From Variovorax paradoxus (GTDB lineage Bacteria; Pseudomonadota; Gammaproteobacteria; Burkholderiales; Burkholderiaceae_C): a stretch of DNA of 64,000 nt. Under the pieces are notes generated by a model. That model made no database searches. It was not told where the DNA came from and worked only from the letters and a program-made list of their open reading frames with translations. Numbering within the stretch: the first letter of the stretch is position 1; every line of letters starts with the position of its first letter. This document shows positions 1 to 64,000 of this stretch, piece by piece. The stretch covers positions 4,142,501-4,206,500 of the forward strand of contig NZ_JAUSXL010000002.1 of the NCBI RefSeq assembly GCF_030815975.1, written 5' to 3'. Made by a program: the position numbers and the translations under genes.

Positions 1-1
1 T

Positions 2-532
2 TCCGGCGGCACGGGCGGCGCGATTGCCGGCACGCTGACCTTCATGGTCGGCGGTGAAACCGACGACCTCGAACGCGCGCGCCCCGTGCTCGAGAAGATG
101 GGCGCCAACATCTTCCACGCGGGCGGCATCGGCGCGGGCCAGACTGCGAAGATCTGCAACAACATGCTGCTCGGCATTTTGATGATCGGCACCTCGGAGG
201 CGCTGGCGCTGGGCGTGGCCAACGGGCTCGATCCCAAGGTGCTGTCAGAAATCATGCGGCGCAGCTCCGGCGGCAACTGGGCACTCGAAAAGTACAACCC
301 GATGCCCGGCGTGATGGAAACGGCGCCCGCATCGAAGAACTACGCGGGCGGCTTCGGCACCGACCTGATGCTCAAGGACCTGGGCCTGGCGCAAGAAAAC
401 GCCACGGCCGTGCGGGCCGCGACGCCGCTCGGCGGGCTGGCGCGCAGCCTCTATGCGGCGCACAGCCTCGCGGGCCATGGCGCGCTCGATTTCTCGAGCG
501 TGCTGAAGCTGCTGCAGAAGGCTTCTTCCTAG
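2..532 (+). CDS. mmsB: 3-hydroxyisobutyrate dehydrogenase family, 5'-truncated by window edge
   Basis: This is the C-terminal part (about 176 residues) of an NAD-dependent beta-hydroxyacid dehydrogenase. Enzymes of this family oxidise 3-hydroxyisobutyrate to methylmalonate semialdehyde in valine breakdown. The fragment shows the end of the Rossmann half (SGGTGGAIAGTL) and the substrate-site segment GAGQTAKICNNM. The lysine of that segment is the catalytic lysine of the family. The all-alpha C-terminal domain continues to KLLQKASS. The reading frame enters from the left edge, so the start lies outside the window. Other members, such as tartronate semialdehyde reductase, share these motifs, so the substrate is inferred. 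Confidence 0.88.
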   Translation, partial: SGGTGGAIAGTLTFMVGGETDDLERARPVLEKMGANIFHAGGIGAGQTAKICNNMLLGILMIGTSEALALGVANGLDPKVLSEIMRRSSGGNWALEKYNPMPGVMETAPASKNYAGGFGTDLMLKDLGLAQENATAVRAATPLGGLARSLYAAHSLAGHGALDFSSVLKLLQKASS

Positions 533-543
533 CCTTCAGATTT

Positions 544-699
544 CTAGCCAAACAGGGCGTCGCTGGCCCACAGGAGCACCAGCACGCCCACGAACAGCAG
601 CAGGAACACGGCCCATGCGCGCGTGAACGCCTGCGTCTCCGTGATCTCGGCGGGAGCCGTTTCGGGCGGCTTAGGAGCGCTGGGCGTGTGTGGGTTCAT
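544..699 (-). CDS. 51-aa single-pass membrane protein
   Basis: This short frame encodes a Pro/Thr/Glu-rich N-terminal half followed by one strongly hydrophobic helix (about residues 29-45, core VFLLLFVGVLVLLWA) ending near ALFG. It resembles the small one-helix proteins often left unannotated in Burkholderiales. Its ATG lies inside the last codons of the MFS gene on the same strand (28-29 nt overlap in another frame), which suggests translational coupling. I do not recognise a family and assign no function. The hydrophobic segment and the position directly downstream of a transporter gene support a real coding sequence, but this is weaker than for longer genes. Confidence 0.55.
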   Translation of the reverse strand: MNPHTPSAPKPPETAPAEITETQAFTRAWAVFLLLFVGVLVLLWASDALFG

Positions 700-1951
700 T
701 CCCGACTGTACCCCGCGGGCCCGGTTTTGCCGCCGCACGCATCTTCGACATGGCCACCAGCACCCCGGCCGCGACCAGGTTGGCGCCGATGCTGGCGAGG
801 ATAGGCAGCAGGTAGCTGCGGCTGATGTCGAACGCAAAGCCCGCTGCGCTCGGGCCGACCAGGGTGCCGAAGGCCACGCTGGTATACAGCACGCCCAGGA
901 TCGCGCCGATGCTGCGGCCGCCGAAATAGTCCATGACCAGGGCCGGCAGCAGCGCAACGAAGCCGCCGTAGAAGACGCCGTAGGCAAACGCGAAGAGAGC
1001 CAGCCCCCAGAACCCGGCGGACACCGCCCACACGACCAGCGAAAGCGCCATGCCCACGGACATCAGCGGCAGCGCGAGCTGCCGGCCCAGCCGATCGGCC
1101 AGCCCGCCAAGGAAAAATCGCCCCGCCGTGCTGCCGATGCCGATGGCGCCCAGCAGCAGCACGGCCGAGCCCGCGGGCACGCCATGGTCGAGCGCGTAGG
1201 GCACCAGATGGACGAAGGGAACGAAGAGACCGAACGAACTGATCAGGCACGCCGCATAGAGGCCGGCGAAGCGGCGCGACCTTATTGCGTGTCGCACCGA
1301 GGAGCCTGCGGGCACGGCTGACGGTGCGCGCGGCTGCGGTGGATCGCCGTCGGGACCGAGCCCGCGGTCGCGCGGATCGTTCTCGATCAGCAGCGCCATG
1401 CCCACGCCCACCAACGCGGCCAGCGCACCGAGCGCGAGATAGGCATGGCGCCATCCCATCGCCTCGATGAGAAGCGACGCCAGCGGCGGCATCACCAGCG
1501 TGCCCACGCCGATGCCGCTCACCGCCAGCCCCGAGGCGAATCCGCGGCGCCTGACGAACCAGCGCTGCACTGCGCCCAGCACCGGCACGTAGGACGCGCC
1601 GACCCCGAGCCCGACGCCGAGTCCATAGGCGAGGCAGACCTGGTTCAGGCTCCGGGCCTGCCCCGCCGCGGCCAGGCCCAGGCCGACCAGCACCATGCCC
1701 GCGACCGCGAGCCGCCGCGAACCCCAGCGGTCCGCGAGCGGGCCGCTGACCACGCCCAGTCCGAAATAGAGAAAGCCTGCGAGCGAGAACACCAGCGACA
1801 CCGATCCGCGCGAGGCGCCGAAATCGCGCTGCAGCGATTCGAGGAAAGCGCTGAAGGTGTAGGCGCTGCCAAAGCCCACGAGGGTGACGGCGAAGGCGCC
1901 TGCTACCACGAGCCAGCCGCGGAAGACGGGTGTGGGGGATCGATTGGACAT
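671..1951 (-). CDS. MFS transporter (monocarboxylate/oxalate-formate antiporter-like)
   Basis: The 426-aa protein has the twelve-helix pattern of the major facilitator superfamily, beginning at helix 1 (FRGWLVVAGAFAVTLVGFG). The cytoplasmic loop signature after helix 2 is present as GPLADRWGSRR, with its half-repeat near GGLADRLGRQ after the central loop. The overall look is closest to the monocarboxylate porter/OFA type, so a small organic anion is the likely substrate, but this cannot be settled from sequence. I chose the ATG at MSNRSPTPVF because upstream codons are not membrane-like and the family starts here. The gene is divergent from a GcvA-type LysR gene at 2099, a usual regulator-target arrangement. 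Confidence 0.85.
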   Translation of the reverse strand: MSNRSPTPVFRGWLVVAGAFAVTLVGFGSAYTFSAFLESLQRDFGASRGSVSLVFSLAGFLYFGLGVVSGPLADRWGSRRLAVAGMVLVGLGLAAAGQARSLNQVCLAYGLGVGLGVGASYVPVLGAVQRWFVRRRGFASGLAVSGIGVGTLVMPPLASLLIEAMGWRHAYLALGALAALVGVGMALLIENDPRDRGLGPDGDPPQPRAPSAVPAGSSVRHAIRSRRFAGLYAACLISSFGLFVPFVHLVPYALDHGVPAGSAVLLLGAIGIGSTAGRFFLGGLADRLGRQLALPLMSVGMALSLVVWAVSAGFWGLALFAFAYGVFYGGFVALLPALVMDYFGGRSIGAILGVLYTSVAFGTLVGPSAAGFAFDISRSYLLPILASIGANLVAAGVLVAMSKMRAAAKPGPRGTVGNEPTHAQRS

Positions 1952-2098
1952 GATTTGCTCAGAATATCTAATGGCTGGAAAATCGACCTTGGTACAACGC
2001 GTTGGCTTTTCTTCATCCGGTGAATTTGGATGATCGTTTCTTGTGCGCAACCAGGCAAACCGGATTTTCTGAAGCATTCGGATCAGATTAACTAAACC

Positions 2099-3043
2099 AT
2101 GGAACATCAACTTCCACCGCTCAATGCGCTGCGCGCCTTCGAGGCGACCGCCCGCCACCTGTCGGTAAAGAACGCGGCCGACGAGCTGTGCGTCACCGCC
2201 GGTGCCGTGAGCCAGTTGATCAAGTCGCTGGAACTGCATCTGGGCATTCCGCTCTTTCGCCGCGCGAACCGCGGCATCTTTCTGACCGATGCCGGCCAGG
2301 CCTATCTGCCGCCGGTGCGCAATGCGTTCCGGCAGATCAGCGACGCCACGCGCCGCATTGCCGTGCCCGCGGAGACCGGCATTCTCACGGTGAGCGCCAC
2401 GCCGTTCTTCGCGTCCGCTTGGCTAGTGCCGCGCCTCAAGGGTTTTCAGGATGCGCATCCTGATATCGATCTGCAGGTGGTGAGCAGCACTGCGCTGGCT
2501 GATTTTTCGCGCGACGGCGTGGACGTTGCCATTCGCCACGGCCTCGGCCGCTACCCGGGCTTGAGCAGCCAGCGCGTGCTGACGGTGGAGATCGTTCCTG
2601 TCGCAACGCCGGCCCTGGTGAGGCAGTTCGGCATGCCTGCATTGCCATCCGATCTCAGGCGCTGGCCGCGCGTGAACGATGCCGAGCGCAAGGCCTGGCA
2701 ACTGTGGTTCCAGGCGCAGGGCATCGAAGACACCGGCCCGGCGCGCGGCCCGTCCTTCGACGATTCTGGCCTGCTGCTGAAGGCGGTGCTCACGGGGCAG
2801 GGCGCGGCCTTGCTGCCTTCCGCCGTGGTGGCCGACGATGTTGCAGAAGGCCGGTTGGTCCGGCTTTCGGATGTGAGCTGGCTCGAAGACTTTGCCTACT
2901 ACCTCGTCTGTCCGGAAAACAGCCGCGACCGGCCCAAGGTCGCGGCCTTCCGCGAATGGATCACTGCCGAGTCCAGCAGAAAAACTGCCAGGCCGCGCAG
3001 GAAGATTCCGGTCAAAGCAGCTCGATCCCGGGCAGGCTCTTGA
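2099..3043 (+). CDS. LysR-family regulator, GcvA type
   Basis: The 314-aa protein starts with a winged helix-turn-helix (LPPLNALRAFEATARHLS through TAGAVSQLIKSLE, residues about 5-65). That wording is characteristic of the GcvA subgroup. It is followed by a periplasmic-binding-protein-like effector domain to about residue 290. A basic tail (ARPRRKIPVKAARSRAGS) extends past the usual end of the family. The gene is transcribed away from the MFS transporter with a 147-bp shared promoter region, so it probably controls that transporter and itself. Its 3' end overlaps the convergent metR gene by 32 nt, which may explain the odd C-terminal extension. Confidence 0.9.
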   Translation: MEHQLPPLNALRAFEATARHLSVKNAADELCVTAGAVSQLIKSLELHLGIPLFRRANRGIFLTDAGQAYLPPVRNAFRQISDATRRIAVPAETGILTVSATPFFASAWLVPRLKGFQDAHPDIDLQVVSSTALADFSRDGVDVAIRHGLGRYPGLSSQRVLTVEIVPVATPALVRQFGMPALPSDLRRWPRVNDAERKAWQLWFQAQGIEDTGPARGPSFDDSGLLLKAVLTGQGAALLPSAVVADDVAEGRLVRLSDVSWLEDFAYYLVCPENSRDRPKVAAFREWITAESSRKTARPRRKIPVKAARSRAGS

Positions 3044-3938
3044 AGCAGCTCTCGCGCGTGATGCGCACGAAGTCGGCCAGCCACGGTTGGCCGGAGGTGC
3101 CCTGCGTGCAGGCCATGTAGAGCCGCCCGGTCAGGCCCTTTGCGCCCACGCGCCGCGCTGTCACGTAGCCGCGGTCCAGATAGTTCTGCACCGCCCACAG
3201 CGGCAAGGTGGCCACGCCGCGGCCGCTGGCCACCAGTTGCAGCATCGCCACCGTGAGCTCGGTCGTGCGACGGTGGGCGGGCTCCACGCCGGCCGGTGCC
3301 AGCACCTGGCGCACGATGTCGAGCATCTCGTCGGGCACGGGGTAGGTGATGAGCGTCTGGTCGGCAAAGTGGCGCGCCGTGAGATGCGGCTTGGCGACGA
3401 GCGCATGGTCGTTGGCGAGCAGCGCGACGATCTCGAAGCGGAACAGCGCGTGGTAATCGACGGTTTCGTCGGGGTCTTCTTCGGACACGATCGCCACCTC
3501 GGCGCGGTTCTGCATCACCAGCGCGATCGGGTCGGGATGAAAGCCCGAGACGATGTCGAGCTCGATCTCGGGCCAACGCTGTCTGAAGGCGTCCATCGCG
3601 GGCATCAGCCAGTCGAAGCAGGTGTGGCACTCGACCACGATGCGCAGCTGCCCGCTGCGGCCCAGGGCAAGCCGTGCCACGTCGCGCTCGGCTTCTTCGA
3701 CCAGCGGAAGTGCGGTATCGGCCAGCTGCAGCAACCGCAGCCCGGTGGTGCTGAACTGCGGCGGCACCGACTTGCGCTCGAAGAGCTGCGCGCCGTAACG
3801 GTCTTCGAGCAGCTTGATCTGGTGCGACAGCGCCGACTGCGTGAGGTTGAGCAATTGCGCCGCGCGCACCAGGCTGCCGGTGTCGCGCAGCGCAACGAGC
3901 GTGCGCAGGTGGCGTATTTCGAGGATCGACTGCAACAT
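3012..3938 (-). CDS. metR: MetR, LysR-type activator of methionine synthesis
   Basis: The 308-aa LysR protein has an N-terminal HTH (LEIRHLRTLVALRDTGSL...LTQSALSHQIKLLEDRYG) and a full effector domain; the wording matches MetR closely. MetR activates metE and metH with homocysteine as co-effector. The gene lies back to back with metE, as in enterobacteria, and its own start codon overlaps a perfect MetR operator at 3938-3950. This suggests autorepression, as known for the family. The last 32 nt overlap the convergent GcvA-type gene. Confidence 0.93.
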   Translation of the reverse strand: MLQSILEIRHLRTLVALRDTGSLVRAAQLLNLTQSALSHQIKLLEDRYGAQLFERKSVPPQFSTTGLRLLQLADTALPLVEEAERDVARLALGRSGQLRIVVECHTCFDWLMPAMDAFRQRWPEIELDIVSGFHPDPIALVMQNRAEVAIVSEEDPDETVDYHALFRFEIVALLANDHALVAKPHLTARHFADQTLITYPVPDEMLDIVRQVLAPAGVEPAHRRTTELTVAMLQLVASGRGVATLPLWAVQNYLDRGYVTARRVGAKGLTGRLYMACTQGTSGQPWLADFVRITRESCFKSLPGIELL

Positions 3939-3950
3939 GAATTCAATTCA
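3938..3950. promoter_or_regulatory. MetR operator TGAA-N5-TTCA
   Basis: The 13-bp site TGAATTCAATTCA matches the established MetR consensus TGAANNNNNTTCA exactly. It overlaps the first base of the metR ATG and lies 90 bp before the metE ATG, so one site could serve both directions. A neighbouring TTCA-AG-TGAA at 3947-3956 may be a degenerate second half-site. Confidence 0.7.
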
Positions 3951-4040
3951 AGTGAATGGGCAAAAGGTTTCGTTTGAATCATATGTGCCAAAGCCCGACC
4001 ATTGTGGATTCTCAAAGTTTCAGCGACCGGAATACCTGCA

Positions 4041-6386
4041 ATGACCACCCGTACCCACATCCTCGGCTTTCCGCGCATGGGCGCCCACCGGGAACTCAAG
4101 TTCGCACTCGAAAAGCACTGGCGCGGCGAGATCGACCGCGCCGCTCTGGAAGAAGTTGGCGAACAATTGCGCGAGCGCCACTGGCAGGCCCAGCGCGACG
4201 CGGGGCTCGACTACGTGACGGTCGGCGACTTCGCCTGCTACGACCACGTGGCCAACCACATCCAGCTCTTCGGCTGCGAGCCGGAGCGCTTCGGCTTCAA
4301 GGGCGACGAGCCCGAGCTGTCGCGCTACTTCAAGATGGCGCGCGGGGTAGAAGACGAGGCTGTCCATGTGCATGACGCCAGCTGCAGCCACGGCGCCGAA
4401 GGCACTTTCGCCCTGGAAATGACCAAGTGGTTCGACACCAACTATCACTACCTCGTGCCCGAGTTCACCGCGGCCACGCAGTTCACGCTTGCCTCGACGC
4501 GGCTCTTCGACGAAGTGGCACAGGCGCAGCAGGCCGGCCATGCGGTCAAGGCTGTGCTGCTGGGGCCGCTGAGCTTCCTGTACCTCGGCAAGGAGAAGCA
4601 GGCCGGCTTCGACCGCCTGTCGCTGCTCGATGCACTGCTGCCCGTCTATGAACAGGTGCTGAACCGCCTCAAGCAGCAGGGCGTGGAATGGGTGCAGATC
4701 GACGAACCCATCCTCGGCCTGGACCTGCCCGATGTCTGGCGCAATGCCTTCGAGCGCGCCTACTGGCAGCTGGCCCGCAGCGCGCCCAAGCTGCTGCTGG
4801 CCACGTACTTCTCGCCGCTCGCGGACAACCTGCGCCTGGCCTGCCAGCTGCCGGTGGCCGGCCTGCACGTGGACGCCGTGCGCGCGCCGCAGGATCTGAC
4901 CGGCGTGGCCGACTGGCTCGCGGCGCACAAGGTGCTGTCCGTCGGCATCGTCGATGGCCGCAACATCTGGCGCACCGACCTGGACGCCGCGCTTGCCACG
5001 CTGCGCCCGGTGGTCGACAAGAAGCGCGGCGAGCTCTGGATCGCGCCATCGTGTTCGCTGCTGCACGTGCCGTTCAGCCTGGCGGCCGAAAACAAGCTCG
5101 ACGCAGAGCTCAAGTCCTGGCTCGCCTTCGCCGTCGAAAAGCTGGACGAGCTGCGCGTGCTGCAGGCCGTTCTCGACGGCCGCGAAGACTCGGTCGCGCA
5201 AGAACTCGAAACCGCCCGCGCCGCCGCGGCCGCACGGCGCAGCAGCCCGCGCGTGCACCGTGCCGACGTGGCGCTGCGGCTTGCACGCAGCGTGGCCGGC
5301 GATGACCGGCGCGCGTCCGCGTTCGGCGAGCGGCAGCGGGTGCAGCGCGCGCGCTTCGCATTCCCCGCGCTGCCGACCACCACCATCGGCTCGTTCCCGC
5401 AGACAGCGGAGATCCGCGCCGCACGCGCCGCCTTCAAGCGCGGGGAGCTCGATGCAGCAGGCTACCGCGAGAAGATGCGCGCCGAAATCGCACTGGCCGT
5501 GCGCAAGCAGGAAGCGCTGGGCATCGACGTGCTGGTGCACGGCGAGGCCGAGCGCAACGACATGGTCGAGTACTTCGGCGAACAGCTCGACGGCTTTGCC
5601 TTCACCGCCAACGGATGGGTGCAGTCGTACGGCTCGCGCTGCGTCAAGCCGCCGGTCATCTTCGGCGACGTGGCGCGCCCTGCGCCGATGACGGTCGAAT
5701 GGACCGCCTATGCGCAGAGCCTGACGAAGCTGCCGATGAAGGGCATGCTGACCGGCCCCGTCACCATCCTGCAATGGTCCTTCGTGCGCAACGACCAGCC
5801 GCGCAGCACCACCTGCGAGCAGATCGCCTGGGCGATCCGCGACGAGGTGGTGGACCTCGAGGGCGCCGGCATCGGCATCATCCAGATCGACGAGCCCGCC
5901 ATCCGCGAAGGCCTGCCGCTGCGCCGCGCCGGCTGGCCGGCCTACCTGAAGTCCGCTACGCGCGCCTTCCGCATCAGTGCCTCGGGCGTGCGCGACCAGA
6001 CGCAGGTCCACACCCACATGTGCTATTCGGAATTCAACGACATCCTGCCCGAGATCGCGGCCATGGATGCCGACGTGATCACCATCGAGACCAGCCGCTC
6101 CGACATGGAGTTGCTGCGGGGCTTTGGCGGCGAGAACAACGCGGGCGGCTTCCGCTACCCGAACGAGATCGGCCCCGGCGTGTACGACATCCACTCGCCG
6201 CGCGTTCCCTCGGTGGACGAGATCGTGCGTCTGATGCGCAAGGCCACGGGCGTGGTGCCGCTCGAGAACCTCTGGATCAACCCCGACTGCGGCCTGAAAA
6301 CCCGCGGCTGGCCCGAGACGGAGGCGGCGCTGTCGAACATGGTTGCGGCCGCCAAGCTGCTGCGCAGGGAGCTGGCGGCGGCCTGA
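4041..6386 (+). CDS. metE: Cobalamin-independent methionine synthase MetE
   Basis: The 781-aa enzyme transfers the methyl group from 5-methyltetrahydropteroyl-triglutamate to homocysteine, the last step of methionine synthesis, in the cytoplasm. The start [14 protein letters not shown] is the family's canonical N terminus. The length is slightly above the usual 750-765 because of an Arg/Ala-rich linker near residues 390-440, between the two barrel halves. The zinc and homocysteine ligands of the C-terminal barrel are visible: [19 protein letters not shown] and [11 protein letters not shown]. The gene is divergent from metR with a MetR box between them. The roughly 100-bp leader is too short for a cobalamin riboswitch. 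Confidence 0.97.
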
Positions 6387-6422
6387 AGCAGCAGGGAACC
6401 CCCGGGGGGCCAATAATGCGAC

Positions 6423-7292
6423 ATGGTTGCCCTTTCAGTTTCAGCTAGACGTTTCTTTCTCGCGCCCTTTCTCCTGCTGCTGCTGCCGCTGTTGCTCGCG
6501 CCGGCCATGGCCTGGGCGCAAGATCGCGCGCAGGCCTTGATGCAGTTCGAAGGCGTGCAGGCGCGCTATCAGGCCGCGTATGCGCCGGGTGCGGTGTCCC
6601 GCGATGCGCGGCAGTTGCTGAGCACAGCGGACCAGGCCATTACCGACAAGGCGTTCGCGGCGCTGGACACCGCCGCCGCGCAGTCGTTCGACGTCAAGGC
6701 CTCGATGGCTGCGATCCAGCAGGAGGTGGCCGCGGCTGGCAAGGGAGGTGCCGCACCGGGACCCCAGGTGTTGGAGGCCGTGGCCCGGTTCGCCAGGCTG
6801 CGCGCCGACTACGCCGCGATGGACGATGCAGGCAAGGCGGAGTTCTTCAACCGCGAGCGTGCGAAGCCGGCCGACCCCGCGCGCGCGGAACTGCTCGAGC
6901 GCATGGCCGTGGCCGACCTGCGCGAGGTCGACTTCTCGAGCCAGCTGCTGCTGAGTTCCGTCGCCAAGCAACTGGCGCGCGGCAACGCCGGCCAGTTCAC
7001 TTCGCTGCCGGACCGCACGTTCGACATGGCTGTCGACACGCTGTGGTCGCGCGGCATCACCGCGCCGCGCCCGCGCAACCTGCTGACGGTGGCGCGCGAG
7101 TTCGAAAAACAGGCCGCGCAGGCGCTGCTCGCCGCCCTGCCCGATGCGGACGTGGCCGCCTTGCTCGCCTGGCGCAACGACCCGCAGGCCGCGGCCGAGC
7201 GCCAAGCGCTGGTGGGTGCCTACCGCGCCGAGGTCAAGGGGAGCGGCGCCGTGGCGATCCGGACGCTGGTGCGCGGCTGGCCGCGTTCCTGA
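6423..7292 (+). CDS. Secreted/periplasmic protein of unknown function
   Basis: The 289-aa protein has a clear Sec signal peptide: basic start, a run of leucines, and a probable cut after AMAWA-Q near residues 31-33. The mature part is alanine-rich, helical and hydrophilic, without cysteines or obvious catalytic motifs. I do not recognise a domain. The gene starts 36 bp after metE, but a short palindrome of Cs and Gs lies between them, so co-transcription is uncertain. The last 59 nt overlap the convergent ScfR-type regulator gene. Confidence 0.7.
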
Positions 7293-8748
7293 TGACGGCG
7301 GTGCGTGCGGTGGCGTACCTGTCGGGCGCTACGGCATAGGGCATGAAGCGGCTCTGGTTCTCGTCCACGTCGAGCGGCCGGCCCACGAACGGAAAGGCGC
7401 GCTGCGGGCAGGCCTCGCGCTCGCACACCTTGCAGCCCGCGCCGATGGGCGTCGGCGCCTCGGGGTCGCGCAGGTCCATGCCCTTGGAGTAGACCAGCCG
7501 CGTGGCATGGCTGATGTCACAGCCCAGCCCGATGGAAAAGGTCTTGTTGGGCGAGCCGTAGCCGCGAAAGCCGTGCGACACCGTGCGCGCGATCCACAGG
7601 TAGGCGCGGCCGTCGGGCATGCGCGCCAGTTGCGTGAGCACGCGGCCCGGTTGCGCAAAGGCCTCGTACACATTCCACAGCGGGCAGGTGCCGCCGGTCT
7701 TCGAAAAGTGGAAGTGCGTGGCCGACTGCCGCTTCGAGATATTGCCCGCGCGGTCGACGCGAATCAGGAAGAAGGGCACGCCGCGCGCCTCGGGCCGCTG
7801 CAGCGAACTCAGGCGGTGGCAGATGGTCTCGAAGCCTACGCCGAAGCGCCGCGCGAGCTGGTCGATGTCGTAGTGCAGCTGCTCGGCCGCTTCAAGAAAA
7901 ATGCCGTAGGGCAAGAGCAGGGCGGCCGCGAAGTAGTTGGCCAGGCCGATGCGCGCGAGCGAACGCGCGGTGTCGCTCGACAGCGTTGCCTCGGCGACCA
8001 ACTGGTCGATCATGCCGCCGAGTTCGAGAAACGCGAGCTGCGTGGCGAGCTGGAACGCATGCTGGCCCGGCTCCAGGTAGCGTGACAGCCGCAGCACGCG
8101 CGTGGCCGGATCGAAGCGGCGTTGCGCGCCGCCTTCGTCGTCTTCCGCCGGAATCACCTGCACCCCATGCGCTTCGAGCAGACGGTGAGCGAGCCGGTCG
8201 CCCGGGCTGCCTTCGCGCAGCCGCCATTGCGCGGAGAAAGCCTCGGCGGCGTTGTCGAGCGGGGCGATGTGGTTCTGGTGTGCAAAGAAGAAGTCGCGCA
8301 CTTCCTCGAAAGGCATCGGCCGCGCCTGCGGCATGCGCGCGAGGTCGCCGCGGCCGTCGCCGAGCTCGGCCGCCAGCGCTTCGAGCCGCTCCATGGCATC
8401 GCGGTGCCGCTGGTGCAGCGCCACCAGCGCGCGGCCCACGGCGGGCATCTGCGTGGCCACTTCGCGCAGTTCGGCGAGCGCGACGGCATCGCCGCCCGGG
8501 TTGTCGGCCAGCGCCTCGCGCAGGCTGGCAACGAGGCGTGCCTCTTCGTCTTCCGAGAAGGCCTGGATGTCCACCCCCAGCGTGGCATGCAGGCGCAGCA
8601 GCACCGGCACGGTGAGCGGGCGCTGGTTCTGCTCGATCTGGTTCAGGTAGCTGGGCGACAGGCCGAGCTGCTGTGCGAGCGCGAGCTGGCTCAGGCCGCG
8701 CTCTTCGCGCAGGCTTCGCAGTCGCACGCCCATGAAGGTCTTCTTCAT
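7234..8748 (-). CDS. Short-chain fatty acyl-CoA regulator (ScfR family, XRE HTH + DUF2083)
   Basis: The 504-aa protein has an N-terminal XRE helix-turn-helix (LRSLREERGLSQLALAQQLG...YLNQIEQNQRPL, residues about 10-65). A central IrrE-like region follows (about 190-330, AFLELGG...LANYFAAALLLPY), then a C-terminal DUF2083 segment with a cysteine group CKVCEREAC near the end. This is the layout of RamB, PccR and MccR, which sense short-chain acyl-CoA and control propionate or acetate use. It faces away from a thioesterase-prpC-prpD operon, and the 105-bp gap carries a cluster of TTCGCAA/TTGCGAA repeats. It probably controls that operon in response to propionyl-CoA or a methylcitrate-cycle intermediate. 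Confidence 0.9.
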   Translation of the reverse strand: MKKTFMGVRLRSLREERGLSQLALAQQLGLSPSYLNQIEQNQRPLTVPVLLRLHATLGVDIQAFSEDEEARLVASLREALADNPGGDAVALAELREVATQMPAVGRALVALHQRHRDAMERLEALAAELGDGRGDLARMPQARPMPFEEVRDFFFAHQNHIAPLDNAAEAFSAQWRLREGSPGDRLAHRLLEAHGVQVIPAEDDEGGAQRRFDPATRVLRLSRYLEPGQHAFQLATQLAFLELGGMIDQLVAEATLSSDTARSLARIGLANYFAAALLLPYGIFLEAAEQLHYDIDQLARRFGVGFETICHRLSSLQRPEARGVPFFLIRVDRAGNISKRQSATHFHFSKTGGTCPLWNVYEAFAQPGRVLTQLARMPDGRAYLWIARTVSHGFRGYGSPNKTFSIGLGCDISHATRLVYSKGMDLRDPEAPTPIGAGCKVCEREACPQRAFPFVGRPLDVDENQSRFMPYAVAPDRYATARTAVIRNAASRAPASGSPRRRSP

Positions 8749-8760
8749 CTTCTAGCTCCA

Positions 8761-8851
8761 TTCGCAAGATTCGCAAATTAATTGCAATGCCTTCGCAATC
8801 ATTCGCCAATTCAGGTCTTCATTATGGGCACGATGTTGCGTAAATTGCGAA
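8761..8851. promoter_or_regulatory. Clustered ScfR-type operator repeats (TTCGCAA / TTGCGAA)
   Basis: Copies of TTCGCAA sit at 8761-8767, 8770-8776 and 8792-8798. Related TTGCAA is at 8782-8787, TTCGCCAA at 8802-8809, and a pair TTGCG...TTGCGAA at 8836-8851. Known ScfR proteins (RamB, PccR) bind TTTGCAAA-like repeats, so these are likely operators for the adjacent regulator. The last copy ends two bases before the thioesterase ATG, and the first lies 13 bp before the regulator's own ATG. Confidence 0.65.
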
Positions 8852-8853
8852 TC

Positions 8854-9267
8854 ATGCAAAACGCACGCGGCACTGTCCGGTTGATCGAGGTGGTGTTTCC
8901 GGAACACACCAACCACTACGGCACCCTGTTCGGCGGGCAGGCGCTGCAGCTGCTGTCGAAGGCCGCGTTTCTGTCGGGCCGCAGCTTCGTGCGCGGCGAC
9001 GTGGTGATGGCGCGCTGCAGCGAGGTGCTGTTCCATGCACCGGTGCGGCTGGGCAGCACGCTGGTGCTCGACACGCAGGTGTCGCGCGTGGGCCGCAGCT
9101 CGCTCACCGTGCGCGTGGTCGGCAACGTGCAGGACGTGGCCACCGAGGCGCTCACGCGCGTGCTCGACGGCGAATTCGAGATGGTGGCGGTGGACGCCGC
9201 CGGACGGCCGGTGCGGCTGGCAAGCCCGCCGCGCCTTCATGAACAGACATTCGAGGAGACCGTATGA
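8854..9267 (+). CDS. Hotdog-fold acyl-CoA thioesterase (YciA/BACH type)
   Basis: The 137-aa protein is a single hotdog domain with the family signature [18 protein letters not shown] near its start and the beta strands [19 protein letters not shown] after it. Such enzymes hydrolyse acyl-CoA thioesters. In this operon it could relieve propionyl-CoA or methylcitryl-CoA build-up (inference). I chose the ATG just before [16 protein letters not shown] because family members begin close to this point. No good Shine-Dalgarno precedes it, and ATGs at 8824 and 8833 are in frame. It overlaps prpC by four bases (ATGA). Confidence 0.87.
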
Positions 9268-10430
9268 CACTGACCACAGAGAACGCGCCCACCGCCGGCT
9301 TCAGGCCGAAGAAATCCGTCGCGCTTTCGGGCGTGACCGCGGGCAACACCGCGCTGTGCACCGTGGGACGCACCGGCAACGACCTGCACTACCGCGGCTA
9401 CGACATCCTCGACATTGCCGATGTCTGCGAGTTCGAGGAAATCGCACACCTGCTGGTGCACGGCAAGCTGCCCAGTGCTGCCGAGCTGCGCGCCTACAAG
9501 AGCCGCCTGAAAGCCATGCGCGGCCTGCCCGCGAGCGTGAAGGAGGCGCTGGAGCGCCTGCCTGCGAGCGCCCATCCGATGGACGTGATGCGCACGGGCG
9601 TCTCGGCGCTGGGCTGCGTGTTGCCCGAGAAGGACGACCATTCGCTGCCGGGCGCGCGCGACATCGCCGACCGGCTGATGGCCTCGCTCGGCTCGATGCT
9701 GCTGTACTGGTACCACTGGTCCACGCAGGGCCGGCGCATCGAGGTCGAGACCGACGACGACTCGATCGGCGCCCACTTCCTGCACCTGCTGCATGGCCGC
9801 GCGCCATCGGCGAGCTGGGAGCGCGCGATGCACACCTCGCTCAATCTCTATGCCGAGCACGAGTTCAACGCCTCGACTTTCACCGCGCGCGTGGTGGCGG
9901 GCACGGGCTCCGACGTGTATTCGGCCATCACCGCCGCCATCGGCGCGTTGCGGGGGCCGAAGCACGGCGGCGCCAACGAGGTGGCCTTCGAAATCCAGAA
10001 GCGCTACGACACGCCCGACGAGGCCGAGGCCGACATCCGCCGCCGCGTGGACGCCAAGGAAGTCGTGATCGGCTTCGGCCACCCGGTCTACACCGTCTCG
10101 GACCCACGCAACGTGGTCATCAAGCGCGTGGCGAAAAAGCTCTCCGACGAGGCCGGGTCCACGCGTATGTACGACATTGCCGTGCGGATCGAGGCCGTGA
10201 TGTGGGACGAGAAGAAGATGTTCCCCAACCTCGACTGGTTCAGCGCCGTGAGCTACCACATGCTCGGCGTGCCGACCGCCATGTTCACGCCGCTGTTCGT
10301 GATCGCGCGCACCAGCGGCTGGGCCGCGCACATCATCGAGCAGCGGCAGGACAACAAGATCATCCGGCCCAGCGCCAACTACACCGGGCCCGAAGACCTG
10401 ATCTTCGTGCCCATCTCCGATCGCCGCTGA
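9264..10430 (+). CDS. prpC: 2-methylcitrate synthase PrpC
   Basis: The 388-aa protein joins propionyl-CoA and oxaloacetate to give 2-methylcitrate, the entry to the methylcitrate cycle. Citrate-synthase active-site segments are present: GPKHGGANE (first histidine), [13 protein letters not shown] (second histidine) and the [15 protein letters not shown] region near the end. The short N terminus starting at about the [13 protein letters not shown] segment separates PrpC from the longer GltA-type citrate synthases. It overlaps the thioesterase gene by ATGA and is followed 34 bp later by prpD. Confidence 0.95.
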
Positions 10431-10464
10431 AAGCATCCGTTCCGCCTACCACCACAGAAAAATC

Positions 10465-11919
10465 ATGTCAGCTCACATCAGCAACGTCCGCCCCGAACCC
10501 GACCAGGTGCTGGTCGACATCGTCGACTACGTGCTCGCCCATGAGCAGATCGCCAGCGCGCTCGCTTATGAAACCGCGCGCCACTGCCTGATCGACACGC
10601 TAGGCTGCGGCCTCGAAGCGCTCGAGTATCCGGCGTGCACCAAGCTGCTCGGCCCGGTCGTGCCCGGTACGGCGGTGCCGCACGGCGCGAAGGTGCCCGG
10701 CACCCCGTACCAGCTCGATCCCATCCAGGCCGCGTTCAACATCGGCACGATGATCCGTTGGCTCGACTTCAACGACACCTGGCTCGCGGCCGAGTGGGGC
10801 CATCCGAGCGACAACCTCGGCGGCATCCTGGCCACGGCCGACTGGCTCAGCCGCAATGCGGTGGCCGCCGGGCGCAAGCCGCTCGTGATGCGCGACGTGC
10901 TCACCGCGATGATCCAGGCGCACGAGATCCAGGGCTGCCTGGCGCTCGAGAACTCGTTCAACAAGATGGGGCTCGACCACGTGGTGCTCGTGAAGGTGGC
11001 CTCGACCGCGGTGGTGGCGCGCCTCATGGGGCTCTCGCGCGACGAGATCGTCAATGCCGTGTCGCTCGCATGGGTCGACGGGCAGAGCCTGCGCACCTAC
11101 CGTCATGCGCCCAACACCGGCAGCCGCAAGAGCTGGGCCGCGGGCGACGCCACCAGCCGCGCAGTGCGCCTGGCGCTGATCGCCAAGACCGGCGAGATGG
11201 GCTACCCCAGCGTGCTCACCGCGAAGACCTGGGGCTTCTACGACGTGCTGTTCAAGGGCCAGCCCTTCGAGTTCCAGCGGCCGTACGGTACCTATGTGAT
11301 GGAGAACGTGCTGTTCAAGATCAGCTTCCCCGCAGAGTTCCACAGCCAGACGGCCGTGGAGGCAGGCATGGCCCTGCATGCGCAATTGCAGCAGAGCGGA
11401 AAGACCGTGGACGACATCAGGAAGGTGAGCATCCGCACGCATGAAGCCTGCATTCGCATCATCGACAAGAAGGGACCGCTCGCCAACCCGGCCGATCGCG
11501 ACCACTGCATCCAGTACATGGTGGCGGTGCCGATGATCTTCGGCCGCCTCACGGCCGCCGACTATGAAGACGGCGTGGCGAACGACCCGCGCATCGATGT
11601 GCTGCGCGGCAAGATCGTGTGCATGGAAGACCCGCGCTTCACGGCCGACTATCACGATCCCGAGAAGCGCAGCATCGCCAATGCGCTGACCGTGGAGTTC
11701 AAGGACGGCACCAGCTTTGCAGAGGTGGCGGTCGAATACCCGATCGGCCACAGGCGCCGCCGCGCGGAGGGCATTCCGCTGCTCGAAGCCAAGTTCCGTA
11801 CCAACCTGGCGCGCCGCTTCGCGCAGAAGCAGCAGCAGGCCATCCTCGATGTGTCGCTCGATGCGAAGAAGCTCGAGGCCATGCCGGTGCACGCGTATGT
11901 CGATCTCTATGCCGCCTGA
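10465..11919 (+). CDS. prpD: 2-methylcitrate dehydratase PrpD
   Basis: The 484-aa protein has the MmgE/PrpD fold and the usual length of PrpD. It dehydrates 2-methylcitrate to 2-methyl-cis-aconitate without an iron-sulfur cluster. Recognisable stretches are [39 protein letters not shown] and [21 protein letters not shown]-terminal IEYPIGH-like strand ([11 protein letters not shown]) is also present. It lies in the same operon as prpC. The next gene, a PrpB-like lyase that would finish the cycle, starts five bases later but is damaged. Confidence 0.95.
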
Positions 11920-11923
11920 TCCC

Positions 11924-12656
11924 ATGCCAATGAACAACGAGTCGCCGAAGAAAACCCTGCGCCGCCTGGCCGAGGCGCGCCGCGGCGTGCTGGTGCCGGG
12001 CGCGTTCAATGCGCTGTCGGCCCGCGTGATCGAAGACCTGGGCTTCGAGGCCGTCTACATCACCGGCGCCGGCGTCACCAACATGCACTTCGGCCTGCCC
12101 GACCAGGCCTTCATGGGCCTGCACGAAATCGCGGAGCACACCGCGCGCATCCGAGACGCGGTGACGCTGCCGCTGCTGGTCGATGCCGACACCGGCTTTG
12201 GCAACGCGCTCAACGTGCGGCATGCGGTGCGCGTGCTCGAGCGGGCCGGGGCCGACTGCATCCAGCTCGAAGACCAGGTCAGCCCCAAGCGCTGCGGCCA
12301 TTTCGCGGGCAAGGCGGTGATCGACACGGCCGAGATGCTCGGCAAGATCAAGGCCGCGGTCGATGCGCGCACCGATGCCGCGGCGCCTCGACAAGCCGCA
12401 GCTCATGAACATGGTGATCGGCGGCAAGACGCCGACCTTCGGCGCCGAAGAGCTCGGTGCGCTCGGCGATGGGCTGGTGCTGTATGCCAATGCCGCGTTG
12501 CAGGGCGCAGTGGCTGGCATGCAACGTGCGTTGACCGTGTTGCGCGATACTCGCCGCCTCGACGAAGACCCATCGCTCGTGGTTTCGTTTGCCGAACGGC
12601 AACGCCTGGTCGGCAAACCCGGGCTCGACGAGTTAGAGAAAAAATACGCAGGCTGA
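11924..12656 (+). pseudogene. PrpB/PEP-mutase family lyase, internally deleted and frameshifted
   Basis: The first frame (from ATG 11924, or ATG 11930) gives about 145 residues of an isocitrate lyase/PEP mutase protein. It includes VDADTGFGNALNV and the active-site loop SPKRCGHFAGK. After KIKAAVDARTDA (near 12380) the match stops. Homology resumes one frame over with RRLDKPQLMNMVIGGKTP and runs to LEKKYAG at 12656. About 50 residues of the barrel are missing, so this is a deletion of non-multiple-of-three length rather than a simple frameshift. The repeated ARTDA-type segment of the family may have promoted the deletion. The protein should be inactive; another PrpB elsewhere would be needed to complete the cycle. 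Confidence 0.8.
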
Positions 12657-12819
12657 GCCGAATTTCTTCAAAGAAGTGTGCACTTTGGCTCTCAACTCAA
12701 AAAGTTCCCCGTCATTGTTTCAGTTTCATGAACACTGCGATTCGATTGGCTAGGGTTTTCCCTTGTCATTGCGGTGCAAACTTCAGGGCATCCAAAGCCC
12801 GATCAAGAAGGAAATTGAA

Positions 12820-13161
12820 ATGAAGACCTCGAACCTCCTCGCCGCCGCCGCTCTCTCCCTGCTCGCCGCTGCCGGCGCCCACGCAGAAACCTACGAAGGC
12901 GTGCAACCTCTGAGCGCCGGCTACAGCCGCGCCGACGTGGCGCCCCAGGCCGTTGCTGCCGCCCGCGAAGGCAATGTCTACAGCGACGCAGCTTCGTCCA
13001 CCGTGGCTCCCGTGCTGGCTGCCTCGGCCGACCGCGCCGCGGTTCGCAGCGAAGCCGTTGCGGCTGCCCATGCGCCTGGCCAGAACCTGCGCCGCGAAGC
13101 CTTCGCAGGCAGCGTGATCCCCTCGCAAGCACGCAGCTTCACGCGCCAAGCCGGCCTGTAA
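12820..13161 (+). CDS. Small secreted alanine-rich protein (DUF4148-like)
   Basis: The 113-aa protein has a signal peptide (KTSNLLAAAALSLLAAAGAHA, cut after about residue 22). The mature chain is Ala/Arg/Val-rich, with a TYEGVQPLSAGYSRADV start and repeated A-V-A-A-A elements. Short periplasmic proteins of this look are common in Comamonadaceae and some are called DUF4148; that name is tentative here. The ATG at 12820 is preceded by an AAGAAGGA Shine-Dalgarno. A strong Rho-independent terminator follows 60 bp after the stop, so the gene is a single transcription unit. Confidence 0.75.
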   Translation: MKTSNLLAAAALSLLAAAGAHAETYEGVQPLSAGYSRADVAPQAVAAAREGNVYSDAASSTVAPVLAASADRAAVRSEAVAAAHAPGQNLRREAFAGSVIPSQARSFTRQAGL

Positions 13162-13219
13162 AGGCGGGCGGGAGAGAGTCGGCGGCAGCCAGGCTGCATG
13201 TTCTCTCTGCAAAGATAAA

Positions 13220-13255
13220 AGCCGGACGGCGCACCAGGTGCCGTCCGGCTTTTTG
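13220..13255 (+). terminator. Rho-independent terminator
   Basis: An 11-bp perfect stem AGCCGGACGGC / GCCGTCCGGCT (13220-13230 and 13240-13250) encloses a nine-base loop. It is followed by TTTTT and more T-rich sequence. It ends the small secreted-protein gene. The preceding A-rich stretch may make it work for the convergent tag gene too. Confidence 0.85.
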
Positions 13256-13260
13256 CGTTT

Positions 13261-13833
13261 TCAGCGCTGCTGCGCAGCGTGGTGGCAGAAGCAGTCGGGC
13301 GCGTGGTCGTCCACAATGCCGGTGGCCTGCATCCACGCACAGACGATCACCGGCCCCACGAACTTGAAGCCGCGCTTCTTCAGCGCTGCCGATACTTCTT
13401 CCGACAGCGGCGTCTTGGCCGGCACCGTGCCCGTCCTGTTGACGATGGGCTTGCCGCCAGCCATGCCCCAGACGAACGCCGAGAAATCTTCGCCCGCCGC
13501 CTGCATCGCAAGATAGGCACGGGCGTTGCCGATGGTGGCCTCGATCTTGGCGCGCGAGCGCACGATGCCCGCGTCCAGCATCAACCGGTCGACGTCCGCC
13601 GCAGTGAACCGTGCCACCTTTTCGGGCACGAAGCCCTGGAACGACGCGCGAAACGCATCGCGCTTGCGCAGGATCGTGAGCCACGAAAGGCCGGCCTGAA
13701 AACCGTCGAGCATGAGCTTTTCCCACAGCGCGCGGCTGTCGCGCTCGGGCACGCCCCATTCGGCATCGTGGTAGGAGGCCAGCAGCGGATCGCTCCGGGC
13801 CCAGGTGCAGCGGGGCTTGATCTCTGGGGTCAT
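13261..13833 (-). CDS. tag: DNA-3-methyladenine glycosylase I
   Basis: The 190-aa enzyme removes 3-methyladenine from alkylated DNA (base-excision repair). Typical stretches are PRCTWARSDPLLASYHDAEWG at the start, FQAGLSWLTILRKRDAFR in the middle and a C-terminal DCFCHH. The early Cys and His plus the terminal His/Cys fit the zinc-binding ligands of Tag. I prefer the ATG at MTPEIKPRC, which gives the usual family length; an in-frame ATG at 13899 would add 22 unconserved residues. It is convergent with the preceding terminator and divergent from the Nudix gene. Confidence 0.93.
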   Translation of the reverse strand: MTPEIKPRCTWARSDPLLASYHDAEWGVPERDSRALWEKLMLDGFQAGLSWLTILRKRDAFRASFQGFVPEKVARFTAADVDRLMLDAGIVRSRAKIEATIGNARAYLAMQAAGEDFSAFVWGMAGGKPIVNRTGTVPAKTPLSEEVSAALKKRGFKFVGPVIVCAWMQATGIVDDHAPDCFCHHAAQQR

Positions 13834-13897
13834 CTGATTGCGGGTTTCGTTCTTCGGCAAGGGTGGTTCGGACTTTAACCACTGATACTCGAGCCTC

Positions 13898-14374
13898 ATG
13901 ATCTCAGTTCATTTTCACGGCCAGCGCTTTCAGGTGCGTGCCGCCGCGGTCATCCTTCATGCGGGCTGCGCGCTTCTTCACCGGGCTCCGGGCGACGACT
14001 ACTGGGCCTTGCCGGGCGGCAGGGTCGAGGTGGGCGAAGAGGCATCGGCGACGATCGTCCGGGAGATGAGGGAGGAGCTTGGCGAAGAAGTCGAATGCGG
14101 CCGGCTTCTCCACGTGGCGGAGAATTTTTTCGACCTTGCGGGCCGGCGCAACCATGAGATCGGGTTCTACTTTCTCGTCTCGCTGGCCGAGGACTCGGGC
14201 CATCTCGACAAGACGCGAACCTACCGGGGCATCGAAAGCCACCTGGATCTGGAATTTCGCTGGTTCCCCGTCGCGGAGCTTGCGTCCGTCAATCTGAGGC
14301 CGACATTTCTCCCGGCCTCGCTGGCGGCCGATCCGCTGGTGTTTTCGCACGCGGTTCAGCGCGAATACCAATGA
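13898..14374 (+). CDS. Nudix hydrolase
   Basis: The 158-aa protein holds one Nudix domain. The Nudix box GX5EX7REUXEEXGU is intact, running from GGRVEVGEE to REMREELGEEV at about residues 43-68. Such enzymes hydrolyse nucleoside diphosphates linked to another group; the substrate cannot be told. It heads a tight three-gene run, overlapping the next gene by ATGA. It is divergent from tag with only about 65 bp between starts, or overlapping promoters if the longer tag start is used. Confidence 0.9.
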   Translation: MISVHFHGQRFQVRAAAVILHAGCALLHRAPGDDYWALPGGRVEVGEEASATIVREMREELGEEVECGRLLHVAENFFDLAGRRNHEIGFYFLVSLAEDSGHLDKTRTYRGIESHLDLEFRWFPVAELASVNLRPTFLPASLAADPLVFSHAVQREYQ

Positions 14375-14598
14375 CTGGCGAGCGCTACCTGTTCAATGTG
14401 TTCGGCCAGGTCATGGCCATTGAAAGAGCCGGGGACCGCTGGGAGAGCTATTTGATGGGGCCCGATGGCAAGCGCCGCAGGATCCAGCTGGCAATTCCAT
14501 CCGACCTCACGCGCGGCGAGCTTGCCCAGTATCTCTACGACATCTATCACGAGCAGGCGACGCCGACGAACGGCGATGTCTTCGAGATCTTCCAATGA
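14371..14598 (+). CDS. 75-aa conserved protein (DUF7661-like)
   Basis: The 75-aa protein reads as a short beta-rich domain (YLFNVFGQVMAIERAGDRW, then SYLMGPDGKRRR). A helix ELAQYLYDIYHEQATP follows and the chain ends in VFEIFQ. This matches a small family of unknown function that I recall as DUF7661; that assignment is tentative. It overlaps both neighbours by ATGA, so it is translated with the Nudix hydrolase and the DUF2867 remnant. There is no signal peptide or membrane segment, so it is probably cytosolic. Confidence 0.75.
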   Translation: MTGERYLFNVFGQVMAIERAGDRWESYLMGPDGKRRRIQLAIPSDLTRGELAQYLYDIYHEQATPTNGDVFEIFQ

Positions 14599-15131
14599 AA
14601 AACAGCCATCGATTGCACAAGTCCCGCCGCGAGGCGCTGCCCTCCGGCGCGCGCGTGGCCGGCCTTTATCACGGCGCCTTCCTGGCCGACGCCTTCGCCA
14701 TCGACCTGCCGCAGGGCGCCACCCGCGACGTGCTGGCGCTTGCGCGCTTTGCGTTCGAGCGTCCCGCCCCCTGAGTCAACAGGCTGTTGGCGCTGCGCGA
14801 CGGGCTGGTCGGCGGCTTGGGCCTCAAGACGGCCAGCGCGCTGCGCGCCGCCGGTACCCGGGGCGGTGCGCCGCGCATCGGCTTCTTTCGCATCTACGAG
14901 ACGCATGCGGACGAGGTCGTGCTCGGCGAGGACGACCGGCACCTGGATTTCCGCGTTTCGGTAATGCGTTCCGTGGCGGGGGATTCGCTCACGGCCGTCA
15001 CGGTGGTGCACTGCCATAACCTCTTCGGCCGCAACTACATCCGGTTGATCGCGCCGTTCCATCGGCTGGTGGTGCGTTCGGCACTCGAACGCGCGGCGCG
15101 CTCGGGCTGGCCCACGGAAGTGGCGGCCTGA
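14595..15131 (+). pseudogene. DUF2867 protein interrupted by an in-frame TGA
   Basis: From the ATG at 14595 (overlapping the previous stop as ATGA), the frame reads KNSHRLHKSRREALPSGARV and continues to FERPAP. TGA then follows at 14772-14774 (codon 60). The same frame continues without further stops to 15131: VNRLLALRDGLVGGLGLKTAS, then the DUF2867 core HLDFRVSVMRS and VTVVHCHNLFGRNYI. In DUF2867 proteins a Trp usually stands where the TGA is (PxWVxxLLxLRD), so a TGG-to-TGA change is the simplest explanation. Unless read through or restarted, the product is a 59-residue fragment. A base-call error is possible. Confidence 0.8.
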
Positions 15132-15252
15132 ACGGAACGCCTCGTTACCGCTTGGAACGTTTGCTTGAACTTTCTCTCCCGGCAGGCGCACAGGGACGGG
15201 AAGGCCAGCGGGAGTTGCCAGTGTAGACTGCCAGGTTTTTCGTTCTGGCGGT

Positions 15253-15957
15253 ATGGCGCAAGTTTCACAGCGCACAGTTTTCAACGGCTCGGCGCTTGTT
15301 CGCTTGCTCTCTCGACTGACCGACATCGGCGTCCGCGAACCCAGGCAGGCCACCGCGGATCGATTGAGTCAATGGTTCGGCTGGACCGATGCCATCTCGC
15401 TGTCCGCGGCGCTCGATGGTGCTTCGGCGGCAGCGCCTTCACGCGTACGAGCTTCCGCGAGCGCCGAGGAGCGCGAATGCGTCCGTGCGCGCGCAGCGTT
15501 GGCAAAGGCCGTGGCCGAAGACGGCGCTGTCGCGGCAGCCGTTGACTTCACGCCGTTTCGCCGCCGCCATCTCACGCTGCAACAGGCCATGGAAGCGGGC
15601 ATCGGCCCGTTGCGCGGCCGTTTGCGGGCGCTGCTGGCGGCCAGGTCGCCCGCCATGGCCCGGCTTGCCGCCGTGGACGTGGTGATGGAGCAGGTGCTGG
15701 CTGCGCGCGAGCACAGCTTGCTCGGGGCCGTGCCCGCGCTGCTCGAAAAGCATTTCACGCGCCTGCGCCAGGACAGCCTCGAGGGCCTGGAGACGGCGGG
15801 CGAACCCGACAACAGCGAGGCTCAGGCCGGAGAGTGGCTGCATGTGTTCCGCAAGGACATGAAGAACGTGCTGCTCGCCGAACTGGACTTCCGATTTCAA
15901 CCGATCGAAGGGCTGCTCGAAGCCCTTCGCATGAGGCAACCAGAGTGCCATGAATAG
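15253..15957 (+). CDS. DUF3348 protein, first gene of the motor-like operon
   Basis: The 234-aa soluble protein is largely helical, with no signal peptide or membrane helix. It fits DUF3348, a family of unknown function found with DUF802, OmpA and DUF2894 genes in Betaproteobacteria. Notable stretches are NGSALVRLLSRLTDIG near the start, VDFTPFRRRHLTLQQAMEAG in the middle and WLHVFRKDMKNVLLAELDFRFQP near the end. The LSQWFGWTDAI segment is tryptophan-rich. Its stop overlaps the start of the DUF802 gene (ATGAATAG). The role is presumably cytoplasmic and tied to the channel encoded next; this is inference from context. Confidence 0.85.
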   Translation: MAQVSQRTVFNGSALVRLLSRLTDIGVREPRQATADRLSQWFGWTDAISLSAALDGASAAAPSRVRASASAEERECVRARAALAKAVAEDGAVAAAVDFTPFRRRHLTLQQAMEAGIGPLRGRLRALLAARSPAMARLAAVDVVMEQVLAAREHSLLGAVPALLEKHFTRLRQDSLEGLETAGEPDNSEAQAGEWLHVFRKDMKNVLLAELDFRFQPIEGLLEALRMRQPECHE

Positions 15958-18040
15958 ATTTCTTCACTACGCCGTTTTTGCCGCGGGCCTGGCCGTCGTG
16001 TGCTGGGTCGGGGCCGGATACGTCGGCTCGCACACCCTGGCGCTCGCCGTCACGATGCTGGTCGGCGCGTTCTACCTGATGGGGGCGCTGGAACTGCATC
16101 GCTTCCAGCAGGCCACCTCCACCTTGACGCGTGCCGTGGCGGATCTTTCCGAGCCTCCGGCGAGCCTGGGCGCCTGGCTCGACCGGCTGCATCCGACGCT
16201 GCGCAACGCGGTGCGCCTTCGCATCGAAGGCGAGCGCGTGGGCCTGCCGGGCCCGGCACTCACGCCGTACCTGGCCGGACTGCTGGTGCTGCTGGGCATG
16301 CTGGGCACCTTCCTCGGCATGGTGGTCACGCTGAACGGCACCGGCATGGCGCTGGAAAGCGCGACCGACCTGCCGGCCATCCGCGCCTCGCTGTCGGCGC
16401 CTGTGAAGGGCCTGGGGCTGGCATTCGGCACGTCGGTGGCCGGCGTGGCTGCCTCCGCGATGCTAGGGCTGGCCTCGGCCTTGTGCCGGCGCGAACGGCT
16501 GCAAGCGGGCCAGATGCTCGACAGCAGAATCGCAACCACGCTGCGCGCCTACTCGCTGGCCCACCAGCGCGAGGCGTCGTTTCAACTGCTCGAGCAGCAG
16601 GCCCACCAGATGCCCCGGCTGGTCGACCAGCTGCAGGCCATGATGGCGGCGATGGAGCGGCAGAGCCAGGCCTTGAATGAGCGCCTCGCCACCGGCCAGG
16701 CGCAGTTCCACACCAAGGCCGAGGCCGTGTATGCCGGCCTGGCTTCCTCGGTCGACCAGTCGCTCAAGCAGAGCCTGAGCGAAAGCGCCCGCATCGCCGG
16801 CGCGACGATCCAGCCGGTGGTCGAAGCCACCATGGCGGGCATCGCGCGCGAGACGGCCTCCCTGCACGACACGGTGGCGCGCACCGTGCAGCAGCAGCTC
16901 GATGGTCTCTCGAGCCGCTTCGAGGCCGCCACCGCGAGCGTGGCAGGCACCTGGCTGGCTGCGCTGGCCGAGCACCAGCGCACCTCCGAGGCGTTGTCCA
17001 TGGATCTGCGTGCTTCGCATGACCGCTTTGCCGAGACCTTCGAGCAGCGGTCGGCATCGCTGGTGGAGGGCGTGTCCGCACACCTTGAAAAGACGGCAGG
17101 CAGCGTGTCGGAGACCTGGGGCAGCGCGCTCGCGCAGCACCAGCGCGTCAGCGAGAAACTGTCGCAGGATGCGCAGCAGTCGCTCGCGGCGGCAGCGGCC
17201 GGCTTCGAGCAGCACTCGGCATCGCTCTTGCGCACGGTGGAACAGGCGCATGCCACGCTGCAGGCCGACATCGCATCGCGCGACGAACAGCGGCTGTCGG
17301 CCTGGACGCAAGCGCTGGCCGCGGTGTCCGCATCGCTGCAGCAGCAGTGGCAGCAGGCGGGTGCCCACACGGCGGGCCAGCAGCAGCAGCTCTTCGAAGC
17401 GCTTGCGCAGACCGCGCGCGATATGTCCACCCAGGCCGAGGCCCACGCGAAGAACACGGTCGGCGAGATTGCCCGGCTGCTGCAGGCCGCATCGGAAGCG
17501 CCGCGGGTCGCGGCCGAAGTGGTGGCCGAGCTGCGCCAGAAACTTTCCGACAGCATGGCGCGCGACAACGCGATGCTGGAAGAACGCAGCCGCATCATGG
17601 AAACGCTGGGAACCCTGCTCGACGCGGTGAACCACGCCTCCACCGAACAGCGCTCGGCGGTCGATGCGCTGGTGGGTGCATCGGCGGACGTGCTGGACCG
17701 CGTGGGCAGCCGCTTCACCGAGAAGGTCGATGAGGAAACCGGAAAGATGGCCGCGGTCGCCGCGCAGATCACCGGCAGCGCCGTCGAAGTGGCCAGCCTT
17801 GGCGAGGCCTTCGGCTTTGCGGTGCAGCTGTTCAGCGAATCGAACGACAAGCTGGTGGCCCACCTGCAGCGCGTCGAAGGCGCACTGGGCAAATCGATCG
17901 CGCGCAGCGACGAGCAGCTGGCCTACTACGTGGCGCAGGCAAGAGAAGTCATCGACCTGAGCATCATGTCGCAGAAGCAGATCGTCGAAGACCTGCAGCA
18001 GATCGCGAGCCGGCAGGCCGCGGTGGGCAGCGAGGCGTGA
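15950..18040 (+). CDS. DUF802 protein: MotA/TolQ/ZorA-like channel with long coiled-coil tail
   Basis: The 696-aa protein has four predicted membrane helices at about residues 5-25, 28-48, 106-128 and 153-176. The third (LLVLLGMLGTFLGMVVTLNG) and fourth (GLGLAFGTSVAGVAASAML) carry the glycine/threonine pattern of the MotA/TolQ/ExbB proton-channel helices. From about residue 180 to the end the chain is an almost unbroken Ala/Gln/Glu-rich coiled coil of some 500 residues, with DUF802-like repeats (about 330-430). This plan, a MotA core plus a very long cytoplasmic tail, is that of ZorA. It overlaps the OmpA gene by one base (TGATG). A cell-envelope motor or tethering role is inferred. Confidence 0.85.
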   Translation: MNRFLHYAVFAAGLAVVCWVGAGYVGSHTLALAVTMLVGAFYLMGALELHRFQQATSTLTRAVADLSEPPASLGAWLDRLHPTLRNAVRLRIEGERVGLPGPALTPYLAGLLVLLGMLGTFLGMVVTLNGTGMALESATDLPAIRASLSAPVKGLGLAFGTSVAGVAASAMLGLASALCRRERLQAGQMLDSRIATTLRAYSLAHQREASFQLLEQQAHQMPRLVDQLQAMMAAMERQSQALNERLATGQAQFHTKAEAVYAGLASSVDQSLKQSLSESARIAGATIQPVVEATMAGIARETASLHDTVARTVQQQLDGLSSRFEAATASVAGTWLAALAEHQRTSEALSMDLRASHDRFAETFEQRSASLVEGVSAHLEKTAGSVSETWGSALAQHQRVSEKLSQDAQQSLAAAAAGFEQHSASLLRTVEQAHATLQADIASRDEQRLSAWTQALAAVSASLQQQWQQAGAHTAGQQQQLFEALAQTARDMSTQAEAHAKNTVGEIARLLQAASEAPRVAAEVVAELRQKLSDSMARDNAMLEERSRIMETLGTLLDAVNHASTEQRSAVDALVGASADVLDRVGSRFTEKVDEETGKMAAVAAQITGSAVEVASLGEAFGFAVQLFSESNDKLVAHLQRVEGALGKSIARSDEQLAYYVAQAREVIDLSIMSQKQIVEDLQQIASRQAAVGSEA

Positions 18041-18696
18041 TGCGGGACGATCTCGACGCCGGCCTGGAGCCGAGCGTGCCGGTGTGGGCGGTCTTCGGCG
18101 ACCTGATGTCGGGGCTGGTGGGGGCCTTCGTGCTGATTCTGGTGGGCGCGCTTGGCATGCAACTGGACCTGGCGGCCAAGCTGCAGGCCGAAGTGCAGCA
18201 GCGCCAGGCCGAGACGCAGCGCCGCGAGGCGCTCGAGCAAGCGCTGGCCGGGCCGCTCGCTGCCGGCCGCGTCACGCTGAACAACGGGCGCATCGGCATC
18301 AGCGGCAGCGTGCTGTTCGCCTTCAACTCGGCCGACCTGCAGCCCGAGGGCCGGCAAGTGCTCAAGAGCCTGGCCGCGCCGGTGGCCACTTATCTGCGGT
18401 CCCGCGACGAGGTGCTGATGGTGAGCGGCTTCACCGACGATCGGCAGATGCGGCAGCCGAAGGACGGCAACCGGCCGTTCGCGGACAACTGGGAGCTCTC
18501 GGCCCAGCGAGCCTTGACGGTGACCCGCGCATTGATCGAGGAGGGCGTTCCTTCGTCATCGGTGTTTGCCGCGGCTTTCGGTTCCGAGCAGGCCGTGGCG
18601 TCCAATGCCGACGCCGAAGGACGGGCGAAGAACCGGCGTGTCGAGATGGCGCCCACGCCGAGGCAGGCTGGCGCCGGCACCAAGTCTCGTGGGTAG
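18040..18696 (+). CDS. OmpA/MotB/ZorB-like peptidoglycan-binding stator protein
   Basis: The 218-aa protein has one N-terminal membrane helix (about residues 16-42), FGDLMSGLVGAFVLILVGAL, with an aspartate at residue 21. That is where MotB and ZorB carry the proton-accepting acid. A short coiled coil (50-75) leads to a C-terminal OmpA domain (about 90-205). It contains FNSADLQPEG, VSGFTDDR, NWELSAQRA and GRAKNRRVEM, which bind peptidoglycan in the family. A GTG three bases upstream (18037) is an alternative start. With the DUF802 protein it should form the two-subunit channel; its last codons overlap the DUF2894 gene. Confidence 0.88.
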   Translation: MRDDLDAGLEPSVPVWAVFGDLMSGLVGAFVLILVGALGMQLDLAAKLQAEVQQRQAETQRREALEQALAGPLAAGRVTLNNGRIGISGSVLFAFNSADLQPEGRQVLKSLAAPVATYLRSRDEVLMVSGFTDDRQMRQPKDGNRPFADNWELSAQRALTVTRALIEEGVPSSSVFAAAFGSEQAVASNADAEGRAKNRRVEMAPTPRQAGAGTKSRG

Positions 18697-19351
18697 CAGC
18701 AGCACGGACCCCGCCGGGGTGCTCGACGCATGGCGCGTGCGGGGCGAGCATCGCCGGGATCCCGTGCGCTTTCGGTTCATCGAGGTGCTCGCCAGGAGGG
18801 CCAGTGCCCATGAGGGCGATGCGCGGCGCATCCTCGATGACAGGCTGGCCACGCTGCTTGCGGCGTTTCGCGAAAATCTCGAAAAGGCCCCGTGCGCTGA
18901 CAGTGCTTCGGCCGTTCCAGATGGCAGCGCGAAACAGGCGGCCCCGCTTCCTCGCGGGCCGCTGGCGGAGCTCGTCGAGCACATGGCGCGGCAGGCGTCG
19001 CCGCAAGGCGATGAGAGTGCGGCGGCCGACAATGCCGCATCCGCCACCCCCGAACTCAGGACCCTGCGCTACTTCAGAAGCACCTGGTCGCGGCTCAGCG
19101 CCGACCGGCGGCTGACGCAGTCACTGGCCAAGGTGCCGGAGAATGCGGGCCCGCTCAACTCGCATCACCTGGTGCACCGGTCCCTCATGCTGATGCACGA
19201 GCTGTCGCCCGAATATCTCAACCGGTTCATGTCGTACGTCGACACCCTGCTGTGGGTCGATCAGCTGAACGGCAGCAATGCCCCGGCGGCCACTGCGAAT
19301 GCGCCGCGCGCCGAAGGCCAGAAGAAAACGTCGCGCGGCAAATCCGGCTGA
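18689..19351 (+). CDS. DUF2894 protein, fourth gene of the motor-like operon
   Basis: The 220-aa soluble protein belongs to DUF2894 (unknown function). I chose the GTG at 18689, which overlaps the OmpA stop; no ATG lies between it and the conserved start of the domain (VLDAWRVRGEHRRDPVRF). A variable linker (about 70-115) separates the N-terminal part from a conserved C-terminal block RTLRYFRSTWSRLSADRRL and SPEYLNRFMSYVDTLLWVDQL. The tail is Lys/Arg-rich. Its overlap with the OmpA-like gene implies co-translation. The likely place is the cytoplasm, with the motor complex (inference). Confidence 0.82.
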   Translation: MGSSSTDPAGVLDAWRVRGEHRRDPVRFRFIEVLARRASAHEGDARRILDDRLATLLAAFRENLEKAPCADSASAVPDGSAKQAAPLPRGPLAELVEHMARQASPQGDESAAADNAASATPELRTLRYFRSTWSRLSADRRLTQSLAKVPENAGPLNSHHLVHRSLMLMHELSPEYLNRFMSYVDTLLWVDQLNGSNAPAATANAPRAEGQKKTSRGKSG

Positions 19352-19381
19352 TTCCCGCTTGTCCCGCTGCTTGCGCAGCGG

Positions 19382-19693
19382 CTAGCGAAGCCCGTGGGCC
19401 CGGATCACCGCCTTGAGCCGCCGCACCTCATGCTGCAGATCGAGAATCAGCGCGGCGGCATCCAGGCCCACGCCAAAGTCGCGCTCGAGCCGGCGCGCCT
19501 CGAGCGCGTATTGCAGGTCGGTGCTCGAGAACCGCCAGTGCTCGGGCGGCGCCTCGGCCACGGCAATCTGCACGATGCCCACCTCGACCAGTTGCACCAC
19601 CCAATCGGTATCGGCACCGCAGGCATGGGCCAGCTCGCTGGCGGCGAGCGGCTGCGACGCACTGATGGCTGTTGTCACGGAAACGGTCGCCAT
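19382..19693 (-). CDS. cbpM: Chaperone modulator CbpM
   Basis: The 103-aa protein is a MerR-like single-domain modulator that binds the J-domain of CbpA and restrains its work with DnaK. The family pattern is visible: an early helix (LAASELAHACGADTDWVVQLVEVGIV), a middle segment RFSSTDLQYALEARRLERDFGV, and a terminal coiled helix ALILDLQHEVRRLKAVIRA. It lies directly behind cbpA (two bases between stop and start) and is convergent with the motor-like operon. A CCGCTGC/GCAGCGG hairpin lies between them (19364-19381). Confidence 0.88.
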   Translation of the reverse strand: MATVSVTTAISASQPLAASELAHACGADTDWVVQLVEVGIVQIAVAEAPPEHWRFSSTDLQYALEARRLERDFGVGLDAAALILDLQHEVRRLKAVIRAHGLR

Positions 19694-19695
19694 GC

Positions 19696-20658
19696 TCAGA
19701 CTCCCAGATGCTGGCGTGGGTTGAACGAAGCGGATGCCTGCGCCAGCTGTTCGTAGGCCTTGCGCGCGGCCTCGCTGTCGGCCGGGGGCAGCGCGATCTC
19801 GAGCAGCAGGTACAGGTCGCCGGGCTGCTTGCCGGCCAGGCCGCGGCCCTTGAGCCGCAGCTTGAGGCCGCTGCGCGCGTTGCGCGGCACGGTCACCTCG
19901 ACCACGCCGCCGGTGGGCACGGGCACCTTCACCTGCGCGCCGAGCGCGGCCTCGGCCGGCGTGACGGGCAAGGTCATGTAGAGGTCGCGCTCCTCGATGC
20001 GATAGAGCCTGTGCGGCGCGATGCGCACCTCCAGGTAGAGATCGCCCGCGGGTTCGCCGCCATGGCCGGGCATGCCCTGTCCGGCGAGCCGGATGAACTG
20101 CCCCGGATGAACGCCGGGCGGAATCTTGACGCTGAGGGTGCGCGTCTTGAACGTGGGCCGGCCCTGCGCGTCGAGTTCCTGCGCGCGCAGCGTGATCTCG
20201 CGCTCGGCGCCGTTGAGCGCATCCTCGAGCGCGATCTCGATGGCCGCATGATGGTCTTCGCCGCGTGCGCGGTAGTTGCGCCTTGCCGCGCCGCGGCGCT
20301 CGGCCTCGCCGAACAGCGACGAAAAGAACTCGCTGAATTCGGCATGGTCGGCCGGGCCCTGGTTCGGCCCGCGGTGGAATTCGAAGCCGGCGTCCCAGCC
20401 CGGCGGCGGCTGGAAGTCGCCCTCGGGGTGGCCGCCGCGCGCCACGCGGTCGGCCAGCGCATCGTAGGCGGCGCGCTTTTCCTTGTCGCGCAGCACGTCG
20501 TTGGCTTCGTTGATGTCGCGCATGCGCTTCTCGGCGTCGGGCTCCTTGCTGACGTCGGGGTGGTACTTGCGCGCGAGCTTGCGGTAGGCCTTGCGCACCT
20601 CGTCGTCGGACGCGGTGCGGTCGATGCCCAGGGCGCTGTAGTAGTCCTTGAATTCCAT
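19696..20658 (-). CDS. cbpA: DnaJ-class co-chaperone CbpA
   Basis: The 320-aa protein begins with a J-domain (DYYSALGIDRTASDDEVRKA, with the HPD motif in KYHPDVSKEP). A Gly/Phe-poor linker follows, then the two-part DnaJ C-terminal substrate domain (VRIAPHRLYRIEERDLYMTL and LRLKGRGLAGKQPGDLYL). There is no zinc-finger region, as expected for CbpA rather than DnaJ. It stimulates DnaK and may bind DNA under stress. The DnaK-partner modulator gene cbpM follows in the same operon. Confidence 0.94.
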   Translation of the reverse strand: MEFKDYYSALGIDRTASDDEVRKAYRKLARKYHPDVSKEPDAEKRMRDINEANDVLRDKEKRAAYDALADRVARGGHPEGDFQPPPGWDAGFEFHRGPNQGPADHAEFSEFFSSLFGEAERRGAARRNYRARGEDHHAAIEIALEDALNGAEREITLRAQELDAQGRPTFKTRTLSVKIPPGVHPGQFIRLAGQGMPGHGGEPAGDLYLEVRIAPHRLYRIEERDLYMTLPVTPAEAALGAQVKVPVPTGGVVEVTVPRNARSGLKLRLKGRGLAGKQPGDLYLLLEIALPPADSEAARKAYEQLAQASASFNPRQHLGV

Positions 20659-20703
20659 GCTTGTCGGTAGTGTGAACGCCGAACGGTACGCGCGCCGGCC
20701 GGT

Positions 20704-21345
20704 TCAGGCCAGGCTCGAATCGCCGTCGGCATGCCGCAGCAGCGGCGTTACGGTCCAGGTGGGGCCGCTGCGCGAAAAACGCAATGGCTGCGCATTGCCG
20801 AGCAGGGCCAGGTCGATGGGCACACCGATCAGCGCGGCCAGCGCGTAAAGCGTGCCCCCGTGGGCCACCACCAGCACCGGCGCGGGCTGCGCCAGCGCGG
20901 CGTCCAGCGCCAGCCGCTTGCGGGCCACGAACTGCGCCAGGGTTTCGCCGCCCTCGGGCTCGCAGGCCCAGTCGATCTCGGCCGACGAGGTGCCGATGAG
21001 CGCGCCGAAGTTGCGCTCGCGCAAGCCCGCCTGCGGCGTGGGCACGAGGCGCAGCACGGTGGCCACGGCATGCGCCGTGTCGTGCGCGCGGCGGGCGTCG
21101 CTGCAGACGATGGTGCGGATCGGCTCGCCCGCCAGCAGCTGGGCGGCGCGTGCGGCCTGCTGCAGGCCGAGCTCGCTCAGCGGCTCGTCCACGGCCTGGA
21201 AGATGCGCTGCGCATTGCGGCCGGTCTGGCCGTGGCGCAGGAAGTAGAAATGGTCGCAGGCCGGTGCGAGCGGCTGCCCGGCGGCGATGCGGACCAGCTG
21301 GTCGAGGCCGGTGGCCGCGCCGTGGGGGAAGGGTGCCTTTGACAT
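20704..21345 (-). CDS. Histidine phosphatase family protein
   Basis: The 213-aa protein carries the RHG signature FYFLRHGQTGRNAQRIFQ at about residues 33-50. The second catalytic histidine is in VLVVAHGGTLYALAAL and the acid is in LRERNFGALIG. These enzymes use a phosphohistidine intermediate. Members include phosphoglycerate-mutase-like and cobalamin-pathway phosphatases, and the substrate cannot be told. It follows the GST gene by 14 bp on the same strand, so both may be one transcript. The preferred ATG gives MSKAPFPHG. Confidence 0.88.
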   Translation of the reverse strand: MSKAPFPHGAATGLDQLVRIAAGQPLAPACDHFYFLRHGQTGRNAQRIFQAVDEPLSELGLQQAARAAQLLAGEPIRTIVCSDARRAHDTAHAVATVLRLVPTPQAGLRERNFGALIGTSSAEIDWACEPEGGETLAQFVARKRLALDAALAQPAPVLVVAHGGTLYALAALIGVPIDLALLGNAQPLRFSRSGPTWTVTPLLRHADGDSSLA

Positions 21346-21359
21346 GGGTGGGATGCGGT

Positions 21360-21938
21360 TCAGCCGAATTTCATGCCCTTGGGGCGCGCCTGCAGGCGGT
21401 CGATGTAGGCATCGATCTTGGGCCGGTTCGAGCGCCCGCCGAATGCGCGGTGCCAGATGAACATCGAGCCGATCATCACGTCGGCCGCGGTGAACTGCGC
21501 GCCGAAGAGGTAGGGGCCATAGCCCAGCTCGCGTTCCACCGCATCCTTGGCCTGCTCGAAATGGGTCCAGCCGCGCGCGCTGTTGTTGCTGTGCAGCCCG
21601 AGCAGGCTGTCGCCCATCGAGGGTTCGAGCTGCGCCGTCGAATAGACCATCAGCGACAGGTAGCGGCCGCGCTCGGGCGAGCCCACGGACGGCGCGAGCC
21701 TGGCCTGCGGAAACTTCTCGGCCACGTACATGCAGATGGCCGCGTTCTCGAACACGCGGCTGCGGCCATCGACCAGCGCCGGCAGCTTGCCCGAGGGATT
21801 GATCTTCAGGTAATCGGGTTTCTTGTGCGCCTTCTCGCGGATCAGCGTGGGCACGATTTCGTACTCCACGCCGGCTTCGTCGAGCATCCATTTCGCGACC
21901 TGCGAGCGGCTCTGTGGATCGAAATACAGCTTCATCAT
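21360..21938 (-). CDS. Glutathione S-transferase family protein
   Basis: The 192-aa protein has an N-terminal thioredoxin-like domain (MKLYFDPQSRSQVAKWMLDE; NPSGKLPALVDG with the cis-proline; ENAAICMYVAE). The helical C-terminal domain includes FGAQFTAADVMIGSMF. The serine-rich start QSRSQ stands where beta/theta-class enzymes have their active serine or cysteine. Its substrate is unknown. It sits between pssA and the phosphatase gene on one strand, with short gaps. Confidence 0.9.
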   Translation of the reverse strand: MMKLYFDPQSRSQVAKWMLDEAGVEYEIVPTLIREKAHKKPDYLKINPSGKLPALVDGRSRVFENAAICMYVAEKFPQARLAPSVGSPERGRYLSLMVYSTAQLEPSMGDSLLGLHSNNSARGWTHFEQAKDAVERELGYGPYLFGAQFTAADVMIGSMFIWHRAFGGRSNRPKIDAYIDRLQARPKGMKFG

Positions 21939-21968
21939 CGGAAGGGCTTCCTTGGAGTGGACAGGCGG

Positions 21969-22610
21969 TCAGAACTTGGGAATGCGCAGCGTCTTGCTGA
22001 TCATCAGCGTGCCCGAGAGCGCGAAGAGCAGCGTGAGCGGATGCAGCTGCCACGGCCCGAGCACCCAGGCGCCGCCCCACACCGCGTCGCCGATGCGGCC
22101 CTGCCAGGCGGCCCAGGCCAGCACGCCCACCAGCACCACGCTGGTCGGGATGGGCGTGCCTTCGAAGTACTTGACCTTGTCGGCGCCTGCCGAAAGCGCC
22201 TCGGCCGTGACGTTGTAGCGCGCGAGCCGGCTCACGCCGCAGCCGACGAAATAGATCAGCAGCACGCAGTCCCAGCCGCCGTCCAGGCCCGCGGCAAAGG
22301 CCAGCGCGGCCGGCGCCACGCCAAAGGAGATCACGTCGGCCAGCGAGTCGAGCTCGCGCCCCAGCGCCGAATGCGTTTGCCGCCAGCGCGCGATGCGGCC
22401 GTCGAACACGTCGAACACGAAGGCCGCGGGCGCGAGCGCGGCGGCCCAGAGGAACTGCGCCAGCGACTGGCTCGCCATGAAGGCCATCGAAAGGAACACC
22501 GCGCCCACGCCGCATGCCGCATTGCCGAGCGTGAATGCATCGGCCAGGTGAAAGCCGCGGATCATCGAGAAATGCTTGCGGACCGGTGCGGGGGAAGGAG
22601 TGAGGGCCAT
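21969..22610 (-). CDS. pssA: CDP-diacylglycerol--serine O-phosphatidyltransferase
   Basis: The 213-aa integral membrane enzyme makes phosphatidylserine, the precursor of phosphatidylethanolamine. The CDP-alcohol transferase signature DG-x2-AR-x8-G-x3-D-x3-D is complete at about residues 67-92 (DVFDGRIARW through GRELDSLAD). Several hydrophobic helices surround it. It could also be read as a phosphatidylcholine/serine synthase-family protein, but the length and motif fit the PssA type. It probably heads a three-gene run with the GST and phosphatase genes. Confidence 0.88.
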   Translation of the reverse strand: MALTPSPAPVRKHFSMIRGFHLADAFTLGNAACGVGAVFLSMAFMASQSLAQFLWAAALAPAAFVFDVFDGRIARWRQTHSALGRELDSLADVISFGVAPAALAFAAGLDGGWDCVLLIYFVGCGVSRLARYNVTAEALSAGADKVKYFEGTPIPTSVVLVGVLAWAAWQGRIGDAVWGGAWVLGPWQLHPLTLLFALSGTLMISKTLRIPKF

Positions 22611-22733
22611 GGCGGTGCTTCGGAGTCGGCGGATGCTGCGAACCTTAACGCAAGCGCGGGCACTTGCCTGTAGTCGCCATCCGACTCCGGAAGGGGGCCG
22701 GCCGCGCCGAACAAAGGGCGCAGCCTCGCCCGA

Positions 22734-23270
22734 TCAAGCCGGCAGCCGCTCGTCGTAAGCCTTCTCGAGCGCCGCGTGGTTGGTCCAGAACCCCCGCGGC
22801 TTGCGGCCGTGCAGCACATCGTCGAGCACGTCGAGGTGGGCGTGCCAGCCGCTGGAGACGCTGAGGGTTTCCTTGCGGTCGGGCAGGCGCCGGTGCGTGA
22901 GCACGAGGTGTGTGGCGTCGCCCGCTCGCGTGAACTCGAAAGCGACCTCCGAGGCGGTGGCGCTTTCGCTGCCCCAGCTGATGGTCAGGCGCTTGAGGGG
23001 TTCGAACTCGACGATCCGCGACTTCTGGAGGATGGGGCTGCGGCAGGCGCTGAAGCGCTCGGGGGCCACTTCGCCGGACAGCCGGGTGTGGTCGAAGCGC
23101 AGCTCGATCACGCTGCCGGGCTCCTCGGCCATGGTGCCGCCGGCCAGCCAGGCGGCGCGCTTGTCGGGGTCGACGAAATAGGCCCACACGCGCTCGACGG
23201 GGGCGGGCAGCGTGCGCTCCATGCGCAGGGTGCCGGGTTCGATCAGGGTTCCGAGGCTGTTCTTGGCCAT
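22734..23270 (-). CDS. SRPBCC-domain (AHSA1-like) protein
   Basis: The 178-aa protein has the helix-grip fold of Aha1/START-like proteins: RMERTLPAPVERVWAYFVDPDKRAAWLAGG near the start, SEVAFEFTRAGDATHLVLTHRRLP in the middle, and a last helix SGWHAHLDVLDDVLHG. It lies 29 bp downstream of an ArsR regulator gene on the same strand, the usual pairing for this family. The proteins are thought to bind hydrophobic ligands; the ligand is unknown here. Confidence 0.88.
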   Translation of the reverse strand: MAKNSLGTLIEPGTLRMERTLPAPVERVWAYFVDPDKRAAWLAGGTMAEEPGSVIELRFDHTRLSGEVAPERFSACRSPILQKSRIVEFEPLKRLTISWGSESATASEVAFEFTRAGDATHLVLTHRRLPDRKETLSVSSGWHAHLDVLDDVLHGRKPRGFWTNHAALEKAYDERLPA

Positions 23271-23299
23271 GGCTTGCTCCTTGAAAAAGAAAGGGGACT

Positions 23300-23638
23300 T
23301 CACTTGCGGGATGCGTCGCGCCGCAGTTCCTTCTCCAGCGCGTCCAGGTGGTTGTTCCAGAAGCCTTCGTAATAGCGCAGCCATGCGTTGGCCGATGCGA
23401 GCGCTGCCGGCTCCAGCCGGCAGACGTGCGCGCGGCCGTGCACCGTGCGGGAGACCAGGCCGGCGCGCTCCAGCGCCTTGACATGCTTGGATGCGCCCGC
23501 GAACGACATGCGGAATGGCGCGCCGAGTTCGCCCACGCTGCATTCGCCCTGGGCCAGCAGCTGCAGCATGGTGCGGCGCGTGCTGTCGGCCAGGGCCTGG
23601 AACACGGCGTCGAGCCGTTCGTCGTCTAGTTCAACCAT
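23300..23638 (-). CDS. ArsR-family winged-helix repressor
   Basis: The 112-aa protein has the ArsR winged helix (VFQALADSTRRTMLQLLAQGECSVGELGAPFRMSFAGASKHVKALERAGLV, described here by its parts at residues about 12-60). The tail is RYYEGFWNNHLDALEKEL. It lacks the CxC metal site of metal-sensing ArsR members and matches the group paired with SRPBCC proteins. Two palindromes overlapping and preceding its ATG are probable autoregulatory operators. It shares an upstream region with the beta-lactamase gene on the other strand. Confidence 0.9.
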   Translation of the reverse strand: MVELDDERLDAVFQALADSTRRTMLQLLAQGECSVGELGAPFRMSFAGASKHVKALERAGLVSRTVHGRAHVCRLEPAALASANAWLRYYEGFWNNHLDALEKELRRDASRK

Positions 23639-23687
23639 GAGGTTGAATATAGTCTTGCCTCGAGATTTATTCAACCGAAAAGTTGAA
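23630..23687. promoter_or_regulatory. Tandem palindromic operator for the ArsR-type repressor
   Basis: TTCAACC-ATGA-GGTTGAA at 23630-23647 spans the repressor's start codon. TTCAAC-CGAAAA-GTTGAA follows at 23670-23687. Both are inverted repeats of the same half-site TTCAAC, 40 bp centre to centre. A repressor that covers its own start and a site upstream would be autoregulated; the beta-lactamase promoter on the other strand may also be touched. Confidence 0.65.
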
Positions 23688-23806
23688 TGATTTTTCCGGT
23701 TACACCCGATACAGGCGAGACGCGGCTGCGCCGCCTGGCGCTGGAGCCTGAGCGATGGCGCTCCTACGATTCGCTTCGTTCCATCCACTCGCAGACAAAA
23801 AGACCC

Positions 23807-24706
23807 ATGAAATCATCCGCCAATCGCCGCACCTTCCTGCTTGCCGCGTCCGCCTTGCCCTTGGCCAGCGCCTGTACCGCCTGGTCCGCCAAGGGGCCGC
23901 AGGCCACCACGTTTTCGAGTGCCGAAGCGCAGCTCGCGGCGCTCGAAAGCTCCGTGGGCGGGCGGCTCGGCGTGGCCGCCTTCGACACTGCGACCGGCGC
24001 GCGCGTGCAGCACCGCGCCACCGAGCGCTTCCCGATGTGCAGCACCTTCAAGATGATGGCCTCCGCCGCCATCCTTGCGCGCAGCACCCGCGAGCCCGGC
24101 CTGCTGGAGCGGCGCGTGAGCTACGCGAGGAGCGACATTCTTTCCAACTCGCCCATCACCGAGAAGCACCTGGGCCAGGGCATGACGGTTTCCGCGCTGT
24201 GCGCCGCCACCCTCCAGTACAGCGACAACGCCGCGGCCAACCTGCTGGTGAAGATTCTGGGCGGCCCGTCCGCGGTGACCGCCTTCGCGCGCTCCATCGG
24301 CGACCAGACCTTCAGGCTCGACCGCTGGGAGACCGAGCTCAACAGCGCCATTCCGGGCGATCCGCGCGACACCACGTCGCCCGAGGCCATGGCCGCGAGC
24401 CTGCAGCGGCTGGTGCTGGGCGACGGGCTCGGTGCGGCGCAGCGCAGCCAGCTCGAGGCCTGGCTGCTGGGCAACACCACGGGCGCCACGCGCATCCGCG
24501 CGGGCGTGCCGGCCGACTGGAAGGTGGGCGACAAGACCGGCGCCGGCTCCTACGGCACCGTGAACGACATCGCCGTGCTGTGGCCGCCGGCCGGCGCGCC
24601 GATGGTGATGGCGGTCTACCTGACCTTTCCCAAGCCGGATGCGCCGGGCCGCAACGACGTCATCGCGTCGGCGGCGCGCATCGCGGTGGGCGCGCTCAGG
24701 GGCTGA
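23807..24706 (+). CDS. bla: Class A beta-lactamase
   Basis: The 299-aa serine beta-lactamase shows all class A motifs: STFK at residues 79-82 (catalytic Ser and Lys), SDN at 139-141, ETELN at 175-179 (general-base Glu) and KTG at 243-245. The N terminus [14 protein letters not shown] looks like a Tat signal with a twin arginine, and a cysteine at residue 23 may form an imperfect lipobox. It opens bonds of penicillins and cephalosporins in the periplasm. No AmpR-type regulator is adjacent; a divergent ArsR gene shares the upstream region. The substrate range cannot be predicted. Confidence 0.95.
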
Positions 24707-24718
24707 AGCGCCCCGCGC

Positions 24719-26020
24719 TCATTCCTCCCTCGTCCACTCCACCTGTGCGCCCAGGCTGCGCAGGTTCTCGGCGAAGCGCGGGTGGGCCCGGCGGATCGGC
24801 GCGGCGTTGCGGATTTCGGAGCGGCCTTCGATGCTCGCCGCCACCATGAAGAGCGCGATCGCCACGCGGATGATGTAGGGGCTCTCGACGACGGCCGGCG
24901 TGAGCGGGCTGCCGCCGAAGCTGATGAGCCGGTGCGGGTCCGAGGAGAAGACGTGGGCGCCGAACTTCGAGAGCTCGCCGGTCCATCCCAGCGCGCCGTC
25001 GTACACCTTGTTCCAGAACATCGCATTGCCCTGGGCGCGCACGCCCAGCGCGATGAAGATCGGAAGCAGGTCGACCGGAAAGTACGGCCACGGCGCCGCT
25101 TCCACCTTGGTGAGCACGTTGCTGGTGAAAGGCGTCTGCACCTTGAGCGGGCCGGTGCTGCTGGCGCGCGACCAGCCGTCTGTGTGCGTGACCGTGACGC
25201 CGAACTTGGCGAAGGTGCGGTCGATCAGCGGAAAGTTCTCGGGCGCGCTGTTGCGCACGACCACGTCGCCACCCGTGATGGCGCCCAGCGCCAGGAAGGT
25301 GGTGATCTCGTGGAAGTCCTCGTCGAAGCGGAACTCCCCGCCGCCCAGCGCGCCGCCGCCGTGCACGGTGAGCCGCGATGTGCCGATGCCGTCGATGCGC
25401 ACGCCGAGCATCGTCATGAAGCGGCAGAACTCCTGCACATGCGGTTCGGAGGCGGCATTGGTGAGCGTGGAGCTGCCGTTGGCCGCTGCCGCGCACAGCA
25501 CGAAGTTCTCGGTGGTGGTGACGGAGGCGTAGTCGAGCCAATGCTGCGCGGGCGTCAGCGGCCCGGCGCAGCGCACCAGCAGCGAGCCGCTGGCGCGCTC
25601 CACCTCGCCGCCGAAGCGCCGGAACACATCGACGTGCGGATCGATCTCGCGCACGCCCAGCGTGCAGCCCTTGACGTTGTCTTCGAGCCGCGCAATGCCA
25701 AAGCGCGCGAGCAGCGGCGGCACCAGCATGATCGACGAGCGCATCTCCTCGGGCAGCCGGTCGCGCGCGGCATCGAACACCGTGTCGCGGTGGTGCAGCT
25801 CCAGCGTGCCGGTGGCGTGGTCCATGCGCGCCTCGCTGCCCAGGCTGCGGAAGATGTCGAGGATCTTGCGCACGTCGGTGATGTCGGGCACGCCGTGCAG
25901 GCGCAGGGGCTCGCGCGTGAGCAGCGTGGCGCACAGCACGGGCAGCACGGCATTCTTGTTGGCGGAAGGTGTGATGCGGCCACGAAGCGGCGTACCGCCG
26001 TGCACGATGAGGCTGGACAT
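24719..26020 (-). CDS. MurA-like UDP-GlcNAc 1-carboxyvinyltransferase paralogue
   Basis: The 433-aa protein is an enolpyruvyl transferase of the MurA type. Key residues of MurA are in place: Lys22 and Asn23 (SANKNAVLP), the flexible-loop cysteine at residue 119 (KGCTLGVREID) and the aspartate in FPVDLLPIFIALG. It differs noticeably from housekeeping MurA, and the genes usually around murA (hisG, BolA-like and others) are absent. It is therefore probably a second copy with a specialised role. It is convergent with the beta-lactamase gene (12 bp between stops). Confidence 0.8.
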   Translation of the reverse strand: MSSLIVHGGTPLRGRITPSANKNAVLPVLCATLLTREPLRLHGVPDITDVRKILDIFRSLGSEARMDHATGTLELHHRDTVFDAARDRLPEEMRSSIMLVPPLLARFGIARLEDNVKGCTLGVREIDPHVDVFRRFGGEVERASGSLLVRCAGPLTPAQHWLDYASVTTTENFVLCAAAANGSSTLTNAASEPHVQEFCRFMTMLGVRIDGIGTSRLTVHGGGALGGGEFRFDEDFHEITTFLALGAITGGDVVVRNSAPENFPLIDRTFAKFGVTVTHTDGWSRASSTGPLKVQTPFTSNVLTKVEAAPWPYFPVDLLPIFIALGVRAQGNAMFWNKVYDGALGWTGELSKFGAHVFSSDPHRLISFGGSPLTPAVVESPYIIRVAIALFMVAASIEGRSEIRNAAPIRRAHPRFAENLRSLGAQVEWTREE

Positions 26021-26046
26021 GAAGCGGTGCCGGGGGAGGGGCTGAT

Positions 26047-26484
26047 TTATCCGTTCAACTGCTCGGCCACTTCGCGCCGGCCCAGGCCCCGAACGGCTGC
26101 CAGGCCTTCGAGCTGGGCCTTGCGCGGCCTTGCCTTGCCTTGCTCCCACTTGTAGATGGTCTGGCCGGTGACGCCCACCAGCTTGCCATAGGCGGCCGCC
26201 GAGAGGCCGAGCTTGCCGCGGTGAGCGGCCAGACGGCTGGCGCTGAATCGCCGGTGCGGGCCTGATTCGGCGGCTTCGTCGGCATCGCCTGCGGGAGCGG
26301 CGCGCACCACGGTCTTGGTGGTGCGGCGCAGTTCCTTCTCCAGCTTTTCGACCTGCCGGCGCAAGGCGGCGATCGAGGCGCGGTGGAGCGTGGAGGCTTT
26401 TCTGAGCGTTTCGATCTCCGCGCGAACTTCCTTTCGGGCGACGCGGGAAATCTCGGATTTCAGGATGGAGGCGATATTTGGCAT
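26047..26484 (-). CDS. HTH (XRE-type) protein with N-terminal coiled coil
   Basis: The 145-aa protein has an Arg/Glu-rich N-terminal coiled coil (about residues 5-60, including ALRRQVEKLEKELRRTTK). A C-terminal XRE-type helix-turn-helix follows (LGLSAAAYGKLVGVTGQTIYKWEQGKARPR, in its parts at about 95-125). This order, HTH at the C terminus, is seen in a family of small regulators common in Burkholderiales. I chose the ATG of MPNIASIL; ATGs three and six codons upstream are possible. It lies 26 bp upstream of the MurA-like gene on the same strand. Confidence 0.8.
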   Translation of the reverse strand: MPNIASILKSEISRVARKEVRAEIETLRKASTLHRASIAALRRQVEKLEKELRRTTKTVVRAAPAGDADEAAESGPHRRFSASRLAAHRGKLGLSAAAYGKLVGVTGQTIYKWEQGKARPRKAQLEGLAAVRGLGRREVAEQLNG

Positions 26485-26575
26485 GGGGCGCATTGTGCAC
26501 ATCTCACGACGCGAAACCGCGCGAGAGGTGGTAACAGGTGCTTACGGCGGGGCCGTGCCCGCTCGCGGTTGTGCA

Positions 26576-27196
26576 TCAAAGCACGAACCAGCCCACGCAG
26601 ACATAGTGGCTCGCGGTGCCCGCGAGCACGAACAGATGCCAGGTGCCGTGCGCATGCCGAAAGCCCCGCCGGTTGCGATAGAACACCGTGCCCGCGGTGT
26701 AGAGCGCGCTGCCCGCCAGGAGCCACGCAAGCCCGCCGCTGTCGAGCCGCGCGGCCAGCGGCGCCGAGGCCAGCACGCCGAGCCAGCCCATGGCGATGTA
26801 GAGCGCCAGCGGAGGCTTCGCGCCCGCGCTGTTCGCCTGCAGCAGTTCGCGCGCGATGCCCAAGAACGCCGCGCTCCACACGGCGGCCAGCAGCAGCCAG
26901 CCCCACAGCCCGTGCAGCGTGACCAGCGCGAACGGCGTGTAGGTGCCCGCGATCAGCAGGTAGATGGCGCAATGGTCCGCGCGCTCCCAGAAGCGCTTGA
27001 GCCGCCCCCGGGTACTGTGGAACAGCGTGGAGGCTGCATACAGCGCCACCGCCGAGAGCGAGAACACCAGCGCGCCGGCAATCCGTGCCGGGTCGCCGGT
27101 GGGCAGGGTCTTGGCAAGCAGCAGCGCGGTGGCCGCAAGTGCGAGCACCAGGCCCAGCAGATGGCTGTATCCGTTGAGCCGTTCGCCGGGGTACAT
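26576..27196 (-). CDS. Hemolysin III / PAQR-family membrane protein
   Basis: The 206-aa protein has seven predicted membrane helices and the PAQR signature residues: STLFHSTRG, ERADHCAIYLLIAGTYTPF and HGTWHLFVLAGTASHY. The Ser, His, Asp and paired C-terminal His residues form the zinc site of the fold. YqfA and hemolysin III belong here; a hydrolase-like activity is proposed for the family but is not certain. I chose the start MYPGERLNG, as in related proteins. It stands alone between unrelated genes. Confidence 0.9.
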   Translation of the reverse strand: MYPGERLNGYSHLLGLVLALAATALLLAKTLPTGDPARIAGALVFSLSAVALYAASTLFHSTRGRLKRFWERADHCAIYLLIAGTYTPFALVTLHGLWGWLLLAAVWSAAFLGIARELLQANSAGAKPPLALYIAMGWLGVLASAPLAARLDSGGLAWLLAGSALYTAGTVFYRNRRGFRHAHGTWHLFVLAGTASHYVCVGWFVL

Positions 27197-27288
27197 CGCG
27201 TGGGGTGGTGCAGTCTGGGTAGGTGGCGGCAAGGGCCTGCGGATGCTAGGTGCGCCACGTGACTGCGCGGTGACCACCGCGCCGGCGC

Positions 27289-28200
27289 CTATGCGGCCGC
27301 GCTGCCGAAGCGCTCCGCATAGAGCTGCGCGATCCAGTCGATGAACACCCGCACGCGCGGTGAGAGCTGGCGATGGTGCGGGTACAGCACCGAATAGACC
27401 ATCGGTGGGCAGGGCGTGTGCGGCAGGATCTCGACCAGCGAGCCCTCGCGCAGCTGGCTCTCCACGCTGAAGCGCGGCACCTGGATGATGCCGCAGCCCT
27501 GTTCGGCGCAGCTCTTGTAGATATCGGCGTTGTTGACGCTGATCCAGTCCTTCAGCATGCAGGTTTCGAGCTTGCCGTCCACCATGAACTCGTACGGAAA
27601 CACCTCGGGCCGCGAGGCCGAGAAGAAATTGACCGCCAGGTGCCGGGCGAGGTCGGACGGCTGCGTGGGCGTGCCGTACGCGGCCAGGTAGCCCGGGCTC
27701 GCGCAGGTCACTTGCGGCAGCAGCGCCAGGCGGCGCGTGACCAGCGACGAATCCTTGGGCTCGCCCGCGCGCACCACGCAGTCGACGCCTTCGCGCACCA
27801 GGTCCACCAGCCGGTCGCCGCTGCCCATGGCCAGTTCGATGTGCGGATAGCGCTCATGGAATTCGTGGATGCGTGGCAGCACGATTGCCTGGGCGGGCGC
27901 GCCATGGATGTCGATGCGCAGGCGCCCGCGCGGATTGACCGCGAGTTCCGACAGCGAAGACTCGGCCTCCTCGAGCTCGCGCAGCAGATGGCGGCAGCGC
28001 TCGTAGAAGGCTTGGCCGTCGACGGTTGTGCGCACCTGGCGCGTCGTGCGCTCCAGCAGCCGCACGTGCAGCCTTGCTTCCAGCTCCTTGATGGCATGCG
28101 TGGCCGTGGCACGCGGAATGTCGAGTGCGGCCGCGGCCTGGGTGAAGCTGCCCAGATCGACGATGCGGGTGAACAGCTGCATGGCGTCGAAGCGATCCAT
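27289..28200 (-). CDS. LysR-family regulator, divergent from the doxX-pao operon
   Basis: The 303-aa protein begins with an HTH (DAMQLFTRIVDLGSFTQAAAALDIPRATATHAI at residues about 5-40) of the AaeR/CrgA subgroup. A complete effector domain follows. Members of this group often control divergent oxidoreductase or efflux genes. The next gene on the other strand, 142 bp away, is doxX followed by paoABC, so it is the likely regulator of that aldehyde oxidoreductase. The inducer is unknown. Confidence 0.92.
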   Translation of the reverse strand: MDRFDAMQLFTRIVDLGSFTQAAAALDIPRATATHAIKELEARLHVRLLERTTRQVRTTVDGQAFYERCRHLLRELEEAESSLSELAVNPRGRLRIDIHGAPAQAIVLPRIHEFHERYPHIELAMGSGDRLVDLVREGVDCVVRAGEPKDSSLVTRRLALLPQVTCASPGYLAAYGTPTQPSDLARHLAVNFFSASRPEVFPYEFMVDGKLETCMLKDWISVNNADIYKSCAEQGCGIIQVPRFSVESQLREGSLVEILPHTPCPPMVYSVLYPHHRQLSPRVRVFIDWIAQLYAERFGSAAA

Positions 28201-28341
28201 GGTCTTCTTGATTGTTGAGTCTCATTGAATTGTATTGGCGAGATTCGCATATTTATTCGCCCATGCAGAACAGAGAGACTTCCTCTCGCGCCACCTTTTT
28301 CGGCGCTTCCCCGCAACCCCTTCGACCCAGGAGCGCTCCCC

Positions 28342-28797
28342 ATGCAACTGATCTTTCCACGGCTGCGCAGCCTCTATGACCGGCTGGAGCCGCTGAGCCA
28401 TGCGCTGCTGCGCATCGCGTTCGGCCTGATGCTCATGACCCACGGCATCCCCAAGCTGCTGGGCCGCAGCCACGGCAGCATGGCCGATCCGATGGCCGGC
28501 TCGGTCAACCTGATCGCCAACGTGCTGCACCTGCCCGCCGCACCGCTGATCGGCTGGTTCATCGCGCTGCTCGAAGGCGTCGGCGGGCTGATGCTGGCAT
28601 TGGGTTTCCTGACGCGCATCGTCGCGCCGATGGTGGTGGTGCAGATGCTGGTCATCAGCTACCTGCTGGCACCCACCTTTCCCTGGATCGACCGCGGCTA
28701 CGAATATCCGCTGATGCTGGTCTTCGTCGCGCTGTGCATCGCGGCGCGCGGCAGCGGCCCTGCGTCGTTCGACGCGCGCCTCGGCCGCGAATTCTGA
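28342..28797 (+). CDS. DoxX family membrane protein
   Basis: The 151-aa protein has four membrane helices and the DoxX pattern: LLRIAFGLMLMTHGIPKLLG at the start, IGWFIALLEGVGGLMLALGF in the middle and a late helix with PLMLVFVALCIAARG. DoxX proteins are associated with membrane redox enzymes and stress responses. The gene starts a run that continues with paoA after 23 bp, preceded by a purine-rich AAAAAAAGGAAG Shine-Dalgarno for paoA. A functional tie to aldehyde oxidation is inferred from this order. Confidence 0.87.
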   Translation: MQLIFPRLRSLYDRLEPLSHALLRIAFGLMLMTHGIPKLLGRSHGSMADPMAGSVNLIANVLHLPAAPLIGWFIALLEGVGGLMLALGFLTRIVAPMVVVQMLVISYLLAPTFPWIDRGYEYPLMLVFVALCIAARGSGPASFDARLGREF

Positions 28798-28820
28798 AGA
28801 AGAAAAAAAGGAAGAGCCCC

Positions 28821-29471
28821 ATGAGCCATCCACCCCTGCAGAACGCAGCAGGCGCATTGCCTGCCGTCAACCGCCGCATGTTCATGATGACCACGGCGGC
28901 CAGCGCGGGCACCGCGGCTTCGGCCGGCGCAAGTGCGGCCGCGGAAACCGGCCGCGCGGCACCCAACCCCGGCGCGGGGTCCCACGAGACCCGCGTCACC
29001 ATCAACGGCAGGCTCCACGAACTGAAGCTGGAGCCGCGCGCCTCGCTGCTCGACGTGCTGCGCGAACAGCTCGGCCTCACCGGCGCCAAGAAGGGCTGCG
29101 ACCACGGCCAGTGCGGTGCCTGCACCGTGCATGTGGACGGCCGCCGCGTGGCCTCGTGCCTCACGCTGGCCGTGAAGACCGACGGCTGCGCCGTGACCAC
29201 CATCGAGGGCATCGAGTCGGCCGACGGCACGCTGCATCCGATGCAGCAGGCCTTTCTCGACCATGACGCGCTGCAGTGCGGCTATTGCACGCCCGGCCAG
29301 ATCATGGCGGCCATTGCCTGCGTGCGCGAAGGCCACGCCACCAGCGACGCGCAGATCCGCGAATACATGAGCGGCAACATCTGCAGATGCGGTGCGTACG
29401 CGGGCATTCTCGAAGCGATCCGCGAGGCTGCGCCGCATGTGCGGCGCATGGAGGGCAGTCGCCATGCATGA
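28821..29471 (+). CDS. paoA: PaoA-like [2Fe-2S] subunit of a periplasmic aldehyde oxidoreductase
   Basis: The 216-aa protein starts with a Tat-type signal (NRRMFMMTTAASAGTAAS). The plant-type ferredoxin domain carries its cluster in GCDHGQCGACTVHVDG. The second, helical [2Fe-2S] domain has QCGYCTPGQ and GNICRCGAY. This is the small subunit of the xanthine-oxidase family complex PaoABC, which detoxifies aromatic and other aldehydes in the periplasm. The Tat signal on this subunit alone carries the folded complex across the membrane. It overlaps paoB by eight bases. Confidence 0.93.
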   Translation: MSHPPLQNAAGALPAVNRRMFMMTTAASAGTAASAGASAAAETGRAAPNPGAGSHETRVTINGRLHELKLEPRASLLDVLREQLGLTGAKKGCDHGQCGACTVHVDGRRVASCLTLAVKTDGCAVTTIEGIESADGTLHPMQQAFLDHDALQCGYCTPGQIMAAIACVREGHATSDAQIREYMSGNICRCGAYAGILEAIREAAPHVRRMEGSRHA

Positions 29472-30459
29472 CTTCGCCTACCTGCGTCCGCGCAGCACCG
29501 GCGAAGCCGTGCAGCTGCTCGCGCAGAACCAGCCCGGCGCGCGCTACTTCGCGGGCGGCACCACGCTGTTCGACCTGATGAAGCTCGGCGTGGAAGCGCC
29601 GGCCACGGTGATCGACATCACCCGCATCGAAGGCCTGCGCGAAGTCGACACCGCCAGCCGCGGCGAGCTGCGCATCGGCGCGCTCGCGGCCATGAGCGAC
29701 GTGGCGGACAACGCCGTGGTGCAGCGCGAATTCCCAGCCCTGTCGGAGTCGCTCTGGAAGGCCGCGTCGCAGCAGCTGCGCAACATGGCAACCGTGGGCG
29801 GCAACCTGCTGCAGCGCACGCGCTGCGCCTACTTTCGCGGCGGACCCGAATTCGCCTGCAACAAGCGCGTGCCCGGCAGCGGCTGTTCGGCGGTGGGCGG
29901 CCAGAACCGCGGTCATGCGGTGCTGGGCGGCAGCGACGCCTGCGTGGCCGTCTATCCCGGCGACTGGGCCGTTGCGCTGGTGGCCTTCGACGCACTGGTC
30001 GACACCGTCAGCCCGCGCGGGGAGCGCACGGTGCCGGTGCGCGAACTGCACCGTGCGCCGGGCGCCACGCCGCATCTGGAAACGGTGCTCGCGGCCGACG
30101 AGCTGATCGTGCGCATCCGCGTGCCGCGCAGGGCGATCGGGCGGGGCTCCACGTACCACAAGATCCGCGACCGCGAGTCCTACGCCTTTGCGCTTGCCTC
30201 GGCGGCTGTGGCCCTGGAGATCAGGAGCAACCGGGTGGTCGACGCGCGCATTGCGCTCGGCGGTGTGGCAACGCATCCGTGGCGTGCGGCCGAGGCAGAG
30301 CGCAGCCTGGTCGGCCAGCCGTTCACGCGCGCGGCCGCGCGGCGGGCCGCCGAACTTGCCTTCGAGGGCGCGAAGCCGCTCGAGCACAACGCGTTCAAGG
30401 TGGCGCTCGGCATCGAAACGGTGACCGATGCGCTGATGCTGGCCAGGGAAAGGAGCTGA
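29464..30459 (+). CDS. paoB: PaoB-like FAD subunit
   Basis: The 331-aa protein is the FAD-binding middle subunit. The flavin-binding segments ARYFAGGTTLFDLMK and ATVGGNLLQRTRC are present. An extra cysteine group (RTRCAYF, FACNKRVPGSGC) fits the additional [4Fe-4S] cluster known from E. coli PaoB. Electrons pass from the molybdenum subunit through the [2Fe-2S] centres to this FAD. The ATG at 29464 overlaps the end of paoA, and paoC begins two bases after its stop. Confidence 0.93.
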   Translation: MHDFAYLRPRSTGEAVQLLAQNQPGARYFAGGTTLFDLMKLGVEAPATVIDITRIEGLREVDTASRGELRIGALAAMSDVADNAVVQREFPALSESLWKAASQQLRNMATVGGNLLQRTRCAYFRGGPEFACNKRVPGSGCSAVGGQNRGHAVLGGSDACVAVYPGDWAVALVAFDALVDTVSPRGERTVPVRELHRAPGATPHLETVLAADELIVRIRVPRRAIGRGSTYHKIRDRESYAFALASAAVALEIRSNRVVDARIALGGVATHPWRAAEAERSLVGQPFTRAAARRAAELAFEGAKPLEHNAFKVALGIETVTDALMLARERS

Positions 30460-30461
30460 AG

Positions 30462-32702
30462 ATGGCAACAAATCTCAACACGGCAGTGATGAAGCGCACG
30501 CCTCGCGCCGGTGCCGAGCGCGTCGACGCGCGCGACAAGGTGCGCGGCGCCACGCGCTATGCGGCGGACGATGCGCGCGCCGGGCTGCTGCATGCCGCGC
30601 TGGTGCCATCGCGCATTGCGCGCGGCGCCGTCACCGCCATCGACACCGCGGCGGCGCAGCGCGTGCGCGGCGTTCGCACGGTGTTCACGCACGAGAACGT
30701 CGGCAGCTTCGACACCGGCGGCTTCCTGATGGGAGGCGGCTTCGGTTTCCAGAGCTTCTATCCGCTGCGCTCGCCGCAGATTGCCTACCGCGGGCAGACC
30801 GTGGCCATGGTGGTGGCCGACACGCCTGAGGCTGCTCGCGAGGCCGCTGCTTTGGTGGCCGTGACGTACACCGCCATTCCCTTCGTGGCCACCATCGATG
30901 CGCCCGGTGCCGAGCCACAGATGCAGTCCGCGCTGCTGCCGCAACCCATGTTCGCCGACCGGCGCGCGGGCGATGCCGAAGCCGCGCTCCAGGATGCCGC
31001 CTTCACGGTGGACGCGGCGTACGAGTTGCCGATGCAGCACCAGAACCCGATGGAAATCATCGCGACCGTGGCCGAATGGAGCGCCGACGGCGTGCTCACC
31101 ATCCGCGAGCCGACCCAGAATGCCGAAGGCGTGCGCCACGGCCTGGCGAAGCAACTGGGCATCGAGCCCGCAAAGGTGCGCGTGCTGTCGCCCACGGTGG
31201 GCGGCGGTTTCGGCCAGAAGAATTCGCTGCAGTCGCACACCGCGCTGGTGGCCATTGCGGCGCGCACGCTGGGCCGGCCGGTGAAGCTCGTGCTGTCGCG
31301 CAGCCAGCTGTTCCACAACGCGAGCTTCAGGCCGGCGAGCCGCCACCGCGTGCGGCTGGGCGCCGACCGCAGCGGCAAGCTGGTCGCCGCCATCCACGAG
31401 ATCGACCAGCAGACCTCGCGCCACGACCTGTTTCCATCGAGCGGCACCGAGATCACTTCGCGGCTCTACGGCATCGGCAATTTCCTGGGCCGCGAGCGGC
31501 TCGTGCGCACCGACGTGCAGACGCCCGGCTACATGCGCGCGCCGTTCGAGCATCCGGCCGCCTTCGCCTTCGAAAGCGCGGTGGACGAGATGGCCTACGC
31601 GCTCGGCCGGGACCCGGTTGCGTTTCGCCTTGCGAACGACGCGGCCGTCGATCCGATCAGCGGCAAGCCTTTTTCGTCGCGCCACCTGGCGGAGTGTCTC
31701 GCCAAGGGAAGCAGCGCGTTCGGCTGGGCGCGCCGCACGATGGCGCCGCGCTCGATGCGCGCGCCCGACGGCAGCTTCATCGGATGGGGCGTGGCGGCCG
31801 GCGCCTACAAGGCGGCCATTGCACCGGCCGTCGCCAAGGTGCGGCTCGACGCGAGCGGCGCGGTGCGGGTGGCGGTCGGCGGCCACGAGATGGGGCAGGG
31901 CATTCGCACGGCCATTGCATTGACGGTGGCGCGCGTGCTTGGCGCGCCGGTGGCCGCGGTCGAGATTCTGGTCGGCGACACCGCCGCCGCGCCGCAGCAC
32001 CTGACCGCCGGCTCCTGGGGCACGGCCACGGCATTGCCGCCGGTGCAGGAAGCCGCGCAGCGGCTCATGGACGACCTGCGGCAGAACGCGGGTGCGCAGC
32101 CTGGTGCGGACGGGGCTACGGCCGTGGCGCTGCTGCGCGCCTCGGGCCGCCCCTTTGCCGAGGCCGAAAGCCGGATGCGCGCGCCGGGCCAGCCCGAACA
32201 GGTCTTCGGGCGGCTCACCGGCGGGCTGCCCGCCGCGGCCGGGCCGGTGTATCCCGACTTCGTCGCCTTCAGCTTCATCGCGCACTTTGTCGAGGTGCGC
32301 ATCGAACCCACCACGCGGCGCATCCGCGTGCCGCGCGTGCTCAGCGTGGCCGACTGCGGCACGGTGGCCAGCCTGCGCACTGCGCGCAGCCAGGTCGAAG
32401 GCGGCGTGGTGTGGGGCATCGGCGCCGCGTTGCGCGAGGCGAGCGAGGTGGATGCGCGCTACGGCGGCTTCCTCAACGCGGACCTTGCGGAATACGTGCT
32501 GCCCGTGGCGGCGGACATCGGCCGCATCGATGTCGACTTTGTCGGCAAGCCGGACATGCGGCTCAATGCCATGGGCGTGAAAGGCCTGGGCGAAGTGGCC
32601 ATGGTCGGCGTGGCGCCCGCCATCGTGAATGCGGTGTTCCATGCCACCGGCAAGCGCTTGCGCCGGTTGCCGCTGCGGCTGGAGGACCTGCTTGAAACCT
32701 AG
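30462..32702 (+). CDS. paoC: PaoC-like molybdenum subunit
   Basis: The 746-aa protein is the large molybdopterin-cytosine-dinucleotide subunit of the xanthine dehydrogenase family. Typical segments are GATRYAADDARAGLLHAALV near the start, PTVGGGFGQKN and GGHEMGQGIRTAIAL for cofactor contacts, and a catalytic glutamate in KGLGEVAMVG at about residue 711. It has no signal of its own and should travel with PaoA. No XdhC/PaoD-type cofactor-insertion chaperone gene follows, so that factor must lie elsewhere. Confidence 0.93.
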   Translation: MATNLNTAVMKRTPRAGAERVDARDKVRGATRYAADDARAGLLHAALVPSRIARGAVTAIDTAAAQRVRGVRTVFTHENVGSFDTGGFLMGGGFGFQSFYPLRSPQIAYRGQTVAMVVADTPEAAREAAALVAVTYTAIPFVATIDAPGAEPQMQSALLPQPMFADRRAGDAEAALQDAAFTVDAAYELPMQHQNPMEIIATVAEWSADGVLTIREPTQNAEGVRHGLAKQLGIEPAKVRVLSPTVGGGFGQKNSLQSHTALVAIAARTLGRPVKLVLSRSQLFHNASFRPASRHRVRLGADRSGKLVAAIHEIDQQTSRHDLFPSSGTEITSRLYGIGNFLGRERLVRTDVQTPGYMRAPFEHPAAFAFESAVDEMAYALGRDPVAFRLANDAAVDPISGKPFSSRHLAECLAKGSSAFGWARRTMAPRSMRAPDGSFIGWGVAAGAYKAAIAPAVAKVRLDASGAVRVAVGGHEMGQGIRTAIALTVARVLGAPVAAVEILVGDTAAAPQHLTAGSWGTATALPPVQEAAQRLMDDLRQNAGAQPGADGATAVALLRASGRPFAEAESRMRAPGQPEQVFGRLTGGLPAAAGPVYPDFVAFSFIAHFVEVRIEPTTRRIRVPRVLSVADCGTVASLRTARSQVEGGVVWGIGAALREASEVDARYGGFLNADLAEYVLPVAADIGRIDVDFVGKPDMRLNAMGVKGLGEVAMVGVAPAIVNAVFHATGKRLRRLPLRLEDLLET

Positions 32703-32710
32703 GCCTGTGG

Positions 32711-33070
32711 CTATCTGCCGGTGCCGAACGAGTTGACGTGCACCTCGACGATGTCCACGAACTCCGGCAGTTCGAGCAGGAACTCGGGGTCGCGCGCCAG
32801 CGGCGCCACGCGCAGCGGATCGCCGCGCTGCGCGTGCATCGCATGCATGTGCTCGATCGATTGCCAGTAGGAGACGGTCCTGAATTCGGCGGTGTCGCCG
32901 TTCAGCTTGCGAAAGTACTGCACGCCCAGGCATTCGGGCTTCTTCGCGATGTCCTGGATGCCGTGCTCGAAGCTGTAGCGCAGGTATTCGTCGGCCCGCG
33001 CGATCGGCGTGCGGCCTTGCCACACGCGTCCGATCAAGGGGGTGGCGAGCAGTTTGCATTCGACGGCCAT
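32711..33070 (-). CDS. Dimeric alpha/beta-barrel (antibiotic-biosynthesis-monooxygenase-like) protein
   Basis: The 119-aa protein looks like a ferredoxin-like, dimeric alpha/beta-barrel domain. A basic start (VWQGRTPIARADEYLRYSFE) leads to a strand with a Tyr/Phe-rich core (TAEFRTVSYWQSIEHMHAM), and it closes with FVDIVEVHVNSFG. Several His and Trp residues line the middle helix (SYWQSIEHMHAMHAQ), as in the ABM group. It is convergent with paoC (8 bp between stops). No substrate can be assigned. A hairpin lies behind its upstream region. Confidence 0.65.
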   Translation of the reverse strand: MAVECKLLATPLIGRVWQGRTPIARADEYLRYSFEHGIQDIAKKPECLGVQYFRKLNGDTAEFRTVSYWQSIEHMHAMHAQRGDPLRVAPLARDPEFLLELPEFVDIVEVHVNSFGTGR

Positions 33071-33215
33071 GGGTGCTCCTTTTTCGATGAGGACAAAAAA
33101 GACGAACGGCACCCCGCGTGCCGTCGATGTCTTCGAAAAAAGAGTGGTGCGCGCGGCATCGCTGGCACGTAGGAATCCGTCGCCTCCGCCTGCAAGCGGA
33201 GGCAGGAGCCGGCGC

Positions 33216-34631
33216 TCAGGGCGCGAAGGCGCCCTGCAGCGTGCGCGCGAGATCGGCCGCGAGCGCATCGCGCTGCGGCGCGGGGCGCCAGAAGCCGCGC
33301 GTGGCCAGGCCCGCCGATTCCCATTCGGGATGGCTGCGCGCCGGCCGCACGGCGCGCACGGCGGCCGCGGTGGCGCGCGTCGGCGCGTCCTGGGTTGCGC
33401 TCGTTTCGGCCGCGATGCGCCCGGTGGCCGCGTGCCCGCGCTGCTCCAGTGCGCGCGTGAGCTTCAGCTGCCAGGCCACCAGCGCAAACAGCACGCCGTC
33501 TTCCACCGTGAGCTCGTGCACGTTGCGCAGCCTGTTCGCCAGCTTGCGCCCGAACGGCCCCCAGCCTTGCGACACGGCGCCGCCAATGGCGCCGCCCAGC
33601 GCGGCGCCCGTGCCCAGCGAAATGCCGGCCAGGGCCAGGTCCGCCACCACGCCCACGGCCGCGCCGATGGCGGCGCCTTTGCCGAGCCGCAGGCCCGCGT
33701 CCTTCATGGCTTCGGGGCTGAAGAAATCCAGCGTCCAGCGGCCTTCGATGAGCGGCAGCGGCGCCTCGCCGGCATCGTCCTGGCGAAAGCCGTAGAGCGC
33801 GAGCAGGTCGTCGGTGCAGCGCTGCGCCTTGTCGAACACATCCTTCTGCAAGGCCGCGACGAAGGCCTTGCGGCGCGCCGTGTCGGCGAACTCCTCGGTC
33901 GGCACCGTGCGGCGCAGCGCCGCGGCATCGACCAGCAGTTCGGCGATGCGCACGCAGGCCGCGCGGCGGCGCCCGGCGGCTTCGGCGGCGAGCCAATCCA
34001 CCACGGCACGCAGCAGCTCGCGCCGGTCGCGCAGCAATGTCGACAGGTCGCTGTAGAGCTCGCGCTCAGCGCCCACGAAGGGCGCCGCGGCATCGAAGCG
34101 CACCTGCACGTGCAGGCCGTAGGCCGACAGCAGTTCCTTCCAGTCGGGCTCGCGGCTGGCCGCATCGCGCACGAAGTTCAGCACCGGCAGCACGGGCCGG
34201 GCGCAGGAGTTGAGCAGCTCGATCTCGTCGCGGAACTTGGGCAGCACCGGCTCGCGCACGTCGATGACCAGGAACGCCGCATCGATGTCGAGCATGGTGC
34301 GCAGCACCTTGGCCTCCTGCTCGAACACGCCGTGGGCTTCGGGGCCCTGCAGGAACAGGCGGATGCGCCCGGGTGGCGTGGCCTGCGGGTCGAGGCCGGC
34401 CAGGTGCTCGCGCAGCGCCACCGCATCCTCGAGGCCCGGCGTGTCGAAGAAGCGCACGGCGGCCTGGCCGTTCACGTCGAGATCGACGGACTCCACATGG
34501 CGCGTGGTGCCGGGGCGCTGCGACACTTCGCCGAAGCCGGCGCGCCGCGTCAGCGTGCGCAGCAGCGAGGTCTTGCCCGCGTTGGTGTGGCCGACAACGG
34601 CGATGCGGATGGCTGGCTGCTGCTGCGTCAT
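33216..34631 (-). CDS. DUF3482 membrane-associated GTPase
   Basis: The 471-aa protein starts with a G domain of the TrmE-Era-EngA type: P-loop GHTNAGKTS at residues 14-22 and G3 DTPGLEDAV. A likely G4/G5 region lies near VLPVLNFVRD. The C-terminal DUF3482 part contains a glycine-zipper stretch (GAAIGAAVGVVADLALAG and GAALGGAIGGAVSQGWG, about 340-385), able to insert in a membrane as a hairpin. It overlaps the DUF2868 gene by ATGA, and the two families are regularly paired. The cellular role is unknown; membrane remodelling or a stress response is speculation. Confidence 0.88.
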   Translation of the reverse strand: MTQQQPAIRIAVVGHTNAGKTSLLRTLTRRAGFGEVSQRPGTTRHVESVDLDVNGQAAVRFFDTPGLEDAVALREHLAGLDPQATPPGRIRLFLQGPEAHGVFEQEAKVLRTMLDIDAAFLVIDVREPVLPKFRDEIELLNSCARPVLPVLNFVRDAASREPDWKELLSAYGLHVQVRFDAAAPFVGAERELYSDLSTLLRDRRELLRAVVDWLAAEAAGRRRAACVRIAELLVDAAALRRTVPTEEFADTARRKAFVAALQKDVFDKAQRCTDDLLALYGFRQDDAGEAPLPLIEGRWTLDFFSPEAMKDAGLRLGKGAAIGAAVGVVADLALAGISLGTGAALGGAIGGAVSQGWGPFGRKLANRLRNVHELTVEDGVLFALVAWQLKLTRALEQRGHAATGRIAAETSATQDAPTRATAAAVRAVRPARSHPEWESAGLATRGFWRPAPQRDALAADLARTLQGAFAP

Positions 34632-36046
34632 GGGGTGGCGCCGAGGGCTTGCAATGCGTCTTCGAGCCGGGGCGTGGCCGCGACGCGCGGCAGGCCGGTA
34701 TCGCGCAGCCAGTCGATCCAGCGCTGCGATGCATTTGCGTCGGGTGCGTCCATGGCGGCCGGGGCCAGCCAGAGCCGGCATTCGCCGCAATGGGCCAGCA
34801 CTTCGCGCAGGAAGCGTTCGGTGCCCCGGTCGGGGCTCGATGCGGCGTGGCACACCAGCAGTACGGCACGCGGACGGGCCTGCGCGAGCTGGTCGAGCAG
34901 GGCGCGGCGCGCGGGGGCGCTGCCGTCGATGCGCTGCACGTGCGGGGTTGCATTGGCCGGCAGGCCCTCGGGCGGCCATGCCGTATCCGAAGGCAGCTCG
35001 AAGCCGATGACGAACAGGGCATCGCGCAACTCCGAAGGTGCGAGGCCCGCGGGCGCCGAGCCCGGCGCACGCCCCGGATCGGCATCGACGATGGCAGGCG
35101 GCGCGAGCGCGGCAAAGCGGGCCGTCAGCTTGCGGTAATACGGCTCGCTCCAGTCGGGCCGCAGCGCGCCGCGGCGGCGGTGCCACACCGCCGCGCTCAG
35201 CAGCACCAGCGCCAGGCGCGGCAGCAGCCCGTACACCACGATGCAGCCCGTCAGCCACAGCGCCCAGGTGCGCTGGCCCGCGGCGCCCGGAGAAGGGGAA
35301 AGCACGGTTGCGGCATCGGGAACCGGAAAGCCGATCTGCGCCGGCGCCCAGCCGAGCACCTGCACGGCGTGCACGAAGAAGGCCGGGTCGAGGATCGTCG
35401 TCTCCCAGCTCAGCGTGTAGCTGCGAAACGCCAGCGCGAACAGCAGCGCGGCCAGCACCGCGGCGAACGAGAGCGACCAGATGCCGTGGCTCACCAGCCC
35501 CAGGGCCCAGGGCAGCAGCCTCGCGCGCGCGAGCAGCCCGGTGGCAGAGCGCACCAGCACCGGCGCCTGGCCGCGCTTGCCGCCGGCCACGCGCGCGGTG
35601 AGCGAGAGCCAGATCCAGCCCAGCGAGCTTGTGTTGAACGCGCCGAGCGGCAGCCACAGGCCGGCCAGCCAGAGCAGCAGCGTGAGCGCATGCAGGCCGA
35701 GCAGGCTCGCCAGCGCCACGATCACGTTGATGTGCCGTTCGCCGCCGCCGACCACGTGGCCCGCGAGGCCCAGGCCGGCCATGACGACGAGCGCGACCAG
35801 TCCGAGCAGCACCCATGGCGCCCACTGGCGGGCGCGTGCCAGTTCGGATTGCAGCCCGATGCGCTCACCGAGCAACAGCGCGCGTGCGGTGATGCGTGCC
35901 GGTGCGTCGGAAGTGCGGGAGGTGCGGGCGAGGGCGGCGCGCAGGACCTCGGCGTCGTCGAGCGGACCTTTCTCCTCGGTCCATCGGATCGCTTCGGTGA
36001 TGACCGCGTCCGGAAAGGCAGGTTCGCGCAACGCGGTGTTGGTCAA
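34628..36046 (-). CDS. DUF2868 multi-pass membrane protein, partner of the DUF3482 GTPase
   Basis: The 472-aa protein has a soluble N-terminal stretch (about 1-70) and then four or five hydrophobic helices. The first is WVLLGLVALVVMAGLGLAGHV; others lie near LHALTLLLWLAGLWLP and ALGLVSHGIWSLSFAAVLAAL, with a late one near GCIVVYGLLPRLALVLL. The C-terminal portion (about 330-470) is soluble. I chose the TTG start at 36046, which gives LTNTALREPAFPDAVI and has an AAGGGA Shine-Dalgarno seven bases before it; no ATG suits the family start. Its end overlaps the GTPase gene by ATGA, so the two products are made together. Confidence 0.85.
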   Translation of the reverse strand: MTNTALREPAFPDAVITEAIRWTEEKGPLDDAEVLRAALARTSRTSDAPARITARALLLGERIGLQSELARARQWAPWVLLGLVALVVMAGLGLAGHVVGGGERHINVIVALASLLGLHALTLLLWLAGLWLPLGAFNTSSLGWIWLSLTARVAGGKRGQAPVLVRSATGLLARARLLPWALGLVSHGIWSLSFAAVLAALLFALAFRSYTLSWETTILDPAFFVHAVQVLGWAPAQIGFPVPDAATVLSPSPGAAGQRTWALWLTGCIVVYGLLPRLALVLLSAAVWHRRRGALRPDWSEPYYRKLTARFAALAPPAIVDADPGRAPGSAPAGLAPSELRDALFVIGFELPSDTAWPPEGLPANATPHVQRIDGSAPARRALLDQLAQARPRAVLLVCHAASSPDRGTERFLREVLAHCGECRLWLAPAAMDAPDANASQRWIDWLRDTGLPRVAATPRLEDALQALGATP

Positions 36047-36128
36047 CAGGGTCCCTTCGCAGCAAGTGGGCCCCGCAAGTGCCGGGGCGCGCGAATTATG
36101 CCCGGCGCGCTGCGGGCAACCCATGAGA

Positions 36129-36154
36129 AACGGGGCCGCGCGGACGGCCCCGTT
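36129..36154 (-). terminator. Strong hairpin, likely terminator of the 24-aa gene
   Basis: A 10-bp perfect stem AACGGGGCCG / CGGCCCCGTT (36129-36138, 36145-36154) has a six-base loop. On the minus strand it is followed by TTTCTC and lies 37 bp after the stop of the 24-aa reading frame. It also separates that gene from the DUF2868 gene transcribed in the same direction. Confidence 0.65.
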
Positions 36155-36190
36155 CTTGTTCAGCAGGCGAGTCGAAAACGCGTGCCCGGT

Positions 36191-36265
36191 TCAGCGCAGG
36201 CCGAAGAACGAAAGCACGGCCACGACCACGACGACCAGACCGACGATATAAATGATGGAATTCAC
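36191..36265 (-). CDS. 24-aa single-helix membrane protein with GTG start
   Basis: This short frame begins with GTG at 36263-36265, preceded by an AGGAG-type Shine-Dalgarno (ACGAGGAGTCC). It reads VNSIIYIVGLVVVVVAVLSFFGLR. Almost all of it is one membrane helix, ending in a Phe-Phe-Gly-Leu-Arg tail. Nearly identical miniature proteins with a start like NTIIYIVGLVVIVLAILSFFGLR are, from memory, common in Burkholderiales. It has its own downstream hairpin terminator. The function is unknown. Confidence 0.65.
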   Translation of the reverse strand: MNSIIYIVGLVVVVVAVLSFFGLR

Positions 36266-36419
36266 GCGAGGACTCCTCGTTGTTGACGACAGCTTCAGCA
36301 TCGCGCCCGGGGTGTCCGGTTGCTGTCGGCGAGTGGCGGCCCGTGCTGTAGGACTCGCAAAGACCCGCCCGCGCGCTTGCGCCGTGCCACCGTAACGCTT
36401 GCTGACAAATAGCCTGCGC

Positions 36420-38283
36420 TCAGGCCCGCAGGGCTTCGCCGTCCTCTTCTTCCAGCGAGTCGCCCAGGAAGCCGCCGCTCTGGTGCGCCCACAGCCGCGC
36501 ATAGAGCCCGCCCTGCGCCATCAGCGTGCGGTGGTCGCCTTCTTCCACCACGCGGCCTTCGTCGAGCACGATAAGCCGGTCCATGGCCGCGATGGTCGAC
36601 AGCCGGTGCGCGATCGCGATCACGGTCTTGCCTTTCCATCAGCCGGTAGAGGCTCTGCTGGATGGCGGCCTCCACCTCGGAGTCGAGTGCGCTGGTGGCC
36701 TCGTCGAGCAGCAGGATCGGCGCGTCCTTGAGCATCACGCGCGCAATGGCCACGCGCTGGCGCTGGCCGCCCGAGAGTTTCACGCCGCGCTCGCCCACGT
36801 GCGCCTCGTAGCCGCGCCGGGCGCTGGCGTCGCCCAGCGTCTGGATGAAGTCGTGCGCTTCGGCACGCTTGGCGGCCGCCTCGATCTGTTCGTGCGTGGC
36901 GTCGGGCCGGCCGTAGGCGATGTTGTCGGCCACCGAGCGGTGCATCAGCGAGGTGTCCTGCGTGACCATGCCGATATGGCTGCGCAGCGAATCCTGCGTC
37001 ACATGCGCGATGTCCTGGCCGTCGATCAGGATGCGCCCGCTTTCCAGGTCATGGAAGCGCAGCAGCAGATTGACGAGCGTCGACTTGCCCGCGCCCGAGC
37101 GGCCGACCAGGCCGATCTTCTCACCGGGCCGCACCACCAGGTTCAGGTCGTCGATGACGCGGCGGCCCGCATCCGCATAGCGGAAGCTCGCGTGCTCGAA
37201 GCGCACCTCCCCGCGCGGCACCTCGAGCACGCCGGCATCGGGCGCATCGAGCACGGTGCGCGGGCGCGACAGCGTCTTCATGCCGTCCTGCACGGTGCCG
37301 ATGTTCTCGAACAGGCTGGTCATCTCCCACATGATCCAGTGCGACATGCCCTGCAGGCGCAGCGCCATCGCGGTGGCTGCGGCCACCGCACCCACGCCCA
37401 CCGTGCCGTTCGACCAGAGCCACAGCGCGGTGCCGGCCATGCCCGCGGTCAGGCCCATGCTGAGTGTGTGGTTGACGATCTCGAACGCGCTCACCAGCCG
37501 CATCTGGCCGTAGCCCGTGTACATGAACTCGCGCATCGCCTCGCGCGCGAAGCCGGCCTCGCGCTGCGTGTGCGAGAACAGCTTGACGGTGGCGATGTTG
37601 GTGTAGGCATCGGTCACGCGCCCGGTCATCAGCGCGCGCGCGTCGGCCTGCGCCTTGCCCACCTTGCCCAGCCGCGGCACGAAGTACATCAGCGCACACG
37701 CATAGAGCACCAGCCAGACGATGAAGGGCAGCACCAGCTGCACGTCGAGCACGCTCACCAGCACGATGATGGTCACCACGTACACGCCCATCGCCACCAC
37801 CACGTCGGCCAGCACGAACAGGGTGTCGCGCACCGCGAGCGCGGTCTGCATGACCTTGGCCGTGATGCGGCCCGCGAACTCGTCCTGGTAGAAGGCCATG
37901 CTCTGGCCCAGCATCACCCGGTGGAAGTTCCAGCGCAGGCGCATCGGCAGGTTCACTGCCAGCGTCTGGTGCTTGACGATGGTCTGCAGCGCGACCACGC
38001 CGATGCTGACCACCAGCAGCACGGCCAGCCACGCCAGCGTGTCGCCGCGCTCGGCCCACAGCCGCGACGGCACCTGGCCGCCGAGCCAGTCGACGATGCG
38101 CCCGAGGACCGCGAACAGCAGCGCCTCGAAGCCCGAGATGGCCGCGGTGAGCGCCGCCATGACGGTCATCTTGAGGCGCAGGCCGTGGGTGCAGGCCCAC
38201 AGGAACGCGAAGAAGCCCGTCGGGGGAGGCGCCGGTTCGGCCGCGGGATAGGGGAGGAGCAGTTTTTCGAAGAAACGGAACAA
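36420..38283 (-). pseudogene. ABC exporter (permease-ATPase fusion) with a one-base frameshift
   Basis: The N-terminal frame from MFRFFEKLLLPYP encodes a six-helix exporter membrane domain (about 30-340). The ATPase follows: Walker A GLVGRSGAGKSTLVNLLL, signature LSGGQRQRVAIARV and Walker B with D-loop PILLLDEATSALD. After YRLME (near 36637) the match shifts frame: [20 protein letters not shown] and the rest, to EDGEALRA, lie one frame over and stop at 36420. The run AAA at 36633-36635 (TTT on the plus strand) has one extra base. Removing it restores a roughly 620-aa MsbA-like protein. The break falls between the D-loop and the H-loop, so the product as read is inactive. A homopolymer sequencing error is an alternative. 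Confidence 0.85.
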
Positions 38284-38313
38284 GGCGTGCGGTCTCCAGG
38301 GGAAGCCGCGACT

Positions 38314-39258
38314 TTAGCCCGGGGTGGCATGTCCTTGCCCCGAAAGGGTGCGTTTTGCCGCCGCGGGCGGCTGGCCGCCCAGCCGCTCGCCGAGAAAGTC
38401 GATGAAGCTGCGCAGCTTGGGCGCCATGTACTGGCGGCTGGTGTACACGGCAAACAGCGTGACCGGCGGCGAGGCGTGGTCGGGCAAGAGCCGCACCAGC
38501 CGGCCCGCGGCAAGGTCGTCGTCGACCAGCCATTCGGGCAGGAACGCAATGCCCATGTCCGCGCGCACCGCATGCAAGGTGAGCGTGGTGTCGTCCGAAC
38601 GCAGCGCCGGCGTGAGCCGCAGCGGAAACATCCGCCCGCCCGGCCCCTTGAGCGAGAGATTGTCGAGGTTCACGTAGCTCGGCACGATGGCGCCGAGCCG
38701 GCCCAGGTCGGCCGGCAGCGCGGGGTTGCCGCCCATGCGGCGCAGGTAGGCGGGCGTGCCTGCCAGGTGGAAGGGCACGCGGCACAGCGGCCGCGCAATC
38801 AGCGCCGGCGAGGGCTCCTGCGTGGCACGCAGCGCGAGGTCGTAGCCATCGGCCGCGAGGTCGACCTTGCGGTTCTCCAGGTGGATGTCGACCAGCACTT
38901 CAGGAAAGCGCTCGCGGTAGTCGGCCAGCACGCGCGCGAAGCGCGGCGTGGCACACCACACCGGCGCGCTCACCTTGAGCTGGCCGCGCGGCGCCTCGCT
39001 CTTCTGGCCGATGGCGGCCTCGGCGGCATCGAGCAGGTCGAGCGCGCGCCGGCTCTGCTCGTACCAGGCGGTGCCGGCCTCGGTCAGGCTCAGGTGGCGG
39101 CTCGAGCGGTGCAGGAGCCGCGCGCCCAGCGATTTTTCGAGCTGCGCCACATGCTTGCTGGCCATCGGCGCAGACATCGACAGGCGCTCGGCCGCGGCCA
39201 CGAAGCTGCCCGATTCGACGACCTCCCGAAACACGCGCAGGCTGGTCAGGCGGTCCAT
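38314..39258 (-). CDS. LysR-family regulator, divergent from the extradiol dioxygenase
   Basis: The 314-aa protein has an N-terminal HTH (LTSLRVFREVVESGSFVAAAERLSMSAPMASKHV in its parts at about 3-40) of the CrgA/PA-type subgroup. The effector domain extends to about residue 295. The ATG is the one at MDRLTSLRVF. It lies 101 bp from the divergent dioxygenase gene, its likely target. The C-terminal tail is Ala/Gly-rich and ends shortly before the ABC exporter gene on the same strand. Confidence 0.9.
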   Translation of the reverse strand: MDRLTSLRVFREVVESGSFVAAAERLSMSAPMASKHVAQLEKSLGARLLHRSSRHLSLTEAGTAWYEQSRRALDLLDAAEAAIGQKSEAPRGQLKVSAPVWCATPRFARVLADYRERFPEVLVDIHLENRKVDLAADGYDLALRATQEPSPALIARPLCRVPFHLAGTPAYLRRMGGNPALPADLGRLGAIVPSYVNLDNLSLKGPGGRMFPLRLTPALRSDDTTLTLHAVRADMGIAFLPEWLVDDDLAAGRLVRLLPDHASPPVTLFAVYTSRQYMAPKLRSFIDFLGERLGGQPPAAAKRTLSGQGHATPG

Positions 39259-39358
39259 GGATGGTTTCCTCAGAGGAAATGAATCGATGCATCGTAGCCT
39301 GTCGATTTCCTGGTGGGAAATGTCTACAGTCGATGCAACGCTTTCAAGGAGCATCGGC

Positions 39359-40189
39359 TTGACCCACGACAACACCACTTCGCGCCTGCCCACGTATTTC
39401 ATCTCGCATGGCGGCGGCCCCTGGCCCTGGATGAGGAAGGAAATGGGCCCCACCTACGACCAGCTGGCCGCGGCGCTGGCCGACATGCCGCGCCAGATCG
39501 GCCGCACGCCCGGCGCCATCCTCATGGTGTCGGCCCATTGGGAGGCGCCGGTCTTCACGGTGCAGGGCAGCCCGCGCCCGCCGATGATCTACGACTACGG
39601 CGGCTTCCCCGCCCACACCTACGAAGTGCGCTACGACGCACCGGGTTCGCCCGAACTGGCGCAGCGCGTGCAGTCGCTGCTGGCGGCGGCCGGGTTGCCC
39701 GCGGCCATCGACCCCGAGCGCGGCTTCGACCATGGCATGTTCTCGCCCATGAAGGCGATGTATCCCGATGCCGGCGTGCCGGTGGTGCAGCTGTCGCTGC
39801 GCCGGGGGCTCGATCCGGCGGAGCACCTGGCGCTCGGCCGCGCGCTCGCGCCCTTGCGCGACGAGAACGTGCTCATCGTGGGCAGCGGCCTGAGCTATCA
39901 CAACCTGCGCAACTTCGGCCCGCAGGCGCATGGCGCGTCCAAGGCCTTCGGCGACTGGCTCGACCACACCGCCGTGCAATCGCCGCCGCAGGAACGCGCG
40001 CAGCGGCTGCAGGACTGGGCCTCCGCCCCTTCGGCGCGCATCGCGCATCCGCGCGAGGAGCACCTGATCCCGCTGATGGTGGCGGTCGGCGCGGCCGAGC
40101 AGGAGCCCGGCGAACGCATCTATCACGAAGATGCCTTCATGGGCGGGCTCGTGGTGTCGAGCTACCGCTTCGGCGCCGGCGCCAGCTGA
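39359..40189 (+). CDS. ygiD: Class III extradiol ring-cleavage dioxygenase (YgiD/DODA-like)
   Basis: The 276-aa protein belongs to the LigB-type extradiol dioxygenases that include plant-like 4,5-DOPA dioxygenase and E. coli YgiD. The iron ligands and second-sphere histidines are visible in YFISHGGGPWP, VSAHWEAP, FDHGMFSPMKAMYP and GSGLSYHNLRNFG. I prefer the TTG at 39359 because an AAGGAG Shine-Dalgarno lies seven bases before it. An ATG at 39320 is also in frame and would add 13 residues. It is divergent from a LysR gene and followed by an alpha/beta hydrolase, as in ring-cleavage routes. Confidence 0.87.
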   Translation: MTHDNTTSRLPTYFISHGGGPWPWMRKEMGPTYDQLAAALADMPRQIGRTPGAILMVSAHWEAPVFTVQGSPRPPMIYDYGGFPAHTYEVRYDAPGSPELAQRVQSLLAAAGLPAAIDPERGFDHGMFSPMKAMYPDAGVPVVQLSLRRGLDPAEHLALGRALAPLRDENVLIVGSGLSYHNLRNFGPQAHGASKAFGDWLDHTAVQSPPQERAQRLQDWASAPSARIAHPREEHLIPLMVAVGAAEQEPGERIYHEDAFMGGLVVSSYRFGAGAS

Positions 40190-40217
40190 AAAGGCCGCGC
40201 GTTGGCAGAATCGGGCG

Positions 40218-41102
40218 ATGCCTTCCATTCCCGATTCAGATTCCACTTCAGATTCAGACCGCGAAGCCCGCCTCTTGATCGAACGCATCGCCGCGAGCGG
40301 CACGCGCCATGACGTGGTGCATGGCGGCGTTCGCGTCTGCTGGCGCCGCTTCGGCGATGACAACACCCATGCGCCGCTGGTGCTGCTGCACGGCGGCCAC
40401 GGCAGCTGGATGCACTGGCTGCGCAACGTCGAGGCGCTCTCGGCCGGGCGCACGCTGTGGCTGCCCGACATGCCCGGGTTCAATGATTCCGACGCGCCGC
40501 CGCGCGCCGCGCCCGGCGAAGATCCGCTCGGCCCGCTGCTCGATGCGCTGGGCGGATCGCTCGACCAGCTGATCGGCGCGGGCACGCCCATCGATCTGGG
40601 CGGCTTCTCCTTCGGCGGGCTCACCGCCGCGCGCTTCGCGGTGCGGCGCGGCGCCATCCGGCGCTTCGCACTCGTGGGCAGCGGCGGCCACGGCACCATG
40701 CGGCGCATGGCGGTGGAGATGATCAACTGGCGCGCCGCGCCCAACCGCGCGCAGGAACGCGCCGCGCTGCTGCACAACCTGGCCGCGCTGATGCTGCACG
40801 ACAAGGCCGCGATCGACCCGGTGGCGTTCGAGATCCACGACATCTCCTGCCACGGCACGCGTTTTCGCAGCAAGGACGTGTCGCAGGCGGGCGGCCTGCA
40901 GGCCGCGCTCGACACGCTCGGCGGGCCGCAGCTGCTGCTGTGGGGCGAGTACGACGTCACCGCCGATCCGCGGCCGCTGGTGGCGCAGCTCACGGCCGGC
41001 CATCCGCAGCGCGAAGGCGTGGTGATCGATGGGGCAGGGCATTGGGCGCAGTACGAGCGCGCCGATGAATTCAACCGGCGGCTGCTGCGCTTCCTGGGCT
41101 GA
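40218..41102 (+). CDS. Alpha/beta-fold hydrolase
   Basis: The 294-aa protein carries the alpha/beta-hydrolase core: oxyanion strand PLVLLHGGHGSWMHW, nucleophile elbow GFSFGGLTA (Ser at about residue 134), an acid near LLLWGEYDVTAD and a histidine in DGAGHWAQYE. The first 25 residues are Ser/Asp-rich and probably unstructured. It follows the extradiol dioxygenase by 28 bp, so it may act on the ring-cleavage product, but this is inference. Esterase and C-C hydrolase roles are both possible. Confidence 0.87.
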   Translation: MPSIPDSDSTSDSDREARLLIERIAASGTRHDVVHGGVRVCWRRFGDDNTHAPLVLLHGGHGSWMHWLRNVEALSAGRTLWLPDMPGFNDSDAPPRAAPGEDPLGPLLDALGGSLDQLIGAGTPIDLGGFSFGGLTAARFAVRRGAIRRFALVGSGGHGTMRRMAVEMINWRAAPNRAQERAALLHNLAALMLHDKAAIDPVAFEIHDISCHGTRFRSKDVSQAGGLQAALDTLGGPQLLLWGEYDVTADPRPLVAQLTAGHPQREGVVIDGAGHWAQYERADEFNRRLLRFLG

Positions 41103-41183
41103 GCTTGGCAGCCCCGCAGCTTCCCTATGGCCTCGCGAGCCCGAGCGACGTGAAAGCTCGCGGCGGCGCGCCATTCATCGAAT

Positions 41184-41211
41184 CTTAAAAAGCCTAAAGA
41201 GTTATTAAAGC
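41184..41211 (+). promoter_or_regulatory. Three 10-bp-spaced CTTAAA-like repeats upstream of mipA
   Basis: CTTAAA at 41184, CTAAAG at 41194 and ATTAAAG at about 41204 form direct repeats about one helical turn apart, ending 70-75 bp before the mipA ATG. PmrA- and QseB-type OmpR regulators bind paired CTTAA-like half-sites. A similar pair lies before the response-regulator gene at 44211-44227, so both may be targets of that regulator. Confidence 0.5.
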
Positions 41212-41283
41212 CTCAGGGTCAGCATCCGGCGGCGAGGCGGCCATGCCGCTTCGAACCTTCGACTTTTCACCCTGAGGATCCTG

Positions 41284-42096
41284 ATGAAGAAGCAAACCCG
41301 CCTTGCCCGAGGCCCCCGTTTCCATGGCCGCTCGACCTTCGCGGCAATCGCCGTGAGCGCCATCTCCGCCACCTGCATGCCACTCGCCTGGGCACAATCC
41401 GACGAAGAGAAATTCCAGGCCGGGGGCTCCCAGTGGGGTCTCGGTATCGCGGCGGGCATGGATCGCAAGCCCTACCGCGAATTCGACGACAAGGCGATCG
41501 CCATTCCGATGGTCACCTACGAGAACCGGTGGGTCAGCGTTGCGGGCCCGAGCCTCGATCTGAAGCTCCCGTCCGCGGGTCCGGTGTCGTTCCGGCTGCG
41601 TGCGCGCTACGCGTCTGACGGTTACGAGGCCGAAGACTCCCCCTACCTGAGCGGCATGGATGAACGCAAGGCCAGCATCTGGCTTGGGGGCGCCGCGATC
41701 TGGCGCAACGAGTTCGCCAACCTGTCGGCCGAGCTGCTGGCCGACGCTTCCGGGCACAGCAAGGGCACCCGGTTCAAGCTGCAGGTCGACCGTCGCTTCA
41801 CCTCGGGTGCCTTCAGCTTCACGCCACGGCTCGCTGTGCATTGGGTCGACCGCAAGTACGTCGACTACTACTACGGCGTGCGCGCAGCGGAATCCCGCTC
41901 GGATCGCGCCCGCTACGACGGCGACGCCGCCGCGAACGTCGAACTGGGCCTGCGCGTGGACTACGCCGTGGCGCCGAAGCAGACCCTGTTCCTGGACCTC
42001 AGCGGCACCAGCCTCGGCAGCGGTATCAAGAACAGCCCGCTGGTCGGCCGATCGAGCCAGACCGGCGTGCGCGTCGGCTACCTCTACAGATTCTGA
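41284..42096 (+). CDS. mipA: MipA/OmpV-family outer-membrane protein
   Basis: The 270-aa protein has a longer-than-usual Sec signal (about 37 residues, cut after PLAWA-Q) and a beta-barrel. The barrel has alternating aromatic strands, for example WGLGIAAGMDRKPYREF and LAVHWVDRKYVDYYYGVRAAES, and ends in a terminal aromatic, GVRVGYLYRF. MipA scaffolds murein synthesis in E. coli, while OmpV-like members have varied roles. It is convergent with the histidine-kinase gene (13-nt overlap) and is a likely target of that two-component system through the upstream repeats. Confidence 0.9.
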   Translation: MKKQTRLARGPRFHGRSTFAAIAVSAISATCMPLAWAQSDEEKFQAGGSQWGLGIAAGMDRKPYREFDDKAIAIPMVTYENRWVSVAGPSLDLKLPSAGPVSFRLRARYASDGYEAEDSPYLSGMDERKASIWLGGAAIWRNEFANLSAELLADASGHSKGTRFKLQVDRRFTSGAFSFTPRLAVHWVDRKYVDYYYGVRAAESRSDRARYDGDAAANVELGLRVDYAVAPKQTLFLDLSGTSLGSGIKNSPLVGRSSQTGVRVGYLYRF

Positions 42097-43493
42097 AGCG
42101 CAGGAGCCTCGGCGGAGCCCAACGCCGGAAACACCACGCGAATGCCGAGGCCGCGGCCGTCGAGCCCGGTCCCGGTCTCGATGGCCGCGCGATGCACCTG
42201 GGCGATGCCCGCCACCAGCGACAACCCAATGCCGCTGCCGCGCGACGGCGCGCCGGCCACGCGGTGAAAGCGCTTGAAGATGGCGGTGCGCTCCGACGCG
42301 GGCACGCCGGGCCCGTCGTCCGCCACCTCGAGATAGACGCGCCGGTCCTGCGGTGGCGCCGTGCCCGCCTCCTGGCCGCAGCTCACGCGCACCCGCCCGC
42401 CCTTGGGCGTGTAGCGCAGTGCGTTGTCGACCAGGTTGCGCAGCAGGATGCCGATCTCGTCGATGTCGCAGCGAATGGTGCAGGGCCGCACGTCGAGCAG
42501 GATCGTGCGCACCTGTTGGAGCGCATGGATGTCGAACTCGTGCACCACGTGCATTGCCAGCGCGCCCAGGTCGGCCGGTGCATGCTGCGGTGCATTGGCG
42601 CCCGCGTTCAGGCGCGCCAGGTCGAGCAGCTGCTCGGACAGGCGCGTGCTGCGCTCGGCCACGGTGAGCAGCTTGGTCAGCGCCACGTCCTTCTCGGCCG
42701 CGGTGGGGGCGCGCAGGGCGATCTGGGCCTGCGCCTGCAGCGCCGAGAGTGGCGTGCGCAACTCGTGGGCCGCGTCGCCGATGAAGCGGCGCTCGCCTTC
42801 GACGGCTTCGTCGAGCTGCCGCAGCGCGTGGTTGAAGGAGGCGACCAGCGGATGGAGCTCGCGCGGCAGCAGCGCCGGCGTCAGCGGCGTGAGGTCGAAG
42901 CTGCGCCGGTTGCGCATTGCGGCGCCCAGCGCCACCACCGGCTCCAGCGAGCGTCGCACCACGAACCACATCACCGCGCCCACCAGCAGGAGCAGCAGCG
43001 TGTTGAGGACCAGCGCGGTCAGCGCCTCTTGCCGCAGTTCGGCGTCCACCACGCTGTGGAGGTTGCCCACCTGCACATACACGCGGCCCATCTTGTCGGA
43101 GACGGAATACACGCGCCATCGCTCGCCCGCGATGACGGTCGTGGCCACGCCTTCGGCAAAGTCGGGCCGCAGTGCCGTCTCCGGCGCGCCGGGCGAACGC
43201 ACGACCAGCCGGCTGCCGTCGAGCCAGACCTGGAAGGCGAGCGCCTCGCTCTCGGACAGCGCTTCGTCGCGCAGCTGCAGGCCGTTGCCCGGCGGCCGCA
43301 TCCCGCGCAGCCTGTTCTCGCCCGGGATGGTCAGCAAGATGCGCGTGGCGATGGTGCGCAGCTTGTCGTCCCAGATGCTGTTCTTGTTGTGCGTGAGATA
43401 GACGAACAGCACTGCGAGCGCCACCGCCCAGCACAGCGCGATGGTCGCCGCGATCACCAGGATCATCCGCCCGTGCAGCGACTTCAGCTTCAT
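42084..43493 (-). CDS. Sensor histidine kinase, QseC/PmrB type
   Basis: The 469-aa kinase has two membrane helices (about 10-33 and 160-185) around a periplasmic sensor. A HAMP-like linker follows, then the H-box FIGDAAHELRTPLSALQAQ with the phospho-accepting His. The N-box GILLRNLVDNALRYTP, G1 VADDGPGVP and G2 GSGIGLSLV complete the ATPase domain. It follows the response regulator gene with a four-base overlap. The signal is unknown; the neighbouring mipA and the QseC-like layout point to envelope stress or cationic peptides, as an inference. Confidence 0.92.
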   Translation of the reverse strand: MKLKSLHGRMILVIAATIALCWAVALAVLFVYLTHNKNSIWDDKLRTIATRILLTIPGENRLRGMRPPGNGLQLRDEALSESEALAFQVWLDGSRLVVRSPGAPETALRPDFAEGVATTVIAGERWRVYSVSDKMGRVYVQVGNLHSVVDAELRQEALTALVLNTLLLLLVGAVMWFVVRRSLEPVVALGAAMRNRRSFDLTPLTPALLPRELHPLVASFNHALRQLDEAVEGERRFIGDAAHELRTPLSALQAQAQIALRAPTAAEKDVALTKLLTVAERSTRLSEQLLDLARLNAGANAPQHAPADLGALAMHVVHEFDIHALQQVRTILLDVRPCTIRCDIDEIGILLRNLVDNALRYTPKGGRVRVSCGQEAGTAPPQDRRVYLEVADDGPGVPASERTAIFKRFHRVAGAPSRGSGIGLSLVAGIAQVHRAAIETGTGLDGRGLGIRVVFPALGSAEAPALQNL

Positions 43494-44155
43494 GGCCGCG
43501 GCTGGCCGACGACGTAGCCGTGCCCGTGCACGGTGCGGATCAGGTCGTCGCCGAGCTTGCGGCGCAACTGATGGATGAAGACGGCGATGGTGTTGCTCTC
43601 GACCGCGCTCGCGTTGCCGTAGACGGCGTCCTGCAGATGGTCGCGTGTGATCACGTGGCCGGGCCGCTCGAGCAGCGCCAATAGCGTGCGGTATTCGTGC
43701 GCGCTCAGCGTCACCTCGATTCCGGCCTTCGATACCACGCGGCGGCTGCGGTCGACTTCGATGTCGCCGTGCGAGAACACCGGGATCACGCGGCCCTGGC
43801 TGCGGCGGATGACCGAACGCACGCGCGCCCAGAGCTCGTCGAACTGGAAGGGTTTGACAAGATAGTCGTCCGCACCCGCGTCGAGCCCATGGATGCGCTC
43901 GCTGAGCTGGCCGCGAGCGGTCAGCATCAGCACGGGCGTGGGGTCATAGCGGCTGCGCATCGCGCGCAGCACCGAAAGCCCCGACTCGCCGGGCAACCCG
44001 ATGTCGAGCAGCACGGCGGCGTAGGCATGGTCGATGAGCGCGAGCCGCGCGGCCGGCGCATTGCGGACGTGGTCGATGGTCCAGCCGCTCTGGCGCGCGC
44101 CGTCGCACACCGCCTCTCCCAACATGGCATCGTCTTCGACCAGGAGCAGGTGCAT
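43490..44155 (-). CDS. OmpR-family response regulator, QseB/PmrA type
   Basis: The 221-aa regulator has a receiver domain with phospho-acceptor Asp51 (AVLLDIGLPGES), the early acidic pair VEDD and the conserved Lys in YLVKPFQFDEL. The winged-helix output domain ends in SNTIAVFIHQLRRKLGDDLIRTVHGHGYVVG. The wording fits the QseB/PmrA/TctD group. The ATG lies 56 bp from a paired CTTAAC-N5-ATTAAA site, so the operon is probably autoregulated. Confidence 0.93.
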   Translation of the reverse strand: MHLLLVEDDAMLGEAVCDGARQSGWTIDHVRNAPAARLALIDHAYAAVLLDIGLPGESGLSVLRAMRSRYDPTPVLMLTARGQLSERIHGLDAGADDYLVKPFQFDELWARVRSVIRRSQGRVIPVFSHGDIEVDRSRRVVSKAGIEVTLSAHEYRTLLALLERPGHVITRDHLQDAVYGNASAVESNTIAVFIHQLRRKLGDDLIRTVHGHGYVVGQPRP

Positions 44156-44210
44156 GGAGGTGGTGTGGGGTGTGGCGCGCGGGAAGCAGTGCGAATGATG
44201 CCCCAGAGTT

Positions 44211-44227
44211 TTTAATATCTCGTTAAG
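44211..44227 (-). promoter_or_regulatory. PmrA/QseB-type box before the response regulator
   Basis: On the minus strand the site reads CTTAAC-GAGAT-ATTAAA, two half-sites 11 bp apart. This fits the (C/T)TTAA-N5-(C/T)TTAA pattern known for PmrA-like regulators. The window keeps related repeats upstream of mipA, which supports a common regulator. Confidence 0.5.
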
Positions 44228-44251
44228 TCACGCGTTGCGGCCGGCGCCCCG

Positions 44252-45274
44252 CTATTGCTTCACCAGCCCCAGCTTGCGGATCATGTCGCCCCACTGGTCG
44301 TAGGTTGCACGCGTGAGCTCGGCCAGTTGCGCGGGGCTCGACGACTCGGCCTCGTAGGCGCCCTGGCGGAAGAAGTCGCGCGTGGCCGGCATCGCCAGCA
44401 CCTGCGCGAGCGCGCCGTTGAGCTTTGCGACCACCGGCGCGGGCATGCGCGCGGGTCCGTAGAAGCCGAGCCAGCTCGGCATGTCGACCCCGCTCACGCC
44501 CTGCTCGGTCATCGTGGGCACGTCGGGCAGCATCGTGCTGCGCTTGGGCGCCGCCACCGCCAGCATGCGGACCTTGCCGGTGGCGGTGTTCTGGATGGCG
44601 TTGGGCGCGGCGTCGAAGTAGTACTGCACGCGGCCCGCGAGAAAGTCCTTCGCGGCGTCGGCGCCGCCCTTGTAGGGCACATGCACAACGTCCAGCCCCG
44701 CCTGCTGCGCAAAGGCCTCGCCGTAGATGTGCGAGGAGGTGCCGGTGCCGAAGGAGGCGTAGCTCATCTTCCCCGGGTTGGCCTTGATGTAGGCCACCAA
44801 CTCCTGCACCGTGCGCGCGGGCACGCTCGCATGCACCGTGAGCACCAGCGGCCCGCGCGCGCCGAGTGAAATTGGCGTCAGGTCCTTGAACGGGTCGTAG
44901 CGCACCTGCGCCAGCGTCTGCGGGTTCTGCGCCACCACCGAAGAGGGCGCGTACATCATCGTGTAGCCGTCGGGCGCCGCGCGAATCACTTCCTCGGTGG
45001 CCAGGATGAAGCTCGCACCCGGCCGGTTCTCCACGATGACCGGCGTCTGCAGCACTTCGCCGAGCTTGTTGGCGACGAAGCGCGCCTGCGCATCCGAGGC
45101 ACCGCCCGCCGCGAGTCCGAGCACGATGCGGATGCTGCGGCCTTTCTCGGGGAAGGGCGCGGGCTCGGCCGCGAGCGCGGCACACGGCAGCGCGGCCGCG
45201 CCGAGCGCGGACACCAGCCCGAGCCAGGCGGCCACGCGCCGGCGGCCGATGGAGGAGGGCGGCCAGGCGTTCAT
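44252..45274 (-). CDS. Bug-family (TctC-type) solute-binding protein 1
   Basis: The 340-aa periplasmic receptor has a Sec signal (cut after about residue 35, AALAAEPAPFPE). The TctC/Bug fold markers are IRIVLGLAAGGASDAQARF, VIVENRPGAS, YMMYAPSS-like strand and ASFGTGTSSHIYGE. Such proteins capture carboxylates for tripartite tricarboxylate transporters; no TctA/TctB genes are nearby. It overlaps the next receptor gene by four bases. It is very similar to that neighbour, so the pair arose by duplication. Confidence 0.92.
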   Translation of the reverse strand: MNAWPPSSIGRRRVAAWLGLVSALGAAALPCAALAAEPAPFPEKGRSIRIVLGLAAGGASDAQARFVANKLGEVLQTPVIVENRPGASFILATEEVIRAAPDGYTMMYAPSSVVAQNPQTLAQVRYDPFKDLTPISLGARGPLVLTVHASVPARTVQELVAYIKANPGKMSYASFGTGTSSHIYGEAFAQQAGLDVVHVPYKGGADAAKDFLAGRVQYYFDAAPNAIQNTATGKVRMLAVAAPKRSTMLPDVPTMTEQGVSGVDMPSWLGFYGPARMPAPVVAKLNGALAQVLAMPATRDFFRQGAYEAESSSPAQLAELTRATYDQWGDMIRKLGLVKQ

Positions 45275-46269
45275 TGCTTGGCCAGCCCGACCTGCTGCAC
45301 CATCGCGCCCCAGCGCTCGTAGGTCGAGCGCGTGACGCCGGCAAACTCCTCGGGCGTGCTTGCGCCGGCTTCATAGCCGCCGCTGCGGTAGAAGTCGCGC
45401 ACCTGCGGCATCGCCAGCACCTGCGTGAGCGCGGCGTTGAGTTTCGCGACCACCGGCGCGGGCATGTGGGCCGGCCCGTAGAAGCCGAGCCAGCTCGGCA
45501 GGTCGAGTCCCGTCACCCCTTGCTCGGCGAAGGTCGGCACGCCGGGCAGCGCGGCGATGCGCGCGTTCGCGGCAATCGCGAGGATCTTCACCTTGCCCGT
45601 GCCCGAGGTGATGACCGCCGACGAGGCCGAATCGAACATGTACTGCACGCGGCCGCCGATCAGGTCTTTGGCCGCGTCGGAACCGCCCTTGTAGGGAATG
45701 TGCACCGCGTCGATGCCGGCCTTCTTCACGAAGGCCTCGCCGTAGATGTGCGACGAGGTGCCCGCGCCGAAGGAGGCGTAGCTCACCTTGCCGGGGTTCG
45801 CCTTCACGTAGGCGATGAGCTCCTTCACGTTGCGGGCCGGCACGGTGGTGCTCACCGACAGCACCAGCGGCCCGCGGCCGCCCATCGAGATGGCGGTGAA
45901 GTCCTTGAACGGGTCGTAGGGCACCTGCGAGAAGGTGTGCGGGTTCTGCGCCATGGTCGAAGACGGCGCGTAGAGCAGGGTATAGCCGTCGGGCAGCGCG
46001 CGCGCCACCTCGCTCGCGGCCAGCATGGTGCTGGCGCCGGGCTTGTTGTCGACGATCACGCCGGTGCCCAGCACCTCGCCGAGCTTCTGCGCCACGATGC
46101 GCGCCTGCGCATCGGTGCCGCCGCCGGCCGTGAAGCCGACCACGATGCGGATCGGCTTGCCGCCGCGCACGGGAAAGTCTTGCGCCAGGGCCAGGGGCGC
46201 CACGCCCAGGAGGGCCGCCGCGCCGAGCGCCGCGCCGAACGCGCGGCGGGTGCCGCAGGGTTTCTTCAT
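45271..46269 (-). CDS. Bug-family (TctC-type) solute-binding protein 2
   Basis: The 332-aa receptor has a signal peptide (RAFGAALGAAALLGVAPLALA, cut near residue 30). It shares the motif set IRIVVGFTAGGGTDAQARI, VIVDNKPGAS, LLYAPSSTMAQNPHTF and ASFGAGTSSHIYGE. It is transcribed first, before receptor 1, and is divergent from the FAD oxidoreductase gene with an AT-rich 166-bp shared promoter region. Its ligand is probably the substrate of that divergent catabolic operon; this is inferred from position only. Confidence 0.92.
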   Translation of the reverse strand: MKKPCGTRRAFGAALGAAALLGVAPLALAQDFPVRGGKPIRIVVGFTAGGGTDAQARIVAQKLGEVLGTGVIVDNKPGASTMLAASEVARALPDGYTLLYAPSSTMAQNPHTFSQVPYDPFKDFTAISMGGRGPLVLSVSTTVPARNVKELIAYVKANPGKVSYASFGAGTSSHIYGEAFVKKAGIDAVHIPYKGGSDAAKDLIGGRVQYMFDSASSAVITSGTGKVKILAIAANARIAALPGVPTFAEQGVTGLDLPSWLGFYGPAHMPAPVVAKLNAALTQVLAMPQVRDFYRSGGYEAGASTPEEFAGVTRSTYERWGAMVQQVGLAKQ

Positions 46270-46435
46270 CGATGTCTCCGTTTGAAATGTTCTTCTTATA
46301 TTGGTTTAGAAAATCATAAAAATCCACAACGACTAGGGAATACCCCGAAGAAATGCCTTTTGAAGGCTTTTGTGTTTGACAAAATGAACATTGAAATCAA
46401 AATACGATGCAACAGCCCATCCAAGACACCCATCC

Positions 46436-47890
46436 ATGAAAACTGTCGTCCGCACCGACGAGCGCATCCTCTCCTCCGACATCTTCGACCGCGACAGCCG
46501 CGTCAAGCGGCCTGACCATGGCAGCTGGGCCGAGCCCGGCAAGAACATTCCGGTCTACCACCGCTGCGGCGTGCTGGTGGTGGGCGGCGGGCCCTCGGGC
46601 ACCGCGGCCGCCGCCGCCGCCGCGCGCGCCGGCGCAGACGTGGCGCTGCTCGAGCGCTACAACCACCTGGGCGGGCTTTCCACCGGCGGCCTTGTGATCT
46701 GGATCGACCGCATGACCGACTGGGAAGGCCAGCTCGTGATCCGCGGCTTTGCCGAAGAGTTGTTCGACCGCCTGCCGGCCGATGCGATTGCCGGCCCGGC
46801 GCGCGAGGACTGGGGCTCGCAGGACACGGCCAAGGCCGCCCACTGGTCGCAGCGCACGGCCGCCTACCACGGCGTGGTCACGTGGTCGCCCACCATCGAC
46901 CCCGAGCGCCTCAAGCTGCTGTCGCAGGAGATCGTGCTGGAGCGCAAGGTCAAGCTCATCTACCACTCGTGGGCGGCCATTCCTATCGTGCAGGACGGCG
47001 CGGTGAAGGGCGTGGTGTTCGAAAGCAAGGAAGGCCGCATGGCCATCATGGCCGACGTGGTGGTCGACGCCACCGGCGACGGCGACCTGTTCGCGCGGGC
47101 CGGCGCGGCTTTCGTGAACGACATCGAGGAGGCCGACGTGCACCACTGCATGAACACCTCGTGGCTGTTCGGCGGCGTGGACATGAACCGCTGGATCGAG
47201 TTCAAGGCCGGCCAGCCCGAGGCGTTCAGCGCCTTCATGGCGCGCGGGCGCGAAGTGTGCGGCCTGTTCGAGCGGCCCTTCGTCTCGTGGCGCAACGACG
47301 TGGCCCTGTTCATGGGGCCGCGCCAGTCGGGCTATTCGGCGCTCGACGTGGACGACCTCACGGCCGTGGAAGTGCGCTCGCACCGCGCGATGGCCGCGCA
47401 CCTGGACTACTTCAAGGCGCATGCGCCGGGCTTCGAGGACGCCTACCTGATGCTGAGCGCACCGCAGATCGGCGTGCGCCATGCGCGGCGCCTCAGCGGC
47501 GTGGGCGCGGTGCTGCGCAGCCAGTGGCCCGATGGCGTGGCACTGGCCGACGAGGTGGGCGTGACGCCCGCCGTGTCGCCGAAGTTTCCGAACATCTCCA
47601 TTCCCTACGGCGCGCTGGTGCCGCAGCAGCTCGACGGCCTCTTGGCCTGCGGGCGACACATCTCGTGCGACCGCAACTCGCACGGCTTCATGCGCGAGAT
47701 TCCGCAATGCTGGATCACCGGCCAGGCCGCGGGCGTGGCGGCGGCGCTGGCGTCGCAGGGCGGCATCGAACCGCGCTTCGTCGATGTGGGCGCGCTGCAG
47801 TCGGCATTGCTCGCGCAGGGCGTGTACCTGCGCGCCGGCGCCGAAGGGCAGGGCGCGCATGCGCGGGCCGCGGCCGAAGCCGGAATCTGA
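46436..47890 (+). CDS. FAD-dependent oxidoreductase
   Basis: The 484-aa flavoprotein has an N-terminal FAD-binding Rossmann site (VLVVGGGPSGTAAAAAAARA, about residues 45-64). A glycine-rich second segment follows (NHLGGLSTGGLV), then a conserved end RHISCDRNSHGFMREIPQC and GQAAGVAAALA. This matches the large FAD_oxidored family often found in sugar-acid and hydroxy-acid catabolic clusters. The start at MKTVVRTDERIL is 45 nt inside a longer in-frame stretch. It heads the operon that continues with an IclR regulator and aconitase X. Confidence 0.87.
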   Translation: MKTVVRTDERILSSDIFDRDSRVKRPDHGSWAEPGKNIPVYHRCGVLVVGGGPSGTAAAAAAARAGADVALLERYNHLGGLSTGGLVIWIDRMTDWEGQLVIRGFAEELFDRLPADAIAGPAREDWGSQDTAKAAHWSQRTAAYHGVVTWSPTIDPERLKLLSQEIVLERKVKLIYHSWAAIPIVQDGAVKGVVFESKEGRMAIMADVVVDATGDGDLFARAGAAFVNDIEEADVHHCMNTSWLFGGVDMNRWIEFKAGQPEAFSAFMARGREVCGLFERPFVSWRNDVALFMGPRQSGYSALDVDDLTAVEVRSHRAMAAHLDYFKAHAPGFEDAYLMLSAPQIGVRHARRLSGVGAVLRSQWPDGVALADEVGVTPAVSPKFPNISIPYGALVPQQLDGLLACGRHISCDRNSHGFMREIPQCWITGQAAGVAAALASQGGIEPRFVDVGALQSALLAQGVYLRAGAEGQGAHARAAAEAGI

Positions 47891-47958
47891 ATCGCATGAA
47901 CCCGGCCGACGCGCTTTCGCCTGCCTCTACATTGCAGAGTCTTGCAAAGGGTTCCTCC

Positions 47959-48798
47959 ATGTCCACTGACAAAAACGACAGCTCTCTTTCCGCATCTGAC
48001 GCCGAGTCGCGCGCCGACCGTTCGGACACCGTGAGCGCGCTGGAGCGCGGCATCTCGGTGCTGCGCTGCTTCAGCGAGGCGCGCCCCGTGCTCGGCCATG
48101 CCGACATCGCGCGCATGACCGGCATCCCGCGGCCGACCGTCAACCGGCTCGTCGCCACGCTGCTCTCGCTGGGCATGCTCAAGGCCGCGCAGGTGGCCGA
48201 CCGCTTCATGCTCGGGCCGGGCGTGGTGTCGCTGTCGCGCGTGTTCCTTGGCAGCCTCGACGTGCGCGCCGCCGCGCGGCCCAGCATGCAGGCGATGGCC
48301 GAAGAGGTGGGCGCCTCGGTCTACCTGGCGATTCGCGACGGCATGGAGATGGTGCTGATCGAGGCCTGCCGGCCGCGCTCGTCGATGCTGTCGGCGCGGC
48401 TCGACGTGGGCTCGCGCGCGCCGCTCGCCAATTCGGCCCTGGGCCGCGCCTACCTTTCGGCGCTGCCCGAGGCGCAGCGCAACCAGCTGGTCGATTCGAT
48501 GCGCCTGTTGCGCGGCCCCGAATGGGACAGCATTGCGCCCGGCATGACGCGCGCCATCGGCGAGGCCAGGCGGCTGGGCTACTGCCTTTCGCTCGGCGAA
48601 TTCCACCGCGAGATCAATTCGGTGTCGGTGCCGCTCATCGGGCCGGACGGCGAAGTAATGGCGCTCAACGGCGGCGGCGCCGCGTTCGTGTTCACCGAGG
48701 AGCGCCTGCGCAACGAACTCGCGCCGCGCCTGCACGACATCGCGCTCACCATTGCGCGCGACATCGGCGGCCACGTGCCCACGCCCTTGCCGGGCTAG
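47959..48798 (+). CDS. IclR-family transcriptional regulator
   Basis: The 279-aa protein has an N-terminal winged HTH (SALERGISVLRCFSEARPVLG...TGIPRPTVNRLVATL, about 30-85) and a C-terminal IclR effector domain (VYLAIRDGMEMVLIEACRPR to EINSVSVPLIGPDGEVMALN). An ATG at 47896 could extend it by 21 residues. I prefer 47959 because AAAGGG precedes it at a good distance. It lies between the FAD oxidoreductase and aconitase X genes on the same strand and probably controls this operon and the divergent receptors. Confidence 0.9.
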   Translation: MSTDKNDSSLSASDAESRADRSDTVSALERGISVLRCFSEARPVLGHADIARMTGIPRPTVNRLVATLLSLGMLKAAQVADRFMLGPGVVSLSRVFLGSLDVRAAARPSMQAMAEEVGASVYLAIRDGMEMVLIEACRPRSSMLSARLDVGSRAPLANSALGRAYLSALPEAQRNQLVDSMRLLRGPEWDSIAPGMTRAIGEARRLGYCLSLGEFHREINSVSVPLIGPDGEVMALNGGGAAFVFTEERLRNELAPRLHDIALTIARDIGGHVPTPLPG

Positions 48799-48839
48799 CC
48801 CGGCCGACCCCACGACACATAAAAACGGAGACACAGGCC

Positions 48840-50135
48840 ATGCACCTGAGCGATGAAGAAAAAGCCATGTACGACGGCCGCGACGGCCCCGCCGTGCAGA
48901 AGGCGATGGACCTGCTGATGCGCTACGGCGAAGCGCTTGGCGCCGAGCGGCTGGTGGAGACGCGCAATGTCTGCGCCACCATCACCTCGACCACGCCGTT
49001 CCAGCGCGACTTCGCGCTGGCCAAGGGCGGCGGCATGGATGCGGTGTTTTCCGAGTTCAGCCTCGACAGCCAGGAGACCGTCGAGATCCCGAAGTTCAAG
49101 GTCTTCACCAGCCACCTGCAGCTGGGCTTCGATCCCGGCCAGCCCGAGCGCATGGGCGTGAGCGAGGAGATCGTCCAGTTCTACAACAAGAGCGAGCGCC
49201 ATGCGGCGGGCCTGGGCGCGCAGATCATGAACACCTGCACGCCGTACCAGGTCGGCAACATCCCGACGCGCGGCGAGCACTGCGCGTGGATGGAATCGTC
49301 GGCGGTGGTGTATTGCAACTCGGTGCTCGGCGCACGCACGAATACCGAAGGGCGCGAGAGCACCGGTGCCGCGATGCTCACGGGCCGCATTCCGTACTGG
49401 GGCTACCACCTCGACGAGAACCGCCGCGCTACGCACGTGGTCGAACTCGATGTCGAAGTCGAATCGGTGCAGGACTGGGGCTTGCTCGGCTACTACATCG
49501 GCGAGCACGTGCAGGAGCGCGTGCCGGTGGTGCACAGCAAGCGCGGCATCGGCCGCGTGCCCAACCTGCCGCGGCTCAAGCACTTTGGCGCGGCGGCTTC
49601 GTCGTCGGGCGGCGTGGAGATGTACCACATCGCCGGCATCACGCCCGAGGCTCTGACGCTCGAGCAGGCGCTGGGCGGACGCGCGCCGGTGGAGGTGCTG
49701 CGCTACGGCGAGGCCGAGCGCCGCGCCACCTACGAGAAGATCAACGCCACGGGCAAGGACGCCGAGGTGCAGTACGTGATGCTGGGCTGCCCGCACTACA
49801 CCATCGAGCAGATCTGGGAGGCCGCGCAGCTCATCGAGGGCCGCAAGGTGCACCCGGACTGCGAGCTCTGGATCTTCACGCCGCGCGCCATCAAGTCGCT
49901 GGCCGACCGCAACGGCTACACGAAGATCATCGAGGACGCGGGCGGCATCCTCATGACCGACAGCTGCTCCGCCATGAGCCGCGCCGTGCCCAAGGGCACC
50001 AGGACCGTGGCGCTCGATTCGGCCAAGCAGGCGCACTACCTGCCCGCCATCCTCGGCGTGCAGGCGTGGTTCGGCAGCACGGCGGAATGCGTCGATGCGG
50101 CGTGCACGGGGCGGTGGAATGGAGGCATGCAATGA
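48840..50135 (+). CDS. Aconitase X, large (catalytic) subunit
   Basis: The 431-aa protein belongs to the aconitase-X family (formerly DUF521). Characterised members act as cis-3-hydroxy-L-proline dehydratase in bacteria or phosphomevalonate dehydratase in archaea. Conserved cysteines occur in MNTCTPYQVG, LGCPHYTIEQ and TDSCSAMSRA, as needed for the iron-sulfur or metal site. A characteristic stretch is FSEFSLDSQETVEIPKFKVF. The small subunit gene follows separately, so this is the split form. The substrate here is not evident; the neighbours (IlvD/Edd, FAD oxidoreductase) suggest a hydroxy-acid route. Confidence 0.88.
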   Translation: MHLSDEEKAMYDGRDGPAVQKAMDLLMRYGEALGAERLVETRNVCATITSTTPFQRDFALAKGGGMDAVFSEFSLDSQETVEIPKFKVFTSHLQLGFDPGQPERMGVSEEIVQFYNKSERHAAGLGAQIMNTCTPYQVGNIPTRGEHCAWMESSAVVYCNSVLGARTNTEGRESTGAAMLTGRIPYWGYHLDENRRATHVVELDVEVESVQDWGLLGYYIGEHVQERVPVVHSKRGIGRVPNLPRLKHFGAAASSSGGVEMYHIAGITPEALTLEQALGGRAPVEVLRYGEAERRATYEKINATGKDAEVQYVMLGCPHYTIEQIWEAAQLIEGRKVHPDCELWIFTPRAIKSLADRNGYTKIIEDAGGILMTDSCSAMSRAVPKGTRTVALDSAKQAHYLPAILGVQAWFGSTAECVDAACTGRWNGGMQ

Positions 50136-50138
50136 GGC

Positions 50139-50240
50139 TCGCCCCCCAGTCTTCGCGCACTTCGTGTCGCTTCGCCAACCCCCCTACCGGGGGGCAACAC
50201 CAGCGGCCCGGCAAAGCCGGTTCCGCGGTGTTCCACGATG
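50139..50240. repeat. Extragenic palindromic repeat between the two aconitase X subunit genes
   Basis: This intergenic stretch contains a CCCCCC-TACC-GGGGGG hairpin (50179-50194) and a CCGGC-AAA-GCCGG hairpin (50208-50220). The look of the sequence (TTCGTGTCGCTTCGCC, then GGCAACACCAGCGG) is that of the abundant extragenic repeats of Comamonadaceae genomes, as I remember them. It splits two genes whose products form one enzyme. It codes for nothing recognisable. Confidence 0.55.
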
Positions 50241-50253
50241 AGATCCCGCAAGA

Positions 50254-50709
50254 ATGAGCGCGACCATGCACAACATATTTCCTTTGGTCATCCGCGGCCG
50301 CAAGGTCGTCGGCGGCATTGCCGAAGGCGAAGCACTGGTCACGCGCGACCGCATCTCGGGCTGGGGCGGCATCGATCCGCGCACGGGCACCGTCATCGAG
50401 ACGCGGCACGAGCTGCGAGGCCAGAGCTTCGCGGGCAAGGTGCTGGTGTTTCCGGGGGCCAAGGGCTCGTCGGGCTGGTCGGCGATGTTCCACATGACGC
50501 GGCTCATGAACTCGGCGCCCGCGGCCTTCCTGTTCAACGAGATGACGACCAAGATGGCGCTCGGCGCCGTGGTCACGCACGCGCCCTCGATGACCGACTT
50601 CGAGCGCGATCCGCTCGAATGCATAGCGACCGGCGACTGGGTGCGCGTGGACGCCGACCGCGGCGTGATCGAGATCACCAAAAAGAACAAACCCGGAGAC
50701 CGCCCATGA
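50254..50709 (+). CDS. Aconitase X, small (swivel) subunit
   Basis: The 151-aa protein is the swivelling-domain small subunit of aconitase X. Markers are a first strand FPLVIRGRKVVGGIAEGEALVT, the segment FAGKVLVFPGAKGSSGWSAMF with its conserved serine, and a closing GDWVRVDADRGVIEI. In fused archaeal and eukaryotic homologues this piece is attached to the large subunit. It overlaps the IlvD/Edd gene by four bases and is separated from the large subunit gene by an extragenic repeat. Confidence 0.88.
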   Translation: MSATMHNIFPLVIRGRKVVGGIAEGEALVTRDRISGWGGIDPRTGTVIETRHELRGQSFAGKVLVFPGAKGSSGWSAMFHMTRLMNSAPAAFLFNEMTTKMALGAVVTHAPSMTDFERDPLECIATGDWVRVDADRGVIEITKKNKPGDRP

Positions 50710-52403
50710 CCACCCGCCCCCTGCGCAGCAACTTCCCGCGTGGCTCGTACCTCTGGTCGGTGCGCAATGCGCACTGGCGCGCGCTCGGCATCCCGGAAGA
50801 GGATTGCGAGAAGCCCAAGATCGCCATCGTCAACAGCTCGTCGGAACTGGCCGCCTGCTTCAGCCACCTCGACAAGGTGGCGGCGGAAATCAAGACCGCG
50901 ATCCGCGCCGCGGGCGGCGTGCCCTTCGAGATCCGCACCGCAGCGCCCAGCGACTTCATCACCGGCGCGGGCGCACGCGGCGCCTACATGCTCGGCGCGC
51001 GCGACCTCGTGACCAACGACATCGAGGTGGCGGTCGAAGGCGCGCAGCTCGACGGCATGGTGTGCCTCACCTCGTGCGACAAGACCGTGCCGGGCCAGCT
51101 CATGGCGGCGGCGCGGCTCAACATTCCGACGCTGCTCGTGCCCTGCGGCTACCAGCCCAGCGGCGAATACCGCGGCAGGCACATGGACATCGAGGAGGTG
51201 TTCATCGGCGCGATGCACGCGGTCACGGGCCACCTGCCAGTGGAAGAACTCGTGGGCATGAGCCGCGAGGCGATCCGCGGGCCGGGCGTGTGCTCGGGCC
51301 TGGGCACGGCCAACTCGATGCACATCGTCTGCGAGGCGCTCGGCATGGCCTTGCCCGGCAGCGCGCCGGTGGCCGCGCTAAGCCCGAAGATGATGGCCGA
51401 CGTGCGCGCGGCCGGCACGCGCATCGTGCAGATGGTGTGGGACGACCTCAAGCCGCGCGACATTCTCACGCCCGGCGCCTTTGCCAATGCGGTGCGTGCG
51501 GTGCTTTCGGTCGGCGGCTCGCTCAACACGGCCAAGCACCTGCAGGCCGTGTCGACCGAGGGGGAGTGCGGCGTCGACGTGTACGGCCTGTTCGAAAGCC
51601 TCGGCCTGGCGACGCCCGTGCTGGCCGGTGTGCGGCCGATCGGCGCGCACAGCATCGAAGCCTTCGAGGCGGCGGGCGGTTGCCGCGCGCTGATGAAGCA
51701 GCTCGCGCCATTGCTCGACACCGCCGCGCTCACTGTCACGGGCGGCACTGTCGCCGACAACCTGCGCGATGCCGAAGTGGCTGATCCGGAAGTGATCCGC
51801 CCCATCGGCCGCCCGGTCGCGCCGCATCCCGCCATCGTGCTGCTGCGCGGCAATCTCGCGCCCGAATCGGGCCTCATCAAGACCGGCATCGTCGAACGCA
51901 AGGTGCGCCGCTTCACCGGCCCGGCCGTGTGCTTCTGGACCTCGGACGCGGCCATTGCGGCGCTCAAGAACGGCGAGATCGTGCCGGGCCAGGTGGTCGT
52001 GATGCGCGGCGCCGGCGCCTGCGGCGGCCCGGCGATGGGCGGTGGCGCCTCGCGCGTGGTCTTCGCGGTCGATGGCGCGGGGCTCGGCGACCAGGTCGCA
52101 ATCCTGACCGATGGGCATCTCTCGGGCCTGGTCTGCAAGGGGCTGGTGGTGGCCGAGGTGTCGCCTGAGGCCGCGCTCGGCGGGCCGCTCGGGCTGGTGC
52201 GCGATGGCGACACGATCACCATCGACCTCGATGCGCGCCGCCTCGACATTGCATTGACCGATGCGGAACTCGCTGCGCGCCGCGCCGACTGGCAGGCGCC
52301 CCCGCCGGCCTTCGATACCGGCTGGCTGCAGCAGTACCGCCGCAACGTGAGCCCGTTGTCGAAGGGCGCCGTGCTCGTGCGCACCGAACGCCCCGAGCCC
52401 TAG
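50706..52403 (+). CDS. IlvD/Edd-family dehydratase
   Basis: The 565-aa enzyme has the three cysteines that hold the [2Fe-2S] cluster of IlvD/Edd dehydratases: Cys51 (ELAACFSHLD), Cys124 (LTSCDKTVPG) and Cys196 (GVCSGLGTANSM). The C-terminal swivel part includes VVMRGAGACGGPAMGGGASR and ILTDGHLSGLV. Family members dehydrate sugar acids or dihydroxy acids. Its place directly behind aconitase X, with a four-base overlap, makes it a step in that pathway rather than branched-chain biosynthesis. Confidence 0.88.
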   Translation: MTTRPLRSNFPRGSYLWSVRNAHWRALGIPEEDCEKPKIAIVNSSSELAACFSHLDKVAAEIKTAIRAAGGVPFEIRTAAPSDFITGAGARGAYMLGARDLVTNDIEVAVEGAQLDGMVCLTSCDKTVPGQLMAAARLNIPTLLVPCGYQPSGEYRGRHMDIEEVFIGAMHAVTGHLPVEELVGMSREAIRGPGVCSGLGTANSMHIVCEALGMALPGSAPVAALSPKMMADVRAAGTRIVQMVWDDLKPRDILTPGAFANAVRAVLSVGGSLNTAKHLQAVSTEGECGVDVYGLFESLGLATPVLAGVRPIGAHSIEAFEAAGGCRALMKQLAPLLDTAALTVTGGTVADNLRDAEVADPEVIRPIGRPVAPHPAIVLLRGNLAPESGLIKTGIVERKVRRFTGPAVCFWTSDAAIAALKNGEIVPGQVVVMRGAGACGGPAMGGGASRVVFAVDGAGLGDQVAILTDGHLSGLVCKGLVVAEVSPEAALGGPLGLVRDGDTITIDLDARRLDIALTDAELAARRADWQAPPPAFDTGWLQQYRRNVSPLSKGAVLVRTERPEP

Positions 52404-52520
52404 GCCTTTTTCACCCTGGCCTTCGCCAACCGGTGCGCACCCCCGCGCGCACCCGGTGGCGCAGCCCTGCGCGCGTTCCCGTGTTTTTCAACCAAGAGAA
52501 GAAGCAGGAGACAAAAAACC

Positions 52521-53648
52521 ATGAAGAGATTTCTGATGTGCTCGGCGCTGGGATTGGCCACCGGCGGCGTGGCGCAGGCGCAATCCAGCGTCACCGTTTT
52601 CGGCGTGATGGACCTCGGTATCCAGTACACCAATGGCGAAGGCGGCGGCTCGGTCAAGGCGCTGTCGAACGGCGGGCTTTCGACCAGCCGGCTCGGATTC
52701 CGCGGCACCGAGGACCTGGGCGGCGGCCTGCGCGCGGGCTTCTGGCTCGAAGGCAGCCTGAACCCCGACACCGGCACCGGCCGGCCGAGCAACAGCAACA
52801 ACCAAGCGAGCGGTGCGGGCACGGCAGGGCCGATCACCTTCGACCGCATGTCCTTCGTGAGCTTGTCGCATGAGAAGTTCGGCGAACTGCGCCTGGGCCG
52901 CGACTTCATTCCCACGCACTACAACAGCATCTACTTCGATCCCTTCAACGCCAACGGCGTGGCGCGCGCGGGCAATCTCACGTTCGCGGGTTCGGGCACT
53001 GGGCCGCTGCCCACGGCCATCACCGGCAGCAACACCGTGAGCTACTGGCTGCCGGCCGGGCTCGGCGGCTTCTACGGCATGGCGATGATCGGCACCGGCG
53101 AGAACGACTCCACCGCGCCGAACCGCGACGACGGCAACTTTGCCGGTGCGCGCTTCGGCTTTGCCTCGGGCGCATTCGACATCGCGGCGGCCGTCACGCG
53201 CACACACTTCGACGCCGCCGCTGCCATCGGCAACTACACGCATGCCAACATCGGCGGCACCTGGGATGCGGGCTTTGCGAAATTCTTCGCGCTCTACAAC
53301 AAGGTGAGCGTGAAGCTCGCCGCCGGCACGGTGCGCAAGAACACGGCCGAGATCGGCGCGCACATTCCGGCCTTCGAGGTCGGCCGCATCCGCGTGAGCT
53401 ACGCCTACCTGGACGACCGCAGCGACGAGAGCCTGCGCAATGCCAACGGCATGCCGCGCAACCGCGACGACGCGCGCCAGTTCGGCATCGGCTATGTGCA
53501 CAACCTCTCGAAGCGCACCGCGCTCTACGGTACCTATGCGCGGCTCATGAACGGCGGCCAGGCGCGCTATGTGGTGAGCGGCGGCGTGGCACCGGCCGGC
53601 GGGCGCCGCTCGTCGGGCTGGGAGTTCGGTGTGCGGCATCTCTTTTGA
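52521..53648 (+). CDS. General porin of the Burkholderiales type
   Basis: The 375-aa outer-membrane protein has a signal peptide (KRFLMCSALGLATGGVAQA, cut before QSSVTVFG). It has the typical 16-strand start SVTVFGVMDLGIQY, the eyelet pattern SRLGFRGTEDLGGGLRAGFW and a C-terminal barrel strand ending in phenylalanine (GWEFGVRHLF). It probably lets the small carboxylate substrate of this operon cross the outer membrane. An AGCAGGAG Shine-Dalgarno lies ahead of the ATG. A receptor gene follows 14 bp after the stop. Confidence 0.92.
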   Translation: MKRFLMCSALGLATGGVAQAQSSVTVFGVMDLGIQYTNGEGGGSVKALSNGGLSTSRLGFRGTEDLGGGLRAGFWLEGSLNPDTGTGRPSNSNNQASGAGTAGPITFDRMSFVSLSHEKFGELRLGRDFIPTHYNSIYFDPFNANGVARAGNLTFAGSGTGPLPTAITGSNTVSYWLPAGLGGFYGMAMIGTGENDSTAPNRDDGNFAGARFGFASGAFDIAAAVTRTHFDAAAAIGNYTHANIGGTWDAGFAKFFALYNKVSVKLAAGTVRKNTAEIGAHIPAFEVGRIRVSYAYLDDRSDESLRNANGMPRNRDDARQFGIGYVHNLSKRTALYGTYARLMNGGQARYVVSGGVAPAGGRRSSGWEFGVRHLF

Positions 53649-53662
53649 GAAGGAGCAACGAC

Positions 53663-54637
53663 ATGCGACGCAGAAACCTGACGCTGGCGGCCCTTGCGGC
53701 CGGCGGCTCGCTGGCCATGCTGCCGGGCACGGCAGCATGGAGCGCCGAAACCTATCCGGACAAGCCGCTGCGCCTGATCGTGGGCTTTGCGCCCGGCGGT
53801 GGCGCCGACGCGCTCACGCGCATCATCGCGGAGGGGCTGTCGAAGCAGCTCGGCCAGCAGGTGATCGTGGAGAACCGACCCGGCGCCGACGGCGTGCTGG
53901 CGGCGCAGGCCACCTCATCGGCCAAGCCGGACGGCTACACGCTGCTGATGGGCACCAACACTGCGATGGTGGCGGCGCCCACGCTGCGGCCGACGCCGCC
54001 CTACGACCCGTTCAAGGCCTTCACGCCGATCAGCTCGGCCGGGCAGTTCTCGATGTTCCTGGTGGTGCCGGCCAGCCTGCCGGTGAAGAGCGTGAACGAG
54101 CTGCTGGCCATGGTGGCCGCCAAGCCGGGCGCCTACAACTCGGCCTCGAGCAACAGCGCGTCGGAGCTGGCCATGCTGCAGCTGCTGGGCAACCGCAAGG
54201 TGGTCAACGCGCGCTACAAGGGCGACATGCAGGCCATGACCGACCTGCTGGGCGGCCAGATCCACATGATGTTCACCACCGGCACGCTGGCGCCGGGCTT
54301 CGTGAAGGAGGGGCGCATCCGCGCGCTGGTCACGCTGCTGCCGCAGCGCAGCGCCTTGCTGCCCGAGGTGCCCACGGGCGGCGAGCTCGGGCTGGGCAAG
54401 CTCACCATCACGCCGTGGGCCGGCTTCTTCGGGCCGCCGGGGCTGCCGCAGGCCATCACCGGCAAGCTCTCGCAGGAGCTGCAGAACACGCTCAAGCGGC
54501 CCGAGGTGCATGCGCAGCTGGTGCAGCAGGGCTTCGAGGGCTACGGCATGAGCCCCGCGAAGTTCGCCGAATTCTTCCGCGCGCAGTACGAGGCCTTCGG
54601 CGCGACCGTGCGGGAGCACAACGTCAAGTTCGAATAG
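53663..54637 (+). CDS. Bug-family (TctC-type) solute-binding protein 3
   Basis: The 324-aa receptor has a signal peptide (RRRNLTLAALAAGGSLAML, cut after AAWSA). It has the TctC markers LRLIVGFAPGGGADALTRI, VIVENRPGADGVLAA and SASSNSASELAML. It is more distant from receptors 1 and 2 than these are from each other. Its start at MRRRNLTL is preceded by GAAGGAG, and it follows the porin gene by 14 bp, so it is the last gene of the catabolic run. It binds a carboxylate of unknown identity. Confidence 0.92.
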   Translation: MRRRNLTLAALAAGGSLAMLPGTAAWSAETYPDKPLRLIVGFAPGGGADALTRIIAEGLSKQLGQQVIVENRPGADGVLAAQATSSAKPDGYTLLMGTNTAMVAAPTLRPTPPYDPFKAFTPISSAGQFSMFLVVPASLPVKSVNELLAMVAAKPGAYNSASSNSASELAMLQLLGNRKVVNARYKGDMQAMTDLLGGQIHMMFTTGTLAPGFVKEGRIRALVTLLPQRSALLPEVPTGGELGLGKLTITPWAGFFGPPGLPQAITGKLSQELQNTLKRPEVHAQLVQQGFEGYGMSPAKFAEFFRAQYEAFGATVREHNVKFE

Positions 54638-54653
54638 CCGCGGCTATCGCGGC

Positions 54654-55613
54654 TCAGAGTCCGATCGATGCCGCGTTGCGGCGCCAGAACGCCGCATCCG
54701 GGAACGCGCCCGCGCCGGCCGCGGCGTTGTCGGCCATGTGCTCGGCGCGGCTGGTGCCGGGAATCGTGCAGGTCACGGCCGGGTGGCTCAGCACGAACTT
54801 CAGCAGCACCTGCGCCCAGCTCGTGCAGCCGATCTCGCCGGCCCAGGCGGGCAGCGGCTTGCCGCGCAGCCGGCGCAAGAGGCCGCCGCCGCCCAACGGC
54901 ATGTTGACGATCACCGCCACGCCGCGCTCGGCCGCGAGCGGCAGCAGGCGCTGTTCGGCCTCGCGCGCGTCGAGCGAATAGTTGATCTGCAGGAAGTCGA
55001 GCTTCTCGGCGCGCAGCACCGCTTCCACCTCGCCATAGGCCGAGGCGGTGTAGTGCGTGATGCCGATGTAGCGCACGCGGCCCTTGTCCTTCCAGCCGCG
55101 CAGCGTGGCGAGGTGGGTCTTCCAGTCCATCAGGTTGTGCACCTGCATCAGGTCCATGCGCTGGGTGCGCAGCCGCGCGAACGACTGCTCCATCTGCGCG
55201 ATGCCGGCCTCGCGGCCCGAGGTCCAGACCTTGGTGGCGAGAAAGGCCTTGTTCTCGCGCGGCCTCGAGGCGGCGGCCAGCAGCTCGCCGGTGGTTTCCT
55301 CGGAGCGGCCGTACATCGGCGAGCTGTCGATCACCGTGCCGCCGGCGGCGAACAGGGCGTCGAGCACGCCGGGCAGGCGCTTGTATTCGTCGCTGCCGGG
55401 GCGCTGGTCGAAGCCGATCCAGGTGCCGCAGCCGACCACCGGCAAGGCTTCCTGCGTGGAGGGGATGGGGCGGGTGTTCATGGTCATCGAGGGCCTGCCT
55501 TGTTGCTGGGCGAAGGAGGGGAGCGCGGCACCGGCGCAGAGTGCGGCGCCGAGGCGCAGCAACCGGGCGCGGGTGAGGGCGGGGAGGTGGGGCTCGTTCG
55601 TGGAGGGCGTCAC
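54654..55613 (-). CDS. Exported aldo/keto reductase
   Basis: The 319-aa protein is an aldo/keto reductase barrel with the catalytic set visible: Asp and Tyr in TVIDSSPMYGRSE, Lys in FLATKVWTSG and His in MQVHNLMDW. A secretion-type leader (about residues 14-37, LLRLGAALCAGAALPSFAQ) precedes the barrel, unusual for the family. I chose the GTG start at 55613; an internal ATG at MTMNTRP would omit the leader. It is convergent with receptor 3. Confidence 0.82.
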   Translation of the reverse strand: MTPSTNEPHLPALTRARLLRLGAALCAGAALPSFAQQQGRPSMTMNTRPIPSTQEALPVVGCGTWIGFDQRPGSDEYKRLPGVLDALFAAGGTVIDSSPMYGRSEETTGELLAAASRPRENKAFLATKVWTSGREAGIAQMEQSFARLRTQRMDLMQVHNLMDWKTHLATLRGWKDKGRVRYIGITHYTASAYGEVEAVLRAEKLDFLQINYSLDAREAEQRLLPLAAERGVAVIVNMPLGGGGLLRRLRGKPLPAWAGEIGCTSWAQVLLKFVLSHPAVTCTIPGTSRAEHMADNAAAGAGAFPDAAFWRRNAASIGL

Positions 55614-55653
55614 GAACGAAATTCTGCGCCAGAGAAGGCTTTTTTCGGGGTGT

Positions 55654-55863
55654 GTGCACAGGCCACCGGGTACTCCCCTCCGCGAATGTCCCCCGCCTTC
55701 GGCTCCTCCTTTATTTCGCTGCGGGGAGCACCCGATGCCCTGTGCACCTGGGCACTCCGCTGGTGTACAGCCGATCAACGACGGCTCTGTGCAACGCTCC
55801 CGTCGATGGGGTGCCTTGCGCAGCGAAATCAAGGAGGAGCCCGAAGGGCGGGGGACATTCGCG
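55654..55863. repeat. Mosaic of inverted repeats (BIME-like extragenic element)
   Basis: A 43-45-bp inverted repeat has arms at 55681-55723 (starting CGCGAATGTCCCCCG) and 55819-55863 (ending GGGGGACATTCGCG), differing at a few positions. A second inverted pair, 55654-55678 against 55723-55747 (GTGCACAGG...TCCCC and GGGGAG...GTGCAC), overlaps it. So two palindromic units alternate, as in bacterial interspersed mosaic elements. No coding sequence is supported between the aldo/keto reductase and imuA. The stretch from 55614 to 56060 holds only repeats and the imuA promoter. Confidence 0.7.
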
Positions 55864-55889
55864 GAGCAAGGTGCCCCGTCGGCGGGAGC

Positions 55890-55949
55890 GCGCCCTGAAC
55901 AGCAGCGCCCTGAACAGCAGCGCCCCGAACAGCACCGCCCCAAAACAAG
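55890..55949. repeat. 15-bp tandem repeat, three good copies and one degenerate
   Basis: GCGCCCTGAACAGCA occurs at 55890-55904 and 55905-55919, then with one change at 55920-55934, and in a decayed form at 55935-55949. It lies between the palindromic element and imuA. Being a multiple of three, it makes a repetitive leucine-rich frame on the minus strand, but no start or domain supports a protein. Confidence 0.7.
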
Positions 55950-56060
55950 CGCCTGGCGCAGGTACCGCCCGCCGGCCTCGACGAGCATCGGCAGCTCGGA
56001 GAAGGCTGAGACACCGCTCCTTCCTCGGGTAATCGCTATTTGGTTGCGGCCCAGGAAATA

Positions 56061-56076
56061 CTGTATAAAAATACAG
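56061..56076. promoter_or_regulatory. LexA (SOS) box upstream of imuA
   Basis: CTGT-ATAAAAAT-ACAG matches the LexA consensus CTGT-N8-ACAG exactly. It ends 14 bases before the imuA ATG. LexA bound here would block the imuA-imuB-dnaE2 transcript until DNA damage. Confidence 0.85.
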
Positions 56077-56090
56077 TTAACACTCCAATT

Positions 56091-56897
56091 ATGGGCCTTC
56101 CTTTCCTCGACTCCTTTTCCGCTGCCGCAGGCCGTGGCGTCTGGCATGCCGACGAGCTTGGCCTGGCCGACGCACAGGTCGTCGCCACCGGCCACGCCGC
56201 GCTCGATGCGGAGCTGCCGGGCGGCGGCTGGCCGGTGGGCGCCATGACGGAGCTGCTGCAGACCGCGCCCCAAGCGCATGTCTGGCGGCTGCTGCTGCCC
56301 GCCCTGGCGCAGGCGGTGCAGGCGCGCGGCGGGCCGGTGGTGCTGGTCGGCGCGCCCTACGAGCCCTGCGGGCCGTCGCTCGCGGCGCAGGGGCTGCCGG
56401 TGGAAGCGCTGATGTGGGTCCGAAGCGAGGCGCCGGCCGCGCGGCTGTGGGCCTGCGAGCAGGCGCTGCGCTGCGCCGACGTGGCCGCCGTGCTGGCTTG
56501 GCTGCCGCAGGCCCGGGTGGGCGAGTTGCGGCGGCTGCAACTGGCGGCTGCCCAGCATGACGTGCTGCTTTTCGTGTGCCGGCCGGCATCGGCCGCGCAG
56601 GGGGCATCGCCGGCGCGGCTGCGTCTTCAGGTGGAAAGCTGCGAGGCCGATGGCTCGCAGATCGAATTGCGCATCCTGAAGCGCCGCGGCCCGCCGCTGG
56701 CCGCGCCGGTGATGCTGCCCGCGCGCAACGAGCGCATGAGCGCGCTGCTGGCCGCCGCCCGGCTGCGCCGCAAGCTGCGCCTGCAGCAGCAGGGAACGGT
56801 GCCGGTCGGCGAAGCGGCAGCGTCGGCCACGGTGGTGCACATCGACGCATGGAAGGGAGGCCCCAATGCACTGGATCGCATTGCAGTGGTCGCCTGA
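56091..56897 (+). CDS. imuA: ImuA, mutasome accessory protein
   Basis: The 268-aa protein is the RecA/SulA-like ImuA of the damage-inducible mutagenesis cassette. It needs ImuB and DnaE2 to permit error-prone copying past lesions. Recognisable parts are ALDAELPGGGWPVGAMTEL near the start, PVVLVGAPYEPCGPSLAAQG in the middle and LARLRLKLRLQQQG-like basic helix near the end (RLRRKLRLQQQ). I chose the ATG at 56091, 14 bases after the LexA box; an earlier in-frame start would lie inside it. It overlaps imuB by 32 nt. Confidence 0.9.
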   Translation: MGLPFLDSFSAAAGRGVWHADELGLADAQVVATGHAALDAELPGGGWPVGAMTELLQTAPQAHVWRLLLPALAQAVQARGGPVVLVGAPYEPCGPSLAAQGLPVEALMWVRSEAPAARLWACEQALRCADVAAVLAWLPQARVGELRRLQLAAAQHDVLLFVCRPASAAQGASPARLRLQVESCEADGSQIELRILKRRGPPLAAPVMLPARNERMSALLAAARLRRKLRLQQQGTVPVGEAAASATVVHIDAWKGGPNALDRIAVVA

Positions 56898-58215
56898 AAC
56901 CGATTCGCCCGAAGCGCCGACCCTGCCCACTCCCGAGGCGCTGGGCTGGTGGGCGCTGCACTACACACCGCACGTCGCCTGGCAGGACGAGGCGCTGATG
57001 CTCGAGGTTTCGGCCTGCGAGCGCCTGTGGGGCGGGCGGCTGCAGTTGATGCGCCAACTGCTGGCCGACAACCCGGCGCCGGACGTCCGCATGCTGGGTG
57101 CGCAGGGCGCCACGAGCCTGATCGCGCTGGCGCGGCTGCGCCTGTTCGAGCGCGACGAGAACCGGCCCAGGGACATTCCGGCCGGCCTGCCGCTGGAGAC
57201 GCTGACGGCTGCGCACAACCACCTCGACCTGCTCGCGCGCCTGGGCTGCCGCACCTGGGGCGAGGTGGCCGCCTTGCCGCGCGGCGGCCTCACGCGGCGT
57301 TTCGGCGCGGGCTTGCGCGAGGCCCTCGACATCGCCTGGGGCCTCTCCCCCGAAAGCCACAGCTGGCTCACGCTGCCCGACGTGTTCGAGCAGAAGCTGG
57401 AGCTGCCCGCGCTGGCCGAGACCGCGCCCGAGCTCATGTGGTCGGCCAACCGCCTGCTCACGGCGCTGCAGATCTGGCTGCGCGTGCGCCAGCGCGGCGC
57501 GTGTGCGCTCGAGCTGCAGTGGACGCTCGACCTCAAGCGCTTCAACGGCGTGAACCTGCCGCCGCACCAGCAGGTCACCGTGCGCACGGCCGAGCCCACG
57601 CAGGACATGGCGCACCTGCGCCGCCTGCTGTCCGAGAAGCTGGCCCTTGCCACGCTCGCTGCGCCCGCGAGCTGGCTGCGGCTGCGCACGCTCGAAACCG
57701 ATCCGTGGGCCGGCGCCAGCACCAGCTTCCTGCCCGAGGACAACCGCAAGGGCGACAAGCTGCACGAGATGGTCGAGCGGCTCAGCGTGCGGCTCGGCGC
57801 GCAGCAGGTGGTGGTGCCCGCGGCGCAGGCCGACCACCGGCCCGAGCACAAGCAGGCCTGGCGCCCCGCGCTGCAGCAGGACAAGGCGCCAACGGACAAG
57901 GTCCGCAAGCAAGCGAAGGCCGCGGCTTCGCAGCCCGATGCCATCTACCCGCCGTGGCTGCTGCCCGAACCGCTGCTGCTCGAAATGGAGGGCGAGCGCC
58001 CGTGCTACCGCGGCCCGCTGCGCAAGCTGGTCGGGCCACAGCGCGTCGAGGCGGGCTGGTGGGGCGGCAAGGAGGACGGCGGCCAGCCCGCGATGCGCGA
58101 CTACTACGTGGCGGAAAGCCCCGAGGCCGGCCTGGTGTGGATCTTTCGCGAGCGGCCCTCGGCGCGCTTTTCTCCGGGCGAAGTGCGTTGGTACCTGCAG
58201 GGGTTCTATGCCTGA
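56866..58215 (+). CDS. imuB: ImuB, catalytically inactive Y-family polymerase-like protein
   Basis: The 449-aa protein resembles Y-family polymerases but lacks their acids. The start ALQWSPETDS stands where active enzymes have the first Asp, and ALMLEVSACERLWGG replaces the SIDE motif. ImuB is known to act as a hub that binds the beta clamp, ImuA and DnaE2. The palm-to-finger region shows DLLARLGCRTWGEVAALPRGGLTRRFG, and the end (VRWYLQGFYA) is typical. It overlaps dnaE2 by eight bases, which implies co-translation. Confidence 0.92.
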   Translation: MHWIALQWSPETDSPEAPTLPTPEALGWWALHYTPHVAWQDEALMLEVSACERLWGGRLQLMRQLLADNPAPDVRMLGAQGATSLIALARLRLFERDENRPRDIPAGLPLETLTAAHNHLDLLARLGCRTWGEVAALPRGGLTRRFGAGLREALDIAWGLSPESHSWLTLPDVFEQKLELPALAETAPELMWSANRLLTALQIWLRVRQRGACALELQWTLDLKRFNGVNLPPHQQVTVRTAEPTQDMAHLRRLLSEKLALATLAAPASWLRLRTLETDPWAGASTSFLPEDNRKGDKLHEMVERLSVRLGAQQVVVPAAQADHRPEHKQAWRPALQQDKAPTDKVRKQAKAAASQPDAIYPPWLLPEPLLLEMEGERPCYRGPLRKLVGPQRVEAGWWGGKEDGGQPAMRDYYVAESPEAGLVWIFRERPSARFSPGEVRWYLQGFYA

Positions 58216-61200
58216 CCTGAGCGACAAGCAGCTGCGCGGGCGCAACTCGGCCAAGGTGCATGCGCTGCCGCGGCGGGAGCGGTCCAGCCAGAAGGTGCCA
58301 GCGCTGCCGCGCCTGCCCGACTATGCCGAGCTGCACTGCCTCACCAACTTCAGCTTCCAGCGCGGCGCATCGACACCCGAGGAGTTGGTCGAGCGTGCCT
58401 ACCAGCTCGGCTACACAGCCCTGGCCATCACCGACGAATGCTCGGTGGCGGGCATCGTGCGCGCGCATGTCTGCCTGCGCGAACTGCCGGCCAAGCTCGA
58501 CGAATACGAGCGCGAGCATCCCGACGAACCGTCAATCCCGCGCAACCCCGCTTTCCGGCTGCTGTTCGGCAGCGAGTTCCGCTTCGAGCGCTTCAGGCTG
58601 GTGGTGATCGCGAACGGCACCGAGGGCTGGGGCAACCTGTGCGAGTTCATCACCGCCGCGCGCAACACCGAGCTGCCCAAGGGCGAGTACCGCGTGAGCT
58701 GGGAGGCGAGCGACGTGGCCTCGCTGCAGGACTGCCAGGTTCTTTTCGTGCCGCACCGGGAGCCGGGCGGCGCCGTGGACGCGGCCACGCTGCATGAAGA
58801 CCTTCTGGCCGCCAGGGCGCTCTACGCAGGCAACCTGTGGCTGGCCGTGGAAATGCTCAACGAGCTCGACGACGACCTCTGGTTCATCTCGCTGATGCAG
58901 GCCGGCGAGCAGGCGGGCGTCCCGCTGGTGGCAGCCGGCGACGTGCACATGCATGCGCGTTCGAGCAAGCCGCTGCACGACGTGCTGACGGCTGTGCGCG
59001 AAGGCAGGACCGTGGCCGAATGCGGCTTTGCGCTGCAGTCGAATGCCGAGCGGCATCTGCGGCAGCGGGTGCGGTTGGCCGAGCTGTATCTGCCCCAGAT
59101 GCTGTCGAACACGCTGGTGGTGGCCGAACGCTGCCGGTTCGATCCCGAGGTGATCCGCGAGAACTACAAGTACCCGCTCGAAACCGTGGGAACCAGGGAG
59201 ACGCCGGCCGAGACGCTGGTGCGCAAGACGTGGGAGGGGGCGCAAGTGCGTTTTCCGGACGGCGTTCCCGACAAGGTGCGTGCGCAGGTGCAGAAGGAGC
59301 TCGCGCTGATCGTCGAGATGAAGTACGAGATGTTCTTCCTCACGGTGGAAGACATCGTGCGCTTTGCGCGTTCGCAGCACATCCTTTGCCAGGGGCGCGG
59401 CTCCTCGGCCAATTCGGCGGTCTGCTATTGCCTGGGCATCACCGCGATCAATCCCGAAAAAGGCCACCTGCTGTTCGAGCGCTTCCTGAGCCGCCATCGC
59501 CATGAGCCGCCCGACATCGACGTCGACTTCGAGCACCAGCGGCGCGAGGAGGTCATCCAGTACATCTACGAGAAGTACGGCCGCGATCGCGCCGCCATCG
59601 CGGCCGTCGTCATCTGCTACCGCGCACGCAGCGCCTTGCGCGACGTGGGCAAGGCCATGGGCATCGACGAGCGGCTGATCGACGAATTCGCCAAGGACCA
59701 CTACTGGTTCGACGACACCGTGCTGGGCGAGCAGTTGTTCAAGGCGGCCGCGCGCGTCGGCGTGGAGGAAGACGAACTCAAGCTGGTGCAATGGATCGAG
59801 ATGACGCGGCGGCTCAAGGGCTTTCCGCGCCACCTGAGCCAGCACGTGGGCGGCTTCGTGCTCACGCACACCAGGCTCACGCGGCTGGTGCCGGTCGAGA
59901 AGGCCTCCATGAAAGACCGCTCCGTCATCCAGTGGGAGAAGGACGACCTCGAAGCCATGGGCATGCTCAAGGTCGACGTGCTCGCGCTCGGCATGCTCAG
60001 CGCGATACGGCGCGGGCTCGACCACATGAACCGCTGGCGGAACTCGATGGTGGAAATGCACCACATCCCCAACGATGACCAGCAAGTGTTCGACATGATC
60101 TGCGATGCCGACACCATCGGCGTGTTCCAGATCGAGAGCCGGGCGCAGATGTCGATGCTGCCGCGCCTGAAGCCGCGCTGCTACGAAGACCTGGTGATCG
60201 AGGTCGCCATCGTGCGGCCCGGGCCCATCCAGGGCGGCATGGTGCATCCCTACCTCAAGCAGCGCGAGCGGGTGGCCAAGCGCTTGCCGATCCATTACGA
60301 GAAGGAAGAACTGAAGCCCGCGCTGGAGCGCACGCTGGGCATTCCGATCTTCCAGGAGCAGGTGATGCAGATCGCGATGATCGCGGCCAAGTTCACGGCC
60401 GACGAGGCCGACCAGCTGCGCCGCGCCATGGCGGCATGGAAGCGCAAGGGCGGCCTCGAGAAGTTCCACGACAAGCTCGTGAAGGGCATGACCGACAACC
60501 ACTACAAGGCCGAGTTCGCCGAGGCCATCTTCAAGCAGATCCTCGGCTTCGGCGACTACGGCTTTCCCGAAAGCCACGCCGCGAGCTTTGCGCTGCTGGT
60601 CACCGTGAGCAGCTGGCTCAAGAACTACGAGCCCGCCTGCTTCCTTGCGGCGCTGCTCGACTCGCAGCCCATGGGCTTCTACAGCCCTTCGCAGCTGGTG
60701 CAGGACGCGCGAAGGCATGGCGTCGAAGTGCGGCCGGTCGATGTCACGTGCAGCGACATGGACACCACGCTCGAAGCCCGCGCCCCCGATGCGCCGCGCA
60801 TGCCCACGGGCACCGATGCGCGCTACGCCGATCGCCTCGGCAACGAGAACCAGCCCGCGGTGCGGCTCGGCCTGAACCGCATTTCGAGCCTCAGCAAGGA
60901 GGGCGCCAAGCGCCTGCTCGAAGCGCGCGCGCAAGCACCCTTCACCAGCACCGAAGACCTCGCGCTGCGCGCCGAGCTCGACGGCAAGGACATGGCCGCG
61001 CTGGCCGCGGCCGATGCGCTGATGTCGCTCTCGGGCCATCGGCGCCAGCAGGTGTGGGACGCCACCGCGCAGCACCGCTCGCCGGCCCTGCTCAAGGGCG
61101 TGCCGATCAACGAACAGGTGCTGCTGCTGCCCGCGGCGCCCGAGGGCGAGGAGATCGTCGGCGACTACGCCGCGCTCGGCCTCACGCTGCGCCGCCATCC

Positions 61201-61576
61201 GCTCGCGCTGCTGCGCCCGCGCCTCGCGCGCATGAAGCTCATGAGCGCGGAGCAGCTGCGTGCGCTGCCCAGCGGCCAGACCGTGCGCGCCTGCGGCATC
61301 GTCAAGGGCCGCCAGCGCCCGGGAACCGCCAACGGCACCATCTTTGTCACGCTCGAGGACGAGACCGGAAACGTCAACGTGATCGTCTGGAGCCATGTGA
61401 TCGAGGCCTGGCGCGAGCCGCTGCTCAAGTCGCACCTGCTCGCGGTGCAGGGCACCTGGCAGCGCGACGACGACAGCGGCGGCAAGGTGCAGCACCTGAT
61501 CGCCACCGGCTTCAAGGACCTGACGCCGCTCATGGGCCGGCTGGCGCAGAGCAACACCAGCCGCGACTTCCATTGA
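58208..61576 (+). CDS. dnaE2: Error-prone DNA polymerase III alpha-like subunit DnaE2
   Basis: The 1122-aa polymerase is the ImuC/DnaE2 type. It has an N-terminal PHP domain (LHCLTNFSFQRGASTPEEL, ALAITDECSVAGIVRAH). The polymerase core has the catalytic acids in PPDIDVDFEHQRREEVIQ, with the signature QGRGSSANSAVCYCLG. A thumb/fingers part GDYGFPESHAASFALLV follows, then a C-terminal OB domain (FVTLEDETGNVNVIVWSHV). The first 35 residues are a basic, variable leader. It carries out lesion bypass with induced mutation. It shares the LexA box of imuA. Confidence 0.97.
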   Translation: MPDLSDKQLRGRNSAKVHALPRRERSSQKVPALPRLPDYAELHCLTNFSFQRGASTPEELVERAYQLGYTALAITDECSVAGIVRAHVCLRELPAKLDEYEREHPDEPSIPRNPAFRLLFGSEFRFERFRLVVIANGTEGWGNLCEFITAARNTELPKGEYRVSWEASDVASLQDCQVLFVPHREPGGAVDAATLHEDLLAARALYAGNLWLAVEMLNELDDDLWFISLMQAGEQAGVPLVAAGDVHMHARSSKPLHDVLTAVREGRTVAECGFALQSNAERHLRQRVRLAELYLPQMLSNTLVVAERCRFDPEVIRENYKYPLETVGTRETPAETLVRKTWEGAQVRFPDGVPDKVRAQVQKELALIVEMKYEMFFLTVEDIVRFARSQHILCQGRGSSANSAVCYCLGITAINPEKGHLLFERFLSRHRHEPPDIDVDFEHQRREEVIQYIYEKYGRDRAAIAAVVICYRARSALRDVGKAMGIDERLIDEFAKDHYWFDDTVLGEQLFKAAARVGVEEDELKLVQWIEMTRRLKGFPRHLSQHVGGFVLTHTRLTRLVPVEKASMKDRSVIQWEKDDLEAMGMLKVDVLALGMLSAIRRGLDHMNRWRNSMVEMHHIPNDDQQVFDMICDADTIGVFQIESRAQMSMLPRLKPRCYEDLVIEVAIVRPGPIQGGMVHPYLKQRERVAKRLPIHYEKEELKPALERTLGIPIFQEQVMQIAMIAAKFTADEADQLRRAMAAWKRKGGLEKFHDKLVKGMTDNHYKAEFAEAIFKQILGFGDYGFPESHAASFALLVTVSSWLKNYEPACFLAALLDSQPMGFYSPSQLVQDARRHGVEVRPVDVTCSDMDTTLEARAPDAPRMPTGTDARYADRLGNENQPAVRLGLNRISSLSKEGAKRLLEARAQAPFTSTEDLALRAELDGKDMAALAAADALMSLSGHRRQQVWDATAQHRSPALLKGVPINEQVLLLPAAPEGEEIVGDYAALGLTLRRHPLALLRPRLARMKLMSAEQLRALPSGQTVRACGIVKGRQRPGTANGTIFVTLEDETGNVNVIVWSHVIEAWREPLLKSHLLAVQGTWQRDDDSGGKVQHLIATGFKDLTPLMGRLAQSNTSRDFH

Positions 61577-61645
61577 TGGCATCGAATGCAACCGATCGTT
61601 CAATGTCTCGCGCACACCACGACTTTTCGCTAACCTGTTTCCTCC

Positions 61646-62590
61646 ATGTCCGCACTCGCCCTTGCTCCCATCGTTGTCGCGCATATAGGCCCGCCGCCGC
61701 CCGCGCCCGACGTGCCCATACCCGTGCCGCCGCCACCGCCGCCCGGTCCCCCGCCCGAAGGCGATCCGCCGCCGGTCGAGCCGCCGTTCACCGACCCCGG
61801 CTTTCCGCCGCCCGTGATCGATCCTCCGCCGCCCATGCAAAAGGCTGGCGAGGTGCCGTTCGGAAAGCTGCATGCGCGGCGGCTGCGCGAGATCTACCGT
61901 TCGGCGGGCTGGCCCTGCTGCGATGCCATCGAGGTCGAGCTGCTCGCGGGCGGGTTCCTCGAACGCCTGCGCACGCCGCATGGCCACGAGACCCTGCGCG
62001 TGACCGATGCCGGCATTGCGCGCATTGCCACCACGCTCACCATCAACCGCGCGGCGCTCTCGCCGCATGAGGCGCTGGTCGAGCGCGTGGCGCGCGAGAT
62101 GACGCGCGGCGGCCGCATTGCCTGGCGCGGCCTCGGCCTGCGGGCGCGCCTGCCGCCGCTCGAAGAGGGCGGCAAGCCGCGCTGGTGCATCGCGAGGCCC
62201 GACGTGTTCTCGATCCGGAACACCAGCGTCGAGGCGTATGCGCATCCCGTCGTGCACGAGGTGAAGGTGAGCCGCGCCGATCTGCTGGGCGACCTGCGCA
62301 AGCCCGACAAGCGCGCGGCCTATCTCGAGCTGGGCGGCGAATGCTGGTACGTGCTGGGCAACGATGCGCGCGGCCGCTGCATCGCATCGCCCGACGAAAT
62401 TCCGCCCGAGTGCGGCGTGCTCGTGCTCGAAGGCGAACGGCTGGTGGTGGCGCGCGCCGCCGTGCACCGCGCCTTCGATCGCATTCCGTTCGGCGTATGG
62501 CTCGCGCTGGCCAAGGCCCAGCCCATCGCGGGCTTCGACGACGATGCGCAGGACATGCTCGGCGAGCCTGGAGCGGACGACAGCGCCTAG
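61646..62590 (+). CDS. MmcB-like putative PD-(D/E)XK nuclease with proline-rich N terminus
   Basis: The 314-aa protein opens with a proline-rich segment (about residues 15-62, poly-P runs such as PVPPPPPPGPPPEGD). A winged-helix-like part follows (LREIYRSAGWPCCDAIEVELLAGGF). From about residue 195 comes a nuclease-like core with VVHEVKVSRADLLGDLRKPDKRAAY and IPPECGVLVLEGERLVV. That pattern, E-V-K-x-S-R-x-D and P-E-x-CG, recalls MmcB, the LexA-controlled mitomycin-C repair protein of Caulobacter. It follows dnaE2 by 69 bp and may be read from the same SOS transcript. The family call is by memory of motifs, not by search. Confidence 0.6.
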   Translation: MSALALAPIVVAHIGPPPPAPDVPIPVPPPPPPGPPPEGDPPPVEPPFTDPGFPPPVIDPPPPMQKAGEVPFGKLHARRLREIYRSAGWPCCDAIEVELLAGGFLERLRTPHGHETLRVTDAGIARIATTLTINRAALSPHEALVERVAREMTRGGRIAWRGLGLRARLPPLEEGGKPRWCIARPDVFSIRNTSVEAYAHPVVHEVKVSRADLLGDLRKPDKRAAYLELGGECWYVLGNDARGRCIASPDEIPPECGVLVLEGERLVVARAAVHRAFDRIPFGVWLALAKAQPIAGFDDDAQDMLGEPGADDSA

Positions 62591-62635
62591 GCAAGCCGGC
62601 GTCCTGCACCACGCCAGCCTCTTCTCTCTTTCTGC

Positions 62636-62842
62636 TCAATCGGCCGGCGGCCACCAGTGTTCGGCCGTCGTGCGAATGACGCGCGCCGCATGGATGCGGA
62701 GGTCGCCGTCGCGCTCCTGTGCGCAGGCCACGCGAAAGGGCCAGGTCGAGATCCGCCCCGCGGGCTGGCGCGGCTGCGAGCGCCGCAGCGGCGAAAAAAA
62801 CAGGATGCGCGCAGAGGGCGCCGGCGGGCTGGCGGTGGTCAT
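62636..62842 (-). CDS. 68-aa putative SOS-induced small protein
   Basis: This basic 68-aa frame (MTTASPPAPSARILFFSPL at the start, RISTWPFRVACAQERDGDL in the middle, and HAARVIRTTAEHWWPPAD at the end) has a moderate AAGG Shine-Dalgarno. It lies just downstream of a perfect LexA box. A possible -10 TAGAAT follows the LexA box on the minus strand, so promoter and operator overlap. It is convergent with the MmcB-like gene. I do not recognise a family. The tryptophan-rich tail and the LexA site argue for a real gene. Confidence 0.5.
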   Translation of the reverse strand: MTTASPPAPSARILFFSPLRRSQPRQPAGRISTWPFRVACAQERDGDLRIHAARVIRTTAEHWWPPAD

Positions 62843-62892
62843 GGTGTCGCCTTGAATGTTGCTCTTGGAGACGAGTAATTCTAGAGGAAACA

Positions 62893-62908
62893 CTGTATGA
62901 AAGAACAG
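62893..62908. promoter_or_regulatory. Second LexA (SOS) box
   Basis: CTGT-ATGAAAGA-ACAG is a perfect match to the LexA consensus. On the minus strand it lies 51 bp before the ATG of the 68-aa frame. No plus-strand gene starts within several hundred bases, so the small frame is its likely target. The lipoprotein gene stop is 29 bp to its right. Confidence 0.8.
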
Positions 62909-62936
62909 TATTTTTGCGGCGCTGCGGGGCGCTGGC

Positions 62937-63536
62937 TCAGGTGTCGAACAGCGGGCGCGCGGCCCTCGGCATGTCCGGGCCGCTGCGCAGGTTGCGCTCG
63001 ATGAATTCGCGGGCAATGGCATCCACGTCGGCCGGCGCCGGCGTGTCGAAGGACATGCGGTACTTCAGCAGCCGGCCGTTGCGCGCCGTGAGAAAGGTGA
63101 ACGACTCGTAAGCCTTGCGCGTGACGGCGTGCACGATGCGAAAGCTCGCGCGGCGAAAGTCCTGCCCCTCGATCCGCAGGTCGCTGACGGGGCCGACCTC
63201 CACTTCTGCATAGAGGCCCCTTGCGCCCGCGAGCCGGACCTCTTCCACGGAAGAATTGAATTGCGCCTCGAAGCGCGGATCGTCGACCCCGGCCTGCCAG
63301 TGGCCCTGCTTCAGGTCGTACAGGTAGACGTCGATCCAGCCCACGCGGCTCTCGTAGCGGTGGCTGATGCCCAGGCCCGGCAGCCGCGCCTCGTGCCAGG
63401 TCGAGCGCATGTACTGCCACGTCACCGTGCCGGCAGCCGGCGCTGCCGGCACGGGCGTGGTTGCGGGCGTGACGGAGGGCGCGGCGCAGCCCGAGAGCAG
63501 GGCGGCGATCAGCAGGGCAGGCCAGAGCTTCGTCAT
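62937..63536 (-). CDS. Lipoprotein of unknown function
   Basis: The 199-aa protein begins with a lipoprotein signal (TKLWPALLIAALLSGC, lipobox LSGC at residues about 14-17). A Pro/Ala/Thr linker (about 20-40) and a mixed alpha/beta domain follow. Notable pieces are GLGISHRYESRVGWIDVYLYDL, QGQDF-like IEGQDFRRASFRIVHAVTRK and a closing DAIAREFIERNL. The family is unknown to me. It follows the next gene (63557-63841) by 20 bp on the same strand and may be co-transcribed. Confidence 0.8.
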   Translation of the reverse strand: MTKLWPALLIAALLSGCAAPSVTPATTPVPAAPAAGTVTWQYMRSTWHEARLPGLGISHRYESRVGWIDVYLYDLKQGHWQAGVDDPRFEAQFNSSVEEVRLAGARGLYAEVEVGPVSDLRIEGQDFRRASFRIVHAVTRKAYESFTFLTARNGRLLKYRMSFDTPAPADVDAIAREFIERNLRSGPDMPRAARPLFDT

Positions 63537-63556
63537 GGAGGCCCTGCCCGCGCCCG

Positions 63557-63841
63557 TCAGTCGAGCCGAACTTCGAAATAGGCTTCGTCGGCCTCGCCGA
63601 GCGCGCGAAAGCCCGCCGTCTTGGCGGCTTCGTAGGCCTTGGCCCAGCTTGCCGCCAATGCGATGTCGTCCTTGGTGAGTTCGTCGGCGCTCGATTCGCT
63701 GGCGTTCTCGAAGGCCTTCAACGCCGGCCCCACGCCGTCGCCCAGCAGCTTGTCGAGCTCGCGGCGAAAGCGCGCCTCGGCCGCGGAAATGACATCGGCC
63801 GGTGCATCGGGGAAATCGATCAGGTTCACTGTGTAGCTCAT
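63557..63841 (-). CDS. 94-aa hypothetical cytosolic protein
   Basis: The 94-aa acidic protein has no signal or membrane segment and reads as mostly helical. It starts SYTVNLIDFPDAPADVISAA and continues FRRELDKLLGDGVGPALKAFE. The end LAASWAKAYEAAKTAGFRA is followed by an acidic tail with DEAYFEVRLD. No family is recognised. It is flanked on one side by the lipoprotein gene and on the other, 11 bp away, by a partial gene, all on the minus strand, so the three probably form one transcript. Confidence 0.7.
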   Translation of the reverse strand: MSYTVNLIDFPDAPADVISAAEARFRRELDKLLGDGVGPALKAFENASESSADELTKDDIALAASWAKAYEAAKTAGFRALGEADEAYFEVRLD

Positions 63842-63852
63842 GGGGGCGGATG

Positions 63853-64000
63853 CTACGTGATGGCTGCGTCAGGCTGCGGGCTCGGGGCCATCTGCGGCGT
63901 GGCATCGGCCTCGGCGGGCAGGGAGGAATCGAGCGACGGCAGCACCGCCGCATCGCCGCGCGTCTTGATCGAAGGGCAGCGGCCATAGGTGTCGTCGAAG
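63853..64000 (-). CDS. 3' end of an unidentified gene, truncated by window edge
   Basis: The last 48 residues of a minus-strand reading frame are visible: FDDTYGRCPSIKTRGDAAV, then a Pro/Ser/Ala-rich tail ending in QPDAAIT and TAG at 63853-63855. Too little remains to identify a family. The tail is typical of the variable end of a larger protein. It lies 11 bp upstream of the 94-aa gene and reads into the right edge of the window. Confidence 0.6.
   Translation of the reverse strand, partial: FDDTYGRCPSIKTRGDAAVLPSLDSSLPAEADATPQMAPSPQPDAAIT

Follow-up and report, generated by a model that had tools for sequence, protein, structure and literature searches.

The closest described systems are the Zorya anti-phage membrane motors, of which type I consists of ZorABCD and type II of ZorABE. 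In both types, ZorA and ZorB form a 5:2 complex, ion flux, the ZorA tail and peptidoglycan binding by ZorB are important, and component sizes are well conserved within each type; the consulted part of that study proposes that DNA-acting effectors are recruited and reports that ZorE nicks DNA (PMC11890865). A third type, named in 2021, is defined by zorAB together with genes for a DUF3348 and a DUF2894 protein. The four-gene system of Stenotrophomonas nitritireducens DSM 12575 reduced plaquing of at least one phage in E. coli, and the consulted text of the same work proposes that the two additional proteins, ZorF and ZorG, regulate ZorAB (Payne et al. 2021; PMC8565338). Our literature search turned up neither a mechanism for type III nor a measurement of the DNA-nicking kind on it, and no phage test of any Variovorax copy.

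We analyzed a 64,000-nucleotide stretch of Variovorax paradoxus DNA (hereafter the window), in which four same-strand genes at positions 15253–19351 form an operon, each gene overlapping the next start-to-stop (Table 1). This arrangement, described in a first-pass annotation of the locus, is borne out by the ORF coordinates of all four genes. The end of gene 1 (15957) and the start of gene 2 (15950) have ATGAATAG in common, and the stop of gene 2 overlaps the ATG of gene 3 in a TGATG at 18038–18042. Gene 3 comprises 218 codons counted from the ATG at 18040, with the stop at 18696 and a GTG one codon upstream, and gene 4 probably starts at the GTG at 18689 inside the end of zorB, a predicted start that yields 220 residues up to 19351. 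A scan for promoters and terminators found none.

Table 1 Features of the zor locus, in window coordinates.
Feature	Position	Strand	Basis
Gene 1, DUF3348 protein, 234 aa	15253..15957	+	Pfam, PADLOC, AlphaFold2
Gene 2, ZorA3, 696 aa, long-tailed (cytoplasmic tail) MotA/TolQ-like channel subunit	15950..18040	+	PADLOC, hydropathy
ZorA3 tail, variable spacer, residues 290–499	16817..17446	+	Alignment, self-similarity
ZorA3 tail, conserved tip, residues 500–696	17447..18037	+	Alignment
Gene 3, ZorB3, 218 aa, MotB-like	18040..18696	+	PADLOC, Pfam, NCBIfam
Asp21 codon of ZorB3 (WAVFGDLMSG), membrane Asp	18100..18102	+	Translation, alignment
ZorB3 OmpA-type peptidoglycan-binding domain, residues 92–199	18313..18636	+	Pfam
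Gene 4, DUF2894 protein, 220 aa	18689..19351	+	Pfam, PADLOC, AlphaFold2
5.5-kb interval from 3-methyladenine glycosylase gene to cbpM, containing NUDIX, DUF2867 and the zor cassette	13900..19381	.	

Judged by sequence models, the operon is Zorya type III, an already described family of anti-phage membrane motors, since all four proteins match the type III models of PADLOC-DB strongly. The zorAB pair is flanked by DUF3348 and DUF2894 genes as type III requires, according to both Pfam and PADLOC. ZorA3 is matched by four PADLOC ZorA3 models at 1008–1212 bits (best 1211.7) and by Pfam DUF802 (9.7e-29); ZorB3 by the PADLOC ZorB3 model (1.6e-111), the Pfam OmpA domain (1.5e-19) and NCBIfam PRK09040.1 (371 bits, cut-off 194). 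Matches to the PADLOC models of types I and II are weak for both ZorA3 (ZorA1, 9.4e-11; ZorA2, 4e-7) and ZorB3 (ZorB1, 1.1e-17; ZorB2, 8.3e-9). The names of the partners are swapped between sources: the DUF3348 protein (Pfam, 6.6e-79; PADLOC PDLC00658, 1.5e-88) is ZorG3 in PADLOC-DB and ZorF in Payne 2021, and the DUF2894 protein (Pfam, 6e-64; PADLOC PDLC00652, 6.9e-81) is ZorF3 and ZorG, respectively. Within the operon the partners match solely these ZorF3/ZorG3 models, with no ZorC or ZorD of type I, and one ZorE model of type II has no match in the window's genome. The first-pass annotation had called the system uncharacterised and its two partners unknown, a description that does not stand: the profile search against Zorya models that it suggested returns type III partner models for both, which belong to the published system. 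This settles the identity of both partners and prevents a described system from passing as a novel one.

The membrane aspartate and OmpA domain ascribed to gene 3 were recovered by translation and Pfam, and hydropathy places a single membrane segment at residues 22–40. Lack of conservation of the aspartate had been set beforehand as a possible refutation of the motor; residue 21 is Asp in each of the 105 distinct ZorB sequences, among them that of the window, alongside near-constant P14 (104/105), W16 and F19 (105 each) and G20 (103). Together with the ZorA3 and ZorB3 model matches, this constancy upholds the proposed ZorAB-type motor. A flagellar-type or Tol/Ton-type stator with an ordinary motility or outer-membrane role would be in keeping with the likeness of the ZorB3 OmpA domain to MotB domains (3khn, 5.9e-14), but is very improbable: of 41 NCBIfam families, 25 are listed, and the flagellar MotB, MotD and MotS models among them all fall far under their cut-offs (MotD 89.9 bits of 283, MotB 42.5 of 277, another 60.1 of 300). 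Moreover, three annotated neighborhoods of about ten genes each hold no flagellar or tol gene, and the cassette constantly includes the DUF3348 and DUF2894 genes.

ZorA3 has the anticipated MotA/TolQ-like channel and long tail, with about four membrane segments by hydropathy and a helical tail of ~490 residues where ~500 had been estimated. Across homologues, motor and tip are conserved and the spacer is variable, the columns conserved at ≥95% numbering 2 of 210 in the spacer and 56 of 197 in the tip. The spacer displays an 11-residue periodicity, and ZorA3 length ranges from 595 to 1229 residues. In the long forms the spacer is enlarged by tandem duplication, as identified by self-similarity lags, in steps most often of ~87 residues and of ~131 or 116 in some lineages; the window's gene contains no such duplication. 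Counting W motifs as a repeat proxy was dropped in favor of these lags, as the count does not track ZorA length (r 0.10). The tip may serve as the docking site for ZorF/ZorG.

The products of genes 1 and 4 have no membrane segment by hydropathy, and their AlphaFold2 models are all-helical for the DUF3348 protein (mean pLDDT 83) and helical for the DUF2894 protein (mean pLDDT 74, pTM 0.40). Pfam and fold comparison recognized no catalytic domain or fold in either partner, which leaves the killing or blocking step unexplained. Nor was a nuclease-like family or fold recognized, which is in line with a variant of the Zorya III motor that acts as a pore-type abortive system, in which ZorF and ZorG would be gates and activation would depolarize the membrane and stop the cell with no nuclease involved. 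The regulatory role proposed for both proteins (in the consulted text of PMC8565338) points in the same direction; the DNA-acting effectors proposed for types I and II, and the nicking by ZorE (as far as PMC11890865 was consulted), point the other way, and we consider the variant possible, if on the unlikely side.

Conservation was assessed in 120 fetched loci. All four ORFs are complete in 110 of them, which represent 105 distinct four-protein sets; the ten left out comprise eight cut by contig ends or without a clean ORF, and two that match weakly and contain no zor genes (L043, L044). Gene order and single strand are kept in 110/110 complete loci, an arrangement far beyond chance, and gene order also in six of six distant class-level loci. 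In eight comparisons with close relatives, dN/dS amounts to 0.04–0.15 for ZorB, 0.09–0.23 for ZorA, 0.14–0.31 for DUF3348 and 0.21–0.36 for DUF2894; all four genes are under purifying selection.

DUF3348 is present in 97 of 100 Variovorax genomes, and 95 of the 100 carry one strong ZorB3 match each. The chaperone modulator CbpM (97/100) is as common as DUF3348, and frequencies are far lower for HsdM of type I restriction (22/100 over cut-off, 57/100 with any match at E ≤ 0.001) and for ZorE (weak partial matches to one model in 8/100). Two further genera likewise carry zor near-universally (71/77 and 41/43 genomes). The expectation that the cluster is widespread in Burkholderiales is borne out only in part: against the 97/100 in Variovorax, DUF3348 is in 56/200 genomes of a family sample and 18/300 of an order sample (17 over the Pfam cut-off); all three counts include the window's own genome. 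At 80% query coverage, ZorB is found in none of 50,697 phage records, which yield five partial OmpA-type matches, and it turns up in 27 of 72,556 plasmid records; those listed, 20 in number, are replicons of 0.7–3.5 Mb. That zor is near-universal and mostly single-copy in three genera lends weight to the early caution, which rated core function and defence as equally likely, and a near-universal single copy at differing sites, as in Variovorax, is unusual for a defence system. Both the genus frequencies and the phage and plasmid counts would suit a housekeeping envelope motor, engaged in cell wall or cytoplasmic organization in certain proteobacterial genera and filed as defence by association, for which protection in E. 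coli would be a side effect of over-expression.

Other observations speak against such a housekeeping role. The cassette is missing from 144 of the 200 family-sample genomes, hence dispensable there, seven of the 27 ZorB-bearing plasmid records are classed as mobilizable, and phage protection is published for the Stenotrophomonas relative (consulted part of PMC8565338). Furthermore, the cassette changes sites across Variovorax: the cbpM neighborhoods of genomes with the cassette elsewhere lack it in 20/20 cases, and the 3-methyladenine glycosylase gene and cbpM nearly abut in 3/20 other Variovorax. A tRNA adjoining the cassette as an integration mark was absent from all 20 loci scanned (L008–L027). 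Across 23 Variovorax, zor distances loosely follow RpoB distances (Spearman 0.51, 3/1000 permutations as high; G056 was excluded from the trees as it has no full RpoB match). Tested against the zor data, the RpoB-suggested groups G061+G089 (support 79; p 6.7e-51) and G037+G066 (support 93; p 4.8e-5) are rejected and G025+G034 (support 100; p 0.249) is not; clean vertical descent of zor is thus rejected in part. These conflicts are indications only, since RpoB is weakly resolved and the groups were picked after inspection of both trees. Taken together, we regard the housekeeping motor as a rather unlikely alternative.

We favor, with moderate confidence, a Zorya III ion-driven motor with ZorF and ZorG as adaptors or regulators that provides standing core-genome immunity in Variovorax. 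The basis in this analysis is family membership, invariant Asp21, tail design and distribution; the reading is preferred because of the type III matches, Asp21, the weak type I and II matches, the importance of ion flux, ZorA tail and peptidoglycan binding in those two types, the published protection, gene order, purifying selection, and motor and tip conservation. If they follow the pattern of types I and II, ZorA3 and ZorB3 would form a 5:2 motor in the inner membrane, fixed to peptidoglycan by ZorB3. Envelope disturbance such as phage injection would unlock ion flow past Asp21, moving the ZorA tail relative to ZorB, and the helical spacer would relay this movement into the cytoplasm to the conserved tip. 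There, the soluble helical ZorF and ZorG (DUF2894 and DUF3348) may dock as adaptors or regulators that either keep the motor shut until needed or link it to a host effector encoded outside the operon. In Variovorax, the system would then be standing core-genome immunity instead of an accessory island. Three observations count against this immunity reading: neither partner has a recognized catalytic domain or fold, the distribution in three genera is core-like and not patchy, and among ten neighbors of the window's cassette the sole PADLOC match is a NUDIX protein (candidate PDC-S07, 5.6e-11), so that the locus does not adjoin other defence genes in the manner of a defence island. A knockdown study of B. 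cenocepacia K56-2 also counts against it, where, in the part of the report consulted, no predicted defence system, Zorya III included, influenced fitness with the single phage used (PMC12584637).

As a still more tentative and doubtful synthesis, Zorya III might be a genus-core, single-copy envelope motor with an evolvable spacer lever and structural or regulatory partners, conferring phage resistance mechanically or electrochemically, possibly as an outgrowth of a cell-wall function. If true, phage resistance would be achieved without DNA cutting. The question raised is whether a defence system has turned into a core gene or a housekeeping motor has been labelled defence; PADLOC defence counts for Variovorax, and probably those for Achromobacter and Paraburkholderia, include a near-constant Zorya III item. 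For the Zorya field, type III offers partners without a recognizable catalytic fold, a lever varied in length by tandem duplication, and near-fixation in three genera. As far as our searches show, the near-fixed genus distribution of Zorya III at differing sites, the ZorA design of conserved motor and tip with a spacer lengthened by duplication, and the lack of a recognized catalytic fold in ZorF and ZorG are new.

Compared with Zorya type III (Payne et al. 2021), the operon has the same four genes, the same flanking partners and the same MotA/MotB-like core, and we found no difference that would put it outside the family. It shares with types I and II the tailed ZorA and a ZorB that carries both a membrane Asp and a domain for peptidoglycan binding, but has no helicase or HNH nuclease partner within the operon, and its ZorA3 family varies from 595 to 1229 residues, whereas component size in types I and II is described as conserved (consulted part of PMC11890865). 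With the flagellar stators MotAB and PomAB it has in common the membrane Asp of the B subunit and the OmpA-type peptidoglycan domain, and it is set apart from them by the ~490-residue tail on its A subunit.

The first-pass annotation had described four overlapping genes as resembling a ZorAB-type motor with two unknown partners. Checking of the open reading frames confirmed the genes and their overlaps, the fourth most likely starting at a predicted GTG within the end of the third. Their products belong to the Pfam families DUF3348, DUF802, OmpA, and DUF2894, with gene 1 being the single DUF3348 match in the genome. Searched against PADLOC-DB, they match ZorG3 (1.5e-88), ZorA3 (up to 1211.7 bits), ZorB3 (1.6e-111), and ZorF3 (6.9e-81), respectively; gene 2 scores under the cut-offs of the NCBIfam models ZorA_1/2/4. 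Assignment to Zorya type III is near certain. Payne et al. 2021 found 6,401 such loci and gave the type its name (accessible text of PMC8565338); ZorF denotes DUF3348 and ZorG DUF2894 therein, whereas PADLOC-DB uses the reverse. Type III has already been listed for one Variovorax strain (accessible part of PMC11953036). Among named organisms, ZorB has its nearest relatives in Variovorax, with V. paradoxus NBRC 15149 at 98% identity; the window thus very probably belongs to Variovorax, and the genus-level genome sample is treated as Variovorax below.

Coordinates of the cassette and of features upstream of it (window positions)
Feature	Position	Strand	Remark
zor cassette (genes 1–4)	15253–19351	+	DUF3348, zorA, zorB, DUF2894
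zorA	15950–18040	+	696 residues
Gene 4 start	18689	+	GTG, predicted
NUDIX protein gene	13898–14374		match to PADLOC candidate PDC-S07, 5.6e-11
Short ORF	14377–14598		ends ...GDVFEIFQ
DUF2867 gene	14376–15131		Pfam match from profile position 42
Stop in DUF2867 gene	14772–14774		

Hydropathy analysis points at about four hydrophobic segments in ZorA, one in ZorB, and no membrane segment in DUF3348 or DUF2894. The membrane aspartate at ZorB residue 21, singled out in the first-pass annotation, was found to be Asp in 105/105 distinct aligned ZorB proteins. The predicted structure of DUF3348 is all-helical (pLDDT 83) and that of DUF2894 consists of loose helices (pLDDT 74, pTM 0.40); solved relatives of either were identified neither by sequence search nor by Foldseek at E <= 0.001. 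Both proteins might act as adaptors or regulators.

Conservation along ZorA was assessed via columns kept at >=95% among 106 distinct proteins, 127 in total. These comprise 58/206 positions in residues 1–206, 11/83 in residues 207–289, 2/210 in residues 290–499, and 56/197 in residues 500–696, and thus divide ZorA into a conserved motor, a variable spacer, and a conserved tip. ZorA lengths range from 595 to 1229 residues in 104 distinct proteins (irregular loci L113 and L124 excluded), most commonly being 696 or 697 (26/104). An internal repetition score of >=100 was reached by 84/104 proteins, namely 52/54 of those longer than 705 residues and 32/50 of the shorter ones; as so many of the latter pass, the threshold alone fails to separate long from short forms. 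Among these 84, the most frequent best lag is 55 (35 proteins, weak), followed by 87 (14, all longer than 705 residues and among the strongest), 95 (9), 131 (4), 62 (4), and 116 (3). Variovorax forms of 785/786, 876, and 962 residues contain about two, three, and four copies of the 87-residue unit, respectively; other long forms are built from other units, e.g., 116 in a 928-residue and 98 in a 789-residue form. At DNA level, zorA of relative locus L084 harbors a 261 bp unit in 3.9 copies (86% matches); no such array was found in zorA of the window. In long forms (e.g., loci L084, L114, and L094), the spacer is enlarged via tandem duplication (units of 87, 131, 116 residues, and others), yielding the range of 595–1229 residues. 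Overall, ZorA displays an 11-residue periodicity (mean lags 22, 11, 55, and 33 ranking highest), which is typical of hendecad helical coils.

DUF3348 was detected in 97/100 Variovorax genomes, including that of the window, and in 84/86 high-quality ones. A strong ZorB3 match (E <= 2.3e-105) is present in 95/100 genomes, one apiece. The five genomes without it are G011, G068, and G049 (62%, 58%, and 88% complete), the last two of which carry DUF3348, and the nearly complete G046 and G080, which have neither match and seem truly devoid of the system. Controls in the same 100 genomes yielded 97 for CbpM, 22 above cut-off and 57 with any match for HsdM, and 8 with weak partial matches for ZorE. 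Two further genera, which shared flanks with named loci suggest to be Paraburkholderia and Achromobacter, harbor DUF3348 in 71/77 and 41/43 genomes. Wider samples of family, order, and class contained it in 56/200, 18/300 (two being weak matches lacking nearby zor genes), and 8/369 genomes. Zorya III is therefore near-fixed in the three genera examined and rare in the order, and is not a universal gene set; as these genera were picked because a member carried the system, they are uninformative on a typical genus. ZorB occurs in 27/72,556 plasmid records (20 non-mobilizable, 7 mobilizable), on replicons of 0.7–3.5 Mb among the 20 matches listed, and none of 50,697 phage records covers 80% of ZorB. 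V. paradoxus VAI-C (L011/L192, CP063167.1) carries the cassette on its second replicon, which measures 2.48 Mb and is labelled as a plasmid.

In the three annotated neighbourhoods, most genes next to the cassette have metabolic or housekeeping functions, and one of ten window neighbours weakly matches a defence candidate. This NUDIX protein probably matches owing to the common NUDIX fold. The DUF2867 gene upstream of the operon is likely a pseudogene or has a late start; the short ORF located between the NUDIX and DUF2867 genes resembles a small protein gene. The window's flanks are common to 8/110 compared loci (a few genomes being counted twice), and remaining Variovorax loci form flank groups of 8, 7, 4, and fewer, with many singletons. 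In 20/20 other Variovorax neighbourhoods, chosen for having zor elsewhere, no zor genes are found at cbpM, the right-hand neighbour of the window cassette. The 3-methyladenine glycosylase gene and cbpM, separated by 5.5 kb with zor in between in the window, lie 19–51 bp apart (alignment ends), i.e., nearly abutting, in 3/20, 0.6 kb in 1/20, and 1.9–4.3 kb in 7/20; in 9/20 no glycosylase gene is located within the examined stretch. Flank groups and zor-free cbpM sites together indicate that the cassette moved as a unit within the genus, by insertion here or departure there. Trees of zor genes agree loosely with RpoB, with some conflicts, and purifying selection acts on each of the four genes (eight close-relative comparisons). 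Irregular loci (L017/L055, L047/L091, L105, L113, and L124) show wide intergenic gaps or short ORFs, possibly reflecting decay or assembly faults.

The surprise lies in this distribution, which combines housekeeping-like persistence with the site mobility of an accessory cassette; no claim of near-universality in a genus was found in the openly accessible literature searched, which is no proof of absence. An envelope housekeeping role is a serious rival to immunity. A type III locus of Stenotrophomonas nitritireducens cloned into E. coli lowered plaquing of at least one phage (accessible text of PMC8565338), which speaks against this rival, and we therefore retain immunity as the leading function. 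Against immunity stands a negative CRISPRi result in B. cenocepacia, weak evidence covering a single phage; in that study, the first one or two genes of Zorya III were transcribed differently upon infection (accessible text of PMC12584637). The same open literature yielded no type III mechanism, again without proving absence. Mariano et al. 2025 list type III, their structures and tests being those of types I and II, in which the aspartate corresponding to Asp21 (D24, D21) packs on a ZorA Ser/Thr ring (accessible text of PMC11890865). The mechanism proposed for Zorya III takes types I and II as its model, its steps beyond the motor core being inferred.
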